A stretch of 64,000 nt of DNA, taken from positions 48,244 to 112,243 of the forward strand of contig MHAY01000013.1 in NCBI GenBank assembly GCA_001804705.1. The letters are read 5' to 3'. Shown piece by piece: positions 1-64,000 of the stretch (its first letter is position 1; each line of letters starts with the position of its first letter). Both the position numbers and the translations under genes were made by a program. The notes under the pieces are model-generated. The model saw only the letters and a list, made by a program, of their open reading frames with translations. It made no database searches and had not been told where the DNA came from. This stretch comes from Ignavibacteria bacterium RIFOXYC2_FULL_35_21. Its GTDB lineage: Bacteria; Bacteroidota; Ignavibacteria; Kapaibacteriales; UBA2268.

Positions 1-793
1 TAGTTGAAAATGCAATCAGGGCAGGCTCTTCCACTGCTTTTGCGAATCTCTTAATTGGTATTTTGAATAATAACATTATAGGAATGAAAACAAGGAAGAT
101 TAAAACAAAGAGAGAGCCATAAAGTGTTAAAATTATTTTGCCAAGATTCATCAGGACGCCTATACCGCTATGTCCCACAGTATAGCACATGGCTGCACCA
201 ATACCGAATGGTGCAAATTTCATTACAATGCCGGTGAATTTGAACATCACTTCGGATAAGCCTTCGCAAAAATTCAGTATGGCTTCTTTAGGTTTTCCCT
301 TAACCTGTGTGAGTGCAATTCCAAATAGTATAGCAAAGAACACAATCTGTAAGACATCATTGTTTGCCGCAGATTCAAAGAAGCTTTTAGGGACTAAATG
401 CTCTAATGTTTCTTTCCAGGACATTTGTGCAGGAGTTACCTGAGATGTGGGTGATATTGATGATGGAAGTGTAATCCCGGCACCCGGCTGGGTAAGATTA
501 ACGGCTGCAAGCCCGATAAAAAGTGCTATTGTTGTTACAATTTCAAAATAAATAATTGACTTAAAAGCCAACCTCCCAACAGCCTTCAAATCGTCGCTAT
601 GACCTGCTATACCAACTACCAAAGTGCTGAAAAGAAGCGGGACAATTATAACTTTAATCATTTTCAGAAAAATATTAGATATGATTCTGATATGCTGTGA
701 TAACTCAGGGAAGAGCCACCCTGCTATAGCACCAATGACCATAGATATTAATATCCATTGAGTCAGGCTGATTCTTTTAATAAAAGTCCACAT
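1..793 (-). CDS. Dicarboxylate/amino acid:cation symporter (DctA/GltP family), C-terminus beyond window
   Basis: The open frame on the minus strand starts at an ATG (MWTFIKRISL) and runs off the left edge, so it is missing from the ORF track. It would be an inner-membrane secondary transporter of the DAACS family, importing C4-dicarboxylates or glutamate/aspartate with protons or sodium. Visible are hydrophobic segments near the N-terminus, the family stretch KMIKVIIVPLLFSTLVVGI, and a late EEPALIAFST, which in the family leads into the serine-rich re-entrant loop just off the edge. About 264 residues of a normally ~420-residue protein are present. It is divergent from the downstream penicillin-binding protein gene. 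Substrate cannot be assigned. Confidence 0.88.
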   Translation of the reverse strand, partial: MWTFIKRISLTQWILISMVIGAIAGWLFPELSQHIRIISNIFLKMIKVIIVPLLFSTLVVGIAGHSDDLKAVGRLAFKSIIYFEIVTTIALFIGLAAVNLTQPGAGITLPSSISPTSQVTPAQMSWKETLEHLVPKSFFESAANNDVLQIVFFAILFGIALTQVKGKPKEAILNFCEGLSEVMFKFTGIVMKFAPFGIGAAMCYTVGHSGIGVLMNLGKIILTLYGSLFVLIFLVFIPIMLLFKIPIKRFAKAVEEPALIAFST

Positions 794-980
794 TAATTCT
801 CACAATAATTTTTTAATAAATATAGCAGGTTAAAATAATAATTCGGCAATTATACAAAAATTCCAAAGATTTTCATAGATAAGAATTGCAAGAATATAAA
901 AAAGAGAAATAATCTTTTTAGATTTGCATAATTAATTTAATAAATACAAGTACAGCATCATTAAATGAATAATAAAATTA

Positions 981-3077
981 ATGGATGAAGAGAATAATAT
1001 AGAACAAATTGAACAGGAATTTCAAAATTCAAAGAAGCGATTATATAAATTCTGGTTAGTGCTTTTATTTATTAGTATCGGGTTCATTGCTGTTATCGTA
1101 AGATTATTTATAGTACAAATTATTGATTCCGAAAAATACCGGCAGCAGGCAAAACGCCAGCATGAAGCAAAAGTCCCGCTCAGAGCCGAAAGAGGAAATA
1201 TATATGACAGAAACGGTAATTTGATTGCAGGAACTGTAATGGGTATATCTCTTGCAGCAGACCCAACCGTTCTCACAGAAAAAGAAAAGTTGTGCTTTGA
1301 ACTCGAAAAATCCGCAGGTTTAAATTCCAGGGAATTACTCGGCAAAATCAAATCAACAGAAGGTGCATTTGTTTGGCTTGCAAGAGGTTTGATACCCGGT
1401 GATTTGATTGGTATTGATTCAATTAAATATAAGGGATTTATAAAATACATCGAGCCCAGAAGAAATTATTTATACTCACCTGTTGCCTCGCAGATAATCG
1501 GATGTACCGACGTTGACAACAAAGGCCTATCCGGTATTGAACTGAGTTTTGATACCCTACTCAGCGGAAAAAGCGGCTATATGATTATGCAAAGAGATGC
1601 AACCAGTCATATTCACCCGACTGCAAATCTTCCGACCATTGAGGCTATTCACGGGAAATCTGTCGTATTAACAATTGATATTGAATTGCAAAGGATAATT
1701 GAGTATGAACTGAAGAAAGGGATTGAAAAAACAAATGCTGCAGTCGGCACTGTCATAGCAATTGAACCTTCAACAGGTGAAATATTAGCAATGGCATCTT
1801 ACCCGAGTTATGACCCAAATGATTTGAAAAACACACAAGTATCAGCGATGAAAAACAGGGCTATAACCGATTTGTACGAACCCGGCTCAACTTTCAAAAC
1901 CATAACGGCTTCTGCAGCAATTGACAAAAACCTAATCACACCAGAAAAGCTTGTCAACGGGCACATGGGATTACTTGATTTCGGGAAATATCAAATCAAG
2001 GACGACCATCCGATAGGAACTGTAACTTTTGCCGATGCACTTGCCTATTCAAGCAATGTTGTTTTTTCACAAGTTGGGAATAGCATTCCTGATGATGATT
2101 TTGCAAATTATGTAATGAATTTCGGTTTCGGAAAACGATGGGGTGTAGAATTATCGGGAGAGCCTTCAGGTAGAATCAGAAAAGCAAATGAACTTACTAC
2201 AGCTTCAAAAAGATTCATGAGCTTCGGTTATGGCATTTCGGTAACACCTCTGCAAATGATTGCAGCATATTCTGCTATTGCTAACAAAGGGGTCCTGATG
2301 AAACCTCATATTGTCAAAGCTACCATTGATAATATCGGAGATACTACACATTTCAATCCTCGAACCATCCGAAGAGTCATATCAGAATTATCAGCAGAAA
2401 CAATAACTGATATGTTAGTTGGTGTTGTTGAAAAAGGAACCGGGAGGGAAGCAAAAATTGAAGGATACAAAACAGCAGGTAAGACAGGAACATCGCAAAA
2501 ACTTGTAAATGGCTCATATACAACACAAAATTATTATGCATCCTTTATAGGATTTTTCCCTGCAGATAAGCCTAAAATAGCTTTGCTTGTCTTACTCGAC
2601 AGCCCGAAAGGTTCTTACTATGGAGGTGCAACGGCAGCACCAATTTTTAAGAACATTTTAATGGATTGGCTTTCAATTAATCCAATTATTCAATCTGAAA
2701 AGGCAAAAGAAGATTCACTAAAACATGATTCAGTTTATGTCCCGGACTTTCGAGGATTATACGTCAAGGATGCAATTAGAATGGCTCAGAATATTAAATT
2801 GAAACTGAGTAATACATCAGATACAAACTCAATCATAATTTCACAAAATCCAAAACCAAATCAAAAAGTTCATAATTGGAAAATAATCGAATTACAAACA
2901 TTCAACAAAACAAAACAAGTAGAACTACCCGATGTACGTGGATTAACGCTTCGCAGAGCTATTACAATTCTTCATCATGCAGGTTATAAAACCAAAGTAA
3001 TTGGTTCAGGAAAAGTAAGTGAGCAACAATGGGCAAGAGATGGAAAATTCCGCACTTGTACTTTGTTTTGTAATTAA
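981..3077 (+). CDS. Class B penicillin-binding protein (FtsI/PBP2-like transpeptidase) with PASTA domains
   Basis: This is a DD-transpeptidase cross-linking peptidoglycan, probably in septation. A short cytoplasmic N-terminus precedes one membrane anchor (about residues 24-46), the dimerisation domain with RGNIYDRNG, and the transpeptidase domain. Catalytic motifs are all present: STFK near residue 301, SSN near 356 and KTGT near 500. Two C-terminal PASTA-like modules start near 587 (VPDFRGLYVKDA) and 648 (LPDVRGLTLRRA). The last residues (QQWARDGKFRTCTLFCN) fit a PASTA end poorly, which could be natural decay or a late frameshift. The usual mra/mur division cluster is not next to it. Its stop codon directly abuts the stop of the convergent gene. 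Confidence 0.93.
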   Translation: MDEENNIEQIEQEFQNSKKRLYKFWLVLLFISIGFIAVIVRLFIVQIIDSEKYRQQAKRQHEAKVPLRAERGNIYDRNGNLIAGTVMGISLAADPTVLTEKEKLCFELEKSAGLNSRELLGKIKSTEGAFVWLARGLIPGDLIGIDSIKYKGFIKYIEPRRNYLYSPVASQIIGCTDVDNKGLSGIELSFDTLLSGKSGYMIMQRDATSHIHPTANLPTIEAIHGKSVVLTIDIELQRIIEYELKKGIEKTNAAVGTVIAIEPSTGEILAMASYPSYDPNDLKNTQVSAMKNRAITDLYEPGSTFKTITASAAIDKNLITPEKLVNGHMGLLDFGKYQIKDDHPIGTVTFADALAYSSNVVFSQVGNSIPDDDFANYVMNFGFGKRWGVELSGEPSGRIRKANELTTASKRFMSFGYGISVTPLQMIAAYSAIANKGVLMKPHIVKATIDNIGDTTHFNPRTIRRVISELSAETITDMLVGVVEKGTGREAKIEGYKTAGKTGTSQKLVNGSYTTQNYYASFIGFFPADKPKIALLVLLDSPKGSYYGGATAAPIFKNILMDWLSINPIIQSEKAKEDSLKHDSVYVPDFRGLYVKDAIRMAQNIKLKLSNTSDTNSIIISQNPKPNQKVHNWKIIELQTFNKTKQVELPDVRGLTLRRAITILHHAGYKTKVIGSGKVSEQQWARDGKFRTCTLFCN

Positions 3078-5135
3078 TTATTTTTCTATTAAAATCCTTG
3101 CATCAGCGACAACTATTTCATAATCTTTTATGAGTAGCGGATTAAGGTCCAATTCCTTAATTTCGGGTGCTATTTCGAGTAAGGCAGATAGACGAACAAT
3201 AATATCTGCATATTTATGCTCATCAACTTTTTGTTTTCCTCTAACACCCTGAAATATTTGATATGATTTCAAGTTACGAATCATATATAATGCCTCATCT
3301 GAATTGATGGGGCATAATCCATAAGTAAAGTCTTTTAGAACCTCGATGAAAATACCACCCACACCGCATAAAATTATAAATCCAAAATCCTTTTCATATT
3401 TAGCACCAATGAATAACTCGAAATCAGAATGCAGCATCGGTTGAATTAGCACTCCACTTGCCCCCTGAATTTTCATTAATCTTTTATAAGATTGGACTGC
3501 TTCATAATCACTACTTATATTTAGTATAACACCTCCAACATCGGTTTTATGAATGGGTCCTATAACCTTCATCACTAATGGAAAACCTACCTTAGAACAA
3601 GCCTGTAATACTTGTTCTTCATACGTTGCGATATATTCTTTTGCTCTTTTAATACCTGCAATATCTAATAATTCCTTTACTAATTCAGGTTTTAAAAAAC
3701 CATTTTCGTTTTCATTAATTAATTTACTTATTCTGTTACTATCGAATTTATATTTTGAAACTTCTTCAAAAGGTTTTGGGATATTATATACTTTTGACAT
3801 TGCATTTGCAAGTACGACCTCATCTTTAAAAAATACTCTTCCAAGTGAAATAAATGTGTCAATAGCATCTGATGCCTGTACGATTGAAGGGAGAACAGGC
3901 AAAATTGGTTTCCTGCAAATTTTCATTTTTTCATTTATCAACTCATAAACAGGGGTTACATCTGTCAATCCCGGTGTTCCGAAAATAACTACAGAGCCAT
4001 CAATATTATCGAATTTATTATCAATATAATCGAGAATAATTCCCAACTGTTCGGCTGTTCCTGTTGCAATGAAATCAATAGGATTTGCCACAGAAGAACC
4101 ATAATTCAAATTTGATAACAATTCATTTGCATCTTCACCTTTGATATGAGGAATATCAAATCCACCTTTTGACAATGAGTCTGTTAACATTACACCGGGT
4201 CCTCCAGCATGAGTTACAATTGCAATTCTTTTTCCTCGGAACTCAGGATAATTGAATATTCCTGCAACATAAGCAAGTTCTACCCTTCCAGAACATCGAA
4301 CCACTCCCGCCTTTCTGAATAATGCATCAACAGCTAAATCAGAACCGGCGAGTGCTCCCGTATGTGAAGATACAGCTCTTGAACCGGCATCTGTTGTTCC
4401 TGCCTTAATTGCAGCAATTCTGCATCCTTTCTTGATTAATGAACGACAATGTTTTAGAAATTTCTGAGGTTCATTTATTTGTTCAACATATATAAGTTTT
4501 ATTCTTGAACTTGTTTTTTCATCAAAAGTTTCATCCCAATATTGAATAATATCTTCGACACCTATTAATGCACTGTTTCCGACAGTAAACACACTTGAGA
4601 ATTTTATTCCCATTGGTATTGCAGTCTCGAGAATAAAAACAGCAGTTGCTCCTGAACCTGAAACGAAATCACATCCTTTAGTGTCAAGCACTGGCATCGG
4701 ACCGCCAAATAATCCTTTGTATGAAGTTGTCATAACACCCATACAGTTAGGACCAATCAGGCAACCATCGGCTTTTTTTACCATATCGGTAATTTTTTCC
4801 TCGAGAATTTTACCTTCTTCTCCCATTTCACTGAAACCTGCGGAGAGAACAATAAAAGATTTGCAACCAACTTGGTTAATAAGGATCTCTAATGTTTCCG
4901 GAATAAATTTTGAAGAAATGGCTATTATTGCGAGGTCAACTTCCTTTAACTCCGAAACACTTTTTAAGCAAGCTAATCCCTGTACTTGGGTTTCCTTAGG
5001 ATTCACAACAAATAGTTCACCTTTATATCCACCATCAACGATATTCTTAATTACTCTCCCGCCGGGTTTGGATAAATCATTTGACCCGCCGACAACAACG
5101 ATGCTTTTAGGTTCTATCAGCTCTTTAGGTATCAT
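3078..5135 (-). CDS. Acyl-CoA/acetyl-CoA synthetase, NDP-forming (CoA-binding plus ATP-grasp)
   Basis: This single-chain NDP-forming acyl-CoA synthetase interconverts an acyl-CoA, NDP and phosphate with the free acid, CoA and NTP, typically for energy gain in acid fermentation or amino acid breakdown. The N-terminus is a CoA-binding Rossmann domain (PKSIVVVGGSND). The central ligase domain has the phospho-acceptor histidine motif SSHTGALAGSD near residue 256. The C-terminal ~220 residues form an ATP-grasp module (GFPLVMKVIGPIHKTDVGGV). At 685 residues it matches the fused alpha-beta form. No GNAT acetyltransferase domain is attached, unlike Pat-type relatives. Acid specificity is not readable. 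The gene stands alone on the minus strand. Confidence 0.9.
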   Translation of the reverse strand: MIPKELIEPKSIVVVGGSNDLSKPGGRVIKNIVDGGYKGELFVVNPKETQVQGLACLKSVSELKEVDLAIIAISSKFIPETLEILINQVGCKSFIVLSAGFSEMGEEGKILEEKITDMVKKADGCLIGPNCMGVMTTSYKGLFGGPMPVLDTKGCDFVSGSGATAVFILETAIPMGIKFSSVFTVGNSALIGVEDIIQYWDETFDEKTSSRIKLIYVEQINEPQKFLKHCRSLIKKGCRIAAIKAGTTDAGSRAVSSHTGALAGSDLAVDALFRKAGVVRCSGRVELAYVAGIFNYPEFRGKRIAIVTHAGGPGVMLTDSLSKGGFDIPHIKGEDANELLSNLNYGSSVANPIDFIATGTAEQLGIILDYIDNKFDNIDGSVVIFGTPGLTDVTPVYELINEKMKICRKPILPVLPSIVQASDAIDTFISLGRVFFKDEVVLANAMSKVYNIPKPFEEVSKYKFDSNRISKLINENENGFLKPELVKELLDIAGIKRAKEYIATYEEQVLQACSKVGFPLVMKVIGPIHKTDVGGVILNISSDYEAVQSYKRLMKIQGASGVLIQPMLHSDFELFIGAKYEKDFGFIILCGVGGIFIEVLKDFTYGLCPINSDEALYMIRNLKSYQIFQGVRGKQKVDEHKYADIIVRLSALLEIAPEIKELDLNPLLIKDYEIVVADARILIEK

Positions 5136-5309
5136 AAATCAAATTATTAAAAATGAAAATAAATATAATTAACAAAATTATAATATATGGATTAAAAAAT
5201 ATGTTCGGAATTGAAATAAATTGAATTACCATAGATTTTAAACAAGAAAAATAAATAATTATTTCATATATTAGTCATTATTGTATCCAATAAATTTATG
5301 TAGTTTGTC

Positions 5310-5681
5310 ATGACAATAAGGGAACAGGCTCAATACTGGTTTGAATGTTCGCAAAGCGATTTAAAAGCGGCTGAGAATAATTTTAAATCAGGTAATTATG
5401 ACTGGTGCTTATTTATTAGCCACTTAGCACTTGAAAAAGCACTTAAAAGTATTTATGTTCTGCTTATACAAGATACACCTCCAAGAACTCACGATTTAGT
5501 CAAATTGGCTCAGGCATCTGATTTGGATTTATCAGCAACATTAAAAAAATTATATTCTACGGTGAATACCTTTAATATTGAAGCAAGATATTCCGAATAT
5601 AAAAGTGATTTTCATAAAATCTGTACTAAAGATTTTGCACAAAATTATTTAACACAAATTAAGGAAAATTTGAATGGCTGA
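5310..5681 (+). CDS. HEPN domain protein (COG2250-like), partner of the downstream MNT nucleotidyltransferase
   Basis: A 123-residue, all-helical HEPN-type protein with the family signatures LALEKALKSIYVLL and PRTHDLVKLA, and a late ARYSEY. In HEPN/MNT modules the HEPN protein is an RNase toxin that is neutralised, often by AMPylation, by the MNT protein. It overlaps the MNT gene by 8 bp, so the two are translationally coupled. I do not see the catalytic R-x4-6-H motif at normal spacing (nearest is R-x8-H in RYSEYKSDFH), so toxicity is uncertain. The ATG lies only two bases after a promoter-like TAGTTTG, suggesting a leaderless transcript. Confidence 0.85.
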   Translation: MTIREQAQYWFECSQSDLKAAENNFKSGNYDWCLFISHLALEKALKSIYVLLIQDTPPRTHDLVKLAQASDLDLSATLKKLYSTVNTFNIEARYSEYKSDFHKICTKDFAQNYLTQIKENLNG

Positions 5682-5991
5682 AATCCCTGATAATGTCAAA
5701 AATATAATTGAAAAATTAATATCAAAGTTGGAGATTAATCAAATCAGAATTGATAAAGCAATTCTGTTCGGCTCATATGCTGAAGGGAAATATGATGAAT
5801 GGAGTGATATTGACCTTGCCCTGGTATCAAAAGATTTTTCAGGTTCACGTTTTTATGATAACCTGAAAGTACTGGACGCTGCATTAGATATTGATAGCGG
5901 TATTTCGCCTATGACGTATTTACCAGATGATTTTACTCCTGATAATTTATTTGTACGGGATATACTTAGAAAAGGAATACAGATAAGATGA
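5674..5991 (+). CDS. MNT-type minimal nucleotidyltransferase (antitoxin of HEPN pair)
   Basis: A 105-residue minimal nucleotidyltransferase of the pol-beta superfamily. The metal-binding signature GSYAEGKYDEWSDIDLALV contains the complete GSx10DxD pattern, so it is probably active. In characterised pairs this protein AMPylates or otherwise silences the HEPN toxin. It starts inside the end of the HEPN gene (8-bp overlap). A role as a two-gene toxin-antitoxin module is inferred from family and coupling, not shown by the sequence. Confidence 0.87.
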   Translation: MAEIPDNVKNIIEKLISKLEINQIRIDKAILFGSYAEGKYDEWSDIDLALVSKDFSGSRFYDNLKVLDAALDIDSGISPMTYLPDDFTPDNLFVRDILRKGIQIR

Positions 5992-6010
5992 TAATTTTAC
6001 ATTTTTATAT

Positions 6011-6826
6011 TTAATTGCGAGTTATACGATAGAATAAATACGAAACAATCTTTGATGGCAAGAGTAATAAAAGCAATTCTCCAAATAATCTTAAATAATC
6101 TCCAAAACCGAATTTTAATTTCTTACGATATTGTTGTTTTAATTTAATTGTGTTTCTCAATTGCAGTTTGGTGTTTCTGCTTTTTATATTTGTTTTGTTT
6201 TGATAATATTTATACAATGGTTGCTCAATATTATGAAACTTCACACCCTGTAAATACCACCTTAACCATAACTCATAATCTTCAACATATTTGAATTGTT
6301 CATCTTCGCTATAAAACCAATATCTCGAAAATATCTCTCTTCTAATCAAAAGAGTAGGGTGTCCTAAAGAATTATATTTTCTAATAAACTTCAGGGGTTG
6401 TGGAGGATAAATCCTAACGAATATTAATTTACCATTCTCATCAACATAATCCAGTGCTGTACCGAGAACATCAATATCATTATTTGAATTTATAAAATTA
6501 ATTTGAATTTCAAATCTATCGGGAAGTGACTCATCATCAGCATCCTGCCTTGCGATAAATTCTCCGGATGCAGATTTTATTCCGATGTTCAGCGTTGGTG
6601 CAACACCGAGATTTTTATCGTTTATTATTAATTGAATTCTATTATCAGTTTTTGCAATTTCCTGAATTAAGGAGACTGCATCATGGTTTTGAGGATTATC
6701 AAGAACAATAATGAATTCATAATCCTGAAAGGTTTGGTTTAGTACTGAGTCAATTGCCCGTTTCAAAACTGTTGGTTCTTCCTTATAAACAGGCATTACT
6801 ATCGAAATTTTTGGACTTATACCCAA
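6011..6826 (-). CDS. Family 2 glycosyltransferase
   Basis: A 271-residue GT-A fold enzyme that would transfer a sugar from a nucleotide sugar during surface polysaccharide or glycan assembly. The N-terminal ISIVMPVYKEE and the metal-binding RQDADDESLPDRF motif are typical of GT2; EDYELWLRW holds the likely catalytic acid region. A C-terminal hydrophobic stretch (LFGELLLLLLPSKIV) suggests membrane association. Its start overlaps the end of the upstream GT4 gene by 10 bp. It is the last gene of a minus-strand run with two more glycosyltransferases and a sugar epimerase. Donor and acceptor are unknown. Confidence 0.88.
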   Translation of the reverse strand: MGISPKISIVMPVYKEEPTVLKRAIDSVLNQTFQDYEFIIVLDNPQNHDAVSLIQEIAKTDNRIQLIINDKNLGVAPTLNIGIKSASGEFIARQDADDESLPDRFEIQINFINSNNDIDVLGTALDYVDENGKLIFVRIYPPQPLKFIRKYNSLGHPTLLIRREIFSRYWFYSEDEQFKYVEDYELWLRWYLQGVKFHNIEQPLYKYYQNKTNIKSRNTKLQLRNTIKLKQQYRKKLKFGFGDYLRLFGELLLLLLPSKIVSYLFYRITRN

Positions 6827-8016
6827 TTATTTTCTCCGAGTAAATTCAAATACAAATTCTCATATTCATTTGCAATTTTCTCCCATGTAAATCTTTTTTT
6901 CCATGCCTCGAATCCGGATTCTGCCATAGCTGTTCTTTTTTCTTTATCATTATATAATTGTTCAAGCATCACGACACTATCCTTAATCTTAGTCCTGCTC
7001 AATCCTTTAAAAAATGTCGTCGGCAACATTTCGCCTGAACCAGACCATTCAATTATTTCTGATGAATTCCCAACATCAGTTACTATAAATGGTGTTTTTG
7101 ATGCCATACATTCAAAAAGGACAAGTGGCGAACATTCAACATTTGATGGAAAAATAAAAAGGTCTGACTCCTTAAATGCCTGTACTGTTTCTATACGTGG
7201 GACATCCAATACAATTACTTTTTTATTTAGTTTTTTTTGCCTTGAGCTTTGATTGAATATGAAAAGTTTGGCATCGAATATTTTCATAATTGGTTTGTAA
7301 AGGCCACTTCCTTCATTGCCAATCATAACAAGAATCGAATTCTTGATATTAGCTTTACTAAAAATACTCAAAGCCTCGGAGTGTCCTTTGAACCCGGTTC
7401 TTGAACCAACATGTAAAATCATAAAATCATCATTCTCGATTCCATATTTATTTCTGAATTCAATTCCTGTTTCTCTTAGAAATTCATCCTCGTCAGCACC
7501 ATTTGGAATTACTTTTATATTTTTTATTCCATGTTCCCTTGCAAAATCAATATCTCTATATTTGTCTGAAAGAAAAATATTCATATCATAAAGATTCATC
7601 CATTCAGCCATTTTTGAATAGTAGTTCTTATATGCACTTAAATACAAGCCTGAAAAACCAGTCGGAACAAATACTTTTTTTGATTTTAACCGGGATAATA
7701 ATGGCAATGTCAAATCGGTAGCCCACTGTTGTGCAGCGAAGTTGCAAATTATATCAAAATCATTATTAAGTAAAAATTCAATGTATTTATCTACTTCACC
7801 TTTAATTCCGCGTACATTATTTCCTTTAATCGAAAATTCTACAATCTTTACACCGTTGATGATTATATCTTTTCTATCATTCAATTTTGATGTTGCAACA
7901 GTTACTTCATGACCTTTCGATACAAGTCTTTCAGATATTTGTCTCGTAACCTCAGCCATTCCTGTGTGTGTAGGAAGATAAGATTCAACAGTATGTAGAA
8001 TTTTCATTTTTCTCAT
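6817..8016 (-). CDS. Family 4 glycosyltransferase
   Basis: A GT-B fold retaining glycosyltransferase of 399 residues. The N-terminal domain begins KILHTVESYLPTHTGMAEVTRQI; the C-terminal nucleotide-sugar domain has LHVGSRTGFKGH and the E-x7-E-like NVECSPLVLFECMAS. It belongs to the polysaccharide cluster. The ORF opens MRKMKIL; the first ATG directly abuts the preceding gene's stop codon, while the second ATG (residue 4) is an equally plausible start. Both neighbours are GT2 enzymes, suggesting successive sugar additions to one glycan. Confidence 0.88.
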   Translation of the reverse strand: MRKMKILHTVESYLPTHTGMAEVTRQISERLVSKGHEVTVATSKLNDRKDIIINGVKIVEFSIKGNNVRGIKGEVDKYIEFLLNNDFDIICNFAAQQWATDLTLPLLSRLKSKKVFVPTGFSGLYLSAYKNYYSKMAEWMNLYDMNIFLSDKYRDIDFAREHGIKNIKVIPNGADEDEFLRETGIEFRNKYGIENDDFMILHVGSRTGFKGHSEALSIFSKANIKNSILVMIGNEGSGLYKPIMKIFDAKLFIFNQSSRQKKLNKKVIVLDVPRIETVQAFKESDLFIFPSNVECSPLVLFECMASKTPFIVTDVGNSSEIIEWSGSGEMLPTTFFKGLSRTKIKDSVVMLEQLYNDKEKRTAMAESGFEAWKKRFTWEKIANEYENLYLNLLGENNWV

Positions 8017-9030
8017 TTATTTCAGATATTTATTAATAATGGCTATTATACCCCAAAACAATGTTCTGAATATTCCAAATATATCATACTTTATCGTTTT
8101 TAAAATGTTAATTATCATTGTTGGTGAGTACAATTTTGTTACGGCTATAAGAAGAATACGTCTTGCTGTATCATGATGAATCATGGTAATTTCTTTTTCT
8201 GATAATTTATTTTCATCTAAGAATTTTTCATTTGCTTTAATTATAGCTCCAATCATTTTTTTTGCATTTGCGATAGTTGCAAATTTCCATGTCCAAAATC
8301 CTTTTATTATTACCTCATCAATATCAGAATCAATATAATACGATAAATTTCTCCTGCAAATATTAATTGCACTTTGCAATTGTTCTGAATAAAGTGATAT
8401 AGATACTTTATTTCCACTTATTCTTAATAGTAAAAGAAAATCCTGAATATTATGAAATTTAACATTGTTTACAATTCTGCTCCAATAATCGTATTCCTCA
8501 GACCTTATAATATTATCATCAAAATAACCATAGTTTTTAACGATTGACTTCCTTATCATAACGGAAGGATGGCATATTGGATTTGAAAAAATCAAAGACC
8601 ACTTTATGAATGAATGATATTGAGGATATTCTATTTTATATTTGGGCTTTGAGTTTTCGCCAATAGCATAAACATTTGTTCCAATTACACCTATTTCAGG
8701 ATTTGAGTCCATATATTCAATTTGCTTTTCAAATCTTTGGGGAAGACTAATGTCATCGGCATCCATCCTTGCTATAAATTCACACTGACAATATTCAATA
8801 CCCTTTATTAGTGATTTTGCCCATCCAATATTTTTCTCATTTATTATCAGTTTAATTCTTTTGTCATCAAAAGAATTAATAATATTTCTTGTTGAATCAG
8901 TTGAACCGTCATCAACGATAATAAATTCAAAATCGGAATAAGTTTGATTGAGTATGCTCTGAATAGCTTCACCAAGGTGCTTTTCACCATTATAAACAGA
9001 CATCAGAACCGATACACGAGGTGAAGCCAT
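8017..9030 (-). CDS. Family 2 glycosyltransferase
   Basis: A 337-residue GT2 enzyme. The N-terminal catalytic domain shows VSVLMSVYNGEKHL, the nucleotide-binding IIVDDGSTDST and the metal-binding ARMDADDISLPQRF; SEEYDYWSRI is the acid/base region. The C-terminal ~120 residues are helical and end in a hydrophobic segment (IFRTLFWGIIAIIN) that may sit on the membrane. It starts one base after the end of the upstream epimerase gene, so co-transcription is nearly certain. Similar layout to the GT2 at the end of the cluster, but the C-terminal part is longer and different. Confidence 0.88.
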   Translation of the reverse strand: MASPRVSVLMSVYNGEKHLGEAIQSILNQTYSDFEFIIVDDGSTDSTRNIINSFDDKRIKLIINEKNIGWAKSLIKGIEYCQCEFIARMDADDISLPQRFEKQIEYMDSNPEIGVIGTNVYAIGENSKPKYKIEYPQYHSFIKWSLIFSNPICHPSVMIRKSIVKNYGYFDDNIIRSEEYDYWSRIVNNVKFHNIQDFLLLLRISGNKVSISLYSEQLQSAINICRRNLSYYIDSDIDEVIIKGFWTWKFATIANAKKMIGAIIKANEKFLDENKLSEKEITMIHHDTARRILLIAVTKLYSPTMIINILKTIKYDIFGIFRTLFWGIIAIINKYLK

Positions 9031-9031
9031 A

Positions 9032-10003
9032 TTAAATCTTAATTTCCTTCAACCATGATTTGTTTTCCAAATACCACTCAACTGTTCTTTTCAAGCCGTC
9101 ATCAAAATTAACCTTCGGCTCCCAGTCAAGAATACACTTTGCTTTTGATATATCCGCCCAGGTAACATCCATGTCAGTTTTTTGAAACTCTTTTTGATTA
9201 ATTAATGCTTTCTTTCCTAAATATTCCTCAATTTTTGAAATCATATATTTTATAGATATAGGATTCTTTCCTCCACCAAGATTTATAATTTCATATCCTA
9301 CTTCTTTTATTGCTTTAATTGTTCCATTAGCTATGTCATCAATATAAGTAAAATCTCTGCTCTGGGTGCCGTCACCGAAAAGTTCAATCGGTTTTCCTTC
9401 GTCAATCCATTTAATAAATCTGAAATAACTCATGTCGGGCCTGCCGGCAGGACCATAAACAGTAAAATAACGAAGAATGCTTACATCAATTCCGAAAAGA
9501 TAATGATATGTATATGCTATTAATTCTGCCGACTTCTTTGTAGCGGCATAAGTGGATATTGGCTTGTTTACGGGTAATTCTTCATTGAATGGCATCTCTT
9601 CACCGGCATAGGTTGAAGATGATGAAGCAATGACATATTTCTTAATATTAAATTCACGCATCAATTCAAGAAGATTCAGAGAACCATGAATATTTGTTGT
9701 AACATAAACATGAGGATTTTCAAGGCTATACCTAACACCGGCACGTGCTGCAAGATTAATGACAGCATCAAATTTGTACTTACCAAATATAACCTTCAAT
9801 GTCTGCAAATCTTCTATATCAGCCAATTCTAATTTGTATTTATAAAATTTAAGAAGTTGATTATTCCGATATTTCTTTAATTCGATATCATAATAATCGT
9901 TGAAATTATCTATACCAACTACCATATTACCCTGCTTCAGCAAAAGCTCAGCAGTCTTTGAACCGATAAATCCGGCACTACCGGTTAAGAGAATAGTCTG
10001 CAT
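9032..10003 (-). CDS. NAD-dependent UDP-sugar epimerase, UDP-glucuronate 4-epimerase type
   Basis: A short-chain dehydrogenase-fold epimerase of 323 residues, most like UDP-glucuronate 4-epimerases that make UDP-galacturonate for surface polysaccharides. It has the Rossmann glycine motif TGSAGFIG, the subgroup signatures DNFNDYYD and ARAGVRYSLENP, the SSSSTYAG loop and the catalytic YAATK (YxxxK). First gene of the glycosyltransferase run. A UDP-glucuronate decarboxylase at 24.2 kb would compete for the same UDP-glucuronate pool. Exact sugar specificity is inferred from subgroup signatures. Confidence 0.86.
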   Translation of the reverse strand: MQTILLTGSAGFIGSKTAELLLKQGNMVVGIDNFNDYYDIELKKYRNNQLLKFYKYKLELADIEDLQTLKVIFGKYKFDAVINLAARAGVRYSLENPHVYVTTNIHGSLNLLELMREFNIKKYVIASSSSTYAGEEMPFNEELPVNKPISTYAATKKSAELIAYTYHYLFGIDVSILRYFTVYGPAGRPDMSYFRFIKWIDEGKPIELFGDGTQSRDFTYIDDIANGTIKAIKEVGYEIINLGGGKNPISIKYMISKIEEYLGKKALINQKEFQKTDMDVTWADISKAKCILDWEPKVNFDDGLKRTVEWYLENKSWLKEIKI

Positions 10004-10086
10004 ATTTCACTCATCAAATTAACAATTATCGTTAATTAGCAAAATCTATACCTCTAAAATAAAAGAAAATCTAATAACTAAGATTA

Positions 10087-11931
10087 TCAGAGTTCAAAAT
10101 CGTATTCATGTTTTTCCATCCAGATGGAAAGTGTGAGAAGAATCCAGGCCAGGTAATTATTTCTTTGAACATATTCACGGGTATTTGGGAATGAGAACAG
10201 CTTAAATATTTTTTTTCGGGAGTCATTAAGATAAATATTTTTTAATTGGGTGAATTGTTCTTCTTTTAGCCACTCATGTACGGGGGCTCCAAATCCCTGC
10301 TTTCCTCTTGTCCTGATGTCTTCTGTCCACAAGTTTTGATATGCCTGCCTCAAAATGTATTTATGTTCGCTTTGTGTGATTTTCAGCCTTGATGGAATAG
10401 TTATACAAAATGATGCAAACTCCCAATCGAGAAAGGGAGACCGAAGCTCCAAGCCATGAGCCATTGAGGCTCTGTCTGTCTTGACAAGAATATCACCGGG
10501 CATGTAATCCATTAAATCACTTTTAAGTACAACATCAATTGAATTGCCTTGCATCTTCTGATTAGTCGCTTCTGGATTAAAGGAAAGATTGAAGTTTAGA
10601 ATTTTTGCAAGTTCATCATTCTTAAAATATTTTTTTTGTTCGTTGTGAGCATCGAGTAAGGTTTTGAATGTAGAGTTATAAAATAGGTCAGGTGCTGCAT
10701 ATTTCACAACTTGTGAAAGACTGTATCCATGCACGCGTGGAAATTTGGATAAATCCTGCAACCACTTAGCAATAAATTTATCCTTGTCCTTCTTCTTCTC
10801 AATTTTGTAAAGTTGTTTATACCAGTAATCATAGCCTCCGAGAAGCTCATCTGCTCCATCTCCTGTTAGTATTACTTTAAGATGTTCCCGCGCAAGTTTG
10901 GATATTAAATAGGTGGGTATATTAGATGAGTCTGCAAAAGGTTCATCATAGACATCCTGCATCGTTATCAATAAATCTGCAAGATTACTTTCTTCTTGCG
11001 ATAATTCATAATGCTCAGTATGATATAGTTTGGCTATTCCTCGTGCATAAGGTAGTTCATCTATGATACTACCAAATTTGAATGAATAAGTTTTTAACCT
11101 TTCTTTGTATTTACTTGCTACGGCAACTATTGTGCTTGAATCCAGCCCTCCGCTGAGAAATGCTCCAACCGGGACATCTGCCACCAACTGGTTCTCAACC
11201 GACTTTTCAAGTAATGTCTTAAACTGTTCAACTGCGTCATCAAATTCTATTTTCTCATTTACCTCAGGAAGTTCCCAATACCTTTCAACTCTTAAATTCC
11301 CATCTTTAAATTTAAGATAATGGGCAGGGGGAAGGCTGTAAATGTTTTTATAAATTGTTCTATTCGGAAGAATATATAGATATTGAAGGTAGTGAACAAG
11401 TGATTCAAAGCCTAAAATCGGCTTTACAAGCCCTGTCTCAATTATTGCTTTGATTTCCGAAGCAAAAATAAATTCTCCGTTTTTTCCAAAAGCATAATAA
11501 AATGGTTTTTCACCAAAGCGGTCTCTGGCGGCTGTTAATTCCTTCTTTTCATCATCCCAGATTGCAAAAGCAAACATTCCGGGAAGCTTTTTTAAAAAAT
11601 TGTCACTACCGTGTTTTTCATATAAAGCTAATATTAATTCTGTATCGGATGTTGTTCTGAAAGGATAATCCTCGAATTGTTCCCTAATATTTTTGTAGCC
11701 ATAAATTTCGCCGTTGAATGTAATTGCTGTATTTGTTACCGGTGATAGCATCGGCTGACTACCCGTCAGAAGGTCAACTATGCTAAGCCTGACATGTCCG
11801 AGGATACAATTATCATAAGAATATATACCATCGCCATCGGGACCTCGATGGTGGATGCTTTGAATCATCCGATTGATTGCTGGTGTATAGCTTTCGGCAT
11901 TTCTGGCAACAATTCCGGCTATTCCACACAT
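10087..11931 (-). CDS. asnB: Asparagine synthase, glutamine-hydrolysing
   Basis: A 614-residue AsnB: glutamine amidotransferase domain starting MCGIAGIV with Cys2 as nucleophile, then an ATP-pyrophosphatase synthetase domain with SGGLDSS near residue 262. It transfers the amide of glutamine to aspartate or, in polysaccharide clusters, sometimes to a uronic acid. It sits between the glycan cluster and signal peptidase. Proximity to a UDP-galacturonate-type epimerase makes a role in amidating a uronic acid possible, but ordinary asparagine synthesis is the default. A gap of 83 bp separates it from the epimerase gene. Confidence 0.92.
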   Translation of the reverse strand: MCGIAGIVARNAESYTPAINRMIQSIHHRGPDGDGIYSYDNCILGHVRLSIVDLLTGSQPMLSPVTNTAITFNGEIYGYKNIREQFEDYPFRTTSDTELILALYEKHGSDNFLKKLPGMFAFAIWDDEKKELTAARDRFGEKPFYYAFGKNGEFIFASEIKAIIETGLVKPILGFESLVHYLQYLYILPNRTIYKNIYSLPPAHYLKFKDGNLRVERYWELPEVNEKIEFDDAVEQFKTLLEKSVENQLVADVPVGAFLSGGLDSSTIVAVASKYKERLKTYSFKFGSIIDELPYARGIAKLYHTEHYELSQEESNLADLLITMQDVYDEPFADSSNIPTYLISKLAREHLKVILTGDGADELLGGYDYWYKQLYKIEKKKDKDKFIAKWLQDLSKFPRVHGYSLSQVVKYAAPDLFYNSTFKTLLDAHNEQKKYFKNDELAKILNFNLSFNPEATNQKMQGNSIDVVLKSDLMDYMPGDILVKTDRASMAHGLELRSPFLDWEFASFCITIPSRLKITQSEHKYILRQAYQNLWTEDIRTRGKQGFGAPVHEWLKEEQFTQLKNIYLNDSRKKIFKLFSFPNTREYVQRNNYLAWILLTLSIWMEKHEYDFEL

Positions 11932-11959
11932 TACTTAATAGTTCTTACTTAATGAAAAA

Positions 11960-12880
11960 TTATCTGATAATTGTTCCTATTCTTGCCCATCTTGTTGATG
12001 TAATTTTATCGAGAAACTGAGACAATGGCAGATTAGTATCCCATGACCAGTAAACGACAACCGGTGTCCCGACAATATTTTCTTCGGGAATAAATCCCCA
12101 ATAACGGCTGTCAAGGCTGTGGTCACGGTTATCGCCCATACCAAAGCAATAGTCTCTCTGTACTTTGTACGAAGTTACAGCAGTTCCATCCACAAAAATA
12201 GAATTTCCGTCTGATGTGATTTTATGTCCCTCCCGCTGAATAAAAACTGCCCATTCGTGAAGACTACTCATTGATAACGGAATAACATCCCCTTCTTTGG
12301 GAATTCTGATTGGACCGTAATTATCTCTTGTATATCCTCTGCCATAAGGGAAAGTCTGCCATTTTTCAGAGGGGATTTCAGGAACAGATGAATCATAAAA
12401 TCCATTTTTTGCAAGAAACACTTCTTTATGATTAACATAAATATGATTGTTTCGTATTTCAAGAGAATCACCTGCAGTGGCTACACACCTTTTTAAATAA
12501 TATTGAAATTCTGTGGCTTCAACTTCATCGCGGTTACCCGGAAATATAAATACAATCACATCACCTTTTTGAGGTTCCCGAAAAGCAGGAAAACGGAAAA
12601 AAGGCAATGGGATATTCAAAATTGGAATCACCTGTGGAGTTGATGGCCCATAAATAAATTTATTAACAAAAAGGAAATCACCTGTCATTACAGTCTTTTC
12701 CATTGATGGGGTTGGTACAACAAACGAAGCAATTGCCAAACCGTTTATGATTGTTACCACAATAATTGCCCCAACCAAAGTTTTTACCCATGACCAAAGC
12801 TTTTCACCGGCACCGTGTTCTTCAACTTTTTTTCTGGTGTCCTTTCTGGATTTAATATTATCTTTTGATAATGCACTCAT
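11960..12880 (-). CDS. lepB: Signal peptidase I
   Basis: The membrane serine protease that removes signal peptides from secreted proteins. One N-terminal transmembrane segment (about residues 36-53) is followed by the catalytic Ser59 in PTPSMEKT and the general-base Lys130 in YYLKRCVATAGD; the box GDNRDHSLDSRYWG is conserved near the C-terminus. At 306 residues it is a long form, with an insert between the serine and lysine boxes. It lies 32 bp after lepA, reproducing the common lepA-lepB linkage, and likely serves the many exported proteins of this window. Confidence 0.94.
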   Translation of the reverse strand: MSALSKDNIKSRKDTRKKVEEHGAGEKLWSWVKTLVGAIIVVTIINGLAIASFVVPTPSMEKTVMTGDFLFVNKFIYGPSTPQVIPILNIPLPFFRFPAFREPQKGDVIVFIFPGNRDEVEATEFQYYLKRCVATAGDSLEIRNNHIYVNHKEVFLAKNGFYDSSVPEIPSEKWQTFPYGRGYTRDNYGPIRIPKEGDVIPLSMSSLHEWAVFIQREGHKITSDGNSIFVDGTAVTSYKVQRDYCFGMGDNRDHSLDSRYWGFIPEENIVGTPVVVYWSWDTNLPLSQFLDKITSTRWARIGTIIR

Positions 12881-12912
12881 AACATATAATACAATTAATT
12901 TGACACATAAAT

Positions 12913-14715
12913 TTAATCTTCAATGCTCAATACAGCAAGAAATGCTTCCTGGGGAATTTCTACTCTCCCGACCTGTTTCATACGTTTTTTGCCTTCTTTT
13001 TGTTTCTCAAGCAATTTCCTTTTTCGCGTAATATCGCCGCCATAGCACTTTGCAGTAACATTTTTTCTCATAGCTTTAACTGTTGACCTCGATATTACTT
13101 TTGACCCTATGGCAGCCTGTATCGCAACTTCAAACATTTGCCTTGGAATTAGCTCTTTCAGCTTTGAACACAATTTCTGTCCCCAATTAAAAGATTTCAT
13201 TCGATGAACAATTGACGAAAGTGCATCTACCTGCTCCCCATTTAAAAGTATATCAAGCTTAACAAGGTCTTCGGTTCTATATTCTGAAATTTCATAATCC
13301 AAAGAAGCATATCCCTTTGATATTGATTTCAGCTTATCGTAAAAATCAAAAACAACTTCCGATAGAGGCAATTCATATTTAATTTCAACACGTTCCTGAG
13401 ATAAATATGTTGTAATTATGAATGTTCCCCGACGGTCCATACAAAGTTTCATAATGTTACCAAGATATTCAGGTGGAGTAATTATTGATGCTTTTATGAA
13501 TGGTTCCTGAATTTCTTTTATGACACCTAATGATGGCAATTTTGCGGGATTGTCAATATATAACTCTTCTTCATTTGTCTTAATCACTTTGTATTTTACA
13601 TTAGGCACTGTATTAACAATATTTTGATTGAACTCTCTTTCGAGCCTCTCCTGCACTATTTCCATATGGAGTAAGCCCAAAAATCCGCATCTGAATCCAA
13701 ATCCAAGTGCAGCAGAAGTTTCGGGTTCAAATGTTATTGCCGAATCGTTCAAAACCAACTTTGAAAGTGACTCACGTAATCCTTCGAAATCATCCGCTTC
13801 TGCTGGATAAATTCCACTAAACACCATTGGTTTTATTATCTTAAAACCTCTTATTTGTGCTGGACATGGCTTGTGAAAATGTGTTACTGTGTCCCCGACT
13901 TTAGAATCCTGAAGATTTCTGATGTTAGCAGTAAAATATCCGACATTACCTGCTAACAATTCCTGGGTTCTGTGCCTTTTCATTAGAAGGATTCCGACTT
14001 CTTCGACTTCATAGGTCTGGTTTGTCGCCATGAACAAAATCTTATCCTTCTCAGAAAGCTTACCGTCAAAGACTCTGACATTAACCACTACTCCGCGATA
14101 GGAATCAAATATTGAATCATAAATCAAAGCCCGAAGAGGCGCTTCAGAATCTCCTTTCGGAGCAGGTATCTTAGTAACAATCGCTTCAAGAATTTCATCG
14201 ACACCTGTGCCTTGCTTAGCAGAAGTAAGTAAAATCTCTTCTTCCTTGCAGCCGATTAATTCTATGATTTGTTGTTTAACACTTTCGATTGTTGTCGAGG
14301 CACTCGGCAAATCTATTTTATTAATTATTGGAATGATTTCAATGTTAGCATCGATTGCAAGATAAAGATTGCTTATTGTCTGGGCTTCTACTCCCTGGGT
14401 AGCGTCAACAATAAGTAATGCTCCTTCGCAAGCTGCTAGTGAACGTGAAACTTCATAAGTAAAATCAACATGTCCCGGTGTATCTATCAAATTGAGAGCA
14501 TATTTATTCCCATCTTTTGCCTTATACCCCATCTGAATTGCATGAAGTTTGATGGTAATACCTCTTTCCTGTTCCAATGGATTATCATCGAGAATCTGAT
14601 TGTAAATCATTTCCCTTTGAGTTACGGTGCCGGTTTTTTCCAGCAATCTATCAGCTAGCGTAGATTTTCCGTGGTCAATATGTGCAATTATGCAAAAATT
14701 GCGAATATTTTCCAT
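12913..14715 (-). CDS. lepA: Elongation factor 4 (LepA GTPase)
   Basis: A ribosome-associated translational GTPase of 600 residues. It has the P-loop AHIDHGKST (residues 10-18), the switch region DTPGHVD, the guanine-specificity NKID, and the LepA-specific C-terminal domain rich in basic residues ([21 protein letters not shown]). Length and domain order match EF4 exactly. It is the first gene of the lepA-lepB pair; the region upstream is shared with the end of the T9SS protein gene on the same strand. Confidence 0.97.
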
Positions 14716-14839
14716 AAATTATTGTTTCATTTAATACTTGTATAAACTTACAAAATTACGAAATGAATGACTGGTTTGCAATAATTAGGAACAGTTTAAT
14801 AAAAACCTTTATATTGAAATTAACAAGTAATGATAAAAT

Positions 14840-17056
14840 TTATCTTGAAATCACAAAAGGATGGACACCAGAATTTAAGCCGCTTTCAATTCTAAGGTAA
14901 TAAAAACCTGTAATATAATTTGATACATTTAAATTTATTCCATTTAGAGAATCGTTGGCATCAAATAAATTTGAGCTGAGTTTCTCGCCTAAAGAATTGA
15001 AAATTGAAATCTTAATTTTATTTGGAATATCTTTGAATGAGATATAAAGTATATCGCTTACGGGATTCGGGTACAATTCAATTTTCAATGGTTCACCATT
15101 GGTTACAGCACCAATAATCGTATAAAGTTCAACATTATTATTTACGGTTGAATTATCATCAATTAATTCCACATTTGTATTATAAGTATAATACCCAACT
15201 TTATCGGCAAAAATTTTATATTTACCTGCTTTCATACTCCGCATTTCATATCGTCCCAAATCATCGGTAAAAGTAAAATTTCTGACATTCGAGTTTTGGT
15301 CGAGTGCGAAAACAAGAGCTCCTGCTATTGGGTCACCTTCCTTGAGTACTTGTGAGCTAACCATAAATGTTTCGCCCTGGGTAATAACTCCGCTTATGAT
15401 ACCTCTCCCGCTTTCATGAACAGGAAGATTTGGCACTTTAATAAATATTTCTTCTTTGATTGTTGTATCACCAATTTCAATCTTGGTAGCATCCCTCCAT
15501 GTTCTGATAACAGGATTATTTAACAAATAATATCCCGGTATTTTTCTTGAATTGGATGAAGTAAAGACCATTAATATATATTTCCCTGTTAGAAGACTCT
15601 CAAATTTGAAATTACCTGAGTTATCAGTCACTGCGTTCCGGCTGACATAACGCATATTCTGCATTGTATCCGGAGAGACTCTGAATGCTATAACATTTAT
15701 TTCTTTAATTTTGTTACCTTCATTATCTTTTACAACACCGGAAAGTTTGTTTGAAAATGTAGGTTTTTCTTTTAATACAAAGTCAATATGTTCTCTATTA
15801 CTATTTAACTCTATAATTGTAGCTTCTGAGGTATTATCTGCTTTATCATAAAACTGAGCTAAATAGTTCTGCCATGATGAAACGGTTGCTATATAATTTG
15901 AATTGCCTTCTAATCTAATCTCATAGTTCCCTTCTTCGTCAGTTATCATACCTTTTTTAGTCTCTTCAGACTGATTATTTCTGCCAACAAAATGAACAGG
16001 AACAAATGGGACTGGTGCTCCATCGCTTTCTCTTGTAACTTTTCCGCTTAACTTATAGGTTTCAATTGGAATATATTTATCAACTTTTGCCTCAACTTTG
16101 ATTTCATCTCCGCATTTAACTTCAATTCGCTTCGCTTCTGCTAATAAATAAGCATCCTCATACCATTCGGGAATAATTTTTTCACCTTCGAAACGAAGTA
16201 AATATACCCCTTCATCAACATCCATGCTGAACTCACCATTTGTAAATTGGAATGTTGATAATAATACAGGTTCGTTCTGAGGTGCACCAATTTGTTTATA
16301 TACTTTAACTAATCCTGATTCTACAAATTCACCCCCAGGATATTCTATAATACCTGACAGTGTTGTATGTCTTTTACAACTTTTGACGTTTATATACCAA
16401 AGTTTAAGATTAAAGAGGTTAGGATGGTTTATAGATATTGCTTTTATAATAACTTTATATACACCCTTTTCTGTTGGAAGCCAGTTCAATTCACCATTAG
16501 TATGAATAATACTCATTCCGTCAGGAGCTTCTGCTATCTCATACTTCAACATATCACCATTTGAAGCAACGGCATTTGCATCGTAATAATAATTTTCACC
16601 GACAAAGCCAACTGTGTCTGGGTTGGACGTAAATTCAATTCTCGGTGGATTTTCACCAATGGTTTGAAATACTATGTTGGAACGTTCACTTTCCCCGTAT
16701 TGATTATAAGCAGTTATAAAAAATGAATATTTCCCCTTATTTTTCAGATAAACATTAACAAAGTGATAACCCTCATTATCCTTTTTTAAAGAATCATTTC
16801 GATTAACTGTTTTTAGTAGTTGAAATTCAGATATTTCTTCTGTTTCACCATTAGCATAGTAAATTTTGAAACCGTCAATAGATGCTCCACCCGAGGTAAC
16901 TTTCCATTTGAATAAACCATAGTTGCCGCTTGGATTCGTCACAATGAAATTAGATGGAGGTTTGGGCTTTTCTTCCTTGCTATATAAATTGACTATACAG
17001 CAAAACATAAAGAAAAACACTAATAATATTTTGTATTTAATAGGATTACTTTTCAT
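14840..17056 (-). CDS. Secreted multidomain protein with carboxypeptidase-regulatory-like repeats and T9SS sorting domain
   Basis: A 738-residue exported protein. A signal peptide (ILLVFFFMFCCIVNLYS) is followed by a fibronectin-III-like domain (about 38-130), a putative cadherin/Ig-like domain (about 135-225, DGMSIIHTNGELNWLPTEKG), then several CarboxypepD_reg-like beta modules (YKLSGKVTRESDGAPVPFVP, NKLSGVVKDNEGNK, ISGVITQG). The last ~80 residues form a type IX secretion sorting domain (YPNPVSDILYISF ... GFYYLRIESG). It is therefore probably carried across the outer membrane and displayed or released. No enzymatic domain is visible. It is divergent from the ECF sigma gene, and its upstream region carries the GCAAC-N17-GTTA element. 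Confidence 0.85.
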   Translation of the reverse strand: MKSNPIKYKILLVFFFMFCCIVNLYSKEEKPKPPSNFIVTNPSGNYGLFKWKVTSGGASIDGFKIYYANGETEEISEFQLLKTVNRNDSLKKDNEGYHFVNVYLKNKGKYSFFITAYNQYGESERSNIVFQTIGENPPRIEFTSNPDTVGFVGENYYYDANAVASNGDMLKYEIAEAPDGMSIIHTNGELNWLPTEKGVYKVIIKAISINHPNLFNLKLWYINVKSCKRHTTLSGIIEYPGGEFVESGLVKVYKQIGAPQNEPVLLSTFQFTNGEFSMDVDEGVYLLRFEGEKIIPEWYEDAYLLAEAKRIEVKCGDEIKVEAKVDKYIPIETYKLSGKVTRESDGAPVPFVPVHFVGRNNQSEETKKGMITDEEGNYEIRLEGNSNYIATVSSWQNYLAQFYDKADNTSEATIIELNSNREHIDFVLKEKPTFSNKLSGVVKDNEGNKIKEINVIAFRVSPDTMQNMRYVSRNAVTDNSGNFKFESLLTGKYILMVFTSSNSRKIPGYYLLNNPVIRTWRDATKIEIGDTTIKEEIFIKVPNLPVHESGRGIISGVITQGETFMVSSQVLKEGDPIAGALVFALDQNSNVRNFTFTDDLGRYEMRSMKAGKYKIFADKVGYYTYNTNVELIDDNSTVNNNVELYTIIGAVTNGEPLKIELYPNPVSDILYISFKDIPNKIKISIFNSLGEKLSSNLFDANDSLNGINLNVSNYITGFYYLRIESGLNSGVHPFVISR

Positions 17057-17136
17057 TGAGCAATTTTAATTTTCATAAAAATATGAAATCCGGTAAAAAT
17101 ATTAAACCAATTTTATATTCTTTACCCTTGTCATTA

Positions 17137-17172
17137 TACAAATAACACAGTAATTATAAATTAGTTGCAAAA
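17137..17172 (-). promoter_or_regulatory. Putative promoter of the T9SS-protein gene (GCAAC-N17-GTTA type)
   Basis: On the minus strand TTTTGCAAC is followed, 14 bases later, by TGTGTTATTTGTA. The same two blocks with the same spacing precede the Spy-like lipoprotein gene at 35.5 kb. It can be read as an ECF-type -35/-10 (GCAAC, N17, GTTA) or as a weak Bacteroidota housekeeping promoter (TTTG ... TTATTTG). It lies about 80 bp before the T9SS-protein start. Confidence 0.5.
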
Positions 17173-17199
17173 ATATTTAATTTTTTTTTAACAATTTCT

Positions 17200-17231
17200 G
17201 CATCTTTTTTTAAATTTATGTGTTAATATAG
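17200..17231 (+). promoter_or_regulatory. Putative promoter of the ECF sigma gene
   Basis: GCATC, 14 bases, then TGTGTTAATATAG: the same spacing as the two strong copies of the element (GCAAC-N14-TGTGTTA), with one change in the -35-like block. It ends about 18 bp before the TTG start of the sigma gene. Placement before the sigma gene itself would fit autoregulation, which is inference. Confidence 0.4.
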
Positions 17232-17248
17232 TTAATAAGTTAAATACT

Positions 17249-17824
17249 TTGGACGAAATGAGGCATAATTTTTCGACATATACCGACGAAAAGCTTGTGT
17301 TTCTTCTCCGCAGTGATAAGCGGGAAGAATCCGAAATCGCTTTTACTGAAGTATATAACAGGTACTCATCCAAGGTTCATGCTTACTGTTTAAGGATTTT
17401 AAATAACAATGAACAGGCTGAGGATATATTTCAGGAAGTGTTTATTCGGTTTTTTCAGAAGATAAAATCGAATTATCCCGATACAAATGTTCCGGGTTAT
17501 TTAATTAAAATTGCAAGAAATTTATGTTTGAACTATAAAAGAGATAAAGTTAATACAATTAGCATTCAGGAGAATGATGTTTATTTTGAACCGGGAAAAT
17601 CCTTTGAAAACTCGGAACTTTTGGATTTAATCACGACAGCTCTTGAACTGCTGGACTTTGAATATAAGGAAGCATTTGTCATGAGGGAATACGATGGTTT
17701 ATCTTATAATGAGATTGCTGAAGTAACAAATACGACAGTTACAAATGCAAAATCCCGTGTTTTCAGGGCAAAGCAAAAAATTAAAGAAATATTACAGCCA
17801 TATTTAAAGGATATGGCAAGTTAA
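17249..17824 (+). CDS. RNA polymerase ECF sigma factor (sigma-70 family)
   Basis: A 191-residue two-domain sigma factor. Region 2 holds AEDIFQEVFIRFFQK and the region-4 helix-turn-helix is AFVMREYDGLSYNEIAEVTNTTVTNAKSRVFRAKQKIKE. Region 3 is absent, as in ECF sigmas. The track start is TTG; an ATG three codons later (17258) is equally possible and no clear Shine-Dalgarno decides. It is 36 bp upstream of the anti-sigma-like/barrel protein, which is the expected position for its regulator, and divergent from the T9SS protein gene. Confidence 0.93.
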   Translation: MDEMRHNFSTYTDEKLVFLLRSDKREESEIAFTEVYNRYSSKVHAYCLRILNNNEQAEDIFQEVFIRFFQKIKSNYPDTNVPGYLIKIARNLCLNYKRDKVNTISIQENDVYFEPGKSFENSELLDLITTALELLDFEYKEAFVMREYDGLSYNEIAEVTNTTVTNAKSRVFRAKQKIKEILQPYLKDMAS

Positions 17825-17860
17825 TGAAAATGAATAATAAACAATATATGGTAAATTAAA

Positions 17861-19066
17861 ATGGATAACACAAAGCTTATACACGATTTTATGGACGGAA
17901 GTCTCGATGGGACTCAGGAAGAACAAATGTTCTACCAGTTCTCATCAAATGAGGAACTTCGTGCTGAATTGAAACAGCAAATTGCCATCAGGGAAGCAAT
18001 CCGAAATGATTCGAGGGCTTATACTCCTGCGGCTAATTCAACTGTCGGAGTGTTTGCGGCTCTTGGTTTCAATCCTCCATCTACTCTTGCAGTAACAGGT
18101 TCATCTGTTGCCAATGGTGGTATGATTGGACTCCTGACTAAATACAGGCAAGGATTAATCGGAGGAACAATTTCCGTTGTTGCCACAGCGGCTTTATTCC
18201 TGTTGCTGATGAATCCTTTCGGGAGTTCAGGTACAAATTTATCTGATTCGGGAAAATCTTCAATGGCACAATCACATGCCATTCCAGGTAATGTGCCAAA
18301 AGTTGAAAGCTTTAGCAATGATGCTCAAAAGCCACAGGTCAGGTATATTACAAAAATCAGATATATAGATGTCCCGAGGTATATTGCTCAAGAGCCTGTT
18401 CAAACTGTGCAGGAAAGCACAAGTTCAATTACTTCTGCCGAAGAATCTGACAATTTAGATTTGACTTCTTCTAATTTGGGAATTACTCTTTCACCGAGAC
18501 TGGATATGAGTTATAAAACAAATGGATTTTCCGATTTAGGCATGGGAAATACTTCTAACAAATTCAATAATCTGATTTTACCAGGTGAACAAATAGGTTT
18601 GTCTATTGAAGTTCGAGGTTCACAATATTGGAATTTTGATAATGAAACAATTCATCCGTTTAAGTATTCAAAATTCAACAATACGGCTGCAGCTCTTTAT
18701 TATAACTTATCAGATAATTTTGCTGTCGGTGGCGAAGTAAGGCAGGAAAATTTCTTCCAAAAATTTACAAGTCCGGCTCAGGACACAACTTACCAGCAGC
18801 AGCCAAACTTTACTTCTTTCGGATTAAACATAAGATACACATTGCCTTATGAGTTATGGGGATTTGAACCTATTATGCAATTAAATGTAGGAGCCAATAA
18901 TGCTGGTCCTACTGGTAGAATTATGCCAGGTTTTAAATATACTCCCTATCGTGATATAACATTTATCCTTGGAGGTGAGCTTAGCGGACTAAGATATCAT
19001 CATAAAAATGAACCATTCTATTCATATAAATTTGGTTTGAATTATGGTGTTATGGTTAATTTTTAA
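17861..19066 (+). CDS. Anti-sigma-like N-terminus fused through one TM helix to a beta-barrel-like C-terminus
   Basis: A 401-residue protein with unusual order. Residues 1-90 are soluble and begin MDNTKLIHDFMDGSLDGTQEE, like the cytoplasmic heads of anti-sigma factors but without the zinc-finger HxxxC. A hydrophobic helix spans about 99-119 (LIGGTISVVATAALFLLLM). Residues 120-200 are a low-complexity linker. Residues ~205-401 alternate as amphipathic strands (LSIEVRGSQYWNF, AAALYYNLSDNFAVGGEVR, FGLNYGVMVNF) and end in phenylalanine, as outer-membrane barrels do. The gene follows the ECF sigma gene and precedes a lipoprotein. Function as a one-piece envelope sensor controlling the sigma factor is inferred. 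The barrel-like part could instead be a periplasmic beta-sandwich. Confidence 0.7.
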   Translation: MDNTKLIHDFMDGSLDGTQEEQMFYQFSSNEELRAELKQQIAIREAIRNDSRAYTPAANSTVGVFAALGFNPPSTLAVTGSSVANGGMIGLLTKYRQGLIGGTISVVATAALFLLLMNPFGSSGTNLSDSGKSSMAQSHAIPGNVPKVESFSNDAQKPQVRYITKIRYIDVPRYIAQEPVQTVQESTSSITSAEESDNLDLTSSNLGITLSPRLDMSYKTNGFSDLGMGNTSNKFNNLILPGEQIGLSIEVRGSQYWNFDNETIHPFKYSKFNNTAAALYYNLSDNFAVGGEVRQENFFQKFTSPAQDTTYQQQPNFTSFGLNIRYTLPYELWGFEPIMQLNVGANNAGPTGRIMPGFKYTPYRDITFILGGELSGLRYHHKNEPFYSYKFGLNYGVMVNF

Positions 19067-19106
19067 AAATATATTTTTAAATTAAAATTTTATAGTTGGT
19101 GAAAAT

Positions 19107-19745
19107 TTGAAGTACATAATAACATTATCTCTGTTAATTATTACAGTCATTATTCTCAATTCATGCAATGATTCGCTTGGAATTGAGAGGAATGTTATTA
19201 TTACTACAATTGATACCAACGGCAATGATACAACCGGAAAAGACACAATACAAAAAATTCCTGCGTCTATTGATTCATTTGAATTTCATGAAGAATTTTT
19301 AATGGATGGTATTTCTTATGAGTTTCCAATTAATGAACAGGTAACTTTTCAGGAAGCTTTTGTGGATACCTCAAGAGATCCGATTTATGTTTGGGTGAGG
19401 CTTAATATTATAAATAAATATGGGGACGATAGATACCAGGCTATTGGTAGGAAAGAATACACACAATCAATAAGGTTTACTGCAGACTCTCTCCAGGGAG
19501 TTGGGCCCTTTAAACTTATCGGTTCACCCAACAGCGGCTATTGGTCAGAACTTGGAGTAAGAAATATTGATAAGAAGGATAGTACATTTCTTTCGGGTTC
19601 ACAATCAAATTTTGATATACAGTTTCGTTCGGATTTTAAAAATCATCAAATAACAGCAATAACTTATGCAAAAATACCTAATCCTGCAGAACCTGATAAT
19701 CCAACTTATGTGACAGGTAATTTTATAATAAAATATCCAAAATAA
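19107..19745 (+). CDS. Putative lipoprotein of the sigma operon
   Basis: A 212-residue protein with a lipoprotein signal peptide ending in LNSC (Cys at about 20), so it is probably anchored in the membrane facing the periplasm or outer leaflet. The remainder is polar and beta-rich with an acidic Asn/Thr-rich linker (DTNGNDTTGKDTI) after the lipidated cysteine. The start codon is TTG. I do not recognise a family. It lies 40 bp after the anti-sigma/barrel gene and likely ends the three-gene operon; a hairpin follows its stop. Confidence 0.75.
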   Translation: MKYIITLSLLIITVIILNSCNDSLGIERNVIITTIDTNGNDTTGKDTIQKIPASIDSFEFHEEFLMDGISYEFPINEQVTFQEAFVDTSRDPIYVWVRLNIINKYGDDRYQAIGRKEYTQSIRFTADSLQGVGPFKLIGSPNSGYWSELGVRNIDKKDSTFLSGSQSNFDIQFRSDFKNHQITAITYAKIPNPAEPDNPTYVTGNFIIKYPK

Positions 19746-19750
19746 AAAAA

Positions 19751-19777
19751 TAAAGCCACACCTTTTGTGGTATGGCT
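19751..19777 (-). terminator. Rho-independent terminator of mdh (bidirectional)
   Basis: The stem AGCCACACC / GGTATGGCT (one mismatch) with a six-base loop is flanked on its left by an A-rich run, which reads as TTTATTTTTTT on the minus strand. It sits between the convergent ends of the lipoprotein gene and mdh, and is strongest as the mdh terminator. Confidence 0.8.
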
Positions 19778-19805
19778 CCATTATTAAATACAAAATAAAA
19801 TTTTA

Positions 19806-20741
19806 CTACTTCTTAATAAGCTCCATAGCTTCTTTAATCGTTGCAGTAACATGGTCGCAGGATGTCTGTAACAATGCCTTTTCAGCATCGTTCAATTTCA
19901 ATTCTATTACTTTTTCCATACATCCCTTACCAAGAACAGCAGGAACACCAACAACAACATCATTATAGCCATATTCACCCGTCAGCAGGACTGAACATGG
20001 AAGAACTCTCTTCTGGTCTTTCACGATAGATTCAACCATCTGGATAACGGCTGCAGCAGGAGCATAATAAGCACTTCCTGTTTTCAGGTATTTTACGATT
20101 TCACCGCCTCCGCCTGCAGTTCTCTTAACGATTTCATCGAGCCTGTCGGCAGGGATAAGGTCAGTTACAGGAATACCTGCAACTGTTGTATATCTCGTAA
20201 GAGGAACCATTGTGTCGCCATGACCGCCGAGTATCATCCCTTGGATATCCTGCATAGAAACACCGAGCTCCATCGAGATAAATGAACGGTAACGTGCCGT
20301 ATCAAGAATACCAGCCATACCTATAACTTTATTTTTGGGAAGTCCTGTAACTTTCAGGGATACATAAGTCATAACATCTAACGGATTCGATACGATTAAA
20401 TAATATGCATTCGGTGAATATTTGAATGCACTCTCAATGCATGAACTTACTATTTCTGCATTCTTGACGAGAAGGTCATCACGGCTCATTCCGGGCTTAC
20501 GAGCTAAACCTGCTGTCTGAATAACTATGTCTGAATTTTTGGTCAGTTCATAATTGTTCGTACCATAAATTTTTGAATCCGAACCCATCACAGGCATTGA
20601 TTCATACATATCGAGAGCCTTACCCTCGGGAATACCTTCGAGAATATCTACAAGGTATACTTCACTTGCAAGCTCTGCATTTGCAATAAGCTGAGCAGTA
20701 GTAGCGCCGACATTTCCGGCACCAATAACAGTAATTTTCAT
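19806..20741 (-). CDS. mdh: Malate dehydrogenase (LDH-like type)
   Basis: NAD-dependent oxidation of malate to oxaloacetate in the TCA cycle, cytoplasmic. At 311 residues it belongs to the lactate-dehydrogenase-like MDH group. The Rossmann motif is VIGAGNVGATTA (5-16); the malate-discriminating Arg81 lies in GLARKPGMSRDDL; the catalytic histidine is His174 in LGGHGDT. It follows gltA on the same strand with a 102-bp gap that contains a hairpin, so the two TCA genes may be partly co-transcribed. Confidence 0.96.
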   Translation of the reverse strand: MKITVIGAGNVGATTAQLIANAELASEVYLVDILEGIPEGKALDMYESMPVMGSDSKIYGTNNYELTKNSDIVIQTAGLARKPGMSRDDLLVKNAEIVSSCIESAFKYSPNAYYLIVSNPLDVMTYVSLKVTGLPKNKVIGMAGILDTARYRSFISMELGVSMQDIQGMILGGHGDTMVPLTRYTTVAGIPVTDLIPADRLDEIVKRTAGGGGEIVKYLKTGSAYYAPAAAVIQMVESIVKDQKRVLPCSVLLTGEYGYNDVVVGVPAVLGKGCMEKVIELKLNDAEKALLQTSCDHVTATIKEAMELIKK

Positions 20742-20792
20742 TTTATTACTCCATTATTTATAAAATAAAATTTGTCAAGAGGATAAAACCAA

Positions 20793-20826
20793 GTTTGTAT
20801 TACATCCTAAAAGGAGTAATACAAAC
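20793..20826 (-). terminator. Hairpin between gltA and mdh
   Basis: An 11-bp perfect stem (GTTTGTATTAC / GTAATACAAAC) continues into a short inner stem (TCC/GGA) with one unpaired base. It begins 18 bp after the gltA stop on the minus strand. The U-tract after it is poor (CTTGGTTTT), so it may act as a partial terminator or an mRNA-stabilising or processing element rather than a full stop. Confidence 0.6.
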
Positions 20827-20843
20827 CGGGAAAAAAATTTCAA

Positions 20844-22121
20844 TTAAGCACCAACCAGCTTTTTGAAAGCAGCAGTCGGAAGTGATTTGGGCCTTGTAAT
20901 AGGATAACCCATTGCACGTGCAACGACTCCCTGGGAACAAATGCCTAATGCCCTCGAAATGCTGAACAGTACTGTATAGTAGCTGAATTCGGTTAATCCA
21001 TAGTGATATAGTAAACCACCCGAACCTGCATCAACATTGGGCCATGGGTCCTTAATCTTCTGAACCTGAGAGAGAACTTTCGGAACAACGTTAAATACTC
21101 TTTCAACTGTCTGGAATACAGGGTCATTCGGCATATACTTCTTACCAAAAGCAAGGAAAGCATCATAGCGCGGGTCAGTGATTCTCAGTACTGCATGTCC
21201 GTAACCAGGCACAACTTTTCCGGATTCGAGTGTTTCTTGAGCAAACTTTTCGAGTTGTTCTTCAGTAGGTGACCCACCAAATTTTTTCATGGTATCGAGG
21301 ACCCATCCTAAACATTCCTGATTTGCTAATCCGTGTAGTGGGCCTGCTAAGCCATTCAGGCCGGCTGATAATGAATAATACAAATCCGAAAGTGCCGAGC
21401 TTACGGTTGCTGCAGTATAGGCACTGACATTTCCACCTTCATGGTCACAATGGAGTGTAAGATACAATCTCATCATCAATGAAAATTCTCCGTTTGGGTC
21501 AGGTAAGCCGAGCATATGCACATAGTTTTTTGCCCAATCCGCTGTCTTGTCCGATTCAATTCTCGGTCCCTTATTAAATCTTTTGCGATAAACATAAGCA
21601 CCGATTGCAGGCAGTTTTGCAATAATGTCGAGTGCATCCTCATAAGTCGGGTCCCAGTAATCGTCTTTCTTCATACCTTCGCTGTAACGCTTAGCATACT
21701 TCGATTCTTTCTGCATAACAAGAATTGCTGTGTTGAACATTGCCATAGGATGAGAATCTGCCGGCATAGAATCGAGAACGTTCCAAACATACTGGGGAAC
21801 ATCTTCGCGTGCTCTTAAATCTTTTTGCAAATCTTTTAATTCAGCTTCATTCGGAAGCTCGCCGGTTAGCAATAACCAAAGAATTTCTTCGGGTAATTTT
21901 TCTGTGATATGCTTCAATTCGATTCCTCGAATAATCAAACCTTTATCAGGTGGCACTTCAGAAGTATCGCATACAAGTCCTTTTACTCCTCTCAAACCGC
22001 CATATGCTTGTGCAAGGGTTACTTTGGAAACTTCTTTATCCCCATGTTCTTTTACAAACGCACCAATTTCAGCTTTGAGCTGGGGGAATTGCTTTGCTAA
22101 TTTTTCTTTTAACATTGACAT
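20844..22121 (-). CDS. gltA: Citrate synthase, mitochondrial/eukaryotic type
   Basis: Condenses acetyl-CoA with oxaloacetate to citrate. The 425-residue sequence resembles mitochondrial citrate synthases rather than the hexameric E. coli type: it has MKKDDYWDPTYEDALDIIAKLP and TEFSYYTVLFSISRALG, close to the animal enzyme. Catalytic regions are visible: GPLHGLANQE, PGYGHAVLRITDPRY and DAGSGGLLYHYGL. A second Met at residue 3 is an alternative start. It pairs with mdh on the same strand. Confidence 0.95.
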   Translation of the reverse strand: MSMLKEKLAKQFPQLKAEIGAFVKEHGDKEVSKVTLAQAYGGLRGVKGLVCDTSEVPPDKGLIIRGIELKHITEKLPEEILWLLLTGELPNEAELKDLQKDLRAREDVPQYVWNVLDSMPADSHPMAMFNTAILVMQKESKYAKRYSEGMKKDDYWDPTYEDALDIIAKLPAIGAYVYRKRFNKGPRIESDKTADWAKNYVHMLGLPDPNGEFSLMMRLYLTLHCDHEGGNVSAYTAATVSSALSDLYYSLSAGLNGLAGPLHGLANQECLGWVLDTMKKFGGSPTEEQLEKFAQETLESGKVVPGYGHAVLRITDPRYDAFLAFGKKYMPNDPVFQTVERVFNVVPKVLSQVQKIKDPWPNVDAGSGGLLYHYGLTEFSYYTVLFSISRALGICSQGVVARAMGYPITRPKSLPTAAFKKLVGA

Positions 22122-22413
22122 ACTAAAACCTTTTTTTAATTATTACACAAATGTGTTATTTATATTGAACACCTAAATTAATTCTTTCTAAATTGATAAA
22201 AAACATAATTTAGTAACTTTAAGTAAAATAAAGAGTAAGATATTATTAAAAAATCATCTTTTTTTACAGATTTTAAAAGATATGAAAAAAATCAGCTAAA
22301 AGCAATAGTAATTAAAATAATTTACGATAAATATAAAGTTAATGTAATCAATGTGTGTGAAAAAATTTTTTATTGTGTAATAATTCACAATTACTATCGT
22401 CAAAACAAAAACT

Positions 22414-22497
22414 ATGAAAACAAATTCAAAAAATATATTCAATCGAACACATACAGGCATTGTGGCTCTCTGCTTGCCAACAGTCTCTATGCAGTAA
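22414..22497 (+). other. Short ORF (27 aa) upstream of MATE gene, possible leader peptide
   Basis: ATG at 22414 opens a 27-codon frame (MKTNSKNIFNRTHTGIVALC...) whose last codons and stop lie inside the 18-bp palindrome. There is no clear Shine-Dalgarno. It may be a non-coding coincidence; recorded because it abuts the palindrome and a second short ORF. Confidence 0.25.
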
Positions 22498-22506
22498 TTA
22501 CTGCAT
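22489..22506. promoter_or_regulatory. 18-bp perfect palindrome, candidate operator
   Basis: ATGCAGTAATTACTGCAT reads identically on both strands. It lies 155 bp before the MATE start in an otherwise AT-rich leader. Perfect symmetry without a loop favours a dimeric DNA-binding protein site over an RNA hairpin. No regulator gene adjoins it. Confidence 0.45.
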
Positions 22507-22543
22507 CTTTAATCAACAAATTTTTATAAGCATTTTGAGGTTA

Positions 22544-22630
22544 ATGATGAAAACATCTTTATCATTTTTTGCATTTACAAATGTAGTCGCAGTAACGGTT
22601 ATTCCTGTTGAAATTTACATTACAAATTAA
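22544..22630 (+). CDS. Possible 28-aa leader peptide before the MATE gene
   Basis: A frame starting ATGATGAAA (MMKTSLSFFAFTNVVAVTVI...) with GAGG six bases upstream, ending 30 bp before the MATE ATG. The peptide is hydrophobic. Its position and ribosome-binding site would suit a leader peptide or a tiny membrane protein co-expressed with the exporter. No similarity is known to me. Confidence 0.35.
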   Translation: MMKTSLSFFAFTNVVAVTVIPVEIYITN

Positions 22631-22660
22631 AATTACAGATAAAATCTAATAGGAAAGGGA

Positions 22661-24103
22661 ATGGAAAAAACTGAAAATAATTTAACTGCAATAAAAAAGT
22701 TATATTATAAAATGAATTTTAGCGAACTGAAAATAAATTTTAGCGAAGCAGTCAAAGGCACTGACAGAGACTACACAAGCGGGAGCCTGAGAAAAGCAAT
22801 CATTCTACTTTCGATACCCATGGTACTTGAAATGGTGTTCGAATCAATCTTCGCTGTGGTTGATATTTATTTCGTCTCGAAAATCGGAGCAAATGCTGTA
22901 GCATTTGTTGGAATCACCGAATCAATGCTTACTATAGTTTATTCTCTTGCATGGGGATTAAGCACTGCAACATCTGCTGTTGTATCGAGAAGAATTGGTG
23001 AAAAGAATACGATAGCGGCTTCTAATGCCGCATTCCAGGCGATATTGACAGGATTAGGTTTATCTCTTTTTATAGCTATACCCGGATTTATTTTTGCTTC
23101 CGATATGTTAAAGATTATGGGATTATCAGCAAAAATTGCATCTGAATATTCAGGATATACTGCTATCATGCTAGGTGCAAACAGTGTTATTATGCTCCTC
23201 TTTGTGATAAATGCCGTGTTCCGCAGTGCAGGTGATGCGGCGGTTTCAATGAAAGTTCTCTGGCTGGCAAATATTATTAATATCATTCTTGACCCATGTT
23301 TAATATTTGGTTTGGGACCTTTTCCCGAACTTGGAATCAAAGGAGCGGCGATTGCAACAACGACAGGTAGGTCAGTTGCAGTTGTGCTTCAAATCTACAT
23401 CCTGTTTTATGGGAATAAGAGAGTGAAATTCAAACTCTCGGATTTGAAACCTGATTTAAAAGTGATTAAAGACATAATCATATTATCTTTAGGAACAGTC
23501 GGACAAAACATTATAGCTACATCAAGCTGGATTGGTCTGGTGAGAATAGTTTCTGCTTTCGGCAGTGAAGTTGTCGCCGGTTATACAATAGCAATCAGGA
23601 TAATAATATTTTCACTTCTGCCATCATGGGGCATTAGTAATGCAGCTTCTACACTCGTAGGGCAAAACCTCGGTGCTAAGAAACCTGAACGTGCAGAAGA
23701 ATCAGTTTGGGTAACAGCAAAAGCTAATGCAATATTGATGGCAGTAATCGGATTTGTATTTGTATTAATTCCTGAGTCATTGGTCAGTCTATTAACATCA
23801 GACATCGGTGTTATTCAAAAAGGCGGTGAAGCTCTTAGAATCATAAGCTACGGCTTTATTGCTTACGGGCCGGGAATGGTTTTGGTTCATTCGATTAACG
23901 GTGCAGGCGATACAAATACACCGACAAAGATAAACATATTTTGTTATTGGCTTCTCGAAATCCCTCTTGCATATCTTCTTGCAATGAGTCTTAACTTAGG
24001 TGAGCAGGGAGTGTTTTATGCAATTGTTATTTCTGAAATAGCTATGACCGTAACAGCAGGACTTGTATTCAGAAAAGGAAAATGGAAGGAAAGAGTTGTT
24101 TGA
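22661..24103 (+). CDS. MATE family multidrug/cation antiporter
   Basis: An inner-membrane exporter of 480 residues with about twelve hydrophobic helices, which would expel drugs or metabolites in exchange for Na+ or H+. It has the family features: IILLSIPMVLEMVFESIFAVVDIYFVSKIG at the first helix, GLSTATSAVVSRRIGE, and the second-half VGQNLGAKKPERAEESVW. An extra ~35-residue polar N-terminus (MEKTENNLTAIKKL) precedes the first helix. The gene has AGGAAAGGG before its ATG. A hairpin follows the stop. The long leader upstream may regulate it. Confidence 0.93.
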   Translation: MEKTENNLTAIKKLYYKMNFSELKINFSEAVKGTDRDYTSGSLRKAIILLSIPMVLEMVFESIFAVVDIYFVSKIGANAVAFVGITESMLTIVYSLAWGLSTATSAVVSRRIGEKNTIAASNAAFQAILTGLGLSLFIAIPGFIFASDMLKIMGLSAKIASEYSGYTAIMLGANSVIMLLFVINAVFRSAGDAAVSMKVLWLANIINIILDPCLIFGLGPFPELGIKGAAIATTTGRSVAVVLQIYILFYGNKRVKFKLSDLKPDLKVIKDIIILSLGTVGQNIIATSSWIGLVRIVSAFGSEVVAGYTIAIRIIIFSLLPSWGISNAASTLVGQNLGAKKPERAEESVWVTAKANAILMAVIGFVFVLIPESLVSLLTSDIGVIQKGGEALRIISYGFIAYGPGMVLVHSINGAGDTNTPTKINIFCYWLLEIPLAYLLAMSLNLGEQGVFYAIVISEIAMTVTAGLVFRKGKWKERVV

Positions 24104-24112
24104 TAATATTGG

Positions 24113-24131
24113 GTCAGGAATTTTTCCTGAC
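24113..24131 (+). terminator. Hairpin after the MATE gene
   Basis: An 8-bp perfect stem GTCAGGAA / TTCCTGAC with a three-base loop lies 10 bp after the MATE stop. Downstream DNA is AT-rich without a pure T-run, so it is a moderate terminator candidate. Confidence 0.6.
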
Positions 24132-24216
24132 GCAATTATTTAATATATTTCTTATTATATCTAAAATTTTAAGAAATTTGTAAGCTAATTTTTTAACATT
24201 AATGAAAAAATAAATT

Positions 24217-25158
24217 ATGGCTCGTGTTTTAATTACAGGTGGTGCAGGGTTTCTCGGTTCGCATTTGTGCGACAGATTCCTTGCGGAAGGCGACAAGGTT
24301 ATTTGTATTGACAATTTTATTACAGGCTCACCCGATAATATTGCTCACATGTTTGGAAATAAAAATTTCAAATTCATTCAGCATGATGTTACTAATTATA
24401 TTTATGTTGATGGAAAGGTAGATTATATACTGCATTTCGCTTCGCCCGCTTCACCTATTGATTATCTTAAACTTCCGATTCAGACCTTAAAAGTAGGTTC
24501 ACTCGGAACTCACAAAACCCTTGGATTGGCATTGGCAAAGAAAGCGAGATACTTACTGGCAAGCACAAGCGAAACTTATGGGGATCCCGCTATTCACCCG
24601 CAACCTGAGACTTATTGGGGTAATGTAAATCCTGTAGGATTCAGAGGAGTGTATGACGAAGCAAAACGCTTTGCAGAAGCAATGACTATGGCATACCACC
24701 GATTTCATAAAGTTGATACCAGAATAGTACGCATATTCAACACCTATGGCCCGAGAATGAGACTTATGGACGGAAGGGCTATTCCTGCTTTCATCACACA
24801 GGCACTCGGGCACAAGCCTGTAACTGTTTTTGGTGACGGAAGCCAGACACGCTCTGTCTGCTATGTGGATGACTTGATTGAAGGAATTTACAGACTGCTC
24901 TTGTCGAATGAAGTTGAACCTGTAAACATTGGCAATCCCGGTGAGCTTTCGATGCTCGAGCTTGCAAAAGAAATAATCGAATTAACAAATTCAAAAAGCA
25001 AAATCATTTACAAAAAACTTCCTGAAGACGACCCAAAAGTTCGTCAGCCGGACATCAGCAAAGCTAAGAAAATATTAAAATGGAAACCGAAAGTCAATCG
25101 TAAGGAGGGACTGAAAGCCACAATCGAAGATTTTAAAATGAGATTACATATTAAATAA
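24217..25158 (+). CDS. UDP-glucuronate decarboxylase (UDP-xylose synthase type)
   Basis: A 313-residue SDR-family enzyme converting UDP-glucuronate to UDP-xylose for glycans. It shows [13 protein letters not shown], the subgroup signatures [35 protein letters not shown], and the catalytic YDEAK (YxxxK), plus [14 protein letters not shown]. These match bacterial and plant UXS proteins. It stands alone, 14 kb from the glycosyltransferase cluster, but likely shares UDP-glucuronate with the epimerase there. Confidence 0.92.
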
Positions 25159-25217
25159 ATTTGATATTTGAATTTTCAATTTTAAATGGATTTTATGTTA
25201 TATTTAACCTGTAATTA

Positions 25218-25248
25218 TTTGATTTAGTCATTGAATATACTATATTTG
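25218..25248 (+). promoter_or_regulatory. Bacteroidota-type promoter TTTG-N19-TATATTTG
   Basis: TTTG at 25218-25221, exactly 19 bases, then TATATTTG at 25241-25248. This matches the Bacteroidota primary-sigma consensus (-33 TTTG, -7 TAnnTTTG) perfectly. The ATG of the next gene is only four bases after the -7 box, so the mRNA should be leaderless or nearly so. Confidence 0.75.
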
Positions 25249-25252
25249 TATT

Positions 25253-25459
25253 ATGTTTGATGATAATTTTAAAATGGATAAAACTGCTTTTTCTATCTGC
25301 ACTTTCGAGGAAGCAGCAGAACAAGATAAAGCATATTGGTTGAGTAAGACTCCTCAAGTAAGGTTAGCTGCTCTTGAATACATGAGGCAAATGTTATATG
25401 GCTATGACCCGGATACCGCAAGAATTCAAAGAATTCTTACAGTTGTTGAACCTGCATAA
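25253..25459 (+). CDS. Small conserved protein paired with a nucleotidyltransferase
   Basis: A 68-residue protein of a type often found directly before a small nucleotidyltransferase: FEEAAEQDKAYWLSKTPQVRLAALEYMRQMLYGYDP, ending in QRILTVVEPA. It overlaps the NTase gene by 62 bp in another frame, indicating tight coupling. The first ATG nearly touches the -7 promoter box; an alternative start is the ATG at codon 8. A two-component toxin-antitoxin-like role is possible but unproven. Confidence 0.75.
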   Translation: MFDDNFKMDKTAFSICTFEEAAEQDKAYWLSKTPQVRLAALEYMRQMLYGYDPDTARIQRILTVVEPA

Positions 25460-25847
25460 AGTTGAATACATTCTTCTTGGAGGATACGCAGTGAGCTACC
25501 ATGGTTATCCAAGAACAACGAATGATATTGACATTTGGATTTCCTTTAAAAAAGAAAATATTGAGAAAATAAAAGTTGTATTGAATGCCTTCGGTTTTGG
25601 TTTACCTGAAAATTACCTTGATGAATTTTGGGAATTTGGAAAAATTATTAGGATGGGAATGCCTCCTTTACGAATTGAATTAATATCATCTGCTTCGGGT
25701 ATTGACTTTGATAAATCCTATCAAGATTGTATTAAGGATGAATTCGACGGCATACCAATCAACATCATATCAATTGAACATCTTAAATTAAATAAAAAAG
25801 CAAGTGGAAGAAAAAAAGACCTGAATGACCTTGAAAATTTACCATAA
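25398..25847 (+). CDS. Nucleotidyltransferase, pol-beta superfamily (DUF6036-like)
   Basis: A 149-residue protein with the nucleotidyltransferase signature ILLGGYAVSYHGYPRTTNDIDIWI and a later third-acid region (LRIELISSASGIDF). It ends in a basic ASGRKKDLNDLENLP, where the lysine/aspartate pattern is typical of this group. Two in-frame ATGs (25398 and 25404) are possible starts, both inside the preceding gene. The pair resembles the small-protein/NTase modules scattered in many bacteria; the target nucleic acid or protein is unknown. Confidence 0.82.
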   Translation: MAMTRIPQEFKEFLQLLNLHKVEYILLGGYAVSYHGYPRTTNDIDIWISFKKENIEKIKVVLNAFGFGLPENYLDEFWEFGKIIRMGMPPLRIELISSASGIDFDKSYQDCIKDEFDGIPINIISIEHLKLNKKASGRKKDLNDLENLP

Positions 25848-25880
25848 CAATTTTTCCTAATTCCGAAATGTTAATTAATC

Positions 25881-26072
25881 CCAGATTATTCAATAGAAAT
25901 TGAAATAGTATAATTTAATGTCATGCTGAGCGAAGTCGAAGCATCTTTCCCCCTTTTTCAAAGGGGGATTAAGGGGGTTTCAGAATCTTCGTCGTTACAC
26001 TTCTCAGAATGTCAGTCAGACACTTGCCTTTTGGATAATGATAAACTTCTAATGAATAATTTGGGTTAATTA
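25881..26072. repeat. 192-bp dispersed repeat, copy 1
   Basis: Nearly identical to 45702-45895 (a few mismatches and short indels). Inside are a REP-like end (ATGCTGAGCGAAGTCGAAG at 25919-25945), a hairpin CCCCCTTT-ttc-AAAGGGGG (25949-25967), and an inverted, diverged REP-like end (GAATCTTCGTCG...CTCAGAATG to 26014). The inverted ends make the inner ~96 bp look like a non-coding miniature element. It fills the gap between the NTase gene and the convergent DUF3108 gene. Confidence 0.85.
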
Positions 26073-26891
26073 TTAATTGGGAGGGACCCAACCAGATCGC
26101 TTCCATTTAATTAAATGTATGTCAGCGTTTCCTATATATAGTTTCATCTTTGCCTGAATTGGTATGCGGGCATTGTCGTCACTGAACCAGCCTTCGAAAT
26201 GTCCTGTTACACCATATACTCCTTTCCAGTCTGCTTTACCATTGAAATAAACTGTCCTTACCGGATAGCTGATAGCATCAATCTCGATATTCTCAACCTT
26301 GCCTGAAAAATTGATGTATGTGTTGCATGTATCATGCTCCATGAATGTTGGAATTTTTACACTTCTGTTAACTTTCACGTATTGCCTTGCTGTAAAAAAT
26401 AAAGATAAGCCGTCGCTCATTTTTTTGCTGCTCAAAATTGTACTACTGTCGAACATTTTACTATTGTTCCACATTTCATATTTAATATTTCCATCGGATT
26501 GATTGAAGAATATCTTCTGGAAATCCCAGGTGCCGTCTGATTTCTTTGTACTTCCCTCAAACTTGCGAGAAAATGAAACCGAAGGGTCAATCCAGCTCTG
26601 ATAAATAGAATGAAGGTCAACAAAGGGTATGCCGCGGTAAGAGTCCATGTAACACTTTGCTTTCCAAATTTCGTATCCGTTAAGATTTTGTTTGCCTTCA
26701 GTAATCACTTTGATTGAGCCAAGTCTTATTCCCATAAATGAAACTTCATAATACAATTCCTCACCCGGAACCATCACCTGTGAGTAAGTGAATAGTGAAA
26801 AGTGAATAGTGAATAATACAATAGAGAAAGTAAATCTGAGATTCCAATATCCGAATAAATTTTTCAATATAATTCCTAAATGACAAAACAC
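26073..26891 (-). CDS. DUF3108 domain exported protein
   Basis: A 272-residue secreted protein. After a hydrophobic N-terminus (FTFSIVLFTIHFSLFTYSQ) comes the DUF3108 start GEELYYEVSFMGIRLGSIKV and a body of beta strands, as in LolA/LppX-like lipid-binding folds; periplasmic location is likely. Part of the signal peptide is encoded by an AGTGAAT-type heptanucleotide array (about 26777-26811), an odd case of repeat DNA in a coding region. It is the third gene behind an ECF sigma and a membrane regulator (35-bp gap), probably one operon. Confidence 0.82.
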   Translation of the reverse strand: MFCHLGIILKNLFGYWNLRFTFSIVLFTIHFSLFTYSQVMVPGEELYYEVSFMGIRLGSIKVITEGKQNLNGYEIWKAKCYMDSYRGIPFVDLHSIYQSWIDPSVSFSRKFEGSTKKSDGTWDFQKIFFNQSDGNIKYEMWNNSKMFDSSTILSSKKMSDGLSLFFTARQYVKVNRSVKIPTFMEHDTCNTYINFSGKVENIEIDAISYPVRTVYFNGKADWKGVYGVTGHFEGWFSDDNARIPIQAKMKLYIGNADIHLIKWKRSGWVPPN

Positions 26892-26926
26892 AGGAAGCTA
26901 AAACGAATTGATGGTGAAAATATGAT

Positions 26927-27355
26927 TTATACCGGATTTTTGATTTTAAATACTTTCCTGAAAAACGGTTCAATTAATAATGCAAATAGCACGAATCCAA
27001 GACCCAGTGGAATGAGAATAGGAATCTTTATTCCTGAAAAAAATGATTTTAGATAAAGGCCAAAAGTATTAGTAAGCATTTCAAAATCCCTTGCAATAGT
27101 AAATTGACTTGCTCCTTCTCCTGATGAAACAGAAACGGCAAGAATAATTAGTGTAATAGATAAGACAACAAAAGTTACAAGAAGAAACCATGCTTTGCGG
27201 CTTATAATAGGCTTGTATTCTATAGCCCATACAGGTTTCATTGCTGATATTTGAGTCATTACATTATTTGTAAAATCCCCGGACGGCTCGTGAATACTTG
27301 ATTTCCTCAATATATTCTTCACGAGAAAGTCTGTGTTAATATTATCTTTTCCCAT
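26927..27355 (-). CDS. Two-TM membrane protein, likely regulator of the adjacent ECF sigma
   Basis: A 142-residue protein: about 50 cytoplasmic residues (NILRKSSIHEPSGDFTNNVMTQI), a helix at 54-75 (AWFLLVTFVVLSITLIILAV), a short periplasmic part and a second helix near 112-132. The gene starts three bases after the sigma gene stop. Small membrane proteins in this position often act as anti-sigma factors; the N-terminal motif -PS-DFT-NVM-I is common in such Bacteroidota proteins. No zinc-binding motif is seen. Function is inferred from context. Confidence 0.72.
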   Translation of the reverse strand: MGKDNINTDFLVKNILRKSSIHEPSGDFTNNVMTQISAMKPVWAIEYKPIISRKAWFLLVTFVVLSITLIILAVSVSSGEGASQFTIARDFEMLTNTFGLYLKSFFSGIKIPILIPLGLGFVLFALLIEPFFRKVFKIKNPV

Positions 27356-27358
27356 CTC

Positions 27359-27943
27359 TTACACCAAAATATTGATTTCTTCTTTTAATAATTTTTTCAA
27401 AATAATAAACAATTTCTTTCTGGAACGATATAGAATCACTTTTATGTTTGACCTGCTCAAACCTGTGATTTCACTTATTTCTCCTACTGACATACCATCG
27501 AGGTAGAACAATGTCAATAGTAAACTTTCATTCTCATCTAACTTATCGAGTGCTATATCTATATATTTTCTCTGCTCTTCGGCTTCGAGAGAGTTCAATG
27601 AACTATTTACAAAATCAGGCTCTTCGTTTTCAATGTATTCATCATCAATTCTCTCTGTCTTAATTTCCGTCTTACGCTTCCGCAGTTTCGATATGGCTGT
27701 CGTATATGCAATTCGATAAAGCCATGTCGAAAAACTCGCCTTTCCGTTGTAATCATTCATGCAAGAATAAACCTTTATAAAAGTATCCTGAGCCGACTCT
27801 TCTGCATCCTCCCTGTTTCGCAGAATCCGAATAGAAACAGAAAACACCATCTGCTTGTATTTATTGACAACAAAAGCAAAGGCATTTTTATCTCCTTTCA
27901 GAATCTTCTGAATATATATGTTATCGGAAGCTCCATCTTTCAT
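27359..27943 (-). CDS. RNA polymerase ECF sigma factor (sigma-70 family)
   Basis: A 194-residue sigma factor. Region 2: FAFVVNKYKQMVFSVSIRIL and AEESAQDTFIKVY; the region 2.4 area is FSTWLYRIAYTTAISKLRKRK. Region 4: LLTLFYLDGMSVGEISEITGLSRSNIKVILYRSRKKL. It heads a minus-strand operon with the two-TM protein and the DUF3108 protein. It differs clearly from the 17.2-kb sigma, so the window has two ECF systems. Confidence 0.93.
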   Translation of the reverse strand: MKDGASDNIYIQKILKGDKNAFAFVVNKYKQMVFSVSIRILRNREDAEESAQDTFIKVYSCMNDYNGKASFSTWLYRIAYTTAISKLRKRKTEIKTERIDDEYIENEEPDFVNSSLNSLEAEEQRKYIDIALDKLDENESLLLTLFYLDGMSVGEISEITGLSRSNIKVILYRSRKKLFIILKKLLKEEINILV

Positions 27944-28064
27944 AAATCATTTGACGTAACAAAAGGGAAAGTGGTTACAACAATTTTCAAATTATTTGTA
28001 ACCACATTTCAATTTTCTGCGTCAAACGGGAAGTTGAATTATTGAATTTTTAAGGAGTTTTGTA

Positions 28065-28418
28065 ATGAACAATTTAGAAGACATTTTAATCCCGCTTTTT
28101 TCGATTGTATTTACATTCGGTACAATTTTCGGAATAGTTTATTTATACTTCATCACAAGGCATAAGGAAAGGCTTGCACTGATTGAAAAGGGAATAGATG
28201 CAAAAATATTCATGTATGAAAGAAAGCCGTTTTATATACTTATGAAGTTAGGTTTGCTCTCTATCGGAGTAGCAATCGGCATACTTCTGGGTAACCTGCT
28301 GGATGCAACAACGGTAATGGATGCTGAAGTTGCCTATCCATCTATGATATTTTTATTTGGAGGTATTGCACTCGTTCTGACTTACTTTATCGAGAAGAAA
28401 CTGAATAAGAAAGAATAG
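28065..28418 (+). CDS. Small membrane protein (DUF6249-like)
   Basis: A 117-residue inner-membrane protein with three hydrophobic helices: an N-terminal one (PLFSIVFTFGTIFGIVYLYF), one near 63-80 (LLSIGVAIGILLGNLL) and a C-terminal one (MIFLFGGIALVLTYF). Between the first two lies RHKERLALIEKGIDAKIF, the signature of small DUF6249-type proteins often found beside ECF sigma genes. A good ribosome-binding site (AAGGAG) precedes the ATG. It is divergent from the sigma gene, with which it may share regulation. Confidence 0.78.
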   Translation: MNNLEDILIPLFSIVFTFGTIFGIVYLYFITRHKERLALIEKGIDAKIFMYERKPFYILMKLGLLSIGVAIGILLGNLLDATTVMDAEVAYPSMIFLFGGIALVLTYFIEKKLNKKE

Positions 28419-28451
28419 AAGAATCTAAAAAATAATATCTGATAAGATTAG

Positions 28452-28480
28452 CCCCAATCTTCGGATTGGGGTATTTTATT
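28452..28480 (+). terminator. Rho-independent terminator after the DUF6249-like gene
   Basis: A perfect 8-bp stem CCCCAATC / GATTGGGG capped by a UUCG tetraloop, followed by TATTTTATT. It lies 33 bp after the stop codon and also faces the convergent TPR gene. Confidence 0.85.
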
Positions 28481-28509
28481 GCACATAACCAAATTTAATG
28501 TTAATTAGA

Positions 28510-29181
28510 TTATTTAATTATTCTATTCAACAATTCTGTTGCGGCAAAGCATCCGAGCTTGTCAGCCTTGTCCCAATCCTCACGGGCGCCATCAAGAAAT
28601 CCCTGGTTAAACTTTGCTGTTCCTCTTTTATAATAAGCCCATGCATATTCAGGCCTTAATTCAATTGCTTTTGTAAAGTCATCAATAGCATCATTAAAAT
28701 CTTCATTATTATAATATGCCAATCCTCTTTGGAAATAAACATTTGCATCGTTAGGATTTAATTGTGTTGCTTTTGTCAAATCTTCGGTTGCACCGCGAAA
28801 GTCCCTTAAGTCCATTTTTATAATTGCTAAATTGAACCGGGCATTAAAATCATCCGGCTTTAGCTCGATTACTCTCATATAATCTGAAATAGCCCGGTCG
28901 TAATTTTGAAGCCAGTGGTATGTATCAGCCCTTGAAGAATATGCATCTGCATTGAAGGGGTCGTATTCAATGGCTTTGTTATAGTGGTTAATTGCATTTT
29001 GATAATTGTGAATGTTAAATTCAGATATGCCTTTGTAATAAAATGCTTCCGAAGGGTCGGGAAGCAATACCTTTCCTTTTGAGAAATCCATGCAATTAAC
29101 AGTTCCGGTGACAAATAAAATCATCGGTACTATAAAGATAGTCTTATATTTATAAAACCATACTTTAGGGCGTTTGAACAT
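28510..29181 (-). CDS. Exported tetratricopeptide repeat protein
   Basis: A 223-residue protein with an N-terminal hydrophobic export signal (TIFIVPMILFVTGTVNCMDF) and about five TPRs from residue 45 on (AFYYKGISEFNIHNYQNAINHYNKAIEYDP and following units of 34 residues). A cysteine after the hydrophobic stretch might be lipidated, but the lipobox (TVNC) is weak. TPRs mediate protein contacts in envelope assembly. It is convergent with the DUF6249-like gene; no partner is obvious. Confidence 0.82.
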   Translation of the reverse strand: MFKRPKVWFYKYKTIFIVPMILFVTGTVNCMDFSKGKVLLPDPSEAFYYKGISEFNIHNYQNAINHYNKAIEYDPFNADAYSSRADTYHWLQNYDRAISDYMRVIELKPDDFNARFNLAIIKMDLRDFRGATEDLTKATQLNPNDANVYFQRGLAYYNNEDFNDAIDDFTKAIELRPEYAWAYYKRGTAKFNQGFLDGAREDWDKADKLGCFAATELLNRIIK

Positions 29182-29343
29182 AGGCTCTTATTTATTATTT
29201 ATAACCCCTGAATTATTCTTGTAAAATTCTTAAAATTAGACAAGAATAAATATATTTTTAGATAAAACTAACATTATGACATAAATAATTAAAAAATATT
29301 TTATTAAAATCAAAATTTATTATTCATATTCCTATATTCTCAT

Positions 29344-29374
29344 GCAACTAAGTTCTTAATTTTTCGTATTATAG
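29344..29374 (+). promoter_or_regulatory. Putative promoter of the envelope-export operon
   Basis: GCAAC, 17 bases, GTATTATAG. The spacing equals that of the sigma/T9SS/Spy elements (GCAAC-N17-GTTA), though the -10-like block differs and is closer to TATAAT. It lies 44 bp before the barrel gene start. Confidence 0.4.
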
Positions 29375-29417
29375 TGAAAAATCAGTAATTTTACTGAATT
29401 TTAAATTTGAGCGTCAA

Positions 29418-30572
29418 ATGAAAATTAAATTTTATTTAGTTATATTTTTTATTGTCAGTACATCCTTGACCGCACAGGTAACTCTTGATTTCAGCGGCTA
29501 TTTATATGATGTCCCTACGTTTTATTTTAAGCCTGCTTCTGCTGATTTCTTTGGCTTGGAAGATAATGAAAATATTTATCCCATGAATCTTACACGCCTT
29601 CGACTTAGGCCCACTCTGAATTTCAGCGAAAATTCCAGAATTACTATGCAATACGAAGCTAACTTGTTGTTCTCAAAAATGCCGATTCCATTGGTTGAAG
29701 GTACGGGTATGACAAACCGCCAGGCTCTCGACCTGCACTGGCGTTTCTATAATAAAAATAATTTCACAGCACAGCATTTCATAGATATTCTCTATTACAA
29801 ACACATCTTCGACTTTGCCGAAGTTGTTTTCGGCAGGCAAGTCATTTCGTGGGGAGTAGGCAGAATCTGGCAGCCAACTGATTTGTTCAATCCCATCAAT
29901 CCTGCAAATTTTAGTAAGCTGGAAAAGGATGGAGCAGATGCTTTTTCTGCAAAATTCTTTATAAGTGATTTCACTGATTTTGAACTGGTCTGCAATTTCA
30001 GGGAAAACCAAAAGGATTATAATTACGGTGCAAGATTCCGAACTAATTTCAGTGAGTATGATGTTTCGGCTATGGCTGGTTACTTCGACAGGAAAGTAAT
30101 TGTTGGAGGAGATTTCACGGGAAATTTTTTTAATGCAGGCCTGAGAGGCGAAGGTATTTTTTCTTATGACCCGGATTCACCTGATTCAAACTATGTGAGA
30201 GCCATTCTCGGTCTTGATTACCAATTCACATCAGAATTATATGGATTGATTGAATACCAGTTCAACGGCAGAGGTACAGCTTGCAAGGATTGCTACGACT
30301 TCGACCGGTTGAAGAGAGGCGAAATACAAAATGTCGGATTGAACTATGTAACAGTTCAAAGCAATTATCAAATTCACCCTCTTGTAACAATAAATGCAGG
30401 TGCAATGCTCAACATCAACGACCTGAGCGGCTACTTTAATGCTGGTGTAACATATTCAATATTTGAAAGCCTTAATTTATCTCTCGGAGGGATGTATTTC
30501 ATCGGAAGTGAGAAGGATGAGTTTTGGTATTATCCATCTGCAGTGTATTTGAGTGGTCAGTGGTTTTATTAA
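29418..30572 (+). CDS. Outer-membrane beta-barrel protein of the export operon
   Basis: A 384-residue exported protein with signal peptide (FYLVIFFIVSTSLTAQ) and alternating amphipathic strands throughout, ending in aromatic residues (SAVYLSGQWFY), which fits an outer-membrane barrel. Motifs such as FGRQVISWGVGRIWQPTDLFNPINP recall porin-like proteins found beside MacB/LolC-type transporters. It heads a run of five same-strand genes. The downstream LolA-like protein and ABC transporter suggest lipoprotein or lipid delivery to the outer membrane; the cargo is unknown. Confidence 0.82.
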   Translation: MKIKFYLVIFFIVSTSLTAQVTLDFSGYLYDVPTFYFKPASADFFGLEDNENIYPMNLTRLRLRPTLNFSENSRITMQYEANLLFSKMPIPLVEGTGMTNRQALDLHWRFYNKNNFTAQHFIDILYYKHIFDFAEVVFGRQVISWGVGRIWQPTDLFNPINPANFSKLEKDGADAFSAKFFISDFTDFELVCNFRENQKDYNYGARFRTNFSEYDVSAMAGYFDRKVIVGGDFTGNFFNAGLRGEGIFSYDPDSPDSNYVRAILGLDYQFTSELYGLIEYQFNGRGTACKDCYDFDRLKRGEIQNVGLNYVTVQSNYQIHPLVTINAGAMLNINDLSGYFNAGVTYSIFESLNLSLGGMYFIGSEKDEFWYYPSAVYLSGQWFY

Positions 30573-30651
30573 ACATACCTTTTTGAAAATTCACAAAATT
30601 CTGAACAAGTTTCTTTGTTTTTCGTATATTAATATTAAAAAGGAGCGAAAG

Positions 30652-31392
30652 ATGAAGAAAATAATTTTAGTCTTAGTGATTTCGATTTTGTTTTTCAGCA
30701 ATGCTTTTTCGCAGAAGGCGGTAGAAATTATTAAGAAAGCAGAAGATGCGATTAAGGGTGAAACCAGTTATGGTAAATTTACAATGAACATTATTACCCC
30801 CGATTATCAGCGTTCAATGACAATGCAGAGCTGGTGGGTCGGAAACGAGAAATCACTAATTGTGATTCTCTCGCCGAATAAAGATAAAGGTAATAAAACA
30901 TTAAAAATAAAAAACGAGCTATGGAGCTACCTGAAAAATACAGAAACAACGATGAAGCTACCTGCCTCGATGATGCTCCAGTCATGGAACGGTTCAGACC
31001 TGACAAACGACGACCTTGTACGGGAATCCAACTTAGCTAAGGATTATATTTCTACAATTTTGAAAGAAGAATCTATTGGCGGAGAAATGTGCTGGAAGAT
31101 TGATATGAACCCTAATCTACAGGCGGCTGTTGTATGGGGACATATTTATTACTGGGTAAGGCAGAAGGATTACCTTCCAGCATTAATCCAGTATTACAGT
31201 GAGAAAGGTGAGCTTGTAAGGACGATGAAATTTTCTGATTATCAAAGGATGAGCGGGCGGTTTATTCCGGCAAAATGGATTATCGAAAGCAATAAGAAGA
31301 AAGGACATTATACGGAGTTTATATATAATGAAGTGAAGTTTGATGTGGTAATTCCTGATAAGATATTTTCTTTCAGAGAGTTGGAGAAGTAA
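30652..31392 (+). CDS. Outer-membrane lipoprotein-sorting protein (LolA-like, PF17131 type)
   Basis: A periplasmic carrier-like protein. I prefer the ATG at 30652 (246 aa) over the track start at 30553, because AAAAAGGAGCGAAAG directly precedes it and the product begins with a clean signal peptide (KKIILVLVISILFFSNAFSQ). The body has ERSLIVILSPNKDKG-like family features (NEKSLIVILSPNKDKGNKTL, MKLPASMMLQSWNGSDLTND). In related operons this family is thought to shuttle lipoproteins or lipids released by an FtsX-type ABC transporter. About 80 bp follow the barrel gene. Confidence 0.87.
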   Translation: MKKIILVLVISILFFSNAFSQKAVEIIKKAEDAIKGETSYGKFTMNIITPDYQRSMTMQSWWVGNEKSLIVILSPNKDKGNKTLKIKNELWSYLKNTETTMKLPASMMLQSWNGSDLTNDDLVRESNLAKDYISTILKEESIGGEMCWKIDMNPNLQAAVVWGHIYYWVRQKDYLPALIQYYSEKGELVRTMKFSDYQRMSGRFIPAKWIIESNKKKGHYTEFIYNEVKFDVVIPDKIFSFRELEK

Positions 31393-31426
31393 TTACGAAT
31401 TATGAATTATGAATTAAGGTTTTAGA

Positions 31427-32653
31427 TTGTTACTGAAATTTAAAATGGCGTGGCGGAGTGTCTGGGGGAATTGGAGACGTTCTGCTATAACCATAGCCGC
31501 TATTGCATTTGCCGCATACCTGACTATTATTTTTTCAGGTGTGAATGAAGGTACTTATGGAGCCAATATCAGGATGACATGCGATATGTTCACAGGTTAT
31601 CTTCAAATCCAGAAAAAGGGATATATTGAAAATCCGACACTAATTAAGACTTTTCATTATACCAAAAAACTTGAAAATAAACTCAAATCAATTTCATCAA
31701 TAAAAGGTTTTACATCCAGAATTACGACTGATGGTTTGGTGAGTTTCAAAAATAAAACCAGCGCTGCAATGCTCATTGGATTAGACCCAAAGGGAGAAAA
31801 AGGAGTGTCTAAACTTAAAGATAAAGTAAAGAAAGGTTTATTTATTAAAGATGGTGTTTTATATGACATCGTTGTCGGTTACAAGATGCTCGACAATCTG
31901 AAAGCTTCGATTGGAGATACAATAGTTATATTGACTTCAGCTTATGACGGTACTATGGGAAATCTAAAATTCAGGATTGCGGGAACTTCCAGGCTTGGTT
32001 CACCTGATATGGATGCAATGTCAATTTTTATGCACATTGATGCCGCGAAGGAATTGCTTGTAATGGGAGATAGAGTTTGTGCAATTGTTATTTCATTAAA
32101 CGACCTGGATGAAATACCAACTGTAAAAAAGCAAGTGTCCCGAATATTACCAAAAGACCTCGTAGCTCTCGATTGGGGAGAAGTAAATCCGGAGTTAAGG
32201 CAAATGATGGAGATGGACTCATCGAGCAATATGATTTACTACCTGTTAATAATAATTATAATTTCATTCGGTATTATGAACACAGTTCTGATGTCAATTA
32301 CAGAGAGGTTCAGACAATTCGGAGTTATGCTCGCAATTGGAATGAGAAATATAAATCTGATTAGTATAATTTTTATTGAAATGCTCATAATTCTTATAAT
32401 AGGTTTAATAATTGGCAATACTGCCGGATATTTCACGAATTATTACTTAATGATGAATCCGATTGAGCTTGGTGGTGAGATGGGAAAATTTTATGAAGAA
32501 TTTGGCTTCGAGCCTGCGATTTTTTCATCTGTAGTTCCTAAAATTTTTGTCTCTACATGTGTCTCGATAATTATTATTTCAGTTATTGTATTCATTTATC
32601 CTGCATTCAGAGTAATGAAGCTGGAAGCATTAAAAGGTATAAGATACACTTGA
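31427..32653 (+). CDS. ABC transporter permease, LolC/FtsX type (first of pair)
   Basis: A 408-residue MacB/LolC-like permease: an N-terminal helix (AITIAAIAFAAYLTIIFSGV), a large periplasmic domain (about 45-265) and three C-terminal helices, with the cytoplasmic coupling region SITERFRQFGVMLAIGMRN characteristic of FtsX-domain proteins. The start is TTG (MLLKFKMAW). A short ATTACGA/ATTATGA heptamer array occupies the gap before it. It pairs with the second permease (19-bp gap). Confidence 0.9.
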   Translation: MLLKFKMAWRSVWGNWRRSAITIAAIAFAAYLTIIFSGVNEGTYGANIRMTCDMFTGYLQIQKKGYIENPTLIKTFHYTKKLENKLKSISSIKGFTSRITTDGLVSFKNKTSAAMLIGLDPKGEKGVSKLKDKVKKGLFIKDGVLYDIVVGYKMLDNLKASIGDTIVILTSAYDGTMGNLKFRIAGTSRLGSPDMDAMSIFMHIDAAKELLVMGDRVCAIVISLNDLDEIPTVKKQVSRILPKDLVALDWGEVNPELRQMMEMDSSSNMIYYLLIIIIISFGIMNTVLMSITERFRQFGVMLAIGMRNINLISIIFIEMLIILIIGLIIGNTAGYFTNYYLMMNPIELGGEMGKFYEEFGFEPAIFSSVVPKIFVSTCVSIIIISVIVFIYPAFRVMKLEALKGIRYT

Positions 32654-32672
32654 TTATTAAGAAAAGTGATTT

Positions 32673-33905
32673 ATGTTTTTCAAAATGGCTATTCGGAATC
32701 TGTTAAGGAATAAAAGAAGGACATTGATTGTTCTTTCTTCAATTATTGTCGGAGTAGCGGCTACACTGCTTTATGACAGTATAAATGCAGGAATGATAAA
32801 TCAGATGCTGGTGAATCAGATAAACTCCTATTATTCTCATATTCAGATTCATAAACAGGGATTTAACGATAATAAACTTGTAACAAGCTATATTCCTGAT
32901 TATAAAAATGTAGAAGAAGTGATACAAAAACAGGACTACGTCAGGAATTACAGCAAAAGAGTAATTGCATTCGGCATGTTAAGCAGTGCCAACAGTTCAG
33001 CAGGTATTTCGATGCTCGGCATCGAACCCGGGAATGAAAAAAAAGTCAGCAACATTTACAAAATGATAATCGAAGGCAAATACCTAAGCGGAAAAAGCAA
33101 CGAAATTCTTATTAGTAAAAAGATGGCTGAAAAACTTGAAGTAACTCTTGGTGACAAAGTTGTTGCTATGGCTGCAGATATTAACGGTAAAGTAAACTCC
33201 GAGCTATTCAGAATTATTGGCATCTACCGTTCTCATACTGCTGAATTTGATAAAGTATTCGTTTATGTCCCTATCGAAAACGCAAGAACTATACTCGGTC
33301 TCGGAGATAATGTTTCTGAAATTGCAATTATAACAAATAATTCTGACAGTACATTATCATACAAAAAACAACTTGTCAGTGCTATGAAGAATGCAGGTGT
33401 GGAATCAAATGAAGTCGAAGTTTCAACTTACCAGGAATTATTAGCCATGATTATGTACTTGATTGATATATGGAAGCAAACATCAATAATAATCTACCTG
33501 ATAATTGCACTGGCTGTGCTGTTTGGTGTAATCAATACAATGCTTATGTCCGTCTTTGAACGTGTAAACGAAATCGGTGTATTGATGTCAATAGGAATGA
33601 GGAATTCAGGAATATTCAGAATGATTATTCTTGAAGCTTTTATGATGGGCGTCGTAGGCACTTTAATAGGTTTCGGAATTGGAGTACTTATTTATTTACC
33701 ATTGTCCAATAATGGTATAAATCTCGGGATGTATTCAGAAAGTATGCAGACATTCGGGCTGAATAATATTATTTATCCGGCACTTGATTCGAATGTAATA
33801 ATAAATTCAATCTTCATAATGCCTCTTGCTACGGCTGTAGGTGCAATTTATCCTGCAAGAAAAGCAATGAAACTTCAGCCGACTGATGCGATGAGGCATG
33901 TATAA
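32673..33905 (+). CDS. ABC transporter permease, LolC/FtsX type (second of pair)
   Basis: A 410-residue paralogue of the preceding permease with the same order: FFKMAIRNLLRNKRRTLIVLSSIIVGVAATLL at the first helix, a periplasmic domain, then SVFERVNEIGVLMSIGMRNSGIFRMIILEAF. Two different permeases imply a heterodimer like LolC/LolE. The periplasmic domains differ more than the membrane parts. The ATPase gene follows after 63 bp that include a REP-like hairpin. Confidence 0.91.
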   Translation: MFFKMAIRNLLRNKRRTLIVLSSIIVGVAATLLYDSINAGMINQMLVNQINSYYSHIQIHKQGFNDNKLVTSYIPDYKNVEEVIQKQDYVRNYSKRVIAFGMLSSANSSAGISMLGIEPGNEKKVSNIYKMIIEGKYLSGKSNEILISKKMAEKLEVTLGDKVVAMAADINGKVNSELFRIIGIYRSHTAEFDKVFVYVPIENARTILGLGDNVSEIAIITNNSDSTLSYKKQLVSAMKNAGVESNEVEVSTYQELLAMIMYLIDIWKQTSIIIYLIIALAVLFGVINTMLMSVFERVNEIGVLMSIGMRNSGIFRMIILEAFMMGVVGTLIGFGIGVLIYLPLSNNGINLGMYSESMQTFGLNNIIYPALDSNVIINSIFIMPLATAVGAIYPARKAMKLQPTDAMRHV

Positions 33906-33920
33906 TTTAGAATAAATGTC

Positions 33921-33941
33921 ATTCTGAACTTGGTTCAGAAT
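33921..33941. repeat. REP-like hairpin within the ABC operon
   Basis: ATTCTGAAC-ttg-GTTCAGAAT is a perfect 9-bp inverted repeat with a three-base loop, placed between the second permease and the ATPase gene. It resembles the Bacteroidota family of TCATnCTGA... REP-like sequences also present at 25.9, 45.7 and 63.2 kb. Confidence 0.7.
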
Positions 33942-33968
33942 CCATTTATTAAATCAGAAGGAAATAAT

Positions 33969-34652
33969 ATGGAAATTATTAGATTAGAAAAAGTTGATAA
34001 AATTTACAAAGACCACGGAATTCCCGTGCAGGCACTCAAAGAGATTAACCTGACAATTGATAAAGGCAATTTTGTTGTTATTGCAGGACCTTCAGGTTCA
34101 GGAAAAACAACATTATTGAATATTATAGGATCACTTGATGTTCCAACAGAAGGAGAAGTCTTCCTAGAAGGAGAAAATATTACACATAGGAAAAAAAGTG
34201 AGTTATCAACAATCAGATTGAGAAAAATCGGATTCATCTTTCAGGCATACAATCTTCTGCCTGTACTGACAGCACTCGAAAATATTGAATTTTCTATGAT
34301 GCTTCTCGGTTTACCAGATAAAGAGAGACATAAAAAAGCAATGAAGATAATGGAAGAGCTTGATATAGCGGAATTAGCAAACAAAAAGCCAAATAAAATG
34401 AGTGGCGGTCAACAGCAGAGAGTTGCTGTTGCAAGAGCCATAGTGAATGACCCTTTACTTGTACTTGCAGACGAGCCGACTGCTAATCTTGATTCAAAAA
34501 CAGCAAATTCATTACTCGATTTAATGCAAAAAATGAACGAAGAAAAAAATATTACTTTTGTGTTTTCATCTCATGATAAAAAAGTTATAGATAGAGCAAA
34601 GAAATTATTCATCCTCAAAGACGGAATGATTGTCAATGGAAATGGAAGTTGA
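33969..34652 (+). CDS. ABC transporter ATPase, LolD/MacB type
   Basis: The nucleotide-binding subunit for the two permeases. The track start (TTG at 33930) falls in a REP-like hairpin; the ATG at 33969 with GAAGGA upstream gives a normal start (MEIIRLEKVDKIYKDHG), 227 residues. Walker A GPSGSGKTTLL, signature MSGGQQQRVAVARA, Walker B LVLADEPTANLDSKT and the switch histidine (SSHDKK) are all present. The fit to the LolD/MacB subgroup supports mechanotransmission-type export rather than import. Confidence 0.94.
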   Translation: MEIIRLEKVDKIYKDHGIPVQALKEINLTIDKGNFVVIAGPSGSGKTTLLNIIGSLDVPTEGEVFLEGENITHRKKSELSTIRLRKIGFIFQAYNLLPVLTALENIEFSMMLLGLPDKERHKKAMKIMEELDIAELANKKPNKMSGGQQQRVAVARAIVNDPLLVLADEPTANLDSKTANSLLDLMQKMNEEKNITFVFSSHDKKVIDRAKKLFILKDGMIVNGNGS

Positions 34653-34661
34653 ATTGAATAA

Positions 34662-34688
34662 AAAAAACCGGCGTTAAGCCGGTTTTTT
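34662..34688. terminator. Bidirectional Rho-independent terminator
   Basis: AAAAAACCGGC-gttaa-GCCGGTTTTTT: an 11-bp perfect stem with a T-run on each strand, between the convergent ABC ATPase and Spy-like genes. Confidence 0.93.
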
Positions 34689-34712
34689 GTTACGAGGTTC
34701 GTTGGGCCTTTA

Positions 34713-35426
34713 TTATTCATTCCCGCATTTTATTTCGGGTAAACTATCTCTCCAACTCGTCCAGATTTCTAATTGTTCAGTTGACAGAAGAAGAGCTTCA
34801 ATACCATCCAACAGAGTTTTTGTGCAATCTTTTATTGCAAGACAAACTTCGACTCTTACCGGATTATTTTTTAATTCTTCTCTTGTGCTCTGAGCTAATT
34901 CCTGCAATGCTGCTTTCAACTGCTCTCTTGTCCAGCCTTCTTCTTTTGCCTGTTGCATTATGGTTCTTCTTTCCTGGTTTGCAGACTGAAGTATAGCTCT
35001 TTCAGATTCACGAAGCCTTTGCATAGCAGTTCTTACACAATCCATGTGTTCCCTGAGCAATAATTTGACAGCATCAATCTGTTCTTGTGTCAAATCAAGC
35101 TTACGCAATATCATTCCAAGATGTAGCCTTTGACCTCTGCCGTTACGCATGTCGCCGAACCTACCACCATCACGGCCATCCCTGCTGCCATTCCAACCCA
35201 TGAATTGACAATCCTCATTGGAATATCCGGTTGGTGGTAACATCATAAATTCAGACGTTTCGGATGCGTCCTGAATGTCACTCGGTGTGTTATCTGTTAC
35301 GGGCAATTGAAATTCGGTTGAACTAAACATATCATTTGTTGGGCCTGTTGATTTTTGACATGAGCTCATTGTCATAAACAATCCGACAACAAACAATGAT
35401 AACATTAATACACTTAATCTTTTCAT
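34713..35426 (-). CDS. Spy/CpxP-like periplasmic lipoprotein
   Basis: A 237-residue lipoprotein (lipobox MSSC near residue 23). After an acidic linker and a glycine/arginine-rich segment (GWNGSRDGRDGGRFGDMRNGRGQ), the C-terminal ~130 residues are helical with LDLTQEQIDAVKLLLREHMD and repeated charged heptads (ESERAILQSANQERRTIMQQAKEEGWT), like Spy/CpxP/heavy-metal-resistance proteins that act as periplasmic chaperones or stress sensors. Its upstream region has the strong GCAAC-N17-GTTA element shared with the T9SS gene beside the ECF sigma. Confidence 0.8.
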   Translation of the reverse strand: MKRLSVLMLSLFVVGLFMTMSSCQKSTGPTNDMFSSTEFQLPVTDNTPSDIQDASETSEFMMLPPTGYSNEDCQFMGWNGSRDGRDGGRFGDMRNGRGQRLHLGMILRKLDLTQEQIDAVKLLLREHMDCVRTAMQRLRESERAILQSANQERRTIMQQAKEEGWTREQLKAALQELAQSTREELKNNPVRVEVCLAIKDCTKTLLDGIEALLLSTEQLEIWTSWRDSLPEIKCGNE

Positions 35427-35783
35427 ATTACTTCTCCAAAAAAAGTATTTAATAAAAAAATAATTTTTAACTTTGATTCTTTGACACCCAATATCGTTTT
35501 TTGGTTTAAAATTATTTTGAGCATCATGCTTTTATTACAAATAACACAAAATATCTAAAATGGTTGCAAAATTTTTTACAGAAGAATAAAATTAATTAAT
35601 AACTGTTGAAATTGTGTTCATTTTTTAAGTTGTATTGTTAACACATTATTAGGTCTAATGTCTTAGCAAATATTAATTTAATAATGATAAATTTATTACA
35701 ATTCTTTAATTAAAAATAATTTACTTAATATCGCAACGTCAGAATTAATGTAATTTTTGTTAGTTTCTAAATGAGGAAATAAA
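35427..35783. other. 357-bp intergenic region between divergent lipoprotein genes
   Basis: AT-rich DNA holding the promoter of the Spy-like gene (described separately) and presumably that of the next lipoprotein gene; GCAAC at about 35750 on the plus strand lacks a good -10 block at N17. No reading frame worth calling was seen. Confidence 0.6.
35536..35571 (-). promoter_or_regulatory. Putative promoter of the Spy-like gene (GCAAC-N17-GTTA type)
   Basis: On the minus strand TTTTGCAAC, 14 bases, TGTGTTATTTGTA; both blocks and the spacing are identical to those upstream of the T9SS gene at 17.1 kb (22 of 22 block positions). It lies 110 bp before the start codon. Confidence 0.55.
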
Positions 35784-36392
35784 ATGAAATTATTCAAGTA
35801 TCTTTTCGCCTTCTGCTCAATTTTTCTTTTCACATCATGCTTAGTCAGAACAATCTATCCTTTATTTGAAGATAATGAGATTGTTTTTGAACCAAAACTG
35901 ATTGGCAAATGGATGAATAATGACAGCTCAGAAATATGGGAATTTTCAAAATACAAACCTGATGATACAACAAGAAATCCAAATAAATACAGGTTACAAA
36001 CAATAGCTATTTATAAAGATGGAAATAAAGATACCGCTTTATTTGAAGCCTTGACAGGCATGCTTGGAAAGAATTTATTTCTTGACGTTACAATTGACAA
36101 TAGAGAAATGATAAAGCAATGTTCACTTAATTTACGACAATCGTCACACCTCATTTTTACTCATATTTTTTATAAAGTAAATTTCAAAGATGATTCTTTG
36201 TGTTTTGTTGAAATGAGCAAAGAATGGTATACAAAGAACATGAAGAAACTCAAAATTAGTATATTACCCAGAGATGAGGGTGATTATGTAACTTTAACTT
36301 CCAGAACAAAACAGTTGCAAAATTTCATTAAAAAATATGCAAACAACCCAAAAGCCTTTCCTGAATCCGGATACTTGCATAGAATAGATTGA
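35784..36392 (+). CDS. Putative lipoprotein, unknown function
   Basis: A 202-residue protein with a lipoprotein signal (FAFCSIFLFTSC, lipobox FTSC). The body starts RTIYPLFEDNEIVFEPKLIGKWMNNDSSEIWEFSKY, a pattern of small Bacteroidota lipoproteins whose beta-barrel body resembles lipocalin-like domains (GxW near the start). Preceded by GAGGAAATAAA, a good ribosome-binding site. It stands alone between the Spy-like gene and the transglycosylase. Confidence 0.78.
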   Translation: MKLFKYLFAFCSIFLFTSCLVRTIYPLFEDNEIVFEPKLIGKWMNNDSSEIWEFSKYKPDDTTRNPNKYRLQTIAIYKDGNKDTALFEALTGMLGKNLFLDVTIDNREMIKQCSLNLRQSSHLIFTHIFYKVNFKDDSLCFVEMSKEWYTKNMKKLKISILPRDEGDYVTLTSRTKQLQNFIKKYANNPKAFPESGYLHRID

Positions 36393-36525
36393 TTGATTAA
36401 ATATCTGTTCTGTTGAAAACTTTTTGTTTCCACTATCTCATAAGTTTATTAATTTTAACAACATTATAATATGTAAAACGTGTTTTTACTGTGTTAGTAT
36501 TCTCACAGGTTCAAAAAAAGAATGA

Positions 36526-37506
36526 ATGTTGAACAAGCTCGCAAGAAAAATATTGAGGTCGGTTGATATATTAATAATATCAATAGCTGTTGTCATTGCG
36601 GCTACTGTGAGAATTTCATATTCTTCATTTTACCCCGGCGGATATGACCAAAAGGCGGCATTCTTCAAACCTGTCATTAATAAGCTAATAAAAAAAGGTG
36701 CAGACAGTTCCTTCATCTTTGCAATGATTAATGATAATAGAACAAAATTCAACGAAAGATATGTAAAAATAAATGTTACAGGCTATTTGAAAAAAGTTGA
36801 TTATTCGTCGAACTATAATGCTTTTTCGGTCAGGAAGTCACGCCAGTTCATCAGAGAGAACCGCTATATTCTTAATAAATGCGAAAAAGAATTTGGTGTT
36901 CCCAAAGAAGTCATTACCGCTGTGTTATGGGTTGAAACAAAGCATGGCTCTTATCTCGGAGATAATCATATTGCAAGCGTGTATCTAAGCACTGCAATGT
37001 GCGACCAGCCTGAGTTCATCGAATTGAATAAAAAAGAGTTGCATGAAACATTCACAGGTGATACTGCAGAATTGTCCGGCCTCGAAAAGAAAATCTCAGA
37101 AAGAGCCAGGAAAAAATCACGCTGGGCTGTTAATGAATTAGTATATCTAAGTAAAATCAATAAGTCTGCTACTGTTCCTGTTCTTGATTTAAACGGTTCA
37201 TGGGCAGGTGCTTTCGGACTGTCTCAATTCCTCCCGTCAAGTTATTTCAACTGGGCTATTGACGGTAATGGCGATGAGGTTGTTGATTTATTCAATATCG
37301 AAGATGCTATCTACAGCATAGCAAATTACCTGAAGAAGAACGGATGGTCTGACTCTTATGATAGCTGGAAAAAAGCCATTTACCATTACAACAACAGTAA
37401 TGATTACGTCGATGCCATATTCAGGCTTGCCTCAAAACTTGAAATCAGTACAATCAGAGGAGCGGCAATGGGTGCTGATGGGAAACCCATTCCGCCAAAT
37501 CCCTAA
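36526..37506 (+). CDS. Lytic murein transglycosylase (MltB/SLT2-like)
   Basis: Cleaves glycan strands of peptidoglycan. After an N-terminal membrane anchor or signal (ILIISIAVVIAATVRI), the catalytic part begins near 120 with PKEVITAVLWVETKHGSYLG, where the glutamate of WVETKHG matches the MltB catalytic residue. GSWAGAFGLSQFLPSSYFNWAID and the late IANYLKKNGW are also family features. At 326 residues it is compact, without extra binding modules. It stands alone on the plus strand. Confidence 0.9.
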   Translation: MLNKLARKILRSVDILIISIAVVIAATVRISYSSFYPGGYDQKAAFFKPVINKLIKKGADSSFIFAMINDNRTKFNERYVKINVTGYLKKVDYSSNYNAFSVRKSRQFIRENRYILNKCEKEFGVPKEVITAVLWVETKHGSYLGDNHIASVYLSTAMCDQPEFIELNKKELHETFTGDTAELSGLEKKISERARKKSRWAVNELVYLSKINKSATVPVLDLNGSWAGAFGLSQFLPSSYFNWAIDGNGDEVVDLFNIEDAIYSIANYLKKNGWSDSYDSWKKAIYHYNNSNDYVDAIFRLASKLEISTIRGAAMGADGKPIPPNP

Positions 37507-37529
37507 TTCAAAATAAACCGGAAAATATG

Positions 37530-38798
37530 CTATCTTTTCACATCAATCTTGCTCAAAAGTATCAAGTTTTTTGGGTCTGAATAATCATACTGAAATAATC
37601 CATCACTTCCTATCATAATAGCGATTTTTCCAAGTGGAATAATGTCATAAGTCTGAATATCGCTCTGCCAGTTTAGCAATTCTATATTCATTGGGTCTTT
37701 TACATCAAACACCTTCAACCCGGCTTTGCCGTCACAAATGAATAGTGTAGTTCCGTCAATACCTACTCCAGCAGGTTCCTGCATCGGGTATGATTTCAAC
37801 AGAATTGGTTTCATCAAATTTGTTATATCAAGTATATCAAGCTGATTCAGATTACCTGCACAGCTTGTACCTGTCCGCAAAGTAACATAAGCATATTTAT
37901 CTTCTGCAACCACGGGGTCACAGCCTCTTGCATGTGAGAACTGCCCAAGGTAAGTTGGGTTCCACGGTGTTGAAGCATCATATATAAACATTCCGGTTTG
38001 GGAACCTATGAACAACTTGTCTCTGAACGGGAAAATAGTCTCAATGTTCCAGCCGATATTAACTTTGTTCCAGGGTCTCGGATTTTCAGGTATTGATATG
38101 TCAATTGATTGCAGATTAGACCTGTCAACGACATATAGATAATTTAAATAAGTTGTGAACCGTGCCATAGAACCGCCCTTCCCGCTTGAACCACCAATAT
38201 TACCAACATCAATCGGGCCACCATTATAATCTAGGCCGCTACTCTTCCATCCATCCATAGGTGAAACAACATAGTCGTTCCCGTCAACTTCATAAGTTAT
38301 AGTTGTATCTCTTACATCCCACCTAATCAAAATCCCTTTTTCCGGGTCAATATACGAACCTTCAAGGTCAAGGGGATTTGGAAAAATGTCTTTAACCCTT
38401 TTCACAATTGTCGGATTGAGAGGGTCTTTGATGTCAATTGCCACAAGGTCAATGTAACTGTCAGCATAAAGAATACCGTCTCTCACGGCAATATCGCCAT
38501 TACCCGGTATTTCAATAAAAGATATAGGATTAGGTGAAGCAGGATTACCGTCATCAATAATATGAACACCTTGTCCGCTTTCGCAAATGAACAGGTACTT
38601 CCCGAAAATGTAAATTTTACCGGGTCTTTCAAGTTCTCGGGCAGAAGTGGTTTTCACACCGTTTCTGAACTCTTCTATGCTCTGGTAAACCGGAGTATAG
38701 ACCTTAGTCTTATAGCTGATGGTTTTAGTTGTATAACAGCCGCTAAGTAAAATAATTGTAAAAAGGGTAACAAACGAGAGCAGAACTTTGTTTCTCAT
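37530..38798 (-). CDS. LVIVD-repeat beta-propeller lipoprotein
   Basis: A surface or periplasmic lipoprotein of about 422 residues. I move the start from the track position (38840) to the ATG at 38798, because AAAGGAG lies just upstream and the product then begins with a clean lipoprotein signal (MRNKVLLSFVTLFTIILLSGC). Repeats of the LVIVD type follow: IYIFGKYLFICESGQGVHIIDDGNPASP, IDLVAIDIKDPLNPTIV, LNQLDILDITNLMKPILL, GLKVFDVKDPMNIELL. These predict a beta-propeller, usually a protein- or ligand-binding surface domain. No enzymatic residues are evident. Confidence 0.87.
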   Translation of the reverse strand: MRNKVLLSFVTLFTIILLSGCYTTKTISYKTKVYTPVYQSIEEFRNGVKTTSARELERPGKIYIFGKYLFICESGQGVHIIDDGNPASPNPISFIEIPGNGDIAVRDGILYADSYIDLVAIDIKDPLNPTIVKRVKDIFPNPLDLEGSYIDPEKGILIRWDVRDTTITYEVDGNDYVVSPMDGWKSSGLDYNGGPIDVGNIGGSSGKGGSMARFTTYLNYLYVVDRSNLQSIDISIPENPRPWNKVNIGWNIETIFPFRDKLFIGSQTGMFIYDASTPWNPTYLGQFSHARGCDPVVAEDKYAYVTLRTGTSCAGNLNQLDILDITNLMKPILLKSYPMQEPAGVGIDGTTLFICDGKAGLKVFDVKDPMNIELLNWQSDIQTYDIIPLGKIAIMIGSDGLFQYDYSDPKNLILLSKIDVKR

Positions 38799-38944
38799 AT
38801 CACACACTCCTTTCGGAATTGTTTTACAAAATGTTTCCAATTTTTTGTCAATATATAAATATATAAACCCAAAAAAATGAAAAATGTTTCAGTGAGATAG
38901 AAATTTTTTTATTTATTTCACAAACTAATTCAATTATTAAAATT

Positions 38945-39556
38945 CTAGATTATTGATATAATTGATATAAACAATGAAAAAATTATTCCTAATATTAAAG
39001 AGGAAGTTCTAATTATTTTTTTGCTGCTATACAAGTAGAAAAAAGCACCTAATGTAATAATTAATGTTATGATAATTAGTATCGGTATTAACTTTATATC
39101 CGACACCTCATCAAAAACCATTAATACCGATATAGGAAGAATGCCGTAAAGAGAAAATACAATCAAACTCGTATCATCCTTAATTCTTTCTGCAAGTTTC
39201 TTTAGAGGTTTGAGAGATGGTTTTAAAACAATTGAAATTATTAATGCCATAGCGAAAGGTAACAATGCCCACACTCCGAGAATCGTTCCGCCGGTAATAC
39301 TTGGTATTGACACATTCATTAATAATAAACTAAAGATAATGCAAAATCCGACAGATGGGATTGTCCAGCGGGGAAATTCCTTAATCCAGCCTACGACAAA
39401 CAGCACGAACATTGAAATGACCGGGACAAAAAAGACCAATCCTGAAAGATATAATGGTAGTTTAACATAATCAAATGAATCAATATCAATCAAGCCAAGA
39501 AATAGAAATGGTAATGATGATAAAATTGAAACCCTTAATGAAAAATTGTTTTCCAT
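38945..39556 (-). CDS. Multi-pass membrane protein, unknown function
   Basis: A 203-residue protein made almost wholly of about six hydrophobic helices (SLPFLFLGLIDI, LSGLVFFVPVISMFVLFVVGWI, GILPISVLMVFDEV, LIPILIIITLIITLGAFFYLY). No signature residues. I do not recognise a family. It lies between the LVIVD lipoprotein and QueG genes on the same strand. Confidence 0.68.
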   Translation of the reverse strand: MENNFSLRVSILSSLPFLFLGLIDIDSFDYVKLPLYLSGLVFFVPVISMFVLFVVGWIKEFPRWTIPSVGFCIIFSLLLMNVSIPSITGGTILGVWALLPFAMALIISIVLKPSLKPLKKLAERIKDDTSLIVFSLYGILPISVLMVFDEVSDIKLIPILIIITLIITLGAFFYLYSSKKIIRTSSLILGIIFSLFISIISII

Positions 39557-39622
39557 AATTTAGACTCCAAATGTGAAATTGTTTTTTATTAAATACGAAT
39601 AATACTTGTTTTTGGTTTACAA

Positions 39623-40597
39623 TTATTCCTTTATCATACACACATTTCGTTTCATACCTTTCAGCTTGATACGTTTTAAAGAGCGGTCTTTGAACATTAT
39701 CTTGAATTCTTCGTTTGTGAGGTTTTGTATAAACTCTTTTGACAGTTCTGTCCGATTATCTTTGACTTGGAATTCAGTTTCTTCAGTTGGTTTGGCAAAG
39801 CGGTTCCAGGGACATACTTCCTGGCAAATGTCACACCCGAACACTCTTGAACGTGAATTGTTTACGATGTCGAGAGGTATTTCAATATACGACTTTGTCT
39901 CGATTGTCCAGTATGAAATACAGCGGGTTGCATCAACTAATCCCGGTTTTATTATTGCAGATGTAGGACAATCATCGAGGCATTTTGTACAGTCACCGCA
40001 AAAATCTTTGTGCGGTTCATCAGGTTCAAATTCATTAGTAGTAAGAATAATTCCAAGAAACACATAAGAGCCAAATTCTTTTGTGAGAATCAAACTGTTT
40101 TTCCCCTGCCATCCGACACCGGCACGTACAGCAAGAAGCTTTTCAGGTAAGGTACCGGAGTCAACAAAAGTCATATTTTTACTGTCGGGAAAAATTTCAC
40201 TAATTTTTTCTGCGAGGCTTATCAGTTTTAGTTTTATGATTTTATGATAGTCCTTACCCCAGGCATAACGGGCTATCTTGCCAGAATTAATTTTAGCTAT
40301 GTGATTCTTATCAGGATTAAAATAATTAACAGCAAGAACAATTGCAGTTTTACAGCCTTCAAGAATTTTTGATGGGTCGAATCTTTCTTCTAAATTTCGT
40401 TCCAGATATTTCATACTCCCATGCCTGCCCTCATCTACCCATTTCCTGAAAACCTCCTTTTCTTCGACAAATGGCTCGACACTTGCAAACCCGATTTTAT
40501 CGAAACCGAGTTTTTGAGAATAAGATATTATATTTAATTTTAAAGATTTTTTCACTATAATTGTAATACATATAAAATCATAAATTTTATTTAACAT
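39623..40597 (-). CDS. queG: Epoxyqueuosine reductase
   Basis: Performs the last step of queuosine tRNA modification, reducing epoxyqueuosine to queuosine with cobalamin and two 4Fe-4S clusters. Cluster motifs are complete: FCGDCTKCLDDCPTSAI and FGCDICQEVCPWN. The cobalamin/substrate domain (GFASVEPF, GRHGSMKYLERN, DSGTLPEKLLAVRAGVGWQGKNS) is also clear. The ATG at 40597 has AAAAGGA immediately upstream; an in-frame GTG 14 codons later would give the more usual N-terminus (VKKSLKLNIISYSQKLGF). Confidence 0.95.
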   Translation of the reverse strand: MLNKIYDFICITIIVKKSLKLNIISYSQKLGFDKIGFASVEPFVEEKEVFRKWVDEGRHGSMKYLERNLEERFDPSKILEGCKTAIVLAVNYFNPDKNHIAKINSGKIARYAWGKDYHKIIKLKLISLAEKISEIFPDSKNMTFVDSGTLPEKLLAVRAGVGWQGKNSLILTKEFGSYVFLGIILTTNEFEPDEPHKDFCGDCTKCLDDCPTSAIIKPGLVDATRCISYWTIETKSYIEIPLDIVNNSRSRVFGCDICQEVCPWNRFAKPTEETEFQVKDNRTELSKEFIQNLTNEEFKIMFKDRSLKRIKLKGMKRNVCMIKE

Positions 40598-40692
40598 TTA
40601 TCCTTTTTAGTTGAATAATAATTATAATCTGCAAAGATAAATTTTTATTTTAAATATCAAATTAATACATACTTTATTTTATTGGAAAAACG

Positions 40693-40923
40693 ATGGACTT
40701 AAAAATAGAACTCGAACAATATCAGAAAAAAATTGATGAAGAGACCGGTTCAATCCTTTTTTTCATGAAGGATTTTAAGGGTATTCCTGATAAAGTTATT
40801 AATGGAGACGGCTGGACTATAGAAATGAAAGACGAATCTATCGTTATGATAGATATTTATAAGCCTAAAATATTAATTGAACATATATTAAATTCTTATC
40901 AGGAATCTACAATAAATAATTAA
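40693..40923 (+). CDS. Small hypothetical protein
   Basis: A 76-residue acidic protein (DLKIELEQYQKKIDEETGSILFFMKDFKGIPDKVI) starting 95 bp from the divergent queG gene. No signal peptide or motif is seen and I do not recognise it. Base composition and the lack of an overlapping frame make it a plausible gene. Confidence 0.5.
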   Translation: MDLKIELEQYQKKIDEETGSILFFMKDFKGIPDKVINGDGWTIEMKDESIVMIDIYKPKILIEHILNSYQESTINN

Positions 40924-40949
40924 ATTATTCAATTCTAATAAATATAAAA

Positions 40950-41357
40950 TTATATATTTTCTCTCCATTTAGGTATATCGAATTTAGGGTATTCGATATA
41001 GATTTTTCCTTCTTTTTCAATTATTTCATATTTTCTGAGGCTTCTCAATCCCTGAAGTGGATTAACATTTTTTCCCGTTTCGAGAGAGTATGTCCATCCG
41101 TGTTCAGGACAGCTTATTTTCATATCATCAATAATTCCATCATAAATTTTATCCTGATGACGGTGGGGGCAGATATTCGACAAGCAATACAATCTTCCCT
41201 GCCTCCTGAACACTGCAAGCTGTTTATCGAGGTCATCATCAAAAAGGAACTGGTAACCTTTGCCTTCATATATTTTATTAGAAGGACAGAGGAATATATA
41301 ATCCTTACCTTCGATAACAAACCTGTCTTTAATACTGCTGAGGTTGAGTTTGGTCAT
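40950..41357 (-). CDS. Rieske [2Fe-2S] domain protein
   Basis: A 135-residue soluble ferredoxin-like protein with the Rieske ligands CPHRH and CPEHGW (C-x-H ... C-x2-H, 18 residues apart), followed by YSLETGKNVNPLQGLRSLRKYEI, typical of small Rieske proteins. It starts one base after the MBL hydrolase stop, so both are made together. It may feed electrons to an oxygenase, but none is encoded nearby. Confidence 0.92.
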   Translation of the reverse strand: MTKLNLSSIKDRFVIEGKDYIFLCPSNKIYEGKGYQFLFDDDLDKQLAVFRRQGRLYCLSNICPHRHQDKIYDGIIDDMKISCPEHGWTYSLETGKNVNPLQGLRSLRKYEIIEKEGKIYIEYPKFDIPKWRENI

Positions 41358-41358
41358 A

Positions 41359-42213
41359 TTAATATTTTGTTATTTCAACTTTCTCACCGGCAGTAAAGCC
41401 TTTTTCAGTTGAGATTATTTTCGATGCCTGCATAAAAGCATCATGCTCATAAGCTATGAGCCATCCCTCTTCATATGCCTGTGGCAGCAGTTTCTTTTTC
41501 TCCTCGATTGTAGTTAAAGGATTATTATCATATCCCATAACGAAAGGAATATTGATATGAGCATGAGTAGGAGACAAATCCGCACAATAGAGCAATGACT
41601 GACCTGAATCAGAAATTTTAACAAGCTGCATGGAATTTGTATGCCCAAATAAAGGAATCAAGCTAATCCCGGGGAATATCTCCCCCGCTCCGTCAATAGT
41701 TTCCAACATACCATCGGCAATAAGAGGTTCATAATCATCCTTGACAAATGATGCCTTATCCTTATCTGTTGGTTTTATTGCCCAATTAAGCTGGTTTTTC
41801 TGAACATAATATTTTGCATTAGGAAAAGTCGGAACAATTTTTCCATCTTTTATTGTTGTGCCTCCACCTGCATGGTCGAAGTGTAGATGTGTAAGAATTA
41901 CATCTGTTATATCATTTGCCGAAATACCAAATTTTAGTAAAGCTGTCTCAATCGAAGATTTGTCTCTGTCAATTGCATATATTTGGGCGAATTTATCTTT
42001 AAACTTTGTACCGTTGCCTGTGTCAATCAGCACTATCCTGTCGTCCCAGCGGACAAGAAGAGGCCGGACTGAAAGAGGTATTCTGTTTAATTCATCACCG
42101 GGATGATATGCCTTTGACCATAGCGCCTTCGGCACAACACCGAACATGGCTCCCCCATCAAGTCCGAACACGCAGGTTTCCACTGCATCTATTGTAAATT
42201 TTCCAATATTCAT
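41359..42213 (-). CDS. Metallo-beta-lactamase-fold hydrolase
   Basis: A 284-residue MBL-fold enzyme with the zinc motif THLHFDHAGG and later metal-ligand regions (LFGHTNSMQLV, YCADLSPTHAH, AYEHDAF). The layout resembles the AHL-lactonase/organophosphate-hydrolase-like subgroup, including VLIDTGNGTKF. Substrate is not predictable. It is coupled to a Rieske gene; a terminator-like hairpin upstream separates it from marR. Confidence 0.9.
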   Translation of the reverse strand: MNIGKFTIDAVETCVFGLDGGAMFGVVPKALWSKAYHPGDELNRIPLSVRPLLVRWDDRIVLIDTGNGTKFKDKFAQIYAIDRDKSSIETALLKFGISANDITDVILTHLHFDHAGGGTTIKDGKIVPTFPNAKYYVQKNQLNWAIKPTDKDKASFVKDDYEPLIADGMLETIDGAGEIFPGISLIPLFGHTNSMQLVKISDSGQSLLYCADLSPTHAHINIPFVMGYDNNPLTTIEEKKKLLPQAYEEGWLIAYEHDAFMQASKIISTEKGFTAGEKVEITKY

Positions 42214-42277
42214 AATTTATCCATAAGTCAAAAATAATTGATTAAGACTTTTAATTATTAAGTTTATTTCAAAATAA

Positions 42278-42307
42278 AATGGGTTTCTCTTTGAGAAAAA
42301 CCCATTT
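42278..42307 (-). terminator. Terminator of the marR gene
   Basis: AAATGGGTTT / AAACCCATTT flanks an inner TCTC-ttt-GAGA stem. It lies just after marR on the minus strand, and the minus-strand continuation is ATTTTATTTTG, a usable T-rich tail. Confidence 0.75.
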
Positions 42308-42342
42308 GAACCGCAAATTTAAATTCGTTCGATATAAGAATT

Positions 42343-42810
42343 TCAGACTCTATCTTCCCATTTTTTCATAGCATCGAAAAAAAGTGCGACATTTTCTAAA
42401 ATCTCATCTCTTTTCCCATCTGGCAGGTACTCGAGTATTTCTTCATGAAGCTTTGTATATTCATTAATTACCTTATCAATGAAACTAATTGCATCGGGTG
42501 TGATGTATGTTTGAATACCCCTTCGGTCGTTCTTATCAATTTGCCTCGAAATCAAATTTTTGAATTCGAGTGAATTAAGAAGATGAGTAATTCTTCCGGG
42601 AGTCAATTTCATCTGTTTTGCCAAAGTCTTTGTGCTGATTGCTTCATTCTCTTTAATAATCCTCAAACATCTGAATTCAGCAGGAGTGAGTTTGAATTTA
42701 CTGCTGAAGAAATGGTCTTTAATCTGACAAAATTTTTCAAGCTGAATTGTTAAATTTGCCATCATGCGAGCTTGTTCAATTTGACTAGTTGAGATTTTTT
42801 TTTCGGACAT
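42343..42810 (-). CDS. MarR family transcriptional regulator
   Basis: A winged helix-turn-helix repressor of about 155 residues. LTPAEFRCLRIIKENEAISTKTLAKQMKLTPGRITHLLNSLEFKNLISR is the DNA-binding domain and KNDRRGIQTYIT the wing. I prefer the ATG at 42810 (MSEKKIST) over the track's TTG at 42831. It lies upstream of the MBL/Rieske pair, divergent from the foldase gene across 0.6 kb, and may regulate the MBL pair or itself. Confidence 0.9.
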   Translation of the reverse strand: MSEKKISTSQIEQARMMANLTIQLEKFCQIKDHFFSSKFKLTPAEFRCLRIIKENEAISTKTLAKQMKLTPGRITHLLNSLEFKNLISRQIDKNDRRGIQTYITPDAISFIDKVINEYTKLHEEILEYLPDGKRDEILENVALFFDAMKKWEDRV

Positions 42811-43406
42811 AAAACACCAAATATTAATCAAAGGACAACAATTTATAAAATAAAATTATTACAAGATAAATAGTTTATTCAATATTATAAAGAAAATATT
42901 AAAAATTATAATCAGACATATTATTCTGTAATTTATAAGTTGCAAATAATAAATTACTTAATTACATCATAGAAATAATATAAATTTTCAAAAAAAATTC
43001 AATCTTTGACTTAATATAATAAATTTAGGTTAGATTTAATATTTTATTTATTAAAGTAATAATATTCATTTTTCAATTTTAAATCAATTTTAAATTTTAA
43101 TGACAGAATGTAATGGGATAAAATAAAACCATTATCTGTTGAGAATTTGAAGGAAAAAGGTTATTGAAAAAAATGAATATTTTGAAAATTTGTTCATTGA
43201 TAATTCAATGAAAATTACAAATTTGAAAATAGAAAATTCTTACTCCGTGTAAATTCTAACTATGATGCGTATCATCGTGTATAAATTCTTAAACATTTAG
43301 GAAATTAATATAAAATTGGATATTAATTGAAATCTCAATAAGTTTGTTGTTCTGAATTTTTCAATTTTATTAAAACTGATTAAAATAATAAGGAGATAGT
43401 ATTCTA
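42811..43406. other. Nearly 600-bp AT-rich intergenic region between marR and the foldase gene
   Basis: Extremely AT-rich with no convincing reading frame. It should contain both divergent promoters. A short dyad ATGAT-gcgt-ATCAT at about 43262-43275 could be a MarR-type operator, but it is weak. Nothing else is evident. Confidence 0.5.
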
Positions 43407-45584
43407 ATGGGTACAATGGAAAGAATGCGTAAGACTTCGCCGTATTTTTTGGCAGCATTTGCTGTATTGTTTGTTGGATTTATGGTGGCGTCCGATGCTG
43501 ATATTGGTAGTCTCATTCAGGGAAGGGGAAGTATCCAAACTGAGCTAATTGGGAAAATAAACGGAGAAGAAATATTATATAAAGATTTTGACTTAAAAGT
43601 AAAAGAAGTAATCGAACAAAAGCGAAAGCAATCTTCTGACCCTAATGCAAATATAGATGAGGACCAGGTTATTAACCAGGTGTGGAGCCAAATGGTTGAT
43701 GAAACTCTTCTAAAACAGGAAGCAAAAAAAGCCGGAGTCATTGTTAGTGATGAGGAAATTCTTGATGTACTTTTGGATAATCCGCCGGAATCCTTAAGAA
43801 AGCCTTTCACTGATTCTACAGGCACTTTTAATAATCAACTTTATCTCGAACTCGTTACTAATCCGGACAAAATGGGTGAAGCATTGGGGCCTAATGTCAG
43901 CGCGGAAGAGAAACAGAAAGCAATTGATGACTTCAAGAAATACCTTATAGATTTTGAAAAATATTTAAGACAGCAGAAACTTGCAGAAGGTTTGATTGCT
44001 GTTGTTTCTTCATCTGTTTCGGCTGTATCCCCCCAATATGCAAAAGAAAAATATATCTATGATTATACATCCTCTGACGTTGATTTTCTTTTCTTCGGCA
44101 GGGATGAAATTCAGGATAATCAGGTCCAGGTGACTGAAAAAGAAATTGCTGACTATTATGATAAACATAAACAAGCATATAAGCAGAAGCCCCAGCGAAG
44201 ACTGAAATACATCAAATTTGATATTGTACCCAACATTGACGATACAATCAGAGCGGGCAAGAAAGTTGACAGAATCACTGCCGACCTCGCATCAGTCACT
44301 ACTATCCTCGAAAAGGACAGTGTTTTCGACTTAAAGATGAGTGAATTTGGCGGGAACAATCCCGAATTTACTTTAATAAAAGACATTCCTGATTTCAAGC
44401 TTAATATGCTTCAGACAATGAATGTGAATGATATCATTGGACCTGTGATGACACCCGACGGAATTACATTTTTAAGATTGGATGGCAAAAGAAGCGGAGA
44501 AAATGAAGTTGTTAAAGCAAGCCATATTTTGCTCAAATTTAGTGTTAATAAGGACAGCACTAAAGCAGAAGCCGAAAGAATTATGGCAAGGGCAAAGGGC
44601 GGCGAGGATTTTGCCGAGTTAGCCCGTAAATATTCAGGTGACCCCGGTTCAGCCTCTAAGGGTGGTGATTTAGGTTTCTTTGGTAAAGGGGCTATGCTTA
44701 AACCATTCGAAGAAGCCGCTTTTGCGGCTGCTCCGGGCTCGATTGTCGGCCCTGTCGAAACAGAATATGGCTATCATATAATTAAAGTGTTTGAAAAGAA
44801 ATCCGATGAAATTAAATACAGCGAAATCGTAATTAAACCGATTGTCTCCAACACAACAAAGAATATGCTTTTCAGAAATGCTTATTCTTTCCAGAAGCAG
44901 GTTGAAGAAGGACATTCGTTCGATAATCTCGCAGAAAAATCGAAATATAAAGTTCAGCAGACTATGTTCTTCACAAAAGGAACTCCTGTTCTTGGCTCTC
45001 AGTACCTTTCCGACTTGGCATTCGAATCGGAAACAGGAACTGTGCTTCAGCCTCTTGAATTAAAAAACCAAGGGTTGTTTGTCTGTGTGGTAACAGATTC
45101 CCGTGAGAATGGTTTAAGGACTCTGAAGGATATGAAAGAATTCATCAGGGTGCAGGTTACGAATATTAAAAAGCTGGATGCAGTCAAATCTAAGGCAGAT
45201 GCAGCTTATTCTAAAGTTGCAGGGCTGGACGCATTAAGCAAGGCATCGACGGTTGACCCGTTACTTGTTGTTAAGTCTCTTGCAGGTGTTCAGAACACGG
45301 GTAATGTCCAGGGTATCGGTGAAGATTTTGTATTCACTACAAAAGCTACAAATCTTCCTGTTCTTGCCATATCAAAACCATTCAGGGGAACTATGGGTTA
45401 TTATATTATGCAGGTGAAAAGCCGTCTGGCACCTCCTGCAGAGAGCATCGAGAAGGGATACATGCAATACATAACCAAAATGAAGAAGGACAATTATCAG
45501 AATGAATTTTACCAGTGGTTCGGCAAAATCAAGCAGGATGCCGATATTGAGGATTACAGGGTGAAGTTTTATCGGGAATACTAA
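43407..45584 (+). CDS. Membrane-anchored peptidylprolyl isomerase (PpiD/SurA-like foldase)
   Basis: A 725-residue periplasmic folding factor. One N-terminal membrane anchor (about 10-28, YFLAAFAVLFVGFMVAS) is followed by a SurA-N-like chaperone domain (about 45-200), then a parvulin domain near 370-475 (KASHILLKFSVN, GEDFAELARKYSGDPGSASKGGDLGFFGKGAMLKPFEEAAF, YGYHIIKVFEKK) and a long C-terminal helical part. Order and length match PpiD. It would assist outer-membrane and secreted proteins. A ribosome-binding site AAGGAG precedes the ATG. A 4-unit ATTACGA array follows its stop. Confidence 0.92.
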   Translation: MGTMERMRKTSPYFLAAFAVLFVGFMVASDADIGSLIQGRGSIQTELIGKINGEEILYKDFDLKVKEVIEQKRKQSSDPNANIDEDQVINQVWSQMVDETLLKQEAKKAGVIVSDEEILDVLLDNPPESLRKPFTDSTGTFNNQLYLELVTNPDKMGEALGPNVSAEEKQKAIDDFKKYLIDFEKYLRQQKLAEGLIAVVSSSVSAVSPQYAKEKYIYDYTSSDVDFLFFGRDEIQDNQVQVTEKEIADYYDKHKQAYKQKPQRRLKYIKFDIVPNIDDTIRAGKKVDRITADLASVTTILEKDSVFDLKMSEFGGNNPEFTLIKDIPDFKLNMLQTMNVNDIIGPVMTPDGITFLRLDGKRSGENEVVKASHILLKFSVNKDSTKAEAERIMARAKGGEDFAELARKYSGDPGSASKGGDLGFFGKGAMLKPFEEAAFAAAPGSIVGPVETEYGYHIIKVFEKKSDEIKYSEIVIKPIVSNTTKNMLFRNAYSFQKQVEEGHSFDNLAEKSKYKVQQTMFFTKGTPVLGSQYLSDLAFESETGTVLQPLELKNQGLFVCVVTDSRENGLRTLKDMKEFIRVQVTNIKKLDAVKSKADAAYSKVAGLDALSKASTVDPLLVVKSLAGVQNTGNVQGIGEDFVFTTKATNLPVLAISKPFRGTMGYYIMQVKSRLAPPAESIEKGYMQYITKMKKDNYQNEFYQWFGKIKQDADIEDYRVKFYREY

Positions 45585-45588
45585 CTCA

Positions 45589-45616
45589 ATTACGAATTAC
45601 GAATTACGAATTACGA
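45589..45616. repeat. Heptanucleotide array (ATTACGA)4
   Basis: Four perfect tandem ATTACGA units starting five bases after the foldase stop codon. Related arrays lie at 31392, 49083, 50365, 26777, 46078 and 63017. Confidence 0.9.
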
Positions 45617-45701
45617 ATGGTGGTTATATTTTAATTGAAATTTGAAAATTATACTCTAACATCGTTCCCCTTTCCAAAAAGAGAGGGGATTTATTTTTAT
45701 C

Positions 45702-45895
45702 CCGGATTATTCAATAGAAATTGAAATGGTATAATTTAATGTCATGCTGAGCGAAGTCGAAGCATCTTTCCCCCTTTTTCAAAGGGGGATTAAGGGGTTT
45801 TAGAATCTTCGTCGTTATACACTTCTCAGAATGTCAGTCAGGCACTTGCTTTTAGGATAATAATAAACTTCTAATGAATAATTTGGGTTTATTAT
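45702..45895. repeat. 192-bp dispersed repeat, copy 2
   Basis: Matches 25881-26072 over its whole length with few differences, same orientation. Contains the REP-like ATGCTGAGCGAAGTCGAAG (45740-45766), the CCCCCTTT/AAAGGGGG hairpin and the inverted REP-like end. Confidence 0.85.
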
Positions 45896-46309
45896 CCCAG
45901 TCTATTTCAATCTCCAAGGGAAGAGTTGAGCCCTTCGACAGAACTCGTGGTAAAATTCATTCTTTGCGTGCTTTGTGGCTTCTTTGCGAACCTTGCGTGA
46001 AATCTTTTATGGATGCTGAAACGAGTTCAGGGTTACATTCTTTCTCTAGTGAATAAAATATATAACAATAACAACTCATTATTCGTTATTCACTATTCAC
46101 TTAAAAAATAATCCCCATTTGACAATGTGGAAAAATACCCTTCTACATAGATTAACCTGAAGATTACCACGGGATGAAATTGATTTTAGAAATTATTATC
46201 AAATGAGTGGAGTGACAACATTGAAATATAGACAGATAGTTTCATATAAGATAAAAATTAGTTAAATTTGCAAGTTGTGAAATTTATTTCTAATAAAAAA
46301 ATATAAAAA

Positions 46310-47785
46310 ATGGCAAAACCTTTAAGCGTTCTTTTTGTAACCAGCGAATCACTCCCCTACGTTAAATACGGGGGTGTTGCGGATGTGTCTTACTCCCTGC
46401 CACTTGCATTACGGGATTTAGGGCATGACATGAGGATTATGTTGCCTAAATACGGCTGTGTCTCCGAACGGAGAAACAGGATACATGAGATTAACAGGCT
46501 TAGAGATGTTCCGATTCCTGTCGGGAGTCATTCTGACCCTGCAACGATAAAATCGTCATCCATAAATAATCCCAGGGCTAAGGTTCAGGCTTACATAACA
46601 ACGAATAATAAGTATTTTGATGCCAAAAAAGGGATTTACAGCGATGCAAAAACAGGCAAGCCGTATCCTGACAACCATGAACGATTTATTTTCTTTTGCC
46701 GCTCGGTGATTGAGACCTGCCTTATTTTAGGCTGGTTCCCTGATATAATCCACTGCAATGACTGGCAGACAGCATTGGTTCCCTTGATGGCAAGAACTAC
46801 ATTTGCAAAAGAATTCAAGAAAACAAAGTTTGTATTTACTTTTCATAACATAAACCAGCAGGGTGAATTTTCAGAAAAACTGTTTGATTTGACAGGATTA
46901 CCACAAAAAGTAAAAAATGATTTAATTTATAAGAAGATGGTAAATCCTGTTAAAGGTGCATTAATTTATTCGGATTATATTACCACAGTCAGCGAAACGT
47001 ACGCTAAGGAAATCCTGCAGGACAGCAAGAACACAAATGATTTGAATGTTCTTCTATTGAAATACAAGAAAAAATATAAAGGAATATTGAACGGAATTGA
47101 CACTTATAGCTGGGACCCGAAAATTGATTCATTAATAAGCAAAAAACTTGGAAATAATTTCGATGACTTCAAGCAGGCAAATAAGAAATCACTTGCTTTC
47201 AAGACGGGTTTAAACTACCATGATGAAACACCATTGATTGGAATGGTAACGAGGTTGGACGAGCAGAAGGGTGTTCCTCTCCTGACATCAGCCGCAGATA
47301 AAATATTCCAGGAAGACATTCAGATGGTTATTCTTTGTGACGGCTCGCAGGAAGCTAAGAATGAACTTAGGGATTTATCATTGAAGTATCCAAAGAAGCT
47401 GAAAGTAAGATTCGGCTTTGACGAGCCGTTGGCACATTTGATTGAAGCAGGGTCGGACATGTTCCTTATGCCGTCAGAATACGAACCTTGCGGATTGAAT
47501 GCAATGTATTCTCTTGCTTATGGGTCAGTTCCGATAGTGAGGGCAACCGGTGGTTTAACTGAAATAGTGAGTGACTTCAATCCCGAAACGAAAACAGGTA
47601 ATGGCATTACTTTCAAAAATTATAAGAGCGGCGAATTATTATCTTCAATTGCTAAAGCCTTAAATTTATTCAAAAACAAAGAATTATGGGATGTGCTTAT
47701 TCAAAATGGAAGGAGCGGAGATTATTCCTGGAGTAAATCCGTCATAAAGTATGATGAAATATATAAAATTATAACAAAAGATTAA
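46310..47785 (+). CDS. glgA: Glycogen/starch synthase (GT5)
   Basis: Elongates alpha-1,4-glucan from ADP- or UDP-glucose. 491 residues, two GT-B domains: N-terminal FVTSESLPYVKYGGVADVSYSLPLAL (the family K-x-GG loop, with Y where T is usual), HCNDWQTALVP, and C-terminal GMVTRLDEQKGVPLL, MLPSEYEPCGLNAMYSLAYG-like donor site (MPSEYEPCGL) and RATGGLTEIV. It starts a plus-strand series continuing with the DUF4270-like lipoprotein, a linkage common in Bacteroidota. Confidence 0.93.
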   Translation: MAKPLSVLFVTSESLPYVKYGGVADVSYSLPLALRDLGHDMRIMLPKYGCVSERRNRIHEINRLRDVPIPVGSHSDPATIKSSSINNPRAKVQAYITTNNKYFDAKKGIYSDAKTGKPYPDNHERFIFFCRSVIETCLILGWFPDIIHCNDWQTALVPLMARTTFAKEFKKTKFVFTFHNINQQGEFSEKLFDLTGLPQKVKNDLIYKKMVNPVKGALIYSDYITTVSETYAKEILQDSKNTNDLNVLLLKYKKKYKGILNGIDTYSWDPKIDSLISKKLGNNFDDFKQANKKSLAFKTGLNYHDETPLIGMVTRLDEQKGVPLLTSAADKIFQEDIQMVILCDGSQEAKNELRDLSLKYPKKLKVRFGFDEPLAHLIEAGSDMFLMPSEYEPCGLNAMYSLAYGSVPIVRATGGLTEIVSDFNPETKTGNGITFKNYKSGELLSSIAKALNLFKNKELWDVLIQNGRSGDYSWSKSVIKYDEIYKIITKD

Positions 47786-47807
47786 TTACGAAAAAAAAAC
47801 CTCAGGT

Positions 47808-49079
47808 ATGGTAAAAAATATAATTAAAAAAAAACGACTTTTATTTATCCCGGTAATAACTACCCTGTTTTTTCTGCTCGTTTCATGCAATGACGAGCCT
47901 ACATTCATGGGTTCTTCACTATTACTTGATACAATAGCAATCAAATCTATCTCGACAGATTCTACAACTTTGATTACAGATTCGAAATCATTTATTCACA
48001 GGCTTGAAATATTTAATTCGGGTGCAATGTTTGTCGGGAAATCAAATGATGTAATAGCAATTTCAATGCTCAGATTTTCCGGCATACCTGATACGCTTGA
48101 CAATATAACAGAAGCTGATATTGATTCAGTTACCCTCACTTTACCCTTACTGAGATACGCTTATGGCGATTTATCAAATCAAACAGCTTTATCATTTAAG
48201 GTATATAAAATTGTTAAATACTGGACAAATCAATCGAATTGGGATACTTTGTTTCCAACAGGAAGCCAGACGACAGAATATTTCGATTACACGAAAGTAC
48301 TTGGTACATTTACCGGGTCAATTGACCAGAATGCACCGGACTCAGCATTCAGCCCTATTAGTATCCAGCTTGACAAGCTATTGATTGCCGAATGGTTCAA
48401 GCTTGCTTCAGATACGACAACAGTAGGAACAATCTGGGGAATAGCATTGGTGCCGGATGATAACTCTTCAGTTATTCGTTCACTTTCCTCTCAATCCTTG
48501 CAGGACACGAGGGTTCATCCTTATATCAGGACGGCATACAGAAGAACTCAAGACACCCTCGATACTCTGATTCTTACTTCGGCAATTGATGCTTCTGTAA
48601 CAAATTCAAATCCACCGGATGAAAAATCCTTGACAATTCAGGGAGTTGTTTCAAGCAGGTTTAAGCTCGGTTTTGATGTTAGTTCAATTCCGGATGAAGC
48701 GGCAATACATATAGCAGAACTTGATTTGTATCTTGACACGTCTATATCAAATTATGGAAATTTCAACCCTGATTCAACAGTAGTTACCAGGTTATATATT
48801 GATTCGACATATAGTAGTTACCTTTACTATTATTATGGAGGCAATGATACCACCCTAAAACCTGATTTATTCAGATTCCCTGAAATAACATCGGCTGTGC
48901 AATACTGGGTTACTCATGGTAAGAAAGGAGAGCTTGTGTTTTTACCCGAAGGAATAAATAATGAATACAGGGAATTAGATAAACTTGTTTTTCGTGGAAT
49001 TAATGACCCTGACCCGGCAAAAAGGCCTGCACTGAGAATTATATATTCGACAAGGCCAAAAACGAAATGTAATCCCTAA
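47808..49079 (+). CDS. DUF4270-like lipoprotein
   Basis: A 423-residue lipoprotein (signal LLFIPVITTLFFLLVSC, lipobox LVSC) starting after a gap of 22 bp behind glgA. The body is beta-rich with repeated DTLDNITEADIDSVTLTLPLL-like strands and ends FRGINDPDPAKRPALRIIYSTRPK. DUF4270 proteins beside glgA are typical of Bacteroidota; their function is unknown, with surface location assumed. Family assignment is by context and general pattern. Confidence 0.75.
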   Translation: MVKNIIKKKRLLFIPVITTLFFLLVSCNDEPTFMGSSLLLDTIAIKSISTDSTTLITDSKSFIHRLEIFNSGAMFVGKSNDVIAISMLRFSGIPDTLDNITEADIDSVTLTLPLLRYAYGDLSNQTALSFKVYKIVKYWTNQSNWDTLFPTGSQTTEYFDYTKVLGTFTGSIDQNAPDSAFSPISIQLDKLLIAEWFKLASDTTTVGTIWGIALVPDDNSSVIRSLSSQSLQDTRVHPYIRTAYRRTQDTLDTLILTSAIDASVTNSNPPDEKSLTIQGVVSSRFKLGFDVSSIPDEAAIHIAELDLYLDTSISNYGNFNPDSTVVTRLYIDSTYSSYLYYYYGGNDTTLKPDLFRFPEITSAVQYWVTHGKKGELVFLPEGINNEYRELDKLVFRGINDPDPAKRPALRIIYSTRPKTKCNP

Positions 49080-49123
49080 ACAATTACGAATTACGAATGA
49101 AATAAATTTATTAATCGAAAAAA

Positions 49124-50359
49124 GTGAAAAAAATACTTATCATATTGATTATAATATTTGGGCTGATTGAAGCAAGAACAGGACTTGCTCAAGGCGGGTC
49201 GAATTACTCTATTTTTGGAATAGGTGATATATATCCGGGAGGGAATGCCGCTTATGAATCGCTCGGAGGGACATCAATAGCTGTTCCTTCGGATTTTGGC
49301 ATCAATATGAGAAACCCGGCATTGTGGTCGTTTACAAATACTTCAAGGCTTCAGGCAGGTTACAGGTTTAACCAAAATTATGTAAGCAATGAAGGAAACT
49401 CGCTCTTTCAGAACAATGGCAAGGTTGACGGAATACTCGGAATTTTTTCGGTTGATACTTCAATGGGGCTCTCATTCAGTTTTGGAGTACATCCATATAG
49501 TTCGGTAAATTATCTGGTCAAAACAGAAAATTATATTGATATAGATACAACACAGGCGCTTGCTCAAACATCATTCAGCGGCAGTGGAGGTTTATCCAAT
49601 GCTTACCTGGGTGCTTCGATAAAAGTGTTTGAGGGTTTGAACATCGGAGCTTCAATATTTGCTACTTTCGGATTGGTTGAAACAATGATAACAACAGTAT
49701 TCCCTCAAAATGCCTATAATGCATCAGTCAGTATAAGAGACGATAATTTCTTTGGTTTTGGATACAAAGGAGGAATCTATTATTCGGGTATCGGGAATCT
49801 TGGTATTGGAGCTTACATTGAAAACCATGCACAAACGAATATAGACAGTAAACTATATTATACTTATCTCGCCGTAAAAACCGACACTATTATTGAATGT
49901 CCCGAATATGGAATAAACATACCTCCTGCTTATGGTTTTGGTTTATCATATAAACTTGGTAAATTCCTTTTTGCAGGCGATTTAATTTTTCAGGACTTTT
50001 CAAATTTAAATTATAACACAAATGTTAAAGCAAAATACAAAAATTCAACTCAAATGTCATTTGGTATTTCAAGATTAGGTAACAGGTCAATTAGTGCAAA
50101 GTCTCTCGATAAAATTAATTACAATATCGGATTCGGATACAGGGAACTGTATGTTAATACTTATGGAAATGATATAAGTGAATATTACGGCACCTTCGGA
50201 ATGGATATTCCTGTAGTAGGTACGGCGATGGTGAATTTTGCTATATCTATTGGCTCAAGAGGTACAACAAATTCAGGACTTGTAAGAGAACTTTTCGGCA
50301 GGCTTACCGTTGATTTAAGTATTGGGGAAACATGGTTCAAACCATTCAAGAGAGATTAA
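49124..50359 (+). CDS. Outer-membrane protein, FadL/OmpP1-like barrel
   Basis: A 411-residue exported protein (GTG start; signal ILIILIIIFGLIEARTGLAQ). After SNYSIFGIGDIYPGGNAAYESLGGTSIAVPSDFGINMRNPALW, the pattern of FadL-like barrels in Bacteroidota, amphipathic strands continue to the end. It lies between the DUF4270-like gene and hslV, separated from both by short heptamer arrays. Transport substrate unknown. Confidence 0.78.
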   Translation: MKKILIILIIIFGLIEARTGLAQGGSNYSIFGIGDIYPGGNAAYESLGGTSIAVPSDFGINMRNPALWSFTNTSRLQAGYRFNQNYVSNEGNSLFQNNGKVDGILGIFSVDTSMGLSFSFGVHPYSSVNYLVKTENYIDIDTTQALAQTSFSGSGGLSNAYLGASIKVFEGLNIGASIFATFGLVETMITTVFPQNAYNASVSIRDDNFFGFGYKGGIYYSGIGNLGIGAYIENHAQTNIDSKLYYTYLAVKTDTIIECPEYGINIPPAYGFGLSYKLGKFLFAGDLIFQDFSNLNYNTNVKAKYKNSTQMSFGISRLGNRSISAKSLDKINYNIGFGYRELYVNTYGNDISEYYGTFGMDIPVVGTAMVNFAISIGSRGTTNSGLVRELFGRLTVDLSIGETWFKPFKRD

Positions 50360-50386
50360 TAAATAATTAATAATTACTAATTACTA

Positions 50387-50947
50387 ATGAAAAAAAATAA
50401 TAATAATATACTATTACCTGAAGTACTTTCGACAACTGTGATTGGTGTGCTGAAGGACGGTAAAGCAGCAATGGGAGCGGACGGACAGGTAACGTTTAAC
50501 AATACCGTGATGAAGCATAATGCAAAGAAGGTAAGAAAAGTATATGATGATAAAATTATCGCAGGATTTGCCGGAGCAACAGCCGATGCTTTTACATTAC
50601 TCCAAAGATTTGAAGAAAAGCTCGAAGCACACAGTGGAAATTTATACAGGGCATCAATCGAACTGGCGAAAGACTGGAGAACAGACAGATACCTTAGACG
50701 GCTTGAAGCTATGCTTGCTGTCATGGATAATACAAATGCACTTCTTATTAGCGGGACAGGTGATGTAATCGAACCCGACGACAGAATTATATCAATCGGT
50801 TCAGGCGGGCCCTTTGCACTGTCTGCCGCACGAGCCTTGCTGACACATACAAACAAAACTGCAAAGGAAATCGTCGAAGAATCACTAAAGATTGCAAGTG
50901 AAATCTGCATCTTCACTAACTCTGTTATTACTATTGAAGAACTATAA
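50387..50947 (+). CDS. hslV: ATP-dependent protease peptidase subunit HslV
   Basis: The proteolytic chamber of the HslUV (ClpQY) protease. The N-terminal nucleophile threonine lies in [12 protein letters not shown] (about residue 16), so a ~15-residue propeptide would be removed; this is longer than the E. coli form. [22 protein letters not shown] and [15 protein letters not shown] are conserved. It precedes hslU by 26 bp in one operon. Confidence 0.96.
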
Positions 50948-50973
50948 TTTAATTAACGAAGAAGAAAATTGAT

Positions 50974-52407
50974 ATGAGTGATACAAGCAATATAGTATTG
51001 TCGGATACACAAAAGAAAATAATAAAAAAAGTTATTGCTCATGAAGCAATCAACAAACAGCTTACTCCGAGGCAGATTGTTACCGAGCTGGATAAATTTA
51101 TTATCGGACAGGACAATGCAAAGAAAGCTGTTGCCATTGCTCTGAGGAACCGATGGAGGCGTCAGCAGGTTACATCAGAAATTAAGGATGAAATACTCCC
51201 AAACAATATAATTTTAATTGGTCCAACAGGAGTAGGTAAAACCGAAATAGCACGCCGCCTTGCTAAGCTTGCAGGTGCTCCGTTTGTAAAAGTCGAAGCA
51301 ACAAAATTTACCGAAGTCGGATATGTCGGCAGGGATGTCGAGTCAATGATACGTGACCTGGTAGAAAGAGCAGTTTCTATTGTCAAAGAAGAAAAGACTG
51401 CAGATATACAAATTGAAGCAAGGATAGCCGCAGAGAACAGGGTCCTCGACATTTTGATTCCTCCCGTTAAGAAAAGCCCTTCATTCGATACAGCAACCGA
51501 TACAGACTTTGAAGAAAATGCAAGGACACGCGAAAAATTCCGCGAGATGCTGAAGAACGGCAAGTTGAACGATAGAACTATCGAAATCGAGATGATGGTT
51601 GACCAGGTGCCTTCACTACAGGTTCTGGGACCAATAGGATTAGACGAAATGGGAATGAACCTGCAGGATATGTTCGGCAGTATTCTTCCTAAAAAGAATA
51701 AGAAGAGGGTGCTGACTGTCAGCGAGGCTCTCAAGTTTATGGAAAAAGAAGAAGTTGATAAACTGATTGACATGGATGCAGTCGTTAAAGAAGCAATATC
51801 GAGAGCGGAAAATTCAGGCATTGTTTTCGTTGATGAGATTGACAAGATTGCTTCACGTGGCGGTGCAAGCGGTTCAGGCCCAGAAGTTTCGAGGGAAGGC
51901 GTCCAGAGAGACCTATTGCCGATTGTCGAAGGAACGAGTGTTAATACAAAATACGGACAAGTCCGTTCTGACCATGTTTTATTTATTGCTTCAGGAGCTT
52001 TTCATGTCTCAAAGCCTTCTGACCTGATTCCCGAATTGCAGGGAAGGTTTCCCATAAGGGTTGAACTGAAAAGCCTGACAAAAGAAGATTTCATCAAGAT
52101 ATTGACTATTCCCGAAAATGCACTGATTAAGCAGTACCAGGCATTGATTGAATCCGAAGGGATTAAGCTGGAGTTCGACAGTAGTGCTATAGAAGAAATT
52201 GCCACGATGGCTGAACAAGTGAATGACGAAGTTACCAATATCGGTGCAAGGAGACTGCATACGATACTCACTACATTGCTCGAAGACATACTTTACAACA
52301 CACCCGACAACATAGAGAAAGAATCATTCAAGATTGATGCACAACTTGTCAGGGACAAGCTCAAAGACATAGTAAAGAGCAGTGACCTGAGCCGGTTTAT
52401 ATTGTGA
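50974..52407 (+). CDS. hslU: ATP-dependent protease ATPase subunit HslU
   Basis: The AAA+ unfoldase that feeds HslV. 477 residues: [33 protein letters not shown] at the N-terminus, Walker [10 protein letters not shown], Walker B VDEIDKIA, an intermediate I-domain (about 140-270) and the C-terminal LSRFIL tail that docks into HslV. Complete and canonical. Confidence 0.97.
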
Positions 52408-52441
52408 TGTGAACGAAAAAAATCCAATATGATAAAAAAAT

Positions 52442-52546
52442 TCACACGAGTTTCATTTTAGGTATTATTGTCTCCTTAATTGCTCCTACGACTTTCACCT
52501 TTCCTACATCAGTAACAAATGCATCAATCTCAGTGCGAAATCCCAT
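52442..52546 (-). CDS. Short ORF (34 aa), possible gene remnant
   Basis: A minus-strand frame starting ATGGGATTTCGCACTGAG (MGFRTEIDAFVTDVGKV...) and ending KMKLV. The composition looks protein-like, but no ribosome-binding site or family is recognised. It lies between hslU and decayed toxin-antitoxin genes and may be a fragment of a lost gene. Confidence 0.25.
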   Translation of the reverse strand: MGFRTEIDAFVTDVGKVKVVGAIKETIIPKMKLV

Positions 52547-52650
52547 TTCTTAAAATTCAAGTATCAAATAATGATTTGTTTAATTGTTTGATTTGATTAT
52601 TTTTGATAATGTTAAGTTATAGTTAAATAATAAGGTATAAATTAAAAGAG

Positions 52651-53111
52651 TTGCATAAACCAAGAATATATATTGACACATCTGTTATAGGAGGATATTA
52701 CGATGATGAATTTGAAGTGTATTCAAAAAAATTAATTGATGATTTCATAGAAGGTAAGAAAATTGTTATTGTTTCTGACATTACGATTGAAGAATTAGAA
52801 GATGCACCTGAAAGAGTTCGAAAAGTTATAAGTTTAATACCAGATAGTAACAAAGAAATTGTATCTTTAAATCAGGAAGCTAGAGAACTATCTTAAGGTA
52901 CATAAGTGAAGGTATTGTTAGTGAAAAATCACTTTTAGACACCAGACATATAGCAATTGCAACGATAAATAAAGTTGATGTTTTGGCAAGCTGGAATTTC
53001 AAACATATTGTTAATTACAATAAAATAAAACAATATAATTCAGTTAATTTAAAATTGGGTTATTCATTAATTGAAATAAGAAGTCCACAGGAGTTAACAG
53101 ATGAAAACTAA
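52651..53111 (+). pseudogene. PIN-domain toxin gene, frameshifted
   Basis: The first 81 codons (TTG start; PRIYIDTSVIGGYYDDEFEV, IVIVSDITIEELEDAP) are the N-terminal half of a PIN nuclease, stopping at 52896. In the next frame the protein continues RYISEGIVSEKSLLDTRHIAIATINKVDVLASWNFKHIVN to 53111, the C-terminal half with the conserved DTRHIAIA and SWNFKH motifs. One lost base near ACTATCTTAAGG explains this. The restored protein (~153 aa) would be a complete VapC-type RNase toxin. Assembly error is an alternative to true decay. Confidence 0.85.
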
Positions 53112-53274
53112 AGAAAAAGAATTTGACGCAGTAAAAATGATGCGTGATATCAGGGATAGATTGTCCGAACGTTGGTCGAATAATCCTGAATTAGAGATGA
53201 AAGACTTAGAGGAAATCAGAAAAAAATATAATATCAAAGTCGAGAAAAAGGACAATCAGGTGTTAGTAACCTGA
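53101..53274 (+). CDS. Putative antitoxin of the PIN module
   Basis: A 57-residue charged protein (MKTKEKEFDAVKMMRDIRDRLSERW...), too short for the ORF track, whose ATG overlaps the restored PIN stop by 11 bp. The FDAVKMMRDIRDRLS start is typical of small antitoxins or partner proteins encoded next to this PIN family. It probably bound the PIN toxin and may persist although the toxin is frameshifted. Confidence 0.72.
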   Translation: MKTKEKEFDAVKMMRDIRDRLSERWSNNPELEMKDLEEIRKKYNIKVEKKDNQVLVT

Positions 53275-53361
53275 TTTCAGAAAATTCTTTTTTTTCCAAA
53301 TTTTATGTGCCCCACAAGAAATGTTGGAGGTTTAATAAGTGGAATAATATAATTTATCTAA

Positions 53362-53472
53362 GGAGGTGCGATAATAATAATAGTTCCAAAACATCGTGGA
53401 GTATCCCAGGGAACATTAAATATTATAATCAAACAGGCAATGATTAGTGAAGAAGAATTTTATAATTTATAA
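53362..53472 (+). pseudogene. HicA-like mRNA interferase remnant (C-terminal part)
   Basis: A frame of 36 codons after an in-frame stop, without a start codon, reads IIVPKHRGVSQGTLNIIIKQAMISEEEFYNL, which matches the end of HicA toxins (VPxHxG...GTLxxILKQAxxSxEEF). The N-terminal part, including the catalytic histidine, is missing and no hicB is seen. A strong AAGGAGGTG occurs at its left edge, but it is followed by ATA codons rather than a start. Confidence 0.7.
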
Positions 53473-53503
53473 TATACTTATTAATCCGATACTAATTTTT
53501 TAT

Positions 53504-53533
53504 GCAAAAAAATTCCCTCTTGCGGCGGGAATT
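53504..53533 (-). terminator. Rho-independent terminator of the HMA-like gene
   Basis: AATTCCC / GGGAATT with a 9-base loop, followed on the minus strand by a run of T residues. It lies 53 bp past the gene's stop. Confidence 0.75.
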
Positions 53534-53585
53534 GAGGTAATGTGAGCATCGTTTATATTAAACAATTGCTATAATGCAAATCAGA

Positions 53586-53963
53586 TTACTCGAGACAATC
53601 ATGAACTTTTTCTCCTTCTTTTTCCGTCTTGTCCGCTCCGTTATTATCCTTCACTTCACTACAAACCTGTTCTGCTTCGTATCCGAGCTTTCTGATTGAT
53701 TTTATTATACTATCGCAATTTGTCTTTTCGCTGTTAATTCTTACAGTAAGAATTTTTGTTTTAAGGTCGAGGTCGGAATCAATAACTCCGAGCATACCGC
53801 TCAGGTTAGATTCAATTATATTTTTGGATTCCCAGCTATAAGCCGAAGTCTTGATTTTCAATTCACTGCATTTCTCATTGTCGGCTGCAAATATCTTTGC
53901 GGCAAAGAGCAATATTATTGCAAATGCAATTAAGAAAATTCCAAGTTTTGATATATTTTTCAT
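53586..53963 (-). CDS. Exported HMA-like protein lacking the CxxC metal site
   Basis: A 125-residue protein with a signal or anchor (LGIFLIAFAIILLFAAKIFA) and a ferredoxin-like fold pattern of heavy-metal-associated domains: LKIKTSAYSWESKNIIESNLSGMLGVIDSDLDLKTKILTVRI ... IIKSIRKLGYEAE. The usual CxxC is replaced by TSAYSW, so copper/mercury binding as in normal HMA domains is unlikely. A charged tail follows (DKTEKEGEKVHDCLE). It stands alone with a terminator. Confidence 0.8.
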   Translation of the reverse strand: MKNISKLGIFLIAFAIILLFAAKIFAADNEKCSELKIKTSAYSWESKNIIESNLSGMLGVIDSDLDLKTKILTVRINSEKTNCDSIIKSIRKLGYEAEQVCSEVKDNNGADKTEKEGEKVHDCLE

Positions 53964-54279
53964 TTTATTACCCTCTTTATTAATTCGATTTATTTCCCTT
54001 TTGTTCTTTATACGAGAAAAAATGATTTAGGTTACGTTAATATGAATTTATTACCTCCCCTTATATTCCCCTCCTTAATTTAAGTAGGGGATTCAGGGGT
54101 GGTTTTTTAAAAATTTTTGAGACCTTTTTGTTTCTAAAGTGTCATTAGTATAAATAAAGAGACAAAAATTCAAAAAGTATAAAATTATTCTTAAGTAATT
54201 AATAAGTTTGTAGAACAATAAAAGGAAAAGATGAAAGATTGATACACCTTAGGTGTATAATTATTAGCAGGATAAAAAA
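53964..54279. other. 316-bp intergenic region with GGGG/CCCC repeat and an inverted repeat
   Basis: Contains a CCCCTT...AAGTAGGGGATTCAGGGGTGG segment (about 54055-54105) of the dispersed type also seen at 60.65 kb, then AT-rich DNA and the inverted repeat ATACACC-tta-GGTGTAT. No reading frame was found. Confidence 0.6.
54242..54258. promoter_or_regulatory. Inverted repeat before the CotH genes, candidate operator
   Basis: ATACACC-tta-GGTGTAT: perfect 7-bp arms around three bases, ending 21 bp before the ATG of the first CotH gene. It could be an operator or a 5'-UTR hairpin. Confidence 0.4.
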
Positions 54280-57200
54280 ATGTTTTACAAACTAATATTA
54301 TTATTTGTATTATTAATAATAATAGCAATCCCGGCTCCCAGCCAGAGCCAAATAATAATCAACGAAATAATGTCAACGAGCAATCAATCTGCTTTCGATG
54401 AAGACAATGAATCTTCCGATTGGATTGAACTCTATAACAACAATTCATCACTCGTAAGACTGGAAGGATACAGGATTTCAGACAAAAACAGTTTTTCTGG
54501 TGCCTGGATATTTCCTGATATTTCTTTGAATGAGGGTGAAAAACTATTGATATTTGCTTCTAATAAGAACAGGACATATTCTAATAAATATATTATAGAA
54601 GCAAGCGGAGAAGGAATCAATCCTTATGAATATGATGACGGATTCAGATTCCAGTACCTTAGATTAGACGGTGATTTCGACATACAGATGCGTGTACATT
54701 CATTAAGAAATACCGGTATTTCAGGTTCGGTAGGTTTAATCATGCGGCAAAGTTTAGATGAAAGGAGCAAATTCGCAGGAGTTTTTTGTTATTATCAAGA
54801 GAGTTTTAATTTTATAATAAGAAAGCAGGATGGGACTTATCCTGAACTAACACCAACAATTTTCAATCTCGAATATCCTAACGGATGGGTAAGGTTGAAA
54901 CGGCAGGGAGATTCTGTTTTTGGTTTTACTAAGAATTTGGGTGGGCATTGGTCTGTTATAAAAGTTGATTATTACCCTGCTCCTGACACCATGCTTGTTG
55001 GTATAGCCGTATCATCTTCAGAACAGAACAGGTTAGCTAAAGCTGCAATAACAGATTTAGTATTAAATAACAAACCATTGAATTATAATTCTCTGCAGAT
55101 AGCCGAAATCAATACTGATATTGCAGGAAGGAGTTATTATTCATCAGAATTGCACACTGATTTCAAACTTAGTTCGGAAGGTGAAACTCTATATATATGG
55201 AATCCCCAGGGAGTATTAATAGAATCAATGAGTTTTCCGGCTCTTACATCAGATATTTCTTATGGGAGATATCCTGATGGTAATAGCAACATGGAGTATT
55301 TCTCACCTTCAACACCAGGGGAACAAAACCAAAAAGGTTTTCCCGGTTATACAGAAGAACCGAAATTCAACATTCCGGCGGGATGGTACAATAACCGGTT
55401 ATTATTAAGGTTTGAAAACAATAATCCCGATTTGCAAATCAGATACACAACAGATGGAACTGATGTATCTGAAACATCAAAAATATATAATGATAATAAT
55501 ATAGTAATTGACAGTTCTGTGGTAATCAGGGCAAGAGCATACCGGGAAAATTTATTTCCTTCGAATGAAATCGTCAATACCTATATATTGAATGACAGCA
55601 GTTCGCTGCCTGTAGTATCTTTCGCAATCAGCCCAACATTGCTTTGGAACCCTGATTCAGGCATATTTGATAATGATCACATTTGGCCTGCTCCGGAAAT
55701 TGGCGGAAATTTTGAAATTTTTGATAATCAAAAGAACAGGGTTTTTACAAGTCATTCCGGGTTAAGTGTTCACGGTGGGAATTCCCGTACTTACGCTCAA
55801 AAATCATTAAAGATGGTTGCAAGAGGAAAATATGAATCATCCACTTTCGAGTATCCGTTCTTTGGAGACAATTACCTTGACGAGTTCAATGGAATAATTT
55901 TCAGAAACTCCGGAATAGACTGGCGGGATTCAAAATTAAGAGATGCATTTTGTTCAGTAATTTCCGAACAAATACCCTCACAAAGAATGGCAAAATACCT
56001 ACCTTATGTTTCATTTTTGAATGGCAAATATTGGGGACTTTATGATTTAAGGGAAAAACTCGATGAATTTTATTTAAGTGAGAATTATCATCTGCCTCCT
56101 GAAAGCATTAATCTCATAGACCAGGATGAGTTTATTATGTACGGCAGAATTGATGAATATGATGATATGAAGAGTAAAATATTCAATTCCGATATGTCCA
56201 AAGCCGAATCATATAAAACGATTGACAGTCTGATTGATATTGAGAACCTGATTGATTATCTTTCATTGGAAATCTTCTGTAATAACATGGACTGGCCCTG
56301 GAATAACGTTAAAGTATGGAATTCCGTGAATTATGACGGAAAATGGAGGTGGATGCTTCATGATTTGGACTGGACTTTCGGGTTTATGGGAGCATTGCCA
56401 AGTTTTGATTTAATGATGGATGCGCTGAGACCCGATACTTCGAAATTCACCAGCTTGTTTTTAAAGATACTTGAAAATAACCAAGTCAGGGAAAGATTCA
56501 TTAATAAATTTGCCGATTTGATGAATAGTGTTTTACTTGCAGACAGGTTGAGAACTATTCTCGACAGCCTTGCAGGTGATATTGAGCCTGAAATGCAAAG
56601 ATTTTTTAATAAATGGGGAGATAGTGTTGAGACATATCAAAAATGGCAGGGTAAATTAAGTAACATGAGAATATTTATTAACGAAAGAGCTAGCTGGCAA
56701 AGAGAACATATAGTGAAATTCTTCAGCTTAGAAGGTTCTTCAAAGGTTTCTCTGAATGTAAACATCAAAGGTGCGGGAAAAATAAAAATTAACACACTCA
56801 ATATATCAGCATTCCCTTGGACCGGATTTTATTTTAATAAAATACCCTTTCAAATTCAGGCTATACCGGGTGCAGGATATAAGTTCATAAGCTGGAATAC
56901 TACGCTTTTGTTCAATGACAGTATAGCTCCGGAACAGACGGTCAATTTACAGGGTGAAGCAAGTATTACTGCTAATTTCGATAAAATTGAAGATACTGCG
57001 AACCATGAAATTTGGAACGATAATTTATCGTGCTATCCCAATCCATTTAATGATAAGATAATTATAAAAGTTATAGTAGAAAAAACTCAAAAGGCTGAAA
57101 TAGAAATTCAAAATTTATTAGGTCAAAAGTTAAAGACGATAATAACCGATTTCTTAACGTCGGGCATTAATGAATTTACCTGGGATGGAACTGATGAAAC

Positions 57201-57291
57201 AGGAAATACTGTGAGTAATGGTATTTATTTTTGTATTCTTTCCACTAACCAAAACAAATTAATATATAAGATTATTAAATATTGCAACTAA
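54280..57291 (+). CDS. Secreted CotH-kinase protein with lamin-tail and T9SS domains (1)
   Basis: A 1003-residue exported protein. Signal peptide (ILLFVLLIIIAIPAPSQS), then a lamin-tail domain (INEIMSTSNQSAFDEDNESSDWIELYN) that seems split by an inserted jelly-roll of DUF1349 type (about 120-260, DGFRFQYLRLDGDFDIQMRV) and resumes at ETLYIWNPQGVLIESMSFP. A chitobiase-C-like module (~370-440, IRYTTDGTDVSETSKIYND) leads to the CotH kinase domain (~445-760; LREKLDEFYLSENY, WMLHDLDWTFGF with the DxD-type metal site). Then a bacterial repeat domain and a C-terminal sorting domain (CYPNPFNDKIIIKV). It probably phosphorylates or binds surface proteins after T9SS export. It overlaps or abuts the second CotH gene. 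Confidence 0.88.
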   Translation: MFYKLILLFVLLIIIAIPAPSQSQIIINEIMSTSNQSAFDEDNESSDWIELYNNNSSLVRLEGYRISDKNSFSGAWIFPDISLNEGEKLLIFASNKNRTYSNKYIIEASGEGINPYEYDDGFRFQYLRLDGDFDIQMRVHSLRNTGISGSVGLIMRQSLDERSKFAGVFCYYQESFNFIIRKQDGTYPELTPTIFNLEYPNGWVRLKRQGDSVFGFTKNLGGHWSVIKVDYYPAPDTMLVGIAVSSSEQNRLAKAAITDLVLNNKPLNYNSLQIAEINTDIAGRSYYSSELHTDFKLSSEGETLYIWNPQGVLIESMSFPALTSDISYGRYPDGNSNMEYFSPSTPGEQNQKGFPGYTEEPKFNIPAGWYNNRLLLRFENNNPDLQIRYTTDGTDVSETSKIYNDNNIVIDSSVVIRARAYRENLFPSNEIVNTYILNDSSSLPVVSFAISPTLLWNPDSGIFDNDHIWPAPEIGGNFEIFDNQKNRVFTSHSGLSVHGGNSRTYAQKSLKMVARGKYESSTFEYPFFGDNYLDEFNGIIFRNSGIDWRDSKLRDAFCSVISEQIPSQRMAKYLPYVSFLNGKYWGLYDLREKLDEFYLSENYHLPPESINLIDQDEFIMYGRIDEYDDMKSKIFNSDMSKAESYKTIDSLIDIENLIDYLSLEIFCNNMDWPWNNVKVWNSVNYDGKWRWMLHDLDWTFGFMGALPSFDLMMDALRPDTSKFTSLFLKILENNQVRERFINKFADLMNSVLLADRLRTILDSLAGDIEPEMQRFFNKWGDSVETYQKWQGKLSNMRIFINERASWQREHIVKFFSLEGSSKVSLNVNIKGAGKIKINTLNISAFPWTGFYFNKIPFQIQAIPGAGYKFISWNTTLLFNDSIAPEQTVNLQGEASITANFDKIEDTANHEIWNDNLSCYPNPFNDKIIIKVIVEKTQKAEIEIQNLLGQKLKTIITDFLTSGINEFTWDGTDETGNTVSNGIYFCILSTNQNKLIYKIIKYCN

Positions 57292-57302
57292 GGAGAAATA
57301 AA

Positions 57303-60300
57303 ATGAGAACATATATTTTTTCAGCAATTATTATCGCTTTGATGAATGTAAATGTATCATTAGCTGTAGATGAATATTATTTGACATGTGACCCTGCAAA
57401 ATTACAGGAAATTATAGATAAATATAATGAGGACATTTACATCGATGCAACTCTAACATTTAACGGAAAAACATGGCAGGATGTTCAAATCAGGATTCGT
57501 GGACAAGATACAAGGGCTTATCCCAAAAAGCCTCTGAAAGTCAAATTTAATGGTGAAGCATTTTTGGACGACATTGACGAGTTTAATTTTAATGCAGAAT
57601 ATGGAGACAAATCATACATGAGGCAATACTTATCCAGCAGGATTATGATTGAATCCGGTCTGGATTGTTTCAGGACATCACATGCAAGATTATATATAAA
57701 TGGTGAATATTATGGATTGTATTTAAAAATTGAGCAGGTCGGTAAAAGATTTCTAAGGGACCGGGGATTAAACGATGATGGAAATTTATACAAGGCGTCA
57801 CTCCAAAACCTTTCATGTCTGAGTAAATGGGATAATTTAGAACTGGGTTGGGAAAAGAAAACCAATGAAGGACAGGGTAATGAGGATCTTGCTGAATTGA
57901 TAAGGAAATTAGACGTTGAACCCGATGCTACTTTTTATAATCTTATGCATGATATATTTGATTACAATCAAATGATTAACTTTCTTGCTTTGAATATTGT
58001 AATAGCTAATACAAGCACATATTATCATAATTATTTCATGTACAATGATATGTATGGCACTCAAAAATGGCTTATCCTGCCCTGGGATATGGACAAATCA
58101 ATGGGAGCATGGTGGCCTAATAATCTGTACAACAGCAATTCTTCAAGGCCCGATAATCCAATATATGAAAAGTCATTCCTGCTCGAACAAATCTTCTCGG
58201 ATGTCCGAAAAAGGATAGACACAATTTGCAGCACTGTATTTACTGAAAATCATCTTTTCCCAATCATTGACAGCCTGATTGCTGAATTAACTCCATCGGT
58301 AATCGAAGATACACATGATAATATTTCCGACACTTCACAATGGATGGCTGGAATTGGAATGAATAAATATTTTATACAAGCGAGATATTCCAAATTAAAT
58401 GAACAATATCCGATTATACCAAGGGTTTTCAGGGTAGAGTCAACCAATGGCACTTATACAGGTGATATTAAATTAGTATGGCATCCATGTACATTCCCTG
58501 AAAATACAGATATAAAATATAAATTATGCTATTCAAAAGAATTTGACCTGTACGATACTTCTAAGGCAAAAGTAATTAACAACCTTACAGATACCGTTTA
58601 TACTATAAATAAATCTGAACTTAAAGAAGGTTTATATTACTGGAAAGTTTCGGCATTGGCAAACGGTTATGAAACCGATGGATATGATAATTTCAATAAA
58701 TTCACATTTAAAAACGGGACAATACTCCAATGTCCGATTACACAAAATACAATATTGACAAAAGAAGGCTCACCATATACCATTGATTGCGATATGGAAG
58801 TTGTGAATACTGCTACCCTGACTATAAATAACGGTGTTGAACTTTACATTCTCAATAATTCTCAGGTGAACATCAATGGTTCACTCAGAATAGAAGGAAC
58901 AAAAGAAGAGCCTGTTCTGATAAAATCAATCAGCAATGACACCACTGGTAATTTAATTACATTGTCGATCGGTAGCGGAAATTCTTCTATTAAATTTGCT
59001 GATTTTGAAAATGTTTTTATATATTTCAATACAAGCTCCGATATATTGATTGAAGATTCGAAATTTAATTATACTAAAGAAATAAATAGAATTTCTTTAT
59101 TTGGTGCAGGATGCATCTTTACAATGAGAAGATGCAGTTTAATCGGTCAAGGTAAGAGATACCCTGAAGGAATGATTATTCTTTCATCTCCAAAAGCTAT
59201 AGTTGAGGATTCATATTTTAATAGTATTTTTGACGCAGTCGAATATATAAAAGTAGCTAGTGGTATTATTCAAAATAACTTAATTAAAAATTCTACTGAT
59301 GATGGAATTGATTTGAATGGAGGAGATGAGATTGTTATTTCTTACAACAAAATATTCAATTCTATTGATAAGGGTATATCAATTGGCAATGATAGTTATG
59401 GTGGTGCAAAACAAATTACAGTTGAAAGGAATATAATAGTTGGTTGCAATACAGCAATTGGTATCAAAGACAGTGCAGAAGCCAATATAATTAACAATAC
59501 TTTCTATAATAATAATTCAGGAATAATGTGTTTTGAAAAGAATATTAATGGAGGTGGTGGATTCGCAGTCATTAAAAATTGCATTATCTCAAATTCTAAA
59601 ACAAAATCATATGGAGTTGACGAAAAATCAATAGCAACAGTAACATATACTCTTTCTAATACTGATTATTTAAAGGATGGTGTTGGGAATATGTTTGCTG
59701 AACCTCAGTTTGAAGACCCTGCGAATAATAATTTTAATCTGAAAAGAAATTCTCCCTGCATAAATAAAGGAGACCCTGCAAGTCCAAAAGACCCCGATGG
59801 CTCAAGAGCTGATATAGGAGCTATACCATTTAACTCAAGTCAAGTCCAAATTGTTATTAATGAAATAAATTATAATTCTTCTGCTGATTTTGAAACCGAA
59901 GACTGGGTCGAATTTTATAATCCTGAAAAAACGGATGCAGACATTTCGGATTGGTACTTCAGAGATGAAGATGATGCACACAACTTTGTTTTTCCAAAAG
60001 GAACGACAATTCACGAAGACGGTTATCTCGTTATTTGCAGAGATAAAACAATCTTTTCTTCAAAATATCCATCTGTTACAAATTTCCTCGGTAATTTTGA
60101 ATTTGGTTTTAATGCTGCCGGAGAGAAACTCAGGCTATATAATCAGGAAGGTGTAATTATTGATTCATTAACTTATGATGATAAATTACCCTGGCCCGAA
60201 GAACCCGATGGCACAGGCGTTACACTTGAGTTAATCAATCCTACACTCGATAACAGCAAGCCTGAAAGCTGGAAGGCATCATTAGTTCAGCACGGAACTC

Positions 60301-60623
60301 CCGGTGAACAAAACTCTGTTTTCACTGGAATTGAAGATGAAATTACTATCAACACTTCCCTACTGAAAGTTTCTCCGAATCCAATTGATGATAATGCTGA
60401 TATTGAGTTTAACTTACAACAAGCCGGCAGAGTCTCACTCGGAATTTATGATATGAATGGCAGGCTTGTTTCATCAATCATTGATAATAAATTTTATGAC
60501 AGCGGTAATCATAATGTTAATATTATTACTTCTAATCTTTCTCAACAGGTGTACTATTGCAAGTTAGAAGTTTTTTATCCGAACCAAATGGTTGTTTGTG
60601 TGCCTGTGGTGAGGATAAAATAA
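57303..60623 (+). CDS. Secreted CotH-kinase protein with beta-helix, lamin-tail and T9SS domains (2)
   Basis: The track start (57282) overlaps the previous gene; I choose the ATG at 57303 with AAGGAG just upstream, 1106 aa. Signal peptide (YIFSAIIIALMNVNVSLA), then the CotH kinase domain directly (~20-350; IRIRGQDTRAYPKKPLKVKFNGE, GLYLKIEQVGKRFL, LPWDMDKSMGAWW), a fibronectin-like segment, a parallel beta-helix (~480-810; GVELYILNNSQVNINGSLRIEGT, DGIDLNGGDEIVISYNKIF), a lamin-tail domain (INEINYNSSADFETEDWVEFYNP) and a C-terminal sorting domain (SPNPIDDNADIEF). Same modules as the first protein in different order, so probably partners. Confidence 0.88.
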   Translation: MRTYIFSAIIIALMNVNVSLAVDEYYLTCDPAKLQEIIDKYNEDIYIDATLTFNGKTWQDVQIRIRGQDTRAYPKKPLKVKFNGEAFLDDIDEFNFNAEYGDKSYMRQYLSSRIMIESGLDCFRTSHARLYINGEYYGLYLKIEQVGKRFLRDRGLNDDGNLYKASLQNLSCLSKWDNLELGWEKKTNEGQGNEDLAELIRKLDVEPDATFYNLMHDIFDYNQMINFLALNIVIANTSTYYHNYFMYNDMYGTQKWLILPWDMDKSMGAWWPNNLYNSNSSRPDNPIYEKSFLLEQIFSDVRKRIDTICSTVFTENHLFPIIDSLIAELTPSVIEDTHDNISDTSQWMAGIGMNKYFIQARYSKLNEQYPIIPRVFRVESTNGTYTGDIKLVWHPCTFPENTDIKYKLCYSKEFDLYDTSKAKVINNLTDTVYTINKSELKEGLYYWKVSALANGYETDGYDNFNKFTFKNGTILQCPITQNTILTKEGSPYTIDCDMEVVNTATLTINNGVELYILNNSQVNINGSLRIEGTKEEPVLIKSISNDTTGNLITLSIGSGNSSIKFADFENVFIYFNTSSDILIEDSKFNYTKEINRISLFGAGCIFTMRRCSLIGQGKRYPEGMIILSSPKAIVEDSYFNSIFDAVEYIKVASGIIQNNLIKNSTDDGIDLNGGDEIVISYNKIFNSIDKGISIGNDSYGGAKQITVERNIIVGCNTAIGIKDSAEANIINNTFYNNNSGIMCFEKNINGGGGFAVIKNCIISNSKTKSYGVDEKSIATVTYTLSNTDYLKDGVGNMFAEPQFEDPANNNFNLKRNSPCINKGDPASPKDPDGSRADIGAIPFNSSQVQIVINEINYNSSADFETEDWVEFYNPEKTDADISDWYFRDEDDAHNFVFPKGTTIHEDGYLVICRDKTIFSSKYPSVTNFLGNFEFGFNAAGEKLRLYNQEGVIIDSLTYDDKLPWPEEPDGTGVTLELINPTLDNSKPESWKASLVQHGTPGEQNSVFTGIEDEITINTSLLKVSPNPIDDNADIEFNLQQAGRVSLGIYDMNGRLVSSIIDNKFYDSGNHNVNIITSNLSQQVYYCKLEVFYPNQMVVCVPVVRIK

Positions 60624-60649
60624 AGCATAACAAAACTATCAGAACCTCA

Positions 60650-60742
60650 TCCCCAACCCTTCTCCAAAGGGGAAGGGAATCAAACCTAATTCATGATAAT
60701 ATAGTCCCCTCTCCGTGCGGAGAGGGGATTTAGGGGTGAGGT
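60650..60742. repeat. Composite GC-rich hairpin repeat after the CotH genes
   Basis: Outer ends AACCTCAtCCCC and GGGGTGAGGTT are inverted repeats (one base extra). Inside lie two hairpins: CCTTCTCC-aaa-GGGGAAGG and CCCCTCTCC-gtgc-GGAGAGGGG (60706-60727). Looks like a non-autonomous repeat of the type common between genes in Bacteroidota; it may also help terminate the CotH transcript, though no T-run follows. Confidence 0.75.
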
Positions 60743-60773
60743 TTGCAACTATTTTTATAAATTTGCGTAAATG
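60742..60773 (+). promoter_or_regulatory. Possible promoter of the NatAB-like ABC operon
   Basis: TTTGCAAC, 17 bases, GTAAATG, which fits the GCAAC-N17-GT pattern loosely; TAAATTTG (60758-60765) is a perfect Bacteroidota -7 box but lacks a TTTG at the right distance. Start of the gene is about 35 bp further. Confidence 0.3.
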
Positions 60774-60803
60774 ACAAAGTGATATTATTTATTCCGGAGA
60801 ATT

Positions 60804-61718
60804 ATGGATATTCTTAAAGTAAATTCAATTGTCAAAAGATTCGGTGATTTTGAAGCAGTAAGCAATGTTACTTTTTCTGTCGAGCAAGGCACTGTGTTTG
60901 GATTGCTGGGACCTAACGGAGCCGGCAAAACTACAACAATCAGAATGATGACAAACATATTAAAACCTGACGAAGGTGAAGTCAGTTTGTTCGGTGAGAA
61001 AGTAGGCTCACTCCAGCAGAACAGGATTGGATACCTTCCCGAAGAGAGAGGCTTGTACAAGAAAATAAAAGTGATTGACCAGTTGATTTATTTCGGACAG
61101 CTAAAGGGTATGTCCCGCTCTGATGCTCAATCGGAAGCGAGAAAATGGCTGAAAAAATTAGATGCCGAAACATGGGAGACAAAAAAAATCCAGGAACTAT
61201 CGAAAGGCATGCAGCAGAAAGTTCAGTTCATCACCACGATTTTGCATAATCCCGATTTATTGATTTTAGACGAGCCATTCTCAGGTTTTGACCCGATTAA
61301 CACGGAGATAATCAAGAAAATTATTAGTGACCTGAAATCAGAAGGAAAAACCATTATCCTTTCGACTCATATCATGGAACAGGTAGAACAGCTCTGCGAC
61401 CACATCTGCTTAATTGATAAAGGGAAAATGATTCTGTCGGGCATGGTGAGAGAAATAAAAAAGAATTACGGCAGAGATACTATTCTCATGGAGTGGGACG
61501 GAGATGATTTATTCCTGAATGAATTTTCTAATATTAAATATATTAACCGCTCGAACAACCGTGCCGAGTTCAGAATAACTGACGGACTTACTCCGATGCT
61601 CATATTGCAGAAGGCATCTCAAAAAAATAATATTTATAAATTCGAGCTTGCTGAACCAAGCCTCAACGAAATTTTTATTGATGTTGTAACTAAGCAGGGA
61701 GTTGACAATGAATCCTAA
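60804..61718 (+). CDS. ABC exporter ATPase, NatA-like
   Basis: A 304-residue ATP-binding subunit: Walker A GLLGPNGAGKTTTIRMM, signature LSKGMQQKVQ, Walker B LLILDEPFSGFDPINTE, switch LSTHIM. A C-terminal ~80-residue extension (ILMEWDGDDLFLNEFSNIK) is usual in DrrA/NatA exporters. It overlaps the permease gene by 11 bp. Likely substrate class: sodium ions, drugs or a lipid; not determined. Confidence 0.93.
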   Translation: MDILKVNSIVKRFGDFEAVSNVTFSVEQGTVFGLLGPNGAGKTTTIRMMTNILKPDEGEVSLFGEKVGSLQQNRIGYLPEERGLYKKIKVIDQLIYFGQLKGMSRSDAQSEARKWLKKLDAETWETKKIQELSKGMQQKVQFITTILHNPDLLILDEPFSGFDPINTEIIKKIISDLKSEGKTIILSTHIMEQVEQLCDHICLIDKGKMILSGMVREIKKNYGRDTILMEWDGDDLFLNEFSNIKYINRSNNRAEFRITDGLTPMLILQKASQKNNIYKFELAEPSLNEIFIDVVTKQGVDNES

Positions 61719-63015
61719 AGGCTCGACAAGCAAGATTAAGACAATCATTGTTCATGAATACCTTACAAAGGTAAAGACAAAAGGTTTTATCATCGCTACC
61801 ATACTTGGGCCGCTACTCCTTCTTGCGGTGATTTTCATTCCAATTCTCGTAACGATGCTTGGTGCTGACAGCACGGAAAGAAAAATTGCAATCGTTGATT
61901 ACACTGAAAAACTCGGGAAGGAAATTGTCAACAGTGATACTTCAAAATACTTCCTTACAAATTATTCTCCTGAAACACTAAGAAAGGAAGTCCTCAGTGG
62001 AAAACTTGACGGATACCTCGTTATTCCCAAAGATTTTCTCAAAAGAGGCGAGGCTGATGTTTACACAATGGGCGGCGGCGGTATCGGATTTTTAAATACA
62101 CTTGAATCCAATGTAAGGGAAGTTGCCCGAAAAGAAAGACTGCGTGAGGCAGGTGTAGATTTGAGTGTAATCAATCTTGTCGAAGAAGGTGTTGACATCA
62201 ACACTCAGAAAATCACAAAGGAAGGCACCGAAAAAGATTATGCCGAAGCTTATGCTGTCGTGGGATATGTGTTTGGTTTTATCATCTATACATTGATGTT
62301 GCTTTACGGCAGCTTTGTTTCACGTGGTGTGATTGAAGAAAAAGCAAACAGGATTATCGAGGTGATTGCATCTTCAGCACGACCTTTTGAAATTATGATG
62401 GGTAAGGTGATTGGCATTGGCTGTGTTGGATTGACTCAAGTGCTGTTCTGGGTTATTCTCTCAGGTGTCCTGCTCTATCTGATTGCACCTATGCTGGGCG
62501 GAATGGCCAGCGACCCTGAAATGCTCAAGACTCAGATGATGAATCAGAACCAGAATATGGTAATGCCAACCTCTTTTGAAATACCAAATATATCCCCCTG
62601 GATTTTTGTTGCATTTATTTTTTATTTCCTGTCGGGGTATTTCCTTTATGCAACATTGTTCGCCGCAGTTGGCTCGGCGGTTGACCAGGAGTCGGATGCA
62701 CAACAGTTGCAAATGCCAATCATGCTGCCTATAATTATTCCGATTCTTTTGGTGGGTTATGTGATTTCGAATCCTGAAAGTACAATTTCTGTAATCCTTT
62801 CATTGTTCCCATTGTTCACTCCGATTCTTATGATGGTGCGTGTGGCGGCTACGCCTGTACCTCTATGGCAAATCATTGCATCCATTGTGCTGATGCTCGG
62901 CTCGTTTTACGGGTGCGTATGGATGGCGGCACGTATATACAGAGTCGGTATTTTGATGTACGGCAAGAAACCAAACCTGAAAGATTTGTTTAAGTGGGTT
63001 AGACAGTCAGGTTGA
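61708..63015 (+). CDS. ABC-2 type permease, NatB-like
   Basis: A membrane permease of 435 residues; I use the ATG at 61708 (GGGAG upstream), not the TTG at 61702. One N-terminal helix (GFIIATILGPLLLLAVIFIPILVTML), a large extracytoplasmic domain (about 45-180), then about five helices with VIEEKANRIIEVIASSARPFEIMMGKVIG, the hallmark of NatB/ABC-2 exporters. Forms the transporter with the preceding ATPase. A heptamer-like ATTCACA array follows its stop. Confidence 0.91.
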   Translation: MNPKGSTSKIKTIIVHEYLTKVKTKGFIIATILGPLLLLAVIFIPILVTMLGADSTERKIAIVDYTEKLGKEIVNSDTSKYFLTNYSPETLRKEVLSGKLDGYLVIPKDFLKRGEADVYTMGGGGIGFLNTLESNVREVARKERLREAGVDLSVINLVEEGVDINTQKITKEGTEKDYAEAYAVVGYVFGFIIYTLMLLYGSFVSRGVIEEKANRIIEVIASSARPFEIMMGKVIGIGCVGLTQVLFWVILSGVLLYLIAPMLGGMASDPEMLKTQMMNQNQNMVMPTSFEIPNISPWIFVAFIFYFLSGYFLYATLFAAVGSAVDQESDAQQLQMPIMLPIIIPILLVGYVISNPESTISVILSLFPLFTPILMMVRVAATPVPLWQIIASIVLMLGSFYGCVWMAARIYRVGILMYGKKPNLKDLFKWVRQSG

Positions 63016-63598
63016 ATTAAAAATTCACAATTAACAATTCACAATTGGGGTTGGGGTTTGGGGAATAGGGATTGGGGAAATAATATTAATATTACAATTC
63101 TATCGCTTAGTGATTATATATTAGTAGAAAACGAATCCCATCCACTACAGTTATCCCGTTTTTATGTCATGCTGAGCCTGTCGAAGCATCCATAGCAGGA
63201 AACCCACATTAAAAAACATTCACCGCAAAGTCCCTAAGACGCAAAGTATTTTGGTTAATATGAGCCCAAATTGGGCAGATTTGGGCATTTTGAGCAGGTT
63301 TGACATGATTTTTCATTTGCTCAAAAATATAAGGTAAGCTCAAATAAATTATAAACTTAATACAGCACATCCGGTTGATTTGTGTAATATATTTTTGATA
63401 CTTGAAGCTCAAATAAGTGACCCAAGTCATTGTACATGAAGAAAATATATGCCAAGAACTAAGATAGTGGCTATTCATCCCGGAATATCAAAGAACATGC
63501 GGTGCAAAGATAAGGTTGTAGCGATGATATGTCAAGAAAATGGTTTTAAAAGGATTTAAAAATGGTTTTTAAAAATTATTATTTAAAATTGAATTCTA
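63016..63598. other. 583-bp intergenic region with repeats, no convincing gene
   Basis: In order: AATTCAC/AATTAAC heptamers (63020-63046), GGGGTTGGGG-type short direct repeats, a REP-like ATGCTGAGCCTGTCGAAG (63165-63190), a CCGCAAAG...GACGCAAAG repeat (about 63221-63246) and the 13-bp palindrome GCCCAA-a-TTGGGC (63264-63276). The minus-strand ORF 63209-63478 spans these repeats and is judged spurious. Confidence 0.65.
63165..63190. repeat. REP-like repeat, solitary copy
   Basis: TGTCATGCTGAGCCTGTCG then AAGCATC: the same family as in the two 192-bp repeats, here alone. ATGCT/AGCAT arms can pair. Confidence 0.75.
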
Positions 63599-63934
63599 TC
63601 AAATTCTTTCAATTATACTTATTAATTCGTTTATCTCTTTTTGCTTACCCAGATAGTCTTTATAGCTATTAATAGATTCAGTTATCAATGTATCATAAGT
63701 TATATATCTTGCACTTTCAGCTCTAAGTAGTTCAATATTCCTTGGCTCATCTTCAATAGGCATTGGGGGAGTACCTAATATACAAATTACATCAATTGAT
63801 CTAGATTTAGTTGGAAATTGAGTTTTTAAGCATTTATCTAAAGCTGAACGATATTTACTTATTTGTTTTGTCAATTCATGAATTTCAATTTTTCGATCGT
63901 ATTTTTTAAGTTCTATAATAATATTTTGAGAGTG
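63599..63934 (-). pseudogene. C-terminal remnant of a PD-(D/E)xK-like nuclease or ATPase-nuclease protein
   Basis: The open frame extends beyond the track's Met (63874) to 63934, where an in-frame TAA stops it. It reads NIIIELKKYDRKIEIHELTKQISKYRSALDK..., and IIIELKK is the E-x-K strand of PD-(D/E)xK nucleases; the following QISKYRSAL and IDVICILGTPP fit the C-termini of Shedu-like or GHKL-ATPase-linked nucleases. The N-terminal part with the catalytic aspartate is absent. The break coincides with the start of a divergent promoter region, suggesting interruption by other DNA. Confidence 0.6.
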
Positions 63935-63980
63935 TTAACATAAGATAGATATTTTTATTATATTTGTATTATGTTAAACA
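63933..63980 (+). promoter_or_regulatory. Promoter region at right edge with TATATTTG box and flanking inverted repeat
   Basis: TATATTTG at 63959-63966 is a perfect Bacteroidota -7 box. TGTTAACATAA (63933-63943) and TTATGTTAAACA (63969-63980) form an inverted repeat around it. The stretch TATATTTGTATTATGTT is identical to that at the small-protein/NTase promoter at 25.2 kb. The ATG is four bases after the box. No TTTG at -33 spacing was found. Confidence 0.5.
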
Positions 63981-64000
63981 AACCAAGTGGAAGAATTATG
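63971..64000 (+). CDS. Start of a partial gene running off the right edge
   Basis: ATG at 63971 opens MLNKPSGRIM and continues past the window. The start directly follows a TATATTTG box, so a leaderless mRNA is likely. Too short to identify; a mobile element gene is possible because the neighbouring nuclease frame is broken here. Confidence 0.4.
   Translation, partial: MLNKPSGRIM

Follow-up and report, generated by a model that had tools for sequence, protein, structure and literature searches.

Background

The Das/Dma modules of Bacteroides thetaiotaomicron combine an ECF21 sigma factor with a dual membrane-spanning anti-sigma factor, Dma (PMC13088901). Reo, from the EcfO-Reo pair of Bacteroides and Phocaeicola, has the same domain order as Dma (PMC9308784, PMC13114119). 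Dma/Reo restrains its ECF, and it is thought that outer-membrane stress frees the sigma factor (PMC13088901, PMC9308784, PMC13114119). ECFs of B. thetaiotaomicron have also been linked to non-canonical promoters with a TGTT-type -10, for which ECF recognition was proposed (PMC12596196). In Porphyromonas gingivalis, the PorXY-SigP system controls the T9SS (PMC4800418, PMC8265659).

Here a related arrangement is described from an uncultured lineage. A short element upstream of an ECF sigma factor gene (ECF-A, 17249-17824) is very probably the -35/-10 promoter of that sigma factor, serving its own operon together with surface and secreted-protein genes under a proposed scheme of anti-sigma release, with ECF-B and ECF-C as paralogous modules.

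The ECF-A operon and its predicted anti-sigma factor

The window is the whole 64-kb stretch of DNA analysed. Its source is a 4.15-Mb draft genome (G000), of which about 0.85 Mb (854 kb) of stretches was sampled and the remainder searched by pattern. The ECF-A operon comprises three genes:

17249..17824, + strand: ECF-A sigma factor (regions 2 and 4), start at TTG 17249 or at the conserved ATG 17258
17861..19066, + strand: predicted Dma/Reo-like anti-sigma factor (401 aa; AlphaFold model), conserved across 8 orthologs
19107..19745, + strand: lipoprotein, third gene of the operon, assigned from its sequence

ECF-A is a 191 aa protein that contains regions 2 and 4 only (Pfam Sigma70_r2 2.9e-15, Sigma70_r4_2 1.2e-15) and scores 94.7 bits against NCBIfam TIGR02985, under the cut-off of 126.4. 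Its orthologs in sister genomes are 92-94% identical. At this locus the nearest named relatives are MAGs carrying the label Bacteroidetes/Ignavibacteriae, and 'Candidatus Kapaibacterium' is 51% identical; on this basis G000 would belong to the Kapabacteria/Ignavibacteria side. In the AlphaFold model of the putative anti-sigma factor, cytosolic helices span residues 3-67 and a TM helix residues 89-116; residues 120-245 are a disordered tether and residues 247-400 an 8-strand barrel, which resembles OmpA, NspA and the N-domain of OprF in structure matches of the model. The mean pLDDT is 54; the tether and the TM region score low, and most of the barrel scores ~70-90. As modelled, the domain order of the protein and its placement beside an ECF gene are those of Dma/Reo factors. 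Neither the anti-sigma factor nor the lipoproteins matched a Pfam or NCBIfam family. G000 encodes 19 sigma70_r2 genes and seven ECF/anti-sigma pairs of such shape, and most of the paralogous pairs are flanked or followed by lipoprotein genes. No PorX/PorY-type or por genes were met adjoining ECF-A.

The window holds a second ECF gene (27359-27943, - strand) with a classical ECF-like spelling, TGTAAC..CGTCAAAT, just before its start (upstream ~27944-28000). It is followed downstream by a small two-TM protein unlike the partner of ECF-A.

Probable type A promoters in the window

The element of the ECF-A gene, termed type A, occurs at three places in the window, upstream of the sigma gene itself and of two predicted regulon members:

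17198..17226, + strand: type A autopromoter of the ECF gene, CTGCATC-N14-TGTGTTAA (full element CTGCATCTTTTTTTAAATTTATGTGTTAA)
17142..17170, - strand: type A promoter of the T9SS-cargo gene, -35 TTGCAAC, N14, -10 TGTGTTAT (full element TTGCAACTAATTTATAATTACTGTGTTAT)
35541..35569, - strand: type A promoter of the lipoprotein gene, TTGCAAC-N14-TGTGTTAT (full element TTGCAACCATTTTAGATATTTTGTGTTAT)
14840..17056, - strand: T9SS cargo protein, divergent from ECF-A, with fn3/CarboxypepD_reg repeats and a C-terminal sorting domain; predicted regulon member
34713..35426, - strand: helical lipoprotein with an LTxxQ-like stretch, described from its translation; predicted regulon member

The two minus-strand elements lie 85 bp upstream of the start of 14840..17056 and 114 bp upstream of the start of 34713..35426, respectively. 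When the window was scanned with a PWM whose training excluded all window sites, the two scored 27.5 each and the autopromoter, which departs from the consensus by carrying GCATC in place of GCAAC, scored 19.0. These are the top three scores of the window, and Markov-simulated 64-kb sequences contain a mean of 0.03 sites at a score of at least 18. The preliminary description had claimed paired long elements with N14 spacing before the T9SS protein and the lipoprotein, as well as an element upstream of the ECF sigma gene, and all of these were recovered. It had also placed a fourth site at an export-operon barrel gene (29344-29374); this gene is not a member, as the candidate at 29343-29374 (ATGCAAC..CGTATTAT) scores -4.1 and has no TGTGTTA block. 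The site that follows the top three, at 60743-60771, was likewise rejected (PWM 11.1; ~0.8 sites are expected by chance at a score of at least 10).

The divergent gene product matches Pfam Por_Secre_tail (7.7e-11) and TIGR04183. The lipoprotein at 34713..35426 had been labelled a 'Spy-like' chaperone. It does contain an LTxxQ-type stretch, LDLTQEQ, but no Pfam family was found at E<=0.01 and no Spy among PDB sequence matches, and the label is not retained. With T9SS cargo and lipoproteins as its predicted members, the regulon resembles a programme of surface composition more than a demonstrated response to stress.

Type A sites across the genome

The exact pattern TGCAAC-N14-TGTGTTA has six copies in the genome, compared with one for the reversed control, and all six are sense-oriented and located 34-114 bp upstream of an ATG. 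In five genomes searched with gaps of 4 to 26, a single spacing accounted for 23 of the 34 matches, a bias with a binomial p of about 1e-23 that is inflated, as orthologous sites are not independent. Unsupervised motif discovery, run with several seeds on 453 upstream regions of the 854-kb sample, converges on t.tTG.aaC..tGTGtT.tT in ~19% of the signal-peptide upstreams in the sense direction only. This motif was not recovered from the antisense or cytosolic upstream sets of the sample, and the cytosolic upstreams yielded only low-complexity or terminator-like motifs. A matrix built from genome pattern hits, for which gene class was not known at selection, matched 12/133 held-out signal-peptide genes vs 2/289 cytosolic genes (p=3e-5), the classes coming from signal-peptide and ORF callers that follow simple heuristic rules, and some of the sampled stretches having been picked for holding pattern hits, which shifts the base rate and should not produce a class difference. 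The orientation bias for type A alone is not significant (8 v 3). Two matches precede genes without a signal peptide, an M23-like peptidase and an OPT-like transporter, both named from sequence and not by profile. The type A gene set, which includes these two next to T9SS proteins, lipoproteins and a beta-helix-like protein, is broader than the sets of the sister types B and C described below. Gene functions beyond those supported by Pfam rest on inspection of the sequence.

An alternative already named in the preliminary description is that the element is a housekeeping promoter of the sigma-ABfr type (TTTG / TAnnTTTG), its link to the ECF gene being accidental. Both long elements in the window do carry TTTTG on their upstream side, and their -10 end reads TTATTTG. 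However, TTTG follows GTTAT only at these two window sites and is absent at the other type A sites, the consensus being TTGCAAC..TGTGTTAT and not TAnnTTTG. Type A is moreover depleted before cytosolic genes. Upstream of these genes ATATTTG is the enriched spelling (34 sense v 8 antisense), in line with the TAnnTTTG element of Bacteroidota (PMC7366714). The lack of a conserved TTTG tail and the position of ATATTTG make the housekeeping explanation very unlikely and favour an ECF promoter.

In the G000 sample, the upstreams of cytosolic genes are also strongly enriched on the sense strand in a TACTAAGGTT-like repeat and in TGAAAATTG-type stretches with a 7-bp periodicity.

Probable sister promoter types and T9SS cargo

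Two further promoter types accompany paralogs of ECF-A. Type B, CTGTAACATTTT..TTTGTTATTAC (CTGTAACATTTT-N5-TTTTTTTGTTATTAC), has 27 sites in G000 when <=3 mismatches are allowed, and its reversed control gives none. One site lies 9 bp upstream of the ECF-B gene on contig C7, as it does in three sister species. Only the four genomes that encode ECF-B at >=77% identity have many type B sites (11-27); the others have 0-2. Type C, TTGAGACCTTTT-N8-ATGTGTCATTA, has 35 sites in G000, again with none in the reversed control; one of them heads an operon of lipoprotein, ECF-C and anti-sigma genes on contig C49, and in at least eight genomes type C sites lie ~1.1-1.4 kb upstream of ECF-C genes. The window contains one type C promoter and its downstream gene:

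54117..54147, + strand: type C promoter, assigned to ECF-C (contig C49), TTGAGACCTTTT..AAGTGTCATTA
54280..57291, + strand: T9SS cargo protein of 1003 aa downstream of the type C promoter, with signal peptide and sorting domain (iterated CTD profile)

A weak type B-like site, CTGAAACATTTTTCATTTTTTTGGGTTTATATA, is present at 38860-38892 (- strand) before the signal-peptide gene 37530-38840. Elsewhere in G000, four type C sites cluster within 500 bp of contig C34 (17011-17502); three of these have AAAA after them and no gene nearby, a pattern resembling a promoter region that was duplicated in tandem.

T9SS cargo was recognised by its C-terminal sorting domain, for which an iterated profile was used. 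The domain is encoded by 12/18 signal-peptide genes with an ECF-type promoter vs 23/105 without (p=3e-4). Among full-length signal-peptide genes preceded by type B or C sites the proportion is 33/35 vs 23/105 (p=9e-15); these two types precede T9SS cargo almost exclusively. In G000, G002 and G003, some genes have a type B promoter and a type C promoter arranged in tandem at a distance of 51-55 or 72-74 bp:

Tandem B/C promoters in G000: C3:14897/14950, C10:99635/99688, C27:27364/27436, C81:35820/35894, C83:35807/35880, C96:1463/1391
Tandem B/C promoters in sister genomes: G002 C2, C6 and C25; G003 C2 and C45

These spacings are near 5 and 7 helical turns, which suggests two-input control of some T9SS cargo.

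The orientation of types B and C also bears on the idea that the near-palindromic AAC-N17-GTT is not a promoter at all, with a dimeric regulator using it as its operator. AAC..GTT is an inverted repeat, and the AACA-N15-TGTT dyad is equally common on both strands (in these dyad counts, G/C inverted repeats and the TACTAAGGTT-like repeat dominated before ECF dyads emerged). The outer bases, however, are asymmetric and direction-bound, with signal-peptide genes downstream in 20 v 4 cases for type B and 17 v 1 for type C; the type C spelling TTGAGAC..TGTGTCAT is not palindromic, and no regulator gene is constantly linked to the sites. An operator is thus extremely improbable, and a directional ECF promoter remains the preferred reading.

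Conservation and probable pairing with the sigma factors

The element of the divergent T9SS gene, including the divergent arrangement, is kept in G001, G002, G003 and G015, and orthologs of the lipoprotein promoter are found in G001 (2 copies), G002 and G003 (2 copies). The regulon as a whole, with the ECF, the divergent T9SS protein, the lipoprotein and the beta-helix protein, is conserved in four sister species. Upstream of the ECF-A gene, each of the four species that make up the genus has TGCATC/TGTATC..GTGTTA, as do two other genera, and TGAAAC or TGCAAC variants occur in three more. The genome scan, the enrichment before signal-peptide genes and the comparison of orthologous upstream regions all agree with the earlier proposal of an ECF promoter class common to the sigma gene and to surface and secreted-protein genes.

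With a fixed grammar, an autopromoter was detected for 9/12 ECF-A relatives and 11/12 ECF-B relatives, whereas shuffles lead to an expectation of 0.03-0.04. Two of the three site-less ECF-A relatives (G030 and G038) fall outside the A clade in the ECF tree, and the third, G032, has TTGCACC..TGTGTTAT, a spelling that the regular expression disallowed. Within the A clade, 9/9 members have the site at the same spacing. The motif is common to the sigma gene and its predicted targets at a fixed spacing, the arrangement of an autoregulated ECF. In the tree, types B and C are each confined to one side of a branch, and type A needs one extra change owing to two misassigned rows. Promoter type tracks ECF orthologs, each sister ECF putatively having its own promoter spelling.

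The ECF-A relatives at L203 (G023) and at L041-L043 are preceded by TTGAAAC-N14-AGTGTAAT, where both boxes have apparently shifted together with the sigma factor.

Because the promoters of the ECF gene, the divergent T9SS gene and the lipoprotein gene are all conserved, the case that ECF-A would read the type A element is strong but indirect. The same promoters could in principle be read by one or several other ECFs, such as ECF-B, types A and B then forming one overlapping regulon: the AAC-N17-GTTA core (-35 AAC, -10 GTTA) is common to both, making cross-recognition possible, TTGTAAC hybrids occur, and the genome offers 19 sigma70_r2 genes. Across the genus, however, the subtype in front of each ECF gene stays the same, and type B numbers go with ECF-B orthologs, so that this overlap is unlikely, and ECF-A is preferred as the factor acting on type A.

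Proposed mechanism

It is proposed that the co-transcribed, envelope-spanning anti-sigma factor (17861-19066) restrains ECF-A until a signal from the outer membrane frees it, a proposal that follows from the domain order of Dma/Reo. The signal would probably be a change at the outer membrane, since the tether of the predicted anti-sigma factor joins a cytosolic domain to a barrel presumed to insert in the outer membrane. Once released, ECF-A would transcribe its own operon of sigma factor, anti-sigma factor and lipoprotein, the divergent T9SS-cargo gene, the lipoprotein gene at 34713 and a further ~ten genes in the genome, mostly encoding signal peptides. ECF-B and ECF-C would act as paralogous modules with differently spelled promoters devoted almost wholly to T9SS cargo. 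Under this scheme, transcription would start 5-8 bp past the TGTGTTAT, TTGTTATTAC and TGTGTCATTA blocks.

Comparison with known systems

To our knowledge, the choice and timing of T9SS cargo are poorly known outside Porphyromonas. The sites described here amount to a readable promoter code for T9SS cargo genes in uncultured bacteria, tied to envelope-spanning anti-sigma factors of a kind so far characterised in gut Bacteroides, and they supply natural sets of sigma/promoter pairs for direct tests of specificity. On balance we lean towards the view that this lineage has expanded a Dma-type ECF/anti-sigma module into parallel switches with separate promoter spellings, each choosing T9SS surface cargo, and that some genes combine two of them via tandem promoters 51-74 bp apart.

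ECF-A likely works like Dma/Das, a likeness drawn from domain order. As in Das/Dma and EcfO-Reo, the ECF gene is followed by an anti-sigma factor with a predicted cytosolic domain, TM helix, long disordered tether and C-terminal outer-membrane barrel, and lipoproteins (NigD in Bacteroides) lie near or in the regulon. Unlike those systems, seven pairs are present in the one genome G000, at least three with distinct promoter spellings, and the regulons are dominated by T9SS cargo. PorXY-SigP is similar in that an ECF sigma factor governs T9SS-related genes; there, however, SigP and a two-component system act on secretion machinery genes, whereas here control is predicted to be exerted via a co-encoded envelope-spanning anti-sigma factor and on cargo genes. 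The B. thetaiotaomicron promoters share TGTT at about -10 with the elements described here, but concern other ECF groups (SigW-1, SigH-1) and other targets, and no link to T9SS cargo was made (PMC12596196).
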